Positions 1-23,047 of a stretch of DNA of 23,047 nucleotides are shown one piece after another. Numbering within the stretch: the first letter of the stretch is position 1; the number at the start of each line of letters is the position of its first letter. Below the pieces are notes generated by a model, which was given only the letters and a program-made list of their open reading frames with translations, was not told the DNA's origin and did not search any database. The stretch comes from a virus. The position numbers were made by a program, and so were the translations under genes. The stretch is from positions 1 to 23,047 of the IMG/VR virus record IMGVR_UViG_3300037502_001811, one strand, 5' to 3'.

Positions 1-185
1 GACTTTCTTCTGGCCGCACGTTTGCCCGTAGGGTTGTCTTCGGTTACGGCTGTCTGAAGTTTGCTTCCAGGATTTGCACGACGATATGCCGCAACACCTT
101 TCTTGGTCATACCGGCCCCCTGCTTGGTCGGGCGAAAATTGCCCGACTTTACAGAAGTCTTAATTCCCATGCCCTTGGAAGCCAT
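1..185 (-). CDS. Lys/Arg-rich small protein, DUF6321-like (3' end cut by window edge)
   Basis: The visible N-terminal 61 residues begin MASKGMGIKTSVKSGNFRPT and continue through KQGAGMTKKGVAAYRR, NPGSKLQTAVTE and PTGKRAARRK. This pattern (GMTKKGVAAYRR..NPGSKL.TAVT...GKRAARRKS) is typical of a small, very basic phage protein found at the edge of head modules, assigned from memory to DUF6321. No function is established; a nucleic-acid-binding or virion-internal role would fit the charge but is inference. The ATG at 185 is preceded by AAGGA five bases upstream, and it starts nine bases after the stop of the 100-residue gene, so it belongs to the same transcript. The C-terminus lies outside the window. 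Confidence 0.75.
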   Translation of the reverse strand, partial: MASKGMGIKTSVKSGNFRPTKQGAGMTKKGVAAYRRANPGSKLQTAVTEDNPTGKRAARRK

Positions 186-193
186 GGCCGTCC

Positions 194-496
194 TTAGGCA
201 GCAGCGCCGCCGTAGAAGAACAACGTCACGCTTTCAACTTCAGCATCCGCAATGTCGATGTACACACCCTCATCAAATAAGATGCCCATGTCAGGGATGA
301 TGATGTCACCAGCACCTGCGGCACTAGGAGTGTTGATAGTTACGAGCGCTGTTCCACCAGACGTAGAGCCATTCTTTAGCTCAAAAGAAGAAGCGGTGCC
401 GGTGTTCGTGAAATAAACACCAATGACCCGCGTCCTCCCGGCTATCGCGTGGTCACTTGCAGTTTTGGTGACCGAACTTAAGTTACTGGAACTCAC
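194..496 (-). CDS. Small beta-rich hypothetical protein, possible virion/decoration protein
   Basis: This 100-residue protein has no recognisable enzyme motif. It begins MSSSNLSSVTKTASDH and is rich in Gly, Ser, Thr and Val with alternating hydrophobic residues (RTRVIGVYFTNTG, ESVTLFFYGG), suggesting a small all-beta fold. It sits after the major capsid gene among small structural-type genes, so a decoration or head-fibre role is possible but inferred from position and composition only. The start is GTG: the stop of the upstream 56-residue gene overlaps it as GTGA, and an AAGGAG Shine-Dalgarno lies seven bases upstream, indicating translational coupling. Confidence 0.75.
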   Translation of the reverse strand: MSSSNLSSVTKTASDHAIAGRTRVIGVYFTNTGTASSFELKNGSTSGGTALVTINTPSAAGAGDIIIPDMGILFDEGVYIDIADAEVESVTLFFYGGAAA

Positions 497-663
497 GTTG
501 ATTCTCCTTGTTCCTTTGCAAGGTCAGGGAGATCAAGACGCGCCAACAACGCTTGCATGGTGTCTATGGCCGCCTGGGAAGCAACGGCCACGTCATGTGC
601 GTGGGCTCGTTGCTGTTCCATTTTCTTGATCTCTTCTAGCAAAAACTCTTTAGTTATTTGCAT
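493..663 (-). CDS. 56-residue coiled-coil hypothetical protein
   Basis: This short gene begins MQITKEFLLEEIKKMEQQRA and ends DLAKEQGEST. The sequence reads as one long amphipathic helix with heptad-like spacing of Leu, Ile and Met and many Glu, Lys and Gln residues (EIKKMEQQR, IDTMQALLARL). Its ATG overlaps the TGA of the preceding fibre-like gene (ATGA) and its own stop overlaps the next GTG start (GTGA), so all three are probably co-translated. Small one-helix proteins of this kind are common next to phage fibre or decoration genes. No function can be named. Confidence 0.7.
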   Translation of the reverse strand: MQITKEFLLEEIKKMEQQRAHAHDVAVASQAAIDTMQALLARLDLPDLAKEQGEST

Positions 664-1247
664 CAGGCTTCAATTGCATACAAAAAGTATGCCGTGCCTG
701 CCGAATCAACAAAGCGAATCTTCTGTGTCGCTGTGGTAGCAGTCCCACCAATAGGCTGAACCATTGCATCCGGAAGGTTGAAGAGATTGGAGATCGTGCC
801 CGAACCGCTGTTAGTTACACGGATGAAGGAGGCATTTCCAGGAAGAGTTGCACCAGCACCAATATCAGAATCAACCTGCAGAGCAGCAACAGTGCCACCC
901 ACGGTCACACTAGCGGCAGCACCAAAAGTCACACGAAGGCCGTTAGCAGCACCAGAAATAGACCCGCCCGTGTTAACTGACAGGGAAATGTGCCCACCAT
1001 TGACCGTTCCACCAGTGGCGGCATTAGCCCCAGTGACACGGGTAAGCCAACGGCCCGTTTCACCAGAACCTGTCGAAGTGAAAGTCAAACGACTGTAACT
1101 GAGACGAACGTCTCCAGTAGTGTTTGACGCAGTAGCATAAGAAGAAGAGATGTTAGACGCAGTGCTTACCGTAATTGGATCGTTAACGGTGCCGGAGATA
1201 AAGCCATTATCCGAAGCGACTGGCCCGGAAAAGGTAGTACGTGCCAT
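663..1247 (-). CDS. Gly/Ser/Thr-rich virion protein (fibre- or decoration-like)
   Basis: This 194-residue protein begins MARTTFSGPVASDNGFISG. It is strongly enriched in Gly, Ser, Thr, Ala and Val, with repeated short beta-type strings (TVNGGHISLSVNTGG, AASVTVGGTVAAL) and a hydrophobic C-terminus ending FVDSAGTAYFLYAIEA. An opening of the form ARTTFSGPV.S.NGF followed by a low-complexity beta-rich body is common in small phage structural proteins next to capsid genes. Fibre or capsid-decoration function is inferred. The ATG at 1247 is chosen over an upstream in-frame start at 1271 because AAGGGG lies eight bases before it. Its leader (about 1248-1350) follows the capsid terminator and has unusual folding potential. 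Confidence 0.75.
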   Translation of the reverse strand: MARTTFSGPVASDNGFISGTVNDPITVSTASNISSSYATASNTTGDVRLSYSRLTFTSTGSGETGRWLTRVTGANAATGGTVNGGHISLSVNTGGSISGAANGLRVTFGAAASVTVGGTVAALQVDSDIGAGATLPGNASFIRVTNSGSGTISNLFNLPDAMVQPIGGTATTATQKIRFVDSAGTAYFLYAIEA

Positions 1248-1258
1248 GATGAACCCCT

Positions 1259-1317
1259 TGTGTAGTAGCACATCCCCGTACCGTCTCTACTAAGTCTGCT
1301 AGGCCAGTCTGTACGGG
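1259..1317 (-). promoter_or_regulatory. Structured leader upstream of the fibre-like gene
   Basis: On the minus strand a perfect 7-bp stem CCCGTAC/GTACGGG (1311-1317 with 1275-1281) encloses a 29-base loop. Immediately downstream is a second hairpin TGTG/CACA (1269-1272 with 1259-1262) whose loop CTACTA (1263-1268) is exactly complementary to TAGTAG (1287-1292) inside the first loop. This could form a kissing loop or pseudoknot just before the ribosome binding site. The pairings are visible; a regulatory role is inference. Confidence 0.45.
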
Positions 1318-1350
1318 TGAAAATCCTAGAACATACAGCAATAATAAACA

Positions 1351-1378
1351 AAAAAGGGGGCGTTGTCGCCCCCTTTTT
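1351..1378 (-). terminator. Intrinsic terminator after the major capsid gene
   Basis: A perfect 12-bp stem (AAAAAGGGGGCG with CGCCCCCTTTTT) around a four-base loop begins nine bases after the capsid stop codon and runs into a T-rich tract on the minus strand. It is nearly symmetric and could work in both directions. It separates capsid expression from the downstream small virion genes. Confidence 0.9.
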
Positions 1379-1386
1379 CTTGCTTC

Positions 1387-2295
1387 TTAAGCCGCTCCGG
1401 GAGACCCGAAGATGCCGCGCGGATCGCTGAAGCCAAAGCTGTAGCGCTCACGAGCCTTGTAACGCACGTTGCCGGTGTCGAAGTCGCCTTCAAAACCAGT
1501 CTTCATGCTTACACGCTGGAACATCTTCATGCCGTTAGGAGCATCGGTCATGATGAAGAAAGCCTCAGGATCGGTCAGGTAATGGTTAACCCGATAACCC
1601 TGGGGAATCATCCCCATGTTCTTGATCGCGTTGATGTCGTTGTCTGCCGTACCAACACGCAGCGTGGACTTCATAATGCGATCAGCCGTGAACTGAAGCT
1701 CTTTCGGGATGATCAGCTTGACACCCTGAACAGCGATCTTCAACCCACGCTCATCGGTGAACGCGGAGATGTCGATCAGAGCCTGCTCAAGAGAGGTCTC
1801 GCTGAGGTCAGCCGGGGTGGAGAGCTCGTTCTTCAGGACCGGGCCCGACAGGGTCGGGTGATCCAGAGCACACAAGGGCTTGCCGTCGCCACCGATAGAG
1901 GTGGTGAAAGCGCCATTGAGGATCGCCGCAGCCTTGATCTGCTTGGTGTTAGCCATGGAACGGGCAAGAGCCTTGGTATAACGAGCAGCCAGGGAGGCAT
2001 ACAGGTTATCTTCCACAGCCTCTTCCGTCAGGGAGAAGGCCAGAGCGATGGTCTCGTGTGTGTAACGAGCGGTATAGACCTCCTGCGCTTGGTCATAAGC
2101 AACACCAGCGCCTTCAGTCTTGACCGGAGCCGAATCAAAGCCAGAGAGCATTACTTCCTCTTCAAACGCGCGATCCGAGGTCTCGATTGCATAGATCTCA
2201 GTGTGCTCGTTCTCGTAGTTTTTGTACTCAAGGCCGAAAAGAGCATTAAGTCCTGGCTCAAGCTCTTGTACCAGTTGGGAACGTGAAATAGCCAT
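1387..2295 (-). CDS. Major capsid protein (Mu gpT-like / HK97-fold class)
   Basis: This 302-residue protein forms the head shell. It begins MAISRSQLVQELEPGLNALFG and includes hallmark segments of the Mu gpT-like major head protein class: ENEHTEIYAIETSDRAFEEE near residues 29-48, YTHETIALAFSLTEEAVEDN near 78-97, YTKALARSMANTKQIKAAAI near 105-124, and DERGLKIAV with KLIIPKELQFTA in the second half. Length is normal for this class. AAGGAG lies seven bases before the ATG, and the gene is 12 bases downstream of the 191-residue head-associated gene and directly before a strong terminator, as expected for the most highly expressed virion gene. Family assignment comes from recognised sequence pattern, not a search. 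Confidence 0.92.
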   Translation of the reverse strand: MAISRSQLVQELEPGLNALFGLEYKNYENEHTEIYAIETSDRAFEEEVMLSGFDSAPVKTEGAGVAYDQAQEVYTARYTHETIALAFSLTEEAVEDNLYASLAARYTKALARSMANTKQIKAAAILNGAFTTSIGGDGKPLCALDHPTLSGPVLKNELSTPADLSETSLEQALIDISAFTDERGLKIAVQGVKLIIPKELQFTADRIMKSTLRVGTADNDINAIKNMGMIPQGYRVNHYLTDPEAFFIMTDAPNGMKMFQRVSMKTGFEGDFDTGNVRYKARERYSFGFSDPRGIFGSPGAA

Positions 2296-2307
2296 TTGTC
2301 AGACTCC

Positions 2308-2883
2308 TTACGATGCAACGCCAGCTACACCACCACTACTGTAGCTATGGTTGTTGATTTTAACGACGAGTTTGGCGTATGCACCAAGCTCATTACCCGG
2401 CTCTGCAAAGAGACCAACAATCTTCAGAGTGTTTCCTGCGGTCGTGTCAGGAGCACCAGTCGTGGTCATGCCAGATAGACCCGTGGTCACGTTACCCGTG
2501 CCATAGTTCACACCGACGTTCTCGCCAATGTCGGCCTGAACAATAGCGGTGTTATCCGCCTGAATCAGGAACAACTGGCTGGGATCATCAATGATGTCGG
2601 CCTGGATATCCACCGTAAAGGCGGCGTTTGCAATGAACTTATTTGAGAAGGTGGGCTTGCCGGTAACGGGATCGTTGTAATAGCACCCGTTAAACACGCC
2701 TACGGCTGCTTGGGTTGCCCCGCCCAGACGCTGAATGTAACCACCCACGAGACGTACCAAGTCGCCTTGGAAAATGTTCGTGCCGTAGTCTTCCTTGATC
2801 AAATACCCATACTGCTTTTGCGCTCCCGTGGCAGAGAGGTTGCCTAGAGGGCGCATTCCAAATGGATTGTTGGAATTTGCCAT
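2308..2883 (-). CDS. Conserved head-associated protein upstream of the capsid gene
   Basis: This 191-residue protein begins MANSNNPFGMRPLGNLSATG, with segments QKQYGYLIKEDYGTNIFQGD, RLGGATQAAVGVFNGCYY and a C-terminal GAYAKLVVKINNHSY. The NPFGMRP opening, Gly-rich beta-type body and position immediately before the major capsid gene match a recurrent but poorly characterised head protein of aquatic podo-like phages. It could be a minor capsid or cement protein. An AAGGA ribosome site lies eight bases before the ATG. It is 12 bases upstream of the capsid start, so the two are almost certainly co-transcribed. Confidence 0.75.
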   Translation of the reverse strand: MANSNNPFGMRPLGNLSATGAQKQYGYLIKEDYGTNIFQGDLVRLVGGYIQRLGGATQAAVGVFNGCYYNDPVTGKPTFSNKFIANAAFTVDIQADIIDDPSQLFLIQADNTAIVQADIGENVGVNYGTGNVTTGLSGMTTTGAPDTTAGNTLKIVGLFAEPGNELGAYAKLVVKINNHSYSSGGVAGVAS

Positions 2884-2903
2884 TTTGAAAGTCCTTTAAA
2901 AGA

Positions 2904-3389
2904 TTAAGATTCGGCCTTGGGGCCACCAAAAGTCACCTTCGATTGCCGCACTGGCCTGTCGATACGCATGCTGTTGTGAGCATTCGTTTTCATCAGGTCA
3001 TTATCGGCTGCCGTAACTTGGTCTTGTGCCCTGCTGCGGTAATACGCATTGCGCTCTTCTGCTGTCTCTTCAGGAATACGAGCCAGAACCATGCCACCAA
3101 CAGAGATGATCCCTGCATAACGGCCATCTTCTACCGAAGGAACGGGGAAATCCGGGTATTCATCCGAACGAACCAACTCATAACCTTCCCGGATTTTGCC
3201 CGAGATATTGATTCGATCTTCTTGACCACCAGCTTCCATCCGAAGCCAACGATGCTTGTATCCTGGAGGCGGCTCAGGCGCGTCCAGACGCGAAGGAGGA
3301 GCCCACGGTTTACGGCGCGAAGTAGTTTCGCGAGATTCAGTCGCACGAGCAGTGCGCTTGATTTCAGGTATTTTACCGATAGTGTCCAT
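2904..3389 (-). CDS. Hypothetical head-module protein (PGYKHRWLR type)
   Basis: This 161-residue protein has a basic, disordered-looking first 45 residues. A core follows with PPGYKHRWLRMEAGGQEDRI, ISGKIREGYELVRSDEYPDF and GMVLARIPEETAEERNAYYR, then a polar tail. The order (P..YKHRW.R, then a basic EGYE.V segment, then LA.IPEE.AE.R..YY) is a pattern seen in small proteins between the scaffold and capsid genes of T7-like and other podo-like phages; no function is established. The ATG overlies a GAAGGA site and starts three bases after the scaffold stop. A capsid assembly or structural role is inferred from position. Confidence 0.7.
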   Translation of the reverse strand: MDTIGKIPEIKRTARATESRETTSRRKPWAPPSRLDAPEPPPGYKHRWLRMEAGGQEDRINISGKIREGYELVRSDEYPDFPVPSVEDGRYAGIISVGGMVLARIPEETAEERNAYYRSRAQDQVTAADNDLMKTNAHNSMRIDRPVRQSKVTFGGPKAES

Positions 3390-3391
3390 TT

Positions 3392-4315
3392 TTATTCCTT
3401 CACGTATTTGGCGTATTCCTCAAGAGGAACACCGAGTTTTTTGGCAATCGCAACCTGACTCGGCGTAAGCCGGACAGTGCGGCGCGCATTGTTAATACCG
3501 GAAGACCGGTTAGCAGGTGCTACCGCCTGCGCGGGGCGCGGTGACCTGGAAGACTGCGAGGATGGGAACTTGTTCGGAAAAGTCTCCCTAATCCTGCGAT
3601 TTAATTCATCATAATACTCGTCCGAGTTCGGGTCAATGCCTTCACTTTGGATAAGTTCCATGTGAATCCCTTGAGCAGCCATGGTCATAACCATATCCTG
3701 ACCATACCATTCATTTTTCTCAGCCCATTCTTCCGCCCGTGGATCAGGACGTGGCTTTGGTTTTTGCTGTTGTACTACAGGCTGTTGATATTGCAGCTGC
3801 TGCGGTTGAATAGGCTGCTGTCTTTGCTGAGCATAAGAAGCACGTTGAGCTTCAGCCGCTTGAATCTGCTTTTGTTCCAAAACAATAGCAGCAAGACGTT
3901 CCTGCGCCTCCATCTCTGTTTCCAAATCACCCTCTTCACGAGCTTTACGGATGATTTGTTTCAAAGCAACAGACTGCGTCTCAACACGGCTTTTAGCTTC
4001 ACTTAACCGGTCGGTATCAGAGCGAATAACGTTTTGATGTGCAGCCTGAAGTTGTGCTTGAACATTTTTTGCATACTCAAGTGCTGCTTCCTCACGCCGC
4101 TGGGCTTCCCGCAGCCGCGCCGTCATCTTGTCGATGCGCTTCTTTACCTTCTCGCTATAGTTTTCGAGCTCTTCGTCATTCTGCTGCGAAGCAGAAGTCT
4201 CAACCGCTGGGGGCGGGTCTTGGTTTACAACTTCCGCTTTACCGTCCTCCCCCAACTCTACTTCGGCAGGATTTTCATCCTCTCCGATCTTAAATTCCAT
4301 TTGTTCGTTGCTCAT
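3392..4315 (-). CDS. Capsid scaffolding protein
   Basis: This 307-residue protein has the layout of a phage scaffold: an acidic N-terminus (residues 1-55), a long charged coiled coil (roughly 55-165, e.g. KKRIDKMTARLREAQRREEA), a Gln/Pro-rich hinge (about 165-195), and a basic C-terminus with RTVRLTPSQVAIAKKLGVPL then EEYAKYV. The C-terminal LTPSQ..IAKKLGVP.EEYA motif resembles the capsid-binding end of scaffold proteins of this class. It lies between the GroES-like gene and the head proteins. The ATG at 4315 is preferred over a GTG at 4321 because AAGGGG lies at proper distance. Assignment rests on composition, motif and position. Confidence 0.8.
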   Translation of the reverse strand: MSNEQMEFKIGEDENPAEVELGEDGKAEVVNQDPPPAVETSASQQNDEELENYSEKVKKRIDKMTARLREAQRREEAALEYAKNVQAQLQAAHQNVIRSDTDRLSEAKSRVETQSVALKQIIRKAREEGDLETEMEAQERLAAIVLEQKQIQAAEAQRASYAQQRQQPIQPQQLQYQQPVVQQQKPKPRPDPRAEEWAEKNEWYGQDMVMTMAAQGIHMELIQSEGIDPNSDEYYDELNRRIRETFPNKFPSSQSSRSPRPAQAVAPANRSSGINNARRTVRLTPSQVAIAKKLGVPLEEYAKYVKE

Positions 4316-4324
4316 ATTCACCCC

Positions 4325-4795
4325 TTACATGTGAAGGATGTCTTCAGGGTCGTTCAACCGACCGATGATTTCATCGTCATTCAAAATACGGATCTCGCCG
4401 CCATCGATTCCAATCCTCGACCCCGCATAGCGGCCAAAGATCACCCAATCTCCCTCCGCGCACCAAGGCCCGGTGGGAAACTTTGATTCGTCCTTGTAGG
4501 CAAGCTCACCCACCTTAAGCACATAACCACAAACTGTCGCCAGCTGTGTGCGCTTTTGGGTTTCTTCTGCCAGGACAATCCCGCCCTTTGTCTTCTCCGC
4601 TCCGCGATACGGCAGAATGGCAATGCGCCAGCCCGTCGGTGTAGGAATGCGGTCTTTGACTGACGCCTCAAGCGACTTAGGATTAAACTGACCCTCGTCG
4701 TTGTACGCATCATCTAGGGTAGGTCCCTTTTCTTCGCGCTCTTTCTGCCACTTCTGCTCCAGAGGCGTTAGGGTTGTGACGGTTGCTGTTTCCAA
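4325..4795 (-). CDS. Phage GroES-like co-chaperonin (Cpn10 fold)
   Basis: The C-terminal ~100 residues carry the Cpn10 pattern: IPTPTGWRIAILPYRGAEKT, KGGIVLAEETQKRTQLATVC, GYVLKVGELAYKDESKFPTG, EGDWVIFGRYAGSRI and IRILNDDEIIGRL. In GroES the flexible KT.GGIVL loop contacts GroEL, and it is present here. A 50-residue charged N-terminal extension precedes the domain. Like T4 gp31, it may adapt the host GroEL to fold the phage capsid protein, which fits its place in the head module; that role is inference. The start is probably TTG at 4795 (AAGGAG eight bases upstream, after the previous stop); an upstream TTG at 4867 would overlap the preceding gene by 53 bases. Confidence 0.85.
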   Translation of the reverse strand: METATVTTLTPLEQKWQKEREEKGPTLDDAYNDEGQFNPKSLEASVKDRIPTPTGWRIAILPYRGAEKTKGGIVLAEETQKRTQLATVCGYVLKVGELAYKDESKFPTGPWCAEGDWVIFGRYAGSRIGIDGGEIRILNDDEIIGRLNDPEDILHM

Positions 4796-4814
4796 GTGGT
4801 CTTCTCCTTCAGGG

Positions 4815-5003
4815 TTATAAATCTTCAGTGACTCGGTCCGCCAATTTCTTGGCAACTTCTTCCGCAAGCCTTAACCCTTCGAGACGACCCATCATGAAAC
4901 GGTAGCGTTCCATATCTGTAATGGTGCCGTTGAGCACAATAGCTTCTGAGTCTGCGCGCATCAAGCGCAACTCCCTAAGCAGTGCTTCGATATATTCAAG
5001 CAT
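4815..5003 (-). CDS. 62-residue alpha-helical hypothetical protein
   Basis: This short acidic and basic helical protein begins MLEYIEALLRELRLMRADSE, continues AIVLNGTITDMERYRFMMGR and ends KKLADRVTEDL. The pattern LRELRLMR.DSEAIVLNGTI.DME.YRFM.GRLEGLR is familiar from small genes between the portal and scaffold of podo-like phages; it has no assigned function. Only a weak GGAT-type ribosome site precedes the ATG. Its last codons contain the AAGGAG signal used by the GroES-like gene, so expression is probably coupled. Confidence 0.7.
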   Translation of the reverse strand: MLEYIEALLRELRLMRADSEAIVLNGTITDMERYRFMMGRLEGLRLAEEVAKKLADRVTEDL

Positions 5004-5050
5004 GGTCTATCCATGTAAAGCAGACAGTTAAAAGCCACCGTCTGAAGGGC

Positions 5051-5311
5051 TTAGTAAATCTTTACTGGCCTATTGCCGTCCTTCTTCTTCACAATCTGCG
5101 CCGGACCAGGAATCCCTGCCGGTCTACCTCCCGCCTTCATCTTGCGAGATTTCCCTGCCTTTGCAAGAGCAATCGCCGTAGCCTGTTTGATCGCTTTCGC
5201 TTTAGATTCGGGCTTACTCGTCCCTATCGTTCCCTTCTTTCCATAGGATCTTACCATTTCGGAAATGTTTGCACTCACTACCTTGTTACTTTTGCCTGTT
5301 TTGAGTGGCAT
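5051..5311 (-). CDS. Small basic protein, DUF6496-like
   Basis: This 86-residue, strongly basic protein contains MVRSYGKKGTIGTSKPESKA followed by KAIKQATAIALAKAGKSRKM. The KGTIGTSKP.SK.KA.KQA.AIAL.KAGKS signature is that of the DUF6496 family, small phage proteins of unknown function. The start at 5311 is chosen for a GGAGG nine bases upstream; this makes it overlap the last 26 bases of the portal gene in another frame. High Lys content suggests DNA or nucleoprotein contact, which is inference. Confidence 0.75.
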   Translation of the reverse strand: MPLKTGKSNKVVSANISEMVRSYGKKGTIGTSKPESKAKAIKQATAIALAKAGKSRKMKAGGRPAGIPGPAQIVKKKDGNRPVKIY

Positions 5312-7694
5312 TTTGTCTTGCCTCCATCCGTGAGACGTTCTGTTGACGATCAACCTGATCAAGGCGCTTCTGCGCCATGTCAGCCCGAAGCATTGCAATG
5401 TTTTCTTGCGACTGGATCCGCGCCTGATTGGCGGCCAACACGTCTTGCGCCTTCTTCTGCTCCAGAGCCAGACGCTGTTGCTCAATCTGATTGTCCATCT
5501 GGTCATTAGCAGCGCGCATCTGAAGCTCCTGCTGCTTCAACGCCACCACAGGATCAGAAGGCTGGCCGTCTTCTCCCGATAGCTGGTTCTGCATGTTCTT
5601 CATCTCTTGCATGAACTCAACTACCTTGATCGCAATCATCCCTTCCTTTTGGATGGCCGAGACCATGCGGTCAGGATCAACGCCATAGTTGCGGAAGATC
5701 TCAGCTTCTACAAACTCCTCAGCCTTAATCCGTACGTGCTCGAGGATGTGCTGTTGCAACAACTGCGCGGCCATGACATTGGCCTCCATCATCGGGCTCA
5801 TACCCATGATTAGGTGCGCTGCAATGTGCGCGTCATGCTGCTGCCCAGCAAAAGCCTTCAACTCCATGCCATTGAGCACCTTGGAGTTCTCAGTCGCCGG
5901 ATCAATTGGCATCTGGTTGCTTTGTGGCTTCAAAATCCCGTCAATGTCACGCACGTTGAGCGCCGCATACACCCGATAGAACGCTTCATAGACGTTGTGC
6001 ATCTGCGGAGCACTCTGGGCAAGCTGCAACTGCGTCTGGGCCAACGTAATACGCTGTGCTGTCGAGAAGATGTTGGGATCCGCCACAGGCAGAACCGCAA
6101 CCATGCTGTTGAAGTCCTTTTTCTTAACCTTGCGACTCGCCCCAGGCACGTCATACGGATATTCCTCAGGCAAATACTCACCAAAGCCCTTCGCTAACAT
6201 CCGAAACTCAATGCTCTGCGCGTAATGCAGCCGCTTGTGGATCGCAGACATGACCATCGACCCACGCTCAAGCAACGCCAGCGTCGTTCCAACCTGCGCC
6301 ATCTGGTTTGCATCGCCAACCTGCATATCCGCAATGCTGGCAAGCCGTCTTCCCGCATCAACCACAAACCCAAGTAGCGCAAAGAGCGTCTGCGACGGTT
6401 CTTTGTACGGCAACGGCATCAACGAGGCAGAAAGTTCCGCGCCTCCCGCGTCAATATCGCGCCATTCACCCGGTTGGATCGGTGTATCGTCGTCCGCGAT
6501 CCGCGCACCACGCGCTTTGAAGCCAGCAGGCAGGTTCGAGAGCGTTCCCGCGTCCAAAAGTTGACGCAATGCAGCCGTTGCGGTCTTCGAGAGCCCACCA
6601 ATCAGGTGAACAAAGCCCAAACCATACGCTCCAGGGCCCTCAACCAGCACGTAATGCACAAAATACTCAATCCGGCGCTTCAGTTCGTCTTCTTTTTCCC
6701 AATTCCGACGAATTCCGACAATCTGACCACTCGTCTCATCGATGGTAACGACGTACGGAAGCTTGATCCCCGTCATTTCGCCATCTTCAGACGTGTCCTC
6801 AAAGCCCAAAATGTCCAAATTGACGTGGAACTCAAGCAAAAAGACCTCTTCGGCCTCGCCCGTGGGCTGAACACCAAGGATTTTGTCCGTGTTCATGCGG
6901 ATCTGGGACGGATTCGTGTCCTGATCCTCTTCCACAACGTCAATATCGCTGTATTCCCCCGCTACCACACGCTTTTTGAACTCGTTGGCGTCCATCGCAA
7001 TACGGTGCGTGATCCGTGAGCACTGCGACATGACGCTCGAACCGGTGTACGGGATGTACAAATCGTCTGCCAACACCAGTTTTGAGACCATCCGGCCCAA
7101 CTGACCGTCGTAATACACCTTCTTGAACACCGAACCACCATATCCAACGTAGAAAAGCGCCTGATCCATCTCCGGCGTGTACTCTTCCATCACCGTTGTG
7201 ATCTGGTAATTCATGAAATCTTGTACGCGCGCGGCCTGCTGAGCCTTGTCCAAGGTCTCTTTGCCCAAAATCTGCGTCCGAACCGGGCCTCCAGCAGGCA
7301 TCAACTCCTTAAAAGCCTGTGCCTGGAACTGCACAATCGACTCTGTGAGCATCGGATGCACCGCACCAGCCGCTCCTCGGAAGGGTTTTGTCCGCTCTTC
7401 AACCTTCAGGCCCAACAAATCAAGGCCCTTGGCATACATCTGCTCCCACTGCTCGCGGCTCGACTTGTCCGCCTCGAACATGTCAAGCAACTCGAGCGAG
7501 ATCGCAGAGAGCTCACCCTCATCAATCACACCAACAAGGTTGTCGTAGAAGTCCACATCGTCTTCTTTGGTGTCGAGCTCAATCGTCGCACCACCATCAG
7601 GCTCAAGAACGATCTCGACATCGGGCATCGGCCCTTCGCTCTCCATCTCGATTTCGATCATCGGAGCAGGATTCACGGCTTTATCTATAGGCAT
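5286..7694 (-). CDS. Portal protein (podovirus-type)
   Basis: This 802-residue protein would form the head vertex ring through which DNA is packaged and ejected. An acidic leader of about 75 residues is followed by the typical portal start SREQWEQMYAKGLDLLGLKV and TKPFRGAAGAVHPMLTESIV. Other familiar segments are QAFKELMPAGGPVRTQILGK, QVGDANQMAQVGTTLALLER and QSIEFRMLAKGFGEYLPEEY. The C-terminal ~130 residues form a Gln-rich charged helix region (barrel or crown type). Length is at the long end for podovirus portals. GAGGAA lies nine bases before the ATG. It sits between the polyvalent protein gene and the DUF6496-like gene. Confidence 0.9.
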   Translation of the reverse strand: MPIDKAVNPAPMIEIEMESEGPMPDVEIVLEPDGGATIELDTKEDDVDFYDNLVGVIDEGELSAISLELLDMFEADKSSREQWEQMYAKGLDLLGLKVEERTKPFRGAAGAVHPMLTESIVQFQAQAFKELMPAGGPVRTQILGKETLDKAQQAARVQDFMNYQITTVMEEYTPEMDQALFYVGYGGSVFKKVYYDGQLGRMVSKLVLADDLYIPYTGSSVMSQCSRITHRIAMDANEFKKRVVAGEYSDIDVVEEDQDTNPSQIRMNTDKILGVQPTGEAEEVFLLEFHVNLDILGFEDTSEDGEMTGIKLPYVVTIDETSGQIVGIRRNWEKEDELKRRIEYFVHYVLVEGPGAYGLGFVHLIGGLSKTATAALRQLLDAGTLSNLPAGFKARGARIADDDTPIQPGEWRDIDAGGAELSASLMPLPYKEPSQTLFALLGFVVDAGRRLASIADMQVGDANQMAQVGTTLALLERGSMVMSAIHKRLHYAQSIEFRMLAKGFGEYLPEEYPYDVPGASRKVKKKDFNSMVAVLPVADPNIFSTAQRITLAQTQLQLAQSAPQMHNVYEAFYRVYAALNVRDIDGILKPQSNQMPIDPATENSKVLNGMELKAFAGQQHDAHIAAHLIMGMSPMMEANVMAAQLLQQHILEHVRIKAEEFVEAEIFRNYGVDPDRMVSAIQKEGMIAIKVVEFMQEMKNMQNQLSGEDGQPSDPVVALKQQELQMRAANDQMDNQIEQQRLALEQKKAQDVLAANQARIQSQENIAMLRADMAQKRLDQVDRQQNVSRMEARQNATQNRQK

Positions 7695-7737
7695 AACGTC
7701 GATTCCTCTTTAATCCGGGCAGTATAGACGATGGTCT

Positions 7738-10700
7738 TCATTTCAGAACCTTTTTGATGAAGTCCTCTGTACGAACCTCACCGCCTTTTTTGAACGGAAC
7801 ACCCTCCGCGCCAATTCTTCCCGCACCATATTTATCCCAAACTACTCCCGGATGCATCACGTCTTGACCATCTGGTGTCGTTAAAGTGATAGGCCTGTAC
7901 TCGAACCCTGGACCAAGGTCCTTGACCACCTGCTTTAGGTTGTTGGGCAGCTTCTCATACAGCTGAGCTTGGGAAGACTCTGCGCCAGGAAAAGCAACGA
8001 AGTTCTTGCCCATCTGAATTGCCGCAGCAATCACATTCTTTGCCATCAACTGCTGTATGACCTGCGGAGATTCTTCCATACCAACAAAGGATTCCTTGAT
8101 TTTATACTGACCCTCACTGATCCGCTTCATCCACTTGTTTAGCTGTTCTTGGGTCCTTTTTTGCTGCTCTTGAAGTTCTGTAAGCTTTTCTTTTTGTTCT
8201 ATGGTTGGATTGTCTAGGTAGCGTTGGTTTTCAATAGCTGCCTGTTCCGTCAAATTCTGAAGTTTCTTTCCAAGTTCAGCAGCCTTGGGGAGATCCTTTG
8301 TTGGACTTCCACCTAGTGGACCTTTCTTACGTATGTCATCTAACCGGTCAGACTGAAGCTCGTGGACATAGATGCCATCAACTTTCCCTAAATCCGGAAC
8401 ATCGGTTGTGTGCTCCGAATAACGACTGAAAGCGATCTCATTAGGGATCCCTGTTTGCGTAGGCGTTCTACCCAAACCAGAATGCTGGCCTTGATATCCA
8501 AACTGTGCCATTGGCGACTTGGGGTTGTTGTAGGTTTTTTCCAACAACTCCCGCAACCCAGACATGCTTTGCCTAAAGACCTCTTTTACTGTATTTTGGG
8601 TTGGCGAAAAAGCATCTCTAATGTTTGAAGCGGCTTTTGTCCGAAGAGCAAGATCCGAGCCCGACAGCGCCTGTATGTCGTCATAGAGCTTTACTTTGGT
8701 TCCTGGGAAAATGTCGTCTAGATCGTTTATTGCTGACTGCGTTGCTGTTCTAATTGCTGCGTTATAGTCAAAACGCTTAGACAAGTCTTTTTGTTCAGCT
8801 TGAAGAGTTTTGTAAACAGAACTTAATGTTGGGTAGTTGATTGTGTCAACAGCATCTGATAGACGCCCGTAAAGGTTTACCGAAGCTTGAGCGGTATCCA
8901 ATAACCTGTTCGCTTCGACCGATCTCTCTGGTTGGTTAAGGTCACGTAAAAACTCATTTACATTAGCTTTGTAGTTGTTAAACGCATCCGGTGTATTTAA
9001 TAAGTCAGCGTTGATTCCGGCATGGGTCGTATTCTTTAGAGCTTGATACATATCTTTTGCCCGACTCAAACCAGCCTCTGCCTCTGGCGTAGCAAGCTGG
9101 CGAAGATGGATAACCCCTAATGGAGCCTTATAGATGTTATCCATGCTGGCGTAAAACTTATCTGGGTCATTGGGGTCAGGCTTAACGATAGAAGTGCCAT
9201 ACCGAGAAGGATCAAAGTCTTCTTTGATCTTGTTTAAGAGATCAAACGGCGTAATCTTGGCATTGTCAGGAAGATCCTTTAACGCCTCTTTAGCGCGTCC
9301 AATCTCGTAATCCCTAAACTTCCCTTTAAGCTGGTTAAGGAACTGCTCCTTTTGCACCGGTCCAGGTAGCTCAGCGATCATCTTGTCCAGACGACCAACA
9401 AACGGAGACTGAACAAACTCCGCTCCATATTGCGTAGCCGTTGTTTTGGTTGTCGGAATATCTTCAAAAATTCTATTGGCCTTGGCCCCCGGTACGTTGA
9501 TCGCGCCCACCGGCGGCGTCTCCGCTGTCTCATAACTACGCATTAACGCGCGCGCTGACCCTGGGCCAGGGGCCGGGGTCGTCAGAAACTGCGGCATCGG
9601 AGGAATCTTCGCCTCCTCCGCAACACTACCCAAGAACTCCAACGTGTCCCTGGCCGCCTTCGTCTTTGGCACACCAGTGATCTTGGACATCATCTTCCCG
9701 GCTTCGGCACCAGCCTCTGCCACTCCCTCAGGCGTTCCAAACTTGTCACTGGTAATGCCTTGATACAGGCCATACACCGGACCCGCAATCGAACCCGCAG
9801 CACCACGAACGAACGTGTTCAAAAAATCCAAAGGCACATCCACCGCCTCACGAAGTTCAGGCGGAAGAAGACCACGCTGCGGAGCCCTCTCTGCAGGCGG
9901 CGTTCCAGTAAACATCTGCTGGATGTAATCGTCGTCTGTTACTTCCCCACCCTCTTTGAACTGCTTGCCCGTAATCGCAGACACCGTCCCATCCGTGTCA
10001 AAAATAGCAAAATTCCCCGTGGACAACGCTTTGCCACCCGGCAAAAACTGCGCCCCTTTGAACCCTAACAACCGAACGGCTTCACCTTGCTTCTCCTTAG
10101 GAAGCTTACGAATGGACTCATACAAGTCATTGCCCGTGACCGTCGGCCCTTCCGGGATAGGTGTCTTGTTAGCAAACTTCTTCAACTTCAAGGCAAGCGC
10201 TGATGGATACTCTTGCTCCAAAAATAAAATGCTTTTCTTTGGAACATCCAACGGATATACAGCCGCCGCCTCTGGCAAAATTCCTCTTGCTGCTTGACGA
10301 CCTATGGCGCTTTCTGACGCAACCGCAGGAGAATCCGAACCATATAAAGCCCTACCCATATCACTCTTTGGACTCGTCTTGCTCACATCAAAACGACCCT
10401 TGATTTCATCCCCGTAACCCGAATACACACGCATCATCTCCTGCGCGGCTTGTGCCCCTTGGGCCGGGTTCCTCGATTTAATAGCCTGCAACATGGCCCT
10501 CGCGGCATTAGTCTCCGACGGAGCCGCTCCTTCAAAATCCAAAGAAGCCTGCTTCATCGCAAGATACTCATCCATCGTCATGCCCTTAGCCTCACTAGGC
10601 TGCATGGCTAACGAAACACCCGCCCCGGTCCTGCCAAGAAACGCCGCCGCATCCGCAGGACTAATGCCGTACTGCGTTAAAAGATTTCCAATGTTGAACG

Positions 10701-11778
10701 TAGACTTGTCCGCAGGCGGCGTTCCAGTAAACATCTGCTGGATGTAATCGTCCGTGGGCACCTCACCCTCAGGAGGGGATCCCTTCTCACGCTTGCGAAT
10801 GAAGTCGGTGGTCGAAACCTCACCGCCCTTCGCTAACCGACGCTCAGGGTTCTTCGATAAATTTGGATTGGGATACGACGGAACCTCTAGCCGATTAACA
10901 AAAGGAACCTTGGGAAAAGCACCAATTTCCTCCGAAGCACGACTCTCCCTCTTGGCTAACCTATCTAAATCCAAAAAGGGATCTTCTAAGTCCTCATCAT
11001 CATCCTTCGGAAGATCCAAAGGCGTAAAAGGCAACGTCGAAATGTCCCCAGGTTTTGGCTTGTACAAAGGATTGTCATCCGTACCACCAAACAACCGCGC
11101 AACATCATAAGGATCCATACCACGCATGTGCTTGGTAAGCTCCTCCAACGAAATCAACCCGTGCCGATACAAGTTGATCTTTTCCTGCAGACGATCCTCA
11201 GTATCCACCGAAGGCTCTACCTCGCCACCTTCAGCAAACCTCTTCATAAACATCAAATTCGCACCATACTCCGACCGGGGCATCTCCCCCTGACGCGGCA
11301 CCACATACCCCTGCGCCGATAGACGCCCACCAGCAAAAGGCATTGAATACGATCCCTGCCCTACAACCGGCATCTCTACTTCACCACCAGGAGTCTTTAT
11401 CGGAACCCTCTGCGAAAGCATCAACTCATACGCCCTCGAAGGATCCCCACCACCATACTTAACCCCATACTCCGACACATCCCCCTGCCTCGAGACATCA
11501 ACAAAGGGCATCACATTATTCACATTTAACCCAACCCGCCCCTCCGACTCCTCAAGCTTCTTGCCCTTAGAAACAAGGTCCAAGGACAACGGCCCGAGCG
11601 ACGGGTCAGGCAACGCACCCGACATCATCAACTGATCCAACAAGAAACGAGCATCCTCCTGCTCTTTACGCTCCTTGCGTTTACTCTCCGGCAACGCCGA
11701 ATCCTTGCCCTTGTCACTAAAAAGCTTTTCTTCCTCAAGTTGAGCATTCAACGCAGCGTAAAGATCCTTCGCGTTCAC
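7738..11778 (-). CDS. 1346-residue polyvalent protein with repeated GGEV motifs
   Basis: This giant protein has no visible lytic or polymerase motif. Its first ~630 residues are low-complexity and segmented by (F/L)xxGGEV motifs near residues 182, 316, 608 and at the extreme C-terminus (about 1331), three of them followed by DDYIQQM- or DFI-type helices. Residues ~640-1110 are helical (e.g. LSRAKDMYQALKNTTHAGIN). Residues ~1120-1330 contain RYSEHTTDVPDLGKVDGIYV, HELQSDRLDDIRKKG and NVIAAAIQMGKNFVAFPGAE, a divergent form of the EIQSDWHQ...GR domain of phage and ICE polyvalent proteins. Such proteins may be virion-internal and ejected. The GTG start at 11778 overlaps the previous stop (GTGA) and follows GGAGG by six bases. 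Confidence 0.75.
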   Translation of the reverse strand: MNAKDLYAALNAQLEEEKLFSDKGKDSALPESKRKERKEQEDARFLLDQLMMSGALPDPSLGPLSLDLVSKGKKLEESEGRVGLNVNNVMPFVDVSRQGDVSEYGVKYGGGDPSRAYELMLSQRVPIKTPGGEVEMPVVGQGSYSMPFAGGRLSAQGYVVPRQGEMPRSEYGANLMFMKRFAEGGEVEPSVDTEDRLQEKINLYRHGLISLEELTKHMRGMDPYDVARLFGGTDDNPLYKPKPGDISTLPFTPLDLPKDDDEDLEDPFLDLDRLAKRESRASEEIGAFPKVPFVNRLEVPSYPNPNLSKNPERRLAKGGEVSTTDFIRKREKGSPPEGEVPTDDYIQQMFTGTPPADKSTFNIGNLLTQYGISPADAAAFLGRTGAGVSLAMQPSEAKGMTMDEYLAMKQASLDFEGAAPSETNAARAMLQAIKSRNPAQGAQAAQEMMRVYSGYGDEIKGRFDVSKTSPKSDMGRALYGSDSPAVASESAIGRQAARGILPEAAAVYPLDVPKKSILFLEQEYPSALALKLKKFANKTPIPEGPTVTGNDLYESIRKLPKEKQGEAVRLLGFKGAQFLPGGKALSTGNFAIFDTDGTVSAITGKQFKEGGEVTDDDYIQQMFTGTPPAERAPQRGLLPPELREAVDVPLDFLNTFVRGAAGSIAGPVYGLYQGITSDKFGTPEGVAEAGAEAGKMMSKITGVPKTKAARDTLEFLGSVAEEAKIPPMPQFLTTPAPGPGSARALMRSYETAETPPVGAINVPGAKANRIFEDIPTTKTTATQYGAEFVQSPFVGRLDKMIAELPGPVQKEQFLNQLKGKFRDYEIGRAKEALKDLPDNAKITPFDLLNKIKEDFDPSRYGTSIVKPDPNDPDKFYASMDNIYKAPLGVIHLRQLATPEAEAGLSRAKDMYQALKNTTHAGINADLLNTPDAFNNYKANVNEFLRDLNQPERSVEANRLLDTAQASVNLYGRLSDAVDTINYPTLSSVYKTLQAEQKDLSKRFDYNAAIRTATQSAINDLDDIFPGTKVKLYDDIQALSGSDLALRTKAASNIRDAFSPTQNTVKEVFRQSMSGLRELLEKTYNNPKSPMAQFGYQGQHSGLGRTPTQTGIPNEIAFSRYSEHTTDVPDLGKVDGIYVHELQSDRLDDIRKKGPLGGSPTKDLPKAAELGKKLQNLTEQAAIENQRYLDNPTIEQKEKLTELQEQQKRTQEQLNKWMKRISEGQYKIKESFVGMEESPQVIQQLMAKNVIAAAIQMGKNFVAFPGAESSQAQLYEKLPNNLKQVVKDLGPGFEYRPITLTTPDGQDVMHPGVVWDKYGAGRIGAEGVPFKKGGEVRTEDFIKKVLK
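9893..9933. repeat. 41-bp direct repeat, copy 1, within the polyvalent gene
   Basis: This segment is identical to 10712-10752, 819 bp (273 codons) away and in the same frame. It encodes the YIQQMFTGTPPA element that follows a GGEV motif. The exact nucleotide identity, against diverged flanks, suggests recent duplication or gene conversion of a protein module. Confidence 0.9.
10712..10752. repeat. 41-bp direct repeat, copy 2, within the polyvalent gene
   Basis: This is the second copy of the 41-bp repeat at 9893-9933. It encodes the same DDYIQQMFTGTPPA element after the tandem segment GEVPT. It lies in frame with the first copy in the 1346-residue protein. Confidence 0.9.
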
Positions 11779-13055
11779 ATCAAACCTCCACTAGTCGAGG
11801 GGCCCTTCTTAAAGTACTGAGCGATCTCAGGCAACATTCCCATCTCAAAAGCCTTCTCCAACCCAGAAGCACGATAACCCGCCAACTTCTGCGCGCGCTC
11901 CTGATACGCTTGCAACTCCTCCGGATTCATCTCCGGCGCAACAGGACGCTCCGGCTGCGGAGTGGCAAAATTAAATACAGGCGCAGGCTTGTCAAAAGTA
12001 AATTCAGGCTTCTGAAGTGTAAACTGAGGAGCCTGCATATTGAACACCGGCTCCGGTTCACCAAACGGCTTGAGATCCAACACAGGCGCTTGAACATTAA
12101 ACGTAGGAGCCGGAGGAGCATTCCTGACCACCGTGTTCAACTTGTTTATCAAAGTGTTGTAGTGATCAAAAGAGAACCCAGCACGTTGCAGATTGCCTTG
12201 ATACCTCTCCATATCATCTGCCGCACGATTGATGTCCGGAATCACAACCTCAGCCTGACTACGAAGATTCGCCGCCAACTGATCATACGTCTCCGGTGTG
12301 CGACCAAACTGACCCTCATACATCATCCACCAAGGATCTTCACGCATCCGCTGTGCACGTGACGCGTAATCATTCGCCCTATTCATGTTCCTTTGGTAGA
12401 TGTCGTTGTACACATAGTTGTAGTAGTTGGAACTAGCCTCTAAGTTTCCTAGGTCCTGTGCATACGGCCTCTGGTAAAACTCCAACTCTCCCTGCACAAC
12501 ATCAATGGTCGGCTGATACGCCGCAGCACGTGCTTCATATTCCTTGTACTGATTGGCATAGTCCTGATATTGGCGCTCATAGTCAGCATACTGCTGCTCA
12601 TACACCTTTTGCGCCGCTAAAGCCTGCTCTTCATAAGCCCTGGCTCTGTTCTGATAGTCAGCAACCTGCTGCTGATACTGAGCCAACGCCGCGTTGTACG
12701 GATCAACCTGCGTCCGCTGATACTCCTCACCACGCCGGTTGTATTCCTCTAACTCCTGGTTGTACCGAGCTAACGCTGCCTGCTGCTCAGCATTGAATTG
12801 ATCCACAAGCTTGTTATGCTCAGCCGAAGCCAACCCATACTGCTGCTCGTAATCCTTCAACTTCTGGTTGTACTCAGCCACAAGATCGTTGTACTTGTCA
12901 TAGTACGCAGCCGTCTCCTCAATCTTCTTCTGCTCCGAAGGCAAAAGACGATTGAGCACCGACCCCGCAACGCCACCTTCCTGAAACTTGGGCAAACGAT
13001 CAAGGTCCTTCTTCGAGACCGATCTCTTGTCCACAGGTGGCCGCTTGCTTGGCAT
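11775..13055 (-). CDS. Tyr/Gln-rich coiled-coil protein with F-N-x-Q-A-P repeats (putative internal virion protein)
   Basis: This 426-residue protein is unrecognised by family. A basic N-terminus with KFQEGGVAGSVLNRLLP (residues 23-39) is followed by about 200 residues of Tyr/Gln/Glu coiled-coil repeats such as AEYNQKLKDYEQQYGL and YEQQYADYERQYQDYANQYK. Near residues 315-370 come Pro/Phe repeats (TFNVQAPVLDLKPF, PVFNMQAPQFTLQKPEFTF). The C-terminus ends QYFKKGPSTSGGLM. The FQEGGV element matches the GGEV motif of the next protein. It sits between terL and the polyvalent gene, overlapping both by a few bases, so a virion-internal role is plausible but inferred. Confidence 0.65.
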   Translation of the reverse strand: MPSKRPPVDKRSVSKKDLDRLPKFQEGGVAGSVLNRLLPSEQKKIEETAAYYDKYNDLVAEYNQKLKDYEQQYGLASAEHNKLVDQFNAEQQAALARYNQELEEYNRRGEEYQRTQVDPYNAALAQYQQQVADYQNRARAYEEQALAAQKVYEQQYADYERQYQDYANQYKEYEARAAAYQPTIDVVQGELEFYQRPYAQDLGNLEASSNYYNYVYNDIYQRNMNRANDYASRAQRMREDPWWMMYEGQFGRTPETYDQLAANLRSQAEVVIPDINRAADDMERYQGNLQRAGFSFDHYNTLINKLNTVVRNAPPAPTFNVQAPVLDLKPFGEPEPVFNMQAPQFTLQKPEFTFDKPAPVFNFATPQPERPVAPEMNPEELQAYQERAQKLAGYRASGLEKAFEMGMLPEIAQYFKKGPSTSGGLM

Positions 13056-14536
13056 CAGTAATACTCCAGTACCTTGTTCTCATCTTTGGGATCATCACTC
13101 TCATCAGTGCCCAAAGATATAAAATTTCCCGCCCGAAACCGCATCAAAGCCTGCGTCGTCGAGTCCACCAAGTCATCATTGTCTCCGTTCGGAAACGCAG
13201 CACACTCTTCCACCAACTCTTCGGCCCACTCCGTCTCCGGAACCCATACCATCCCAGACTCCAAAATAGGCGCTATCGAGTTCGCCCGAGCAATCTTGTC
13301 CTGCCCCGCCCTGCGGCCCCCAGGCGAGTACATTGTCACCGGAATCCCCATCCGCCGCAACTCCTGCTGCAACGTGATCCCCGTCGCTTTGGCCTCAATC
13401 AAAACATTGTCCGGCTTCCAATACGTGTACTCATCCTTCGCCACACGCTTGAGTTCAGGAAAGTCCCACCGCCCCTTCAACACATTCAACAAAATAATGT
13501 TCGGCCCCGAGTCCGCATCCGGATAAAACACACCCCACGTCGTAATCGCCGAATAGTCCGAAGTCTCCTTCTTACTGTACGCCGTGTCATAACTCTGAAT
13601 GATGTACTCCACCTCCGGCGGCTCCATGTGCGGCCAAACCTTCCACCACTGCCGCTTGAGTATCGCCCCCTCATCATTGGTCGGCTGCTGCTGCCACTGA
13701 GCATTCCACTTGGGCAAACCAATGCTCATCTTCACCGCTTCAAGTTCAGAAAGCTTCCAGTACTCCGGCCACAACGGCTTTCCAGAAGGCAGGATGGCAG
13801 GAAACTCCAATACCTCCCACTTGTCCGCCTTTAACGCTCCCTGCTGCTTGAGCAGTCGTCCAGAAAGATCGTCCGTCTTCCACCGCGTGTTGATCACAAT
13901 AATCGTGCCATTTGGCTGCAACCGCTGACGAGGACCCGACGTATACCAGTTCCAGGTGTTCTCCATCGCCGTCATCGACATCGCATCCTGCTCATCCAAG
14001 ATGTCATCCAGAATGACCACATCACCACCACGGCCCGTCATCGCACCACCCTTACCAATGAAGAACGCCTCCCCACCATGGTTCGTGTCCCACCGGCCGG
14101 CGGCCTTCGAGTCAGCAGACAAGGACATGTCGGGGAAGAGCTCCTTGTACGAGTCTTCCGAAACAAGGTTCCGGATCATCCGGCCAAAGCGCTGCGCTAA
14201 CTCCGCCGTGTGCGAACCAACAATAAGCTTTGACTGAGGGCGCTTGCCCATCAAATACGCAGGAAACAGATAACTGCCCATCTGCGACTTCCCATGCCGA
14301 GGCGGCATCGCAATCATCAACCGCTTGCACTCGCCCGACACAACACGGTCAAGCATCTTCGCAATACGGATATGGTGCGACCCGACAATCATCTCGGGCC
14401 AGACGTACCGGCAGAAGTCAATAAAGGAGCTCGTGGCCTTTTCCCTAGCTGCAATCTGCGCGAGCCGAAGCTCAAGGCGTAGACGTTCGGATTCGACTTC
14501 AGGAGGGACGGCGGAAGGTAGTGTGGGGTCGGCCAT
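13055..14536 (-). CDS. terL: Terminase large subunit (TerL)
   Basis: This 493-residue packaging motor has an N-terminal ATPase and a C-terminal nuclease. Walker A is PPRHGKS at residues 78-84 and Walker B VVILDD at 173-178. The coupling-type IIVINTRWKTDDLSGRL segment follows. The RNase H-like nuclease is marked by QSYDTAYSKK near residue 317, LIEAKATG near 395 and NDDLVDSTTQAL near 464. Length is typical. Its stop overlaps the next start (TGATG). The ATG has no clear Shine-Dalgarno; its leader instead carries the octamer GAGAACTT (plus strand). It is separated from terS by more than 4 kb of accessory DNA. Confidence 0.95.
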   Translation of the reverse strand: MADPTLPSAVPPEVESERLRLELRLAQIAAREKATSSFIDFCRYVWPEMIVGSHHIRIAKMLDRVVSGECKRLMIAMPPRHGKSQMGSYLFPAYLMGKRPQSKLIVGSHTAELAQRFGRMIRNLVSEDSYKELFPDMSLSADSKAAGRWDTNHGGEAFFIGKGGAMTGRGGDVVILDDILDEQDAMSMTAMENTWNWYTSGPRQRLQPNGTIIVINTRWKTDDLSGRLLKQQGALKADKWEVLEFPAILPSGKPLWPEYWKLSELEAVKMSIGLPKWNAQWQQQPTNDEGAILKRQWWKVWPHMEPPEVEYIIQSYDTAYSKKETSDYSAITTWGVFYPDADSGPNIILLNVLKGRWDFPELKRVAKDEYTYWKPDNVLIEAKATGITLQQELRRMGIPVTMYSPGGRRAGQDKIARANSIAPILESGMVWVPETEWAEELVEECAAFPNGDNDDLVDSTTQALMRFRAGNFISLGTDESDDPKDENKVLEYY

Positions 14537-14590
14537 GCCGCAAAGTAACAGAGAACTTTTTTAGTTTCAAATTTTTATAAAACCAGATGC

Positions 14591-14610
14591 CACTTTGATT
14601 TTGCAAAGTG
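14591..14610. repeat. Inverted repeat CACTTTG/CAAAGTG upstream of terL
   Basis: Perfect 7-bp arms (14591-14597 and 14604-14610) flank six bases. It forms one of three adjacent dyads in the terL leader, next to the parS-type site, and may be an operator or hairpin. Confidence 0.6.
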
Positions 14611-14617
14611 ACGGGGG

Positions 14618-14633
14618 TGTTTCACGTGAAACA
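14618..14633. promoter_or_regulatory. Exact bacterial parS (ParB-binding) site
   Basis: The 16-bp palindrome TGTTTCACGTGAAACA is the canonical chromosomal parS sequence bound by ParB/Spo0J. It lies 82 bp upstream of the terL start in non-coding DNA, between two other dyads. No parA or parB gene is in the window, so host ParB would be the likely ligand if the site is used. The match is exact; function in the phage is inference. Confidence 0.75.
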
Positions 14634-14634
14634 T

Positions 14635-14650
14635 GTTAGTGACTACTAAC
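14635..14650. repeat. Inverted repeat GTTAGT/ACTAAC beside parS
   Basis: Perfect 6-bp arms separated by four bases begin two bases after the parS palindrome. It can fold as a small hairpin on either strand. Confidence 0.55.
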
Positions 14651-15054
14651 CAATTCACTTTTGACTGGTAAATATTTGCCTAAAATCGGGCTAAAGCCTC
14701 CGCAGGCCAAGGCCGGTGGCGCGCTCCGCGCGACGCGGCGCGGGGGCCACGGGCCACGGCCAATCGGCGGCGGCACTCCGCCCCCCTCGGGGGCCGGGGG
14801 CCATGGGCCGCGCATGGGGGACCGGGGACCACGGACCACGGACCACGCGACCGGGACCGAGGGCCACGCAACCGGGGCCACGATTCACGCGACACGGGGA
14901 AAGGGCGACGGGCAAAGGGCCGCGATTCGAGCGGCCTAGTTCCCGTTACACGGGGCCATGGCGGCGGGGGCATAGGGCCACATAGGGAAACCCGCGCGGG
15001 GCATGGCGGGGCGGGGAAAGGGCAAGGCGGCGGGGCCGGGTTAAACCTAAGGCG
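14651..15054. other. GC-rich low-complexity non-coding stretch
   Basis: About 400 bases with strong GC bias and many degenerate repeats of the kind GGACCACGG, GGGCCACGG and GGGCCATGG. Open frames here are long on both strands only because the composition is low in stop codons, and their translations are Arg/Pro/Gly runs without protein character. No ribosome sites or conserved start fit. The stretch separates the last accessory terminator from the parS/terL leader. Confidence 0.7.
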
Positions 15055-15081
15055 AAAAAAAACCCGGCACGGGGCCGGGTT
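15055..15081 (-). terminator. Intrinsic terminator after accessory unit 1
   Basis: On the minus strand an 8-bp stem AACCCGGC/GCCGGGTT with a five-base loop runs directly into eight T residues. It lies 19 bases after the stop of the 78-residue gene. Confidence 0.9.
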
Positions 15082-15100
15082 CAGGCGGGGCCGGGAGAGT

Positions 15101-15337
15101 CTAGGCCGCCTCAACGTGAACCCCGCCACGCGGCCCGAGTGTCAAAACGAAATCAGGATATTCGACCACGTCAGACGGGCGCGGGGCAATATGTACCGTC
15201 GCGTCGATTGTCTGACCATATTGGTCTAGTTCACGCGCCACGCGACCGAAGGCGGCCACGGCCCCGCGTTTTGTCTGATACGCGCGCACGTCGTCGAGAG
15301 TATCCGTGCCGATTCGCAAAAAATAAAGGTTTCTCAT
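15101..15337 (-). CDS. 78-residue conserved hypothetical protein
   Basis: This small protein begins MRNLYFLRIGTDTLDDVRAY and ends VLTLGPRGGVHVEAA. Composition suggests a compact alpha/beta fold with strands NLYFLRIG, IDATVHIA and PDFVLTLG. Its ATG overlaps the stop of the 60-residue gene (TAATG) and is preceded by GAGGGGG seven bases upstream, so the pair is translationally coupled. A longer open frame upstream is rejected because it would run inside that gene. Function is unknown; the two genes form accessory unit 1. Confidence 0.8.
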   Translation of the reverse strand: MRNLYFLRIGTDTLDDVRAYQTKRGAVAAFGRVARELDQYGQTIDATVHIAPRPSDVVEYPDFVLTLGPRGGVHVEAA

Positions 15338-15519
15338 TATTCGGCCCCCTCTTCGTCGAATCGCGGGCTCAATTCGTTCGCGTCGAGCATATCGAGCACG
15401 TCGGCGGCGCTCATATATTTGAGCGCGCAAAGTAACAGATGATCGGCCGACACTCGGCCACTCTCGACTAAGTCGAGCGCATAATCGCGCGCGTTATCGT
15501 GGAAGTGATTTTCGTTCAT
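15337..15519 (-). CDS. 60-residue conserved hypothetical protein
   Basis: This acidic helical protein begins MNENHFHDNARDYALDLVES and continues GRVSADHLLLCALKYMSAAD, then DMLDANELSPRF. The pattern ARDYALDLVE..........LL.ALKYMS..DV.DMLD.NELSPRF is familiar from small proteins in diverse phages and has no known function. It is first in accessory unit 1, with promoter-like TTGAAC-16-TATCGT, a 5' hairpin and the ATACTTTAGAAAGG leader before the ATG. Confidence 0.8.
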   Translation of the reverse strand: MNENHFHDNARDYALDLVESGRVSADHLLLCALKYMSAADVLDMLDANELSPRFDEEGAE

Positions 15520-15526
15520 GGTGAAC

Positions 15527-15592
15527 CCTTTCTAAAGTATCGCGGCCACGGCGGCCGCTCCGCTACGATAACAAACGGAGCGAATAGTTCAA
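15527..15592 (-). promoter_or_regulatory. Accessory unit 1 promoter, 5' hairpin and leader element
   Basis: Minus-strand order: -35 TTGAAC (15587-15592), 16-base spacer, -10 TATCGT (15565-15570), hairpin GCGGCC/GGCCGC (15542-15558), then ATACTTTAGAAAGG (15527-15540), whose AAAGG is the ribosome site for the ATG at 15519. The -35 abuts the T-tract of the upstream gene's terminator. Promoter activity is predicted from sequence. Confidence 0.65.
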
Positions 15593-15617
15593 AAAAAACC
15601 CCGGCACGGGGCCGGGG
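15591..15617 (-). terminator. Intrinsic terminator after the DUF932 gene
   Basis: Minus-strand 7-bp stem CCCCGGC/GCCGGGG with five-base loop followed by eight T residues, 22 bases after the stop. Its T-tract overlaps the -35 element of the next unit. Confidence 0.9.
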
Positions 15618-15639
15618 CTCAGGCGGGGGCGGGGGCGGG

Positions 15640-16725
15640 TTACTCGACCATGTCGAGAATTTTCCCGGCCTCAGTTTCAAGGTCTACCCGGTCGGCGGTC
15701 CACGGAATTGATTTCGCGTATGCGGTCGCGCCCGTTACCGTGTCCCATAGCGTCTCGATCGGGCGGCCCTCTTCGGCCTCATGGGCCGCCTTGATTCGCA
15801 CGGCCACGCGTGGGCCGAATCGGTTCGCTAAAAACGCGTCGACTTTATCGATTTTAGACTCGCGCGCGGCTTTTAATACCGCGTTAACGTTGGCCGCGCT
15901 CGACTGTGAATAGGCGATCAATGCGGGGGTCACCTCTTCCACAAAACGATCGGGCGCGCTCGCCGTATGACGCAGGCTAATTTCCTCCAGTTCATGAGCC
16001 CCCCAGACGATACGATTCGAGCAAACGTAATCAAAAAGAAACGTCTTTACGCGAAGGGCCCCGGCCCCGACTTCGGAATTGCTGACAAAAAACCCGCGCG
16101 CGAGTGTGCCCGTCTGGCCGTCGCGGCGACCGGGCATTTCGATGCGGTTTTCTTCGTCGGCCAGAAAGACGAAACAATCGCGATCGCCCGCGTAGAGTGT
16201 CGTATTTTCCCGGTCTACTTCGACGCGTTTCCCGAAAATCCCCGGAACGCGGAAATCCCCGTTCACCCCGTCGCCGAATCGGTCGATCAAGGCGCGGATT
16301 ACGTCAGAATTCCAGATTCGGCCATACCGGGGGCCGGTCATTGCTCTAATTTGATCGGAACCATTGCGAGACAGTAAGACCCCCGTATCTTGCGCGTCGC
16401 GGGTTACTTGAAAACCATAATTAAGACAATCCGCGACCAATGGCGCGGGCAATTCCCGAAGATACGCGGCGGGCGCGCCAATGAGGTTCGCGGCTTGACC
16501 GAAAGCCCAATTAGTCGGGGCGTACGCGTGGCCGTTCGGCCCCTCGATCATGAGCCCCGCATTGTCGTCAGTCGGTACGGCGCGCAATTGACGCGACGAA
16601 ACGACGGCGGCGCGAGAAATCGTGCGTTGAATTTCCATGGCCGCAAGCATGGCGGGAAGTGAGGTAAACCGCTCTTCGGCGGGGCGTGTCGCCCATTGGT
16701 GGTGGGCTTGCATTAGTGTAGTCAT
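15640..16725 (-). CDS. DUF932-family protein
   Basis: This 361-residue protein matches the plasmid/phage DUF932 pattern. An N-terminal helical part contains NWAFGQAANLIGAPAAYLRE near residues 72-91. Then come DQIRAMTGPRYGRIWNSDVI near 123-142, a central barrel with GFFVSNSEVGAGALRVKTFL near 211-230, and CSNRIVWG near 235. A helical C-terminus ends ETEAGKILDMVE. DUF932 proteins are common on plasmids and phages and their role is not established. The gene forms its own transcription unit with the shared ATACTCTAGAAAGG leader and a private terminator. Its GC-rich codon use resembles its accessory neighbours rather than the head genes. Confidence 0.85.
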   Translation of the reverse strand: MTTLMQAHHQWATRPAEERFTSLPAMLAAMEIQRTISRAAVVSSRQLRAVPTDDNAGLMIEGPNGHAYAPTNWAFGQAANLIGAPAAYLRELPAPLVADCLNYGFQVTRDAQDTGVLLSRNGSDQIRAMTGPRYGRIWNSDVIRALIDRFGDGVNGDFRVPGIFGKRVEVDRENTTLYAGDRDCFVFLADEENRIEMPGRRDGQTGTLARGFFVSNSEVGAGALRVKTFLFDYVCSNRIVWGAHELEEISLRHTASAPDRFVEEVTPALIAYSQSSAANVNAVLKAARESKIDKVDAFLANRFGPRVAVRIKAAHEAEEGRPIETLWDTVTGATAYAKSIPWTADRVDLETEAGKILDMVE

Positions 16726-16732
16726 CTTTAAA

Positions 16733-16797
16733 CCTTTCTAGAGTATCCCCTCAGGCCAATCCCTCGGGGGCGATGCAATTGTAAACCACAACTTCAA
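16733..16797 (-). promoter_or_regulatory. DUF932 unit promoter and leader element
   Basis: Leader ATACTCTAGAAAGG (16733-16746) precedes the ATG by seven bases and is itself preceded by a CCCC...GGGG pairable segment. Upstream TTGAAG (16792-16797) and a poor CATCGC (16770-16775) sit in the spacing seen in the other units. The leader is clear; the promoter here is weak. Confidence 0.45.
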
Positions 16798-16800
16798 AGT

Positions 16801-16836
16801 AAAAAAAGGGCCTACTTCCCTATGGCGCGTAGGCCC
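16801..16836 (-). terminator. Intrinsic terminator after the 86-residue gene
   Basis: Minus-strand 8-bp stem GGGCCTAC/GTAGGCCC with a 13-base loop followed by seven T residues, about 30 bases after the stop codon. Confidence 0.85.
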
Positions 16837-16866
16837 CGCATTAGTTCCCTAAAAAATTAAAATAAA

Positions 16867-17127
16867 TCAACCGGCGCAAAACTCCGACCACGCGCCCGAA
16901 TAACGTAATTGGATTTCGCGCGGGTTCCAGCGTTGGGCGACGCAATAAACCTCGGCCCCCTCAGGCGCGGCCCCGAACCCTTCGGCCATTTTATCGGGGC
17001 GAACGAAAAACGCGCCCCCCTTCTGATAGACGATAACCGAAACGTTATCGGCCACGCTATAACGCGCCGCTACCTCGCGCGCGTATCGAACCGCATCATT
17101 GCGCGCCCCTTCGATTGTTTTATCCAT
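16867..17127 (-). CDS. 86-residue hypothetical protein
   Basis: This small protein begins MDKTIEGARNDAVRYAREVA, then ARYSVADNVSVIVYQKGGAF, FVRPDKMAEGFG and ends RYSGAWSEFCAG. An N-terminal helix and a few strands are suggested; no motif is recognised. It is the second gene of accessory unit 3, 22 bases after the Cys-rich gene. A near copy of the leader element (CACTTTAGAAAGG, 17135-17147) supplies its ribosome site, but no separate promoter is visible. A strong terminator follows. Confidence 0.75.
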   Translation of the reverse strand: MDKTIEGARNDAVRYAREVAARYSVADNVSVIVYQKGGAFFVRPDKMAEGFGAAPEGAEVYCVAQRWNPREIQLRYSGAWSEFCAG

Positions 17128-17134
17128 TTTTAAC

Positions 17135-17148
17135 CCTTTCTAAAGTGA
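17135..17148 (-). promoter_or_regulatory. Intercistronic copy of the leader element
   Basis: TCACTTTAGAAAGG differs from the other leaders only at its first bases. It overlaps the end of the upstream gene's stop region and gives the ribosome site for the 86-residue gene. It shows that the conserved part extends upstream of a simple Shine-Dalgarno even without a local promoter. Confidence 0.6.
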
Positions 17149-17149
17149 A

Positions 17150-17842
17150 TTAATCCCGCCCGCAGTCGCCCGCGACATGGTGCCGAAGCATAGACCCCGG
17201 CGGGAGTGAGCGCGCGAATGAGCGCACGGCCTCAGCGTCATTCGCGGCCCCGCTCTTACGGGTTCCATGCCACTGAATGGCCGTCGGCCCGCTCGACGCA
17301 TAGCACCCGCCCGGAGTGTCACGGCCTACCCGATTTTTACTCGGCCCATGGGCGACAAAAACAATGACGAAATCACGGTCGCCCCGCGCGCATAGTGGGC
17401 GGCCATTCCCGCATTGCATACAGGTGAAATCGTCGGACAATTCAGCGGGGCATTGCACGAATTTGACGCCCTTATACTCCACGCCCCCGCGCCAATCAGT
17501 ACCGACCGGGGCGGCGACTACGGCGGGGCGGCCAATCGACCACGCGGACACGGCCGAATCCATGTCGTCGCAAGACGCATTAATTACCGTTTGGCCCGCC
17601 TTTGCGACGGGCAACGATGCGGCGTCAAAATGCGAATATGTCCACGCGACGCCCCCGCGCGGCACGGCCTCGAGTACGGCGGCCATGTACTCCGCGTCGA
17701 TTTCGTCGGCCCCGGTCTCAGGCGTCGGATGTAAGGCGCACGTCTTCGGACACGTTGAATAGGTATCAACGGCCCCGGCCCGGTACGTAACGGCAATCGG
17801 CCCGGTCTTTCTGTTACTGCTAACGGCTACAGTTTTAAGCAT
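17150..17842 (-). CDS. Cys-rich phage protein, DUF7227-like
   Basis: This 230-residue protein begins MLKTVAVSSNRKTGPIAVTY and has clustered cysteines: STCPKTCALHP (residues ~29-39), CPAELSDDFTCMQCGNGRPL with CARG (~133-156), GGCYASSG, and GDCGRD at the end. The order S.NRKTGPI.V......TCP.TC, then a C..CG...C segment followed by VIVFVAHG, matches a phage family assigned from memory to DUF7227. The cysteines could bind zinc or an iron-sulfur cluster; no activity is known. It is the first gene of accessory unit 3, with a promoter that overlaps the previous terminator hairpin. Confidence 0.75.
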   Translation of the reverse strand: MLKTVAVSSNRKTGPIAVTYRAGAVDTYSTCPKTCALHPTPETGADEIDAEYMAAVLEAVPRGGVAWTYSHFDAASLPVAKAGQTVINASCDDMDSAVSAWSIGRPAVVAAPVGTDWRGGVEYKGVKFVQCPAELSDDFTCMQCGNGRPLCARGDRDFVIVFVAHGPSKNRVGRDTPGGCYASSGPTAIQWHGTRKSGAANDAEAVRSFARSLPPGSMLRHHVAGDCGRD

Positions 17843-17851
17843 TTTTTTGAC

Positions 17852-17914
17852 CCTTTCTAGAGTATGAAAAAAAAGACCACGCCCCTATGATACACGGGGC
17901 GCGGAATAGTTCAC
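17852..17914 (-). promoter_or_regulatory. Accessory unit 3 promoter overlapping a terminator, with leader element
   Basis: Minus strand: -35 GTGAAC (17909-17914) contains the TGA stop of the zinc-ribbon gene. After 16 bases the -10 TATCAT (17887-17892) lies in the loop and arm of the terminator hairpin (17880-17901). ATACTCTAGAAAGG (17852-17865) then leads to the ATG at 17842. Confidence 0.6.
17867..17901 (-). terminator. Intrinsic terminator after the zinc-ribbon gene
   Basis: Minus-strand 6-bp stem CGCCCC/GGGGCG with a ten-base loop, then TGGTC and eight T residues. The stem begins ten bases after the stop codon. Confidence 0.75.
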
Positions 17915-18177
17915 TCCCTCCGCCAGAAAAAACTCATAAACCAGAGTTTTATTCCTGATTTCACCATTTCACCCGTCGCGGCCGCGCGCCCCGCCAATGC
18001 CCTTTTTTCTATTTCGTCGGGGTCTATGTCATACGTTAACCCCGGCGACGCGTCGCAAAAAAGACAATTATTCGATTGGTCAAAAGGCGCGCGATACCCG
18101 CATTCTTTACAATCGCGCCATTCACTCATGACCCACGCGCCACGGATTACCCGCCGGTCCAAATGAGCGCGCGTCAT
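17911..18177 (-). CDS. Zinc-ribbon hypothetical protein
   Basis: This 88-residue protein has two CxxC knuckles, CKEC at residues 23-26 and CLFC at 38-41, spaced 11 residues apart as in a zinc ribbon. An acidic helix follows (DIDPDEIEKRALAGRAAATG), then an aromatic, hydrophobic tail (GIKLWFMSFFWRRE). The ATG at 18177 has AGAGG six bases upstream. An internal ATG at 18129, overlapping the previous stop, would also keep the ribbon but lacks a ribosome site. DNA/RNA binding or protein contact is possible; no specific role is known. Confidence 0.7.
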   Translation of the reverse strand: MTRAHLDRRVIRGAWVMSEWRDCKECGYRAPFDQSNNCLFCDASPGLTYDIDPDEIEKRALAGRAAATGEMVKSGIKLWFMSFFWRRE

Positions 18178-18481
18178 CGTCAACCTCTACGGGGAAGCAT
18201 TCTTCTAAAACGGTAATCCACGCCGAAGTTTCTATACGCCCGTCGTATACAGGGTAAGCCGTCACGGTAAAAACCCCGTCGTCGTCCCATAAATTTACGT
18301 CCCATTCATCGGTGAAAAATTCTTTCCCGACGTAGTCCGGCAATTTAATCACGCACGGGTCTGACCATTCGTCGGCCCCTTCCGAATAATCTTCGGGCTT
18401 GACGCTACACTTTTGGCGCGCCAATTCGGCCAATATTGCGGCCTTGACGGGCTCAGTATCCCATTCAAAAAAAGCGCTCAT
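18122..18481 (-). CDS. 119-residue acidic hypothetical protein
   Basis: This acidic protein begins MSAFFEWDTEPVKAAILAEL, with CVIKLPDYVGKEFFTDEWDV, DDGVFTVTAYPVYDG and RIETSAWITVLEECFPVEVD. It looks like a small alpha/beta fold and has no recognised family. The start at 18481 is set by the ATACTTTAGAAAGG leader just upstream; the longer frame to 18544 would run through the promoter. It is the first gene of accessory unit 4 and overlaps the start of the zinc-ribbon gene by 56 bases. Confidence 0.75.
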   Translation of the reverse strand: MSAFFEWDTEPVKAAILAELARQKCSVKPEDYSEGADEWSDPCVIKLPDYVGKEFFTDEWDVNLWDDDGVFTVTAYPVYDGRIETSAWITVLEECFPVEVDDDARSFGPAGNPWRVGHE

Positions 18482-18489
18482 TGTTCCCA

Positions 18490-18560
18490 CCTTTCTAAAG
18501 TATCCGGCCCAAAAGTTCCGGCCGTCTGCATACGATACACGCACCCCAAAAAAAGTTCAA
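18490..18560 (-). promoter_or_regulatory. Accessory unit 4 promoter, 5' hairpin and leader element
   Basis: Minus strand: -35 TTGAAC (18555-18560) includes the nuclease gene's stop codon, a 17-base spacer follows, then -10 TATCGT (18532-18537). Next come a CGGCC/GGCCG hairpin (18505-18524) and ATACTTTAGAAAGG (18490-18503). The hexamers are identical to those of unit 1. Confidence 0.65.
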
Positions 18561-19009
18561 CCGCCCCCTGACAAATGATGCGCGACGGTAGCCCACGGCA
18601 CGGCGGCCATGTTCCAGCGCTCGAGCGGCGGGGCCTCTACCCCGGCCATCAGCAAGGCCTCGGCCTGATGCCCCCCATACAGAAGTAATTCAGCCTTTTT
18701 AACTGAGCGCGTGGCCGGGGGGTGATACTCGACCAAAATGTACGTCGGGCATTCCATGCTCGCATGCTTCAAATGGAAGGCGATTTGGTGGGGGCTCAGA
18801 TTCACCTTTTTGCCCTTCGACACTACCTTCAATTCGACCATCACAAACTTGCCTACAGGGCGCGGCCCGAAGGCGATCAGACAATCAGGAATCCCAAGGC
18901 CTACGCGCGACTCGAGCCGAGTAATAAAAACCCCCGGCAGATTCTCCCGGATGCGTTGATACAGGGCGCTCTCAGGCTTCAGACTCTTTCCCCTCGTCCT
19001 CGGCCCCAT
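18557..19009 (-). CDS. PD-(D/E)XK nuclease (VRR-NUC-like)
   Basis: This ~150-residue protein has the PD-(D/E)XK core: RVGLGIPDCLIAFG with PD at residues 41-42, then FVMVELKVVSKGK with E59 and K61 forming the ExK pair, and a trailing LSPHQIAFH helix with the Gln typical of VRR-NUC-type phage nucleases. The N-terminal SALYQRIRENLP helix fits the family. It probably cuts or resolves DNA during recombination, replication or packaging; which one is not known. The start is uncertain (ATG at 19009 chosen, no good ribosome site), and it overlaps the end of terS by 38 bases. Confidence 0.8.
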   Translation of the reverse strand: MGPRTRGKSLKPESALYQRIRENLPGVFITRLESRVGLGIPDCLIAFGPRPVGKFVMVELKVVSKGKKVNLSPHQIAFHLKHASMECPTYILVEYHPPATRSVKKAELLLYGGHQAEALLMAGVEAPPLERWNMAAVPWATVAHHLSGGG

Positions 19010-19607
19010 TCTCAACCATAAAAGGCGGGTCTTTCTCTTCGGTGATGTCTTTCGCCTCTACGTCCAAAATCGCCTGGGGCGGCGGCCCACCGTACAAGCG
19101 CTTGATTTCCTCGAGTTTCTTCTCTACTTCTTCTTTGCTCATGGAATCAATCGTGCCGTGCCTGATTTCCTTGCGTTCGATGTAAATCGTTCCCAAGGCC
19201 TGCCCTCGACGGTACTCTGCCTGCACCGCCGCACCAAAAGCCCCGGCGGCCAAGGCCGCGTCGCGTATGGTCTGCATATCCCGCATGTGCCGCTCGAAGG
19301 TCGTTCCGTACTTTGCGGCCAACTCGGCCCTGTACTCCTGAATCGCGGCCACGATGTGCGGGGAGATATCCGGATTGGTCAGACGCCACGCCCAAACCTT
19401 CGCGCTTTTCGGGTTGTATCCTGCCCGTATGGCGCACTCTTTCATCGTCACGGCCCCATCGCCGCTGACCAGTTCCTGCACAAACGTCCATTCCTTCTGA
19501 GTCAACTTCTTCTTTTGCTTCTTCAAAGGGGCCACTTGCGTGGTCAACCTCTTCTGCAATTTATCCGGAAGCACCGGCGGCACGTGCCAAACGTCTTTGT
19601 ACGTCAT
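18972..19607 (-). CDS. terS: Terminase small subunit (TerS)
   Basis: This 211-residue protein would recognise the phage packaging site and load TerL. A Lys-rich linker is followed by KLTQKEWTFVQELVSGDGAV and MKECAIRAGYNPKSAKVWAW, the helix-turn-helix pattern of Terminase_2-type small subunits. Helical oligomerisation segments come next (KYGTTFERHMRDMQTIRDAA, AAVQAEYRRGQALGTIYIER), then an acidic tail. The ATG follows GGGGG by four bases and is eight bases after the previous stop. It lies downstream of the 720-base non-coding region, where a packaging site could be. Confidence 0.85.
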   Translation of the reverse strand: MTYKDVWHVPPVLPDKLQKRLTTQVAPLKKQKKKLTQKEWTFVQELVSGDGAVTMKECAIRAGYNPKSAKVWAWRLTNPDISPHIVAAIQEYRAELAAKYGTTFERHMRDMQTIRDAALAAGAFGAAVQAEYRRGQALGTIYIERKEIRHGTIDSMSKEEVEKKLEEIKRLYGGPPPQAILDVEAKDITEEKDPPFMVENGAEDEGKESEA

Positions 19608-19615
19608 TTCACCCC

Positions 19616-19903
19616 CTAGTTGATCCTACGGCATACCCAGACGCCGTCAGCCTCTTGTGTGACCGAAAAACGCCTTCCTACGCCCTGTCGCTTATAAAAC
19701 GACCTCAGGGCCGCTCGAGCGGCAATTGCCTCCCCTACGGAGTAGACCAAGCAGTAATCCCCCAAAACCATGCCCTTGAACGGCCACTTGTACCTATTTC
19801 GCACCGCGTCATAACGGATGTGGTGCTGACGTGGTCGGATCCCCGGCAGGTACTGAACCGATTCCAGATCAAGCGGGGCGCTTTTTAACGGTAGTTCTCT
19901 CAT
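19616..19903 (-). CDS. 95-residue hypothetical protein (FxV..DGVWVxRI C-terminus)
   Basis: This small basic protein begins MRELPLKSAPLDLESVQYLP and has RNRYKWPFKGMVLGDYCLVY, then ARAALRSFYKRQGVGRRFSV and the end QEADGVWVCRRIN. The layout WPFKGM..GDY.LV, a basic helix, then RFSV....DGV.V.RI resembles a short domain frequent in phage proteins of unknown function (possibly DUF7303, from memory). It is the first gene after the non-coding region and heads the terS operon. The ATG has only a weak GGAG ten bases upstream. Confidence 0.65.
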   Translation of the reverse strand: MRELPLKSAPLDLESVQYLPGIRPRQHHIRYDAVRNRYKWPFKGMVLGDYCLVYSVGEAIAARAALRSFYKRQGVGRRFSVTQEADGVWVCRRIN

Positions 19904-19944
19904 TTCTCGCAGTCTCCAAGGGCCTTTAACGCCCTTACGTTCTC

Positions 19945-19974
19945 ATCTTAACCAACAATCCACTCAAAGCACAA
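19945..19974 (-). promoter_or_regulatory. Possible promoter for the terS operon
   Basis: Minus-strand TTGTGC (19969-19974), an 18-base spacer and TAAGAT (19945-19950) resemble a weak sigma-70 promoter 42 bases upstream of the 95-residue gene. The match is imperfect. Confidence 0.25.
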
Positions 19975-19982
19975 ATCGCGAA

Positions 19983-20006
19983 CCCCTTAAAGGAGAACTT
20001 CTGATG
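19983..20006. repeat. 24-bp inverted repeat, left arm
   Basis: Every base is complementary to the right arm at 20203-20226. The arm reads CCCCTTAAAGGAGAACTTCT plus GATG, so it contains a Shine-Dalgarno-like AAAGGAG and a start codon on the plus strand, followed by a 14-base A-tract. Confidence 0.95.
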
Positions 20007-20252
20007 AAAAAAAAAAAAAATTTCGCCATAACAGAAGTCGCAGCACATTAAAGAACTTTTGCCATATAGAGAACTTCCTTATACATCACCATAAACTACC
20101 GTAAGGAGAACGTAATGATATAAAGCATTGTTTTACATAGAAAAACGCCATACATTACACCTAAGAGAACTTTTCATATAAAAAAAAAAAAAAAAAATTT
20201 CACATCAGAAGTTCTCCTTTAAGGGGGCTCAAAACCCTGCAAAAGAGAACTT
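19993..20252. repeat. Cluster of GAGAACTT words
   Basis: Exact plus-strand copies at 19993-20000, 20069-20076, 20165-20172 and 20245-20252, an inverted copy at 20209-20216, and near copies at 20052-20058 and 20106-20113. One further exact copy lies in the terL leader (14551-14558). They could be iterons or operators. Confidence 0.6.
20203..20226. repeat. 24-bp inverted repeat, right arm
   Basis: Perfect inverted copy of 19983-20006; the arms enclose 196 bases of AT-rich DNA. On the minus strand this arm's ATG is followed at once by TGA. It is preceded on the plus strand by an 18-base A-tract. Confidence 0.95.
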
Positions 20253-20296
20253 TCATTACGTCTCTACACCCTGTTATTACGCCATTTCGGCCCAAA

Positions 20297-20326
20297 TTAC
20301 ACCTTCCTTACACCTCTGCTTACACC
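20297..20326. repeat. Three phased TTACACC repeats
   Basis: TTACACC occurs at 20297-20303, 20308-20314 and 20320-20326, spaced 11 and 12 bases, close to one helical turn. A fourth copy is at 20155-20161. Confidence 0.5.
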
Positions 20327-20624
20327 ACCCCGTTTTTTGCCCCTTGGTCCTTGTCCCATGGTCCCTGACCCTCTCCTCTTTCCTCTCCCCTCGTGCCCCC
20401 AGATCCCTCCCCTTGCCTCTCAAAATTCTTTTAGCTACCCACGTAGCCAAACCAAGCAAAACGGCCCAGAAGCCCTTTTAAAGGCCTCTAAGCCGTCCCT
20501 TGTTTTTCACCCTCTCCTATTCTTTCTCTGTTATCGTCTTTCTGGGGCTGGTCGTGGGCTCGGCCACGTTAAAAAGCCTGTACTCCTTGGTTGGTGCAAA
20601 TGGGGAAACAAATCCAGCCCCACC

Positions 20625-20876
20625 TTACTGCACACCTCCCTCGAACTCCCGTGGCCCTCGTTTTAGGGCCTCGATGAGGTTTTCTCTGTCGGTCATGCCT
20701 AGAATCTCGATTTCTTGGATATCTAGGTTTTCTAGGGGCAGGCATGGGCCAAAGAAGAGGTGGTCTACGCTCCCGATGCGGATCCTGATCACGTGGACGA
20801 GGTCTTCAAGTTTCGTCGAAGGTGATGACGTTTGGGTCGTGGGTGGGGGAGGCAAGGGCCTGTTGGAAGTCTTCAA
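20625..20876 (-). CDS. Small hypothetical protein after the zinc-ribbon gene
   Basis: The convincing part is the C-terminal ~58 residues: LVHVIRIRIGSVDHLFFGPC, LPLENLDIQEIEILGMTDRE and NLIEALKRG, a strand-rich segment then a helix. A TTG start at 20876 has GGAG seven bases upstream but gives a Pro/Ser-rich, 71-base overlap with the zinc-ribbon gene. A GTG around residue 29 would avoid this. The true start is therefore unclear. No family is recognised. It is the last gene before the non-coding region. Confidence 0.55.
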   Translation of the reverse strand: MKTSNRPLPPPPTTQTSSPSTKLEDLVHVIRIRIGSVDHLFFGPCLPLENLDIQEIEILGMTDRENLIEALKRGPREFEGGVQ

Positions 20877-21009
20877 TTGTCATCTCCAGTGTTTTAAAGG
20901 GGTGATCGCAGGGGTGGCATTTCCTGATGCGTAGGTTCCACTCGGGGTAATCCTTGTACTTCCTGGTGGCGAGCACTTCTGTTTTCTCGTGGCAGTAAGG
21001 GCAGTTCAT
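20806..21009 (-). CDS. NrdR-like zinc-ribbon protein lacking the ATP-cone
   Basis: This 67-residue protein begins MNCPYCHEKTEVLATRKYKD and has CPYC (C3, C6) and CHPC (C31, C34), with RIRKCHPCDHPFKTLEM. That is the layout of the N-terminal zinc ribbon of NrdR (CP.C...T.V..SR.......RR..C..C...F.T.E). True NrdR is about 150 residues with an ATP-cone; here only ~25 acidic residues follow, so it cannot sense nucleotides as NrdR does. A DNA-binding or transcription-modulating role is inferred. Its ATG overlaps the upstream stop (ATGA). Confidence 0.7.
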   Translation of the reverse strand: MNCPYCHEKTEVLATRKYKDYPEWNLRIRKCHPCDHPFKTLEMTIEDFQQALASPTHDPNVITFDET

Positions 21010-21320
21010 AGGATGTAGCGGCGTTTAGGGGGTTTCTTGACCTCGAGGATTGTTTTGTGGTCCACGGCAAATCGAACTTGGGCGATGTAGAACTTGCGGC
21101 CTTTAAGTCGAGGGTCATTAAATTGTGTATCCATGAGGGCGGCGGCACGTGCCTCGTGGAGAGTGCGAAAGAATTTCGGGGACCGTTGTCGGTCTTTGAT
21201 TCTTCCGCGCTCTGTGCAAAAGGTCCAGCAGGAGTAGTTATCACCGCTTACTGTCTGCCCAGACGGTGATTCTGGTTGCGGCGCGGACGCACTCTCTGGT
21301 GAGTCGGTCGATTTCGTCAA
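21006..21320 (-). CDS. 104-residue hypothetical protein
   Basis: A Ser/Pro-rich N-terminus (about 25 residues) precedes a basic core: NYSCWTFCTERGRIKDRQRS, PKFFRTLHEARAAALMDTQF, KFYIAQVRFAVDH and a KKPPKRRYIL tail. No family is recognised. The start is probably TTG at 21320, because AGGAG lies six bases upstream. This places its first 80 bases inside the preceding 68-residue gene. The stop overlaps the NrdR-like start, so translation is coupled. Confidence 0.65.
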   Translation of the reverse strand: MTKSTDSPESASAPQPESPSGQTVSGDNYSCWTFCTERGRIKDRQRSPKFFRTLHEARAAALMDTQFNDPRLKGRKFYIAQVRFAVDHKTILEVKKPPKRRYIL

Positions 21321-21447
21321 TTTGTTCTCCTGTTAGGTTGGCGTTGGCGCAGATCTCTTGTAGGCGACGGGCATTTCTTCCCAGCATGACGCTATGAATG
21401 GCGGGGTCGATCTCGTGGTTCGGTTCAATCTTTTGGGTGTCGGTCAT
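21241..21447 (-). CDS. 68-residue helical hypothetical protein
   Basis: This gene begins MTDTQKIEPNHEIDPAIHSV, then MLGRNARRLQEICANANLTG and EQIDEIDRLTRECVRAATR. It appears as two or three charged helices without a known motif. The ATG at 21447 overlaps the upstream stop (ATGA) and has AGGA eight bases before it. The longer open frame to 21675 is rejected because it lies inside the membrane protein gene. Confidence 0.7.
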   Translation of the reverse strand: MTDTQKIEPNHEIDPAIHSVMLGRNARRLQEICANANLTGEQIDEIDRLTRECVRAATRITVWADSKR

Positions 21448-21716
21448 TTCATGTTTCCTGTAGGTTGACGTTCGGACCACAATTCTAAGCATGTGCTCTC
21501 GAGTTGTAGTGAGGGGGGATTGGTGCGGATGGCGTCTTTCAGGCCCATGTTGTAGGCCTTGACCACATCCTCTGGAATCACGCCGGGTGGGTACGGTCCC
21601 TGGTCGGAGAAGAGTTTTTCTAGTGACAAAAACACCAGGGTCGTGGTCAGTGCTCCAAGAGCAAAGCCTGCCCAATAGGTGCCGTTTTGGATCTTATGAT
21701 CAAGTGTTGTCTGCAT
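21444..21716 (-). CDS. 90-residue protein with one N-terminal membrane helix
   Basis: After MQTTLDHKIQNG comes a hydrophobic stretch TYWAGFALGALTTTLVFLSL (about residues 13-32), likely a single transmembrane helix. A mainly polar ~55-residue domain follows (PEDVVKAYNMGLKDAIRTNP). AGGAG lies seven bases before the ATG at 21716; the gene overlaps the end of the 260-residue gene by 17 bases. One-helix small membrane proteins in phages include holins, spanins and superinfection or host-takeover factors. Nothing here selects among them. Confidence 0.7.
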   Translation of the reverse strand: MQTTLDHKIQNGTYWAGFALGALTTTLVFLSLEKLFSDQGPYPPGVIPEDVVKAYNMGLKDAIRTNPPSLQLESTCLELWSERQPTGNMK

Positions 21717-22482
21717 TGCTGTTCTCCTGGGTTTTGTTGATGACCTTGTAATCGTGGAAGACGACGCCGTTGGAGGCATTGCCTACTTTGCAATCGCGGA
21801 CCCAGACGCGCTTCTGTGATTTCTTTATAACGCGCCAATGGCCGCGACGGTCGTGCAGGCGAGGGCTGGCGTGAGTGCCGCCGAGGTGCTCGCGCTTCGG
21901 TCTAATGGGCTGGATGACGACGGTTTTCCAATCAAAAAGAGGAACCTTTCCCTGGCGAATCCGTTTTTCGTGGTTCTTGCGCCTTGTTGGTTGGTAGCCT
22001 GTTACCTCGCGTGTCTCTAGTGAGTCGATGAAGGTAGCGACGAACCCCAAGGTCGTGAACAGAAAAAGCCGTTGCTTCTCTTCTATGTCTTCTGGAAGCC
22101 TGTAGCCCTCATCGTCAAAGGCTTCTACTACAACATTAGATTCCTCATTGACTCTGTAAGAAAAAAATGGGGATTGGTAGAGTTCTCCATCGATATGAAG
22201 CACCCACGTTTTACCAACAATTCCTTTCGCTTCTTTTAGATCGTTGAGAAGCCCACACCCTTCACTGTCCTGCATCAGGAGCGTTAGCATTTTGCTTCCG
22301 TTTCCGTCTACGGAGACCAGAGCCACTTCCTTAAAGGGCAGTCTGGTGTCCAGGAGTCGGTAGACTATTTCTTGAGCGAAATAACCATTTTGCGCTTTCA
22401 GTTCAACTCCTGATATATCAAACCATTTGAAAAGCTCATTGACGGTTAATCGAGAGCACATCTCTTGGATTAAGGGAGTCAT
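21700..22482 (-). CDS. Phage protein with C-terminal RGHWR...RVWV domain
   Basis: This 260-residue protein has an N-terminal alpha/beta region (ELFKWFDISGVELKAQNGYF near residues 16-35; DEEGYRLPEDIEEKQRLFLF near 123-142). The basic C-terminal domain contains HLGGTHASPRLHDRRGHWRV, then KKSQKRVWVRDCKVG and GVVFHDYKV. The motif H.SPR.H.RRGHWR.....KRVWV..C.VG......DYKV recurs at the C-terminus of many phage and mobile-element proteins and has no known role. The ATG overlaps the upstream stop (ATGA) and follows AAAGGAG by eight bases. Confidence 0.75.
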   Translation of the reverse strand: MTPLIQEMCSRLTVNELFKWFDISGVELKAQNGYFAQEIVYRLLDTRLPFKEVALVSVDGNGSKMLTLLMQDSEGCGLLNDLKEAKGIVGKTWVLHIDGELYQSPFFSYRVNEESNVVVEAFDDEGYRLPEDIEEKQRLFLFTTLGFVATFIDSLETREVTGYQPTRRKNHEKRIRQGKVPLFDWKTVVIQPIRPKREHLGGTHASPRLHDRRGHWRVIKKSQKRVWVRDCKVGNASNGVVFHDYKVINKTQENSNADNT

Positions 22483-22931
22483 GAATTTTTCTCCTTTAAC
22501 TTGTTCTCCACTGCCAAGACCCCTACGAAGCCGAGCTTTCTGAAGTGCTCGCGTTCCTCGTCACTCAACCCAACCCATTCACGCTTTGGTGGTGCGGTGT
22601 AGAGTGCGGTGCCGTTCAAATAAACTGCCGATGGGTTGATTGGTGTAAAAACCATGTAACCGCCGTGCATGCCGTTAATGTATCCAACAGGCTCCTGTTC
22701 AGGCTGTGCTAGTGCTTGGCGTAGTGCTTCTACTGGGCCGCCTTTTAATTTGTAACCGTCTGTTGTAATCATTGTGTCCCATCGCTTCTTTTGTAACGCT
22801 TCGACACGCTTCCTGTACCAAGCATCGTTTTCCTTAGCCATGTCCGATGCGGTGTCAATGTCATCTAAGATGTCCCATAGCGTTTCCAAAGCCTCCAACG
22901 CCATCTCTGCTGCTTTGCGTAGGTCAGTCAT
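22479..22931 (-). CDS. Phage hypothetical protein (RKAAEMALEALE / VEALRQALAQPE type)
   Basis: This 150-residue protein begins MTDLRKAAEMALEALETLWD and contains GGPVEALRQALAQPEQEPVG and NGTALYTAPPKREWVGLSDE. These three blocks in this order recur in small proteins of aquatic and betaproteobacterial phages, where they act as shuffled modules; function is unknown. An internal segment of ~40 residues (DIDTASDMAKENDAWYRKRV) separates the first two blocks. The start overlaps the upstream partial gene's stop (ATGA), with an AGAGGTG ribosome site. Confidence 0.75.
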   Translation of the reverse strand: MTDLRKAAEMALEALETLWDILDDIDTASDMAKENDAWYRKRVEALQKKRWDTMITTDGYKLKGGPVEALRQALAQPEQEPVGYINGMHGGYMVFTPINPSAVYLNGTALYTAPPKREWVGLSDEEREHFRKLGFVGVLAVENKLKEKNS

Positions 22932-23047
22932 TTCTCACCTCTTGCTCGAATCATTGCCGCCGCTACTACTCCTTGGTTATGCCAATCACCATGCAACCAT
23001 TCTTCACACACCTTCGCACACGCCTCACGCTCTCGCTCAATAACCAA
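22928..23047 (-). CDS. C-terminus of a phage hypothetical protein (cut by window edge)
   Basis: The last 39 codons are in frame to the window edge and read LVIEREREACAKVCEEWLHG...AMIRARGEK. EREACAKVCE.........AIRARG is a familiar tail of modular phage hypothetical proteins that often precedes genes like its neighbour. Its TGA overlaps the next ATG (ATGA). The N-terminus is outside the window. Confidence 0.65.
   Translation of the reverse strand: MVIEREREACAKVCEEWLHGDWHNQGVVAAAMIRARGEK

Follow-up and report, generated by a model that had tools for sequence, protein, structure and literature searches.

Host-type parS sites beside the terminase gene of HTVC023P-like aquatic podoviruses

The forms of parS, the ParB/Spo0J box, listed for bacterial chromosomes are TGTTNCACGTGAAACA in Bacillus and Corynebacterium, t/cGTTt/cCACGTGAAAca in Caulobacter, TGTTCCACGTGGAACA in Pseudomonas and TGTTCCACGTGGAACG in Myxococcus (PMC7022226 Table 1). 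According to PMC9437464, which cites Meijer et al. 2005, the genome of the virulent phage phi29 becomes entrapped in spores through the action of Spo0J. The phi29 genome (L344) holds four exact copies of TGTTTCACGTGGAACA, at 10445-10460, 15903-15918, 17243-17258 and 18760-18775, where the expectation even at three mismatches is 0.36 matches. The copy at 17243 directly follows the packaging ATPase gene 16 and thus adjoins a packaging gene, as does the site described below, and phage B103 has two parS sites. Meijer et al. 2005 reportedly tie phi29 spore entrapment to parS sites. With this precedent, which the earlier note did not mention, the principle that a host-type parS can recruit host ParB is already known. 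The new elements are the occurrence of parS in HTVC023P-like aquatic phages, its preference for the neighbourhood of terL with relocation into coding DNA, and its wide occurrence among viral contigs. A paper on the HTVC023P type and one on the HTVC027P transcriptome mention neither parS nor ParB, and no mention of host-type parS in these aquatic phages was found in a literature search that left most subscription papers and preprints outside.

The DNA analysed, hereafter the window, is an entire virus record of 23,047 bases and represents a genome fragment. Its genes place it among the aquatic podoviruses, as a relative of Pelagibacter phages HTVC023P and HTVC027P: the terL, portal, GroES and capsid genes are related and stand in the order shared with HTVC023P/HTVC027P-like genomes (terS - gap - terL - long genes - portal - GroES - capsid). 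The terL product is 65% identical to that of lake phage DSL-LC04 and 50-55% identical to those of Pelagibacter phages HTVC027P and HTVC023P. In genome collections terL relatives occur only in two metagenome bins of different phyla (Verrucomicrobia and Armatimonadetes), which are probably mis-binned phage contigs; the two phyla being unrelated, no host was assigned to the window by this route. A 67-aa protein encoded at 20806-21009 matches the zinc ribbon of the nucleotide-reductase repressor NrdR and lacks the remainder of that protein.

An exact chromosomal form of parS, the perfect 16-bp palindrome TGTTTCACGTGAAACA, lies at 14618-14633, confirming the earlier note, which had reported it in non-coding DNA before terL. 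It is separated by 81 bases from the terL start at 14536, upstream of that gene, within a non-coding stretch of about 520 bp bounded by the hairpin at 15060-15082 and by terL, the first gene of the block downstream of parS. The elements and genes around it are the following.

7738-13055, minus strand: two long genes after terL, of 426 and 1346 aa, with no parS inside them in the window
13055-14536, minus strand: terL, terminase large subunit (Pfam Terminase_6N/6C; PHROG 38, E=1e-112)
14564-14582, minus strand: AT-rich block TTTTATAAAAATTTGAAAC near the terL start, kept with small changes in the alignment of the window's clade
14589-14612, minus strand: hairpin GTCACTTTGCAAAATCAAAGTGGC between parS and terL, whose sequence is not conserved across clades
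14610-14617, minus strand: C-run CCCCCGTC, conserved in alignments, directly after parS on the terL side
14683-14697, minus strand: block GCTTTAGCCCGATTT upstream of parS, conserved in alignments and present also in L125, a relative without parS
15060-15082, minus strand: terminator-like hairpin followed by a T run
18972-19607, minus strand: terS-like terminase small subunit (PHROG 51, E=3.9e-10), about 4.4 kb upstream of terL

The upstream transcription unit may end at the hairpin at 15060-15082, in which case terL may be served by its own promoter within 14537-15059, and the AT-rich block is a possible late promoter region. A sigma-70 promoter at the site was sought in 14400-15200 and none was found. 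The palindrome is followed by no T run and has no Rfam match, which discards a terminator or RNA element. Between the terminator-like hairpin and parS, positions 14700-15050 form a GC-rich, low-complexity non-coding stretch with degenerate GGGCCACGG-like repeats, resembling the GGGCCGTGG repeats of relatives L131-L137; it could be a packaging or recombination signal.

Expected counts and control palindromes rule out a chance occurrence of the 16-mer. Base composition predicts 3.9e-6 copies of exact TGTTTCACGTGAAACA in the window, and the previous estimate, of the order of one in 10^5, was of the right order. A search for further copies, also proposed earlier, yielded none: the site is the sole match at up to three mismatches in the 23,047-base record, 0.14 being expected at that looseness. 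Scanning the viral collection retrieved at least 120 loci with exact TGTTTCACGTGAAACA and at least 120 with exact TGTTCCACGTGGAACA, and two control palindromes of the same letters had 1 and 3 matches in viral contigs. Relatives selected by terL alone (61 loci) contain 36 parS-like sites at up to two mismatches in 691 kb, against 0.14 expected. Among whole records (46 terL-selected ones plus four named phages), 25 of 50 carry the site at no more than one mismatch to TGTTYCACGTGRAACA, and a reversed-palindrome control was found in none of the same 50.

The 36 sites are invariant at positions 2-4, 6, 8-11 and 13-15 and vary at positions 1, 5, 12 and 16, with a single change at position 7 in one site. 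The phage forms match the consensus listed for Bacillus, Caulobacter, Burkholderia, Pseudomonas and Myxococcus (PMC7022226 Table 1). HTVC027P, whose host in the cultured pair is Pelagibacter HTCC1062, an alphaproteobacterium, carries CGTTTCACGTGAAACA at 16412 of MN698241, and this fits the Caulobacter form. The element is thus a 16-bp palindrome that changes almost only at the known degenerate bases of parS and that is kept or re-created in relatives, which argues for a host-type parS under selection. Conservation, on which the earlier reading had been made to depend, holds in one respect and fails in another: the site is kept within the clade of the window, and 23 of 55 scorable records lack it at up to one mismatch within the sequence present in each record. 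The siteless records include, at the same threshold, six of 45-62 kb and the complete HTVC023P, DSL-LC04 and 023Pt_psg01. Because so many records, some of them complete, do without it, the site is dispensable. A search of relatives without the site for half sites or degraded parS found nothing systematic.

The site occupies two kinds of location. In the window's clade it lies at -57 to -180 of terL, flanked in the alignment by conserved blocks, GCTTTAGCCCGATTT upstream and CCCCC plus the AT-rich block downstream. In a sister clade (L150-L155, L159, L161-L165 and L169) parS is found inside the gene next after terL, 0.4-2.1 kb downstream of terL, the position corresponding to 7738-13055 of the window, and the region upstream of terL keeps similar blocks without parS. 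C-runs resembling CCCCCGTC are likewise present in relatives with no parS at the upstream position. In all three examples that were scanned (3/3), the gene bearing the site in the sister clade has a transglycosylase SLT domain at its start. The site falls there at residues ranging from 132 to 683 and is invariably read as V-[S/P]-R-[E/G]-T, and the alignment columns at the site are nearly fixed among variable neighbouring columns. A switch from TTT/AAA to TCC/GGA costs two residue changes (VSRET to VPRGT) and keeps the DNA palindrome. Of the 28 times that V[SP]R[EG]T appears in long frames, some of them in motif-picked loci, 26 are spelled by exact parS forms (13 of 14 agree in the terL-selected loci alone), at an expectation from codon use in these genes of about 2e-4 to 7e-4 per site. 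This spelling rules out the protein motif VSRET/VPRGT as the selected entity. As judged from codon choice, which keeps parS at differing protein positions, selection acts on the DNA motif itself.

At least ten changes between the states 'upstream', 'in gene' and 'none' are required on the terL tree. By this phylogenetic reading parS has been gained or moved near terL repeatedly, and is useful, mobile and dispensable. The relative L125, whose terL is 93% identical, retains these upstream blocks, and unrelated sequence stands where parS would be. L135, L136, L172 and L174 lack the site inside a clade that otherwise bears it; in these near-identical loci the parS stretch upstream of terL is swapped for other sequence, apparently coding for the tail end of a small HNH-like protein rich in Cys and His. 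L054 (925 and 4730) and L083 (3096 and 7121) combine an upstream site with one inside the gene, as a form intermediate between the two clades might do. Repression of terL through an operator, suggested in the earlier note, is not supported as a general role, the sister clade having its site in the next gene downstream. Since that clade also retains the upstream blocks without parS, comparison of the two arrangements indicates that the site is neither a terL operator nor part of the terL promoter.

A broader form of late-gene control has to be weighed against the placement of the sites. Among carriers with an HTVC-like terL, 18 of 41 sites fall within 200 bp upstream of terL, where 1.07 would be expected; four of those loci are near-copies, which leaves about 15 independent cases. 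ParB loaded at parS could spread over the terL region and hold back late transcription or packaging until replicated genomes exhaust or dilute it. This would suit the placement, and P. aeruginosa ParB is reported to lower expression beside parS (PMC7022226). The in-gene site of the L150-L169 clade speaks against it, as does the finding that loss of Spo0J in B. subtilis left genes beside parS unchanged (PMC7022226). As ParB spreading over kilobases could still reach terL, the in-gene sites only weaken this explanation, which we regard as unlikely. The same adjacency to packaging genes is compatible with a role in packaging itself. ParB-parS recruits SMC in bacteria (PMC10197239), and SMC so loaded might separate or align replicated phage genomes before packaging that starts near terL. 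Against this stands the GC skew, which follows gene strand and was therefore uninformative on the replication origin, giving no usable origin signal; we hold the SMC explanation to be improbable.

The number of sites bears on a further proposal. The window has one site and its relatives have one to three per genome. A lytic phage makes many genome copies, and one site per copy would presumably exceed the few sites of the host, so that replicated phage genomes could act as a decoy, titrating ParB off the chromosome and blocking host segregation or cell division. Many sites per genome would pay for such a decoy, whereas one to three is the usual number in these phages, and titration gives no reason for placement near terL. 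We give the decoy little credence. Denser arrangements occur elsewhere. Five exact parS copies are clustered beside terL in L016 (2657-3444) and in L043 (10535-11462), with no ParB_N match in either locus, and resemble a small chromosomal centromere; the terL of L043 is about 40% identical to those of Roseobacter phages CRP-901/902. L295 has five TGTTCCACGTGGAACA copies between 4324 and 10457, spaced by about 1-2 kb, mostly intergenic and near helicase and glycosyltransferase genes.

No partition or integration genes were detected in this family. Profile searches of the window and of relatives up to 62 kb, positive in control genomes, came back empty: ParB_N was absent from 33 records, AAA_31 (ParA family) from 28, HTH_ParB from 26 and the tyrosine phage integrase from 22. 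ParB_N is also unmatched in 48 of 50 sampled TGTTTCACGTGAAACA carriers searched whole, many of which are short fragments. The absence of parAB from the window, stated at the outset, thus extends to relatives of up to 62 kb. The lack of parAB, HTH_ParB and integrase in the records searched excludes a partition system of the phage's own and leaves a phage-plasmid in the usual sense, another early option, unsupported. The palindrome could in principle be the operator of a phage-encoded regulator that shares the ParB box by coincidence, and closely spaced palindrome pairs in intergenic gaps of some phages would agree with this. They are seen in L009, a phi29-like podovirus found by motif alone (capsid, connector and Gp16 by Pfam), with six sites at up to one mismatch, its parS-like sites lying in close intergenic pairs 24-38 bp apart (5525-5566, 12130-12169 and also 15314-15367); the nearest relatives of L009 in the phage collection come from human faecal samples. 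Such a regulator is very improbable, given that variation is largely confined to known parS degenerate bases, that no HTH_ParB or ParB_N gene exists among the family records searched, and that the same forms occur in phi29, whose use of them in segregation is reported.

A selected host-type parS, together with the absence of ParA, ParB and HTH_ParB genes from the relatives, points to host ParB as the probable reader, and recruitment of host ParB, already put forward in the earlier note, is the best reading of these genomes. We consider it likely that host ParB binds the site in vivo. We privilege the hypothesis, with some reserve, that the 16-mer works as a host-type parS, loading the host ParB clamp onto the phage genome for segregation or carriage; the phage would probably ride the chromosome-sorting machinery of its host, as phi29 is known to do. 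Following established ParB biology, host ParB-CTP would nucleate on the phage parS and slide along neighbouring phage DNA, and the loaded ParB would bring ParA and SMC contacts to the phage genome. Phage genomes could in this way be placed within the cell and passed on at division much as an additional chromosome origin would be. The gain would likely be that the infecting genome is retained, and held with the nucleoid, during slow or deferred infection of slow-growing aquatic hosts, in the manner of phi29 with Spo0J but without spores. That segregation or carriage is the main benefit is plausible, though we lean slightly towards doubt on this part. The bias towards terL is the chief point that simple segregation leaves unexplained, and late-gene control or SMC action before packaging fits it better. 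The smaller number of sites (one to three per genome against four in phi29) and their dispensability also count against carriage by ParB.

More tentatively, hitching by means of host-type parS could be a common, undescribed strategy of several virulent aquatic phage lineages on non-sporulating bacteria, the site beside terL being favoured as ParB/SMC loading would also serve genome handling before packaging. If host ParB acts in this way, lytic phages of very abundant aquatic bacteria might persist through division without integration or partition genes and so reach carrier states by a simple route. What is known for a single spore-forming host would then apply to many environmental phages as well, and phage parS sites may be of use in predicting which hosts have ParABS. 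The idea is directly testable in the cultured pair of HTVC027P and Pelagibacter HTCC1062.

Compared with the chromosomal parS of bacteria, the site is the identical 16-bp palindrome with the same tolerated variants, here on a virus and with no parAB beside it. The closest parallel is the phi29 family (Salasmaviridae), in which host-type parS is present on the phage genome, partly in genes, with host ParB as the reported actor in phi29. Host-type parS is conserved among the relatives of the window as in phi29, and the TGTTTCACGTGGAACA variant of phi29 occurs among them too. Like virulent phi29, the window, although a fragment, has no phage ParB or ParA and no integrase, in agreement with relatives up to 62 kb. 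It differs in belonging to an HTVC023P-like podovirus lineage with genomes of about 60 kb, and in the count and placement of sites, which are terL-biased, one in the window and one to three in its relatives, compared with four in phi29 and two in B103. The host of phi29 is spore-forming, whereas that of the window is probably non-spore-forming, the cultured cousin's being Pelagibacter; spore entrapment therefore cannot be the use here. Phage-plasmids with their own ParABS, such as P1 (reviewed in PMC11652158), share a centromere-like site on the phage genome but code for partition proteins and rely on sites that are theirs alone; none were found in the window or in the relatives searched. Phage DNA likewise bears sites for host cell-cycle proteins in the case of Spo0A in phi29 and of CtrA in alphaproteobacterial phages (PMC9437464). 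Spo0A and CtrA are transcription regulators (PMC9437464), while the host protein recruited here would be a segregation clamp.
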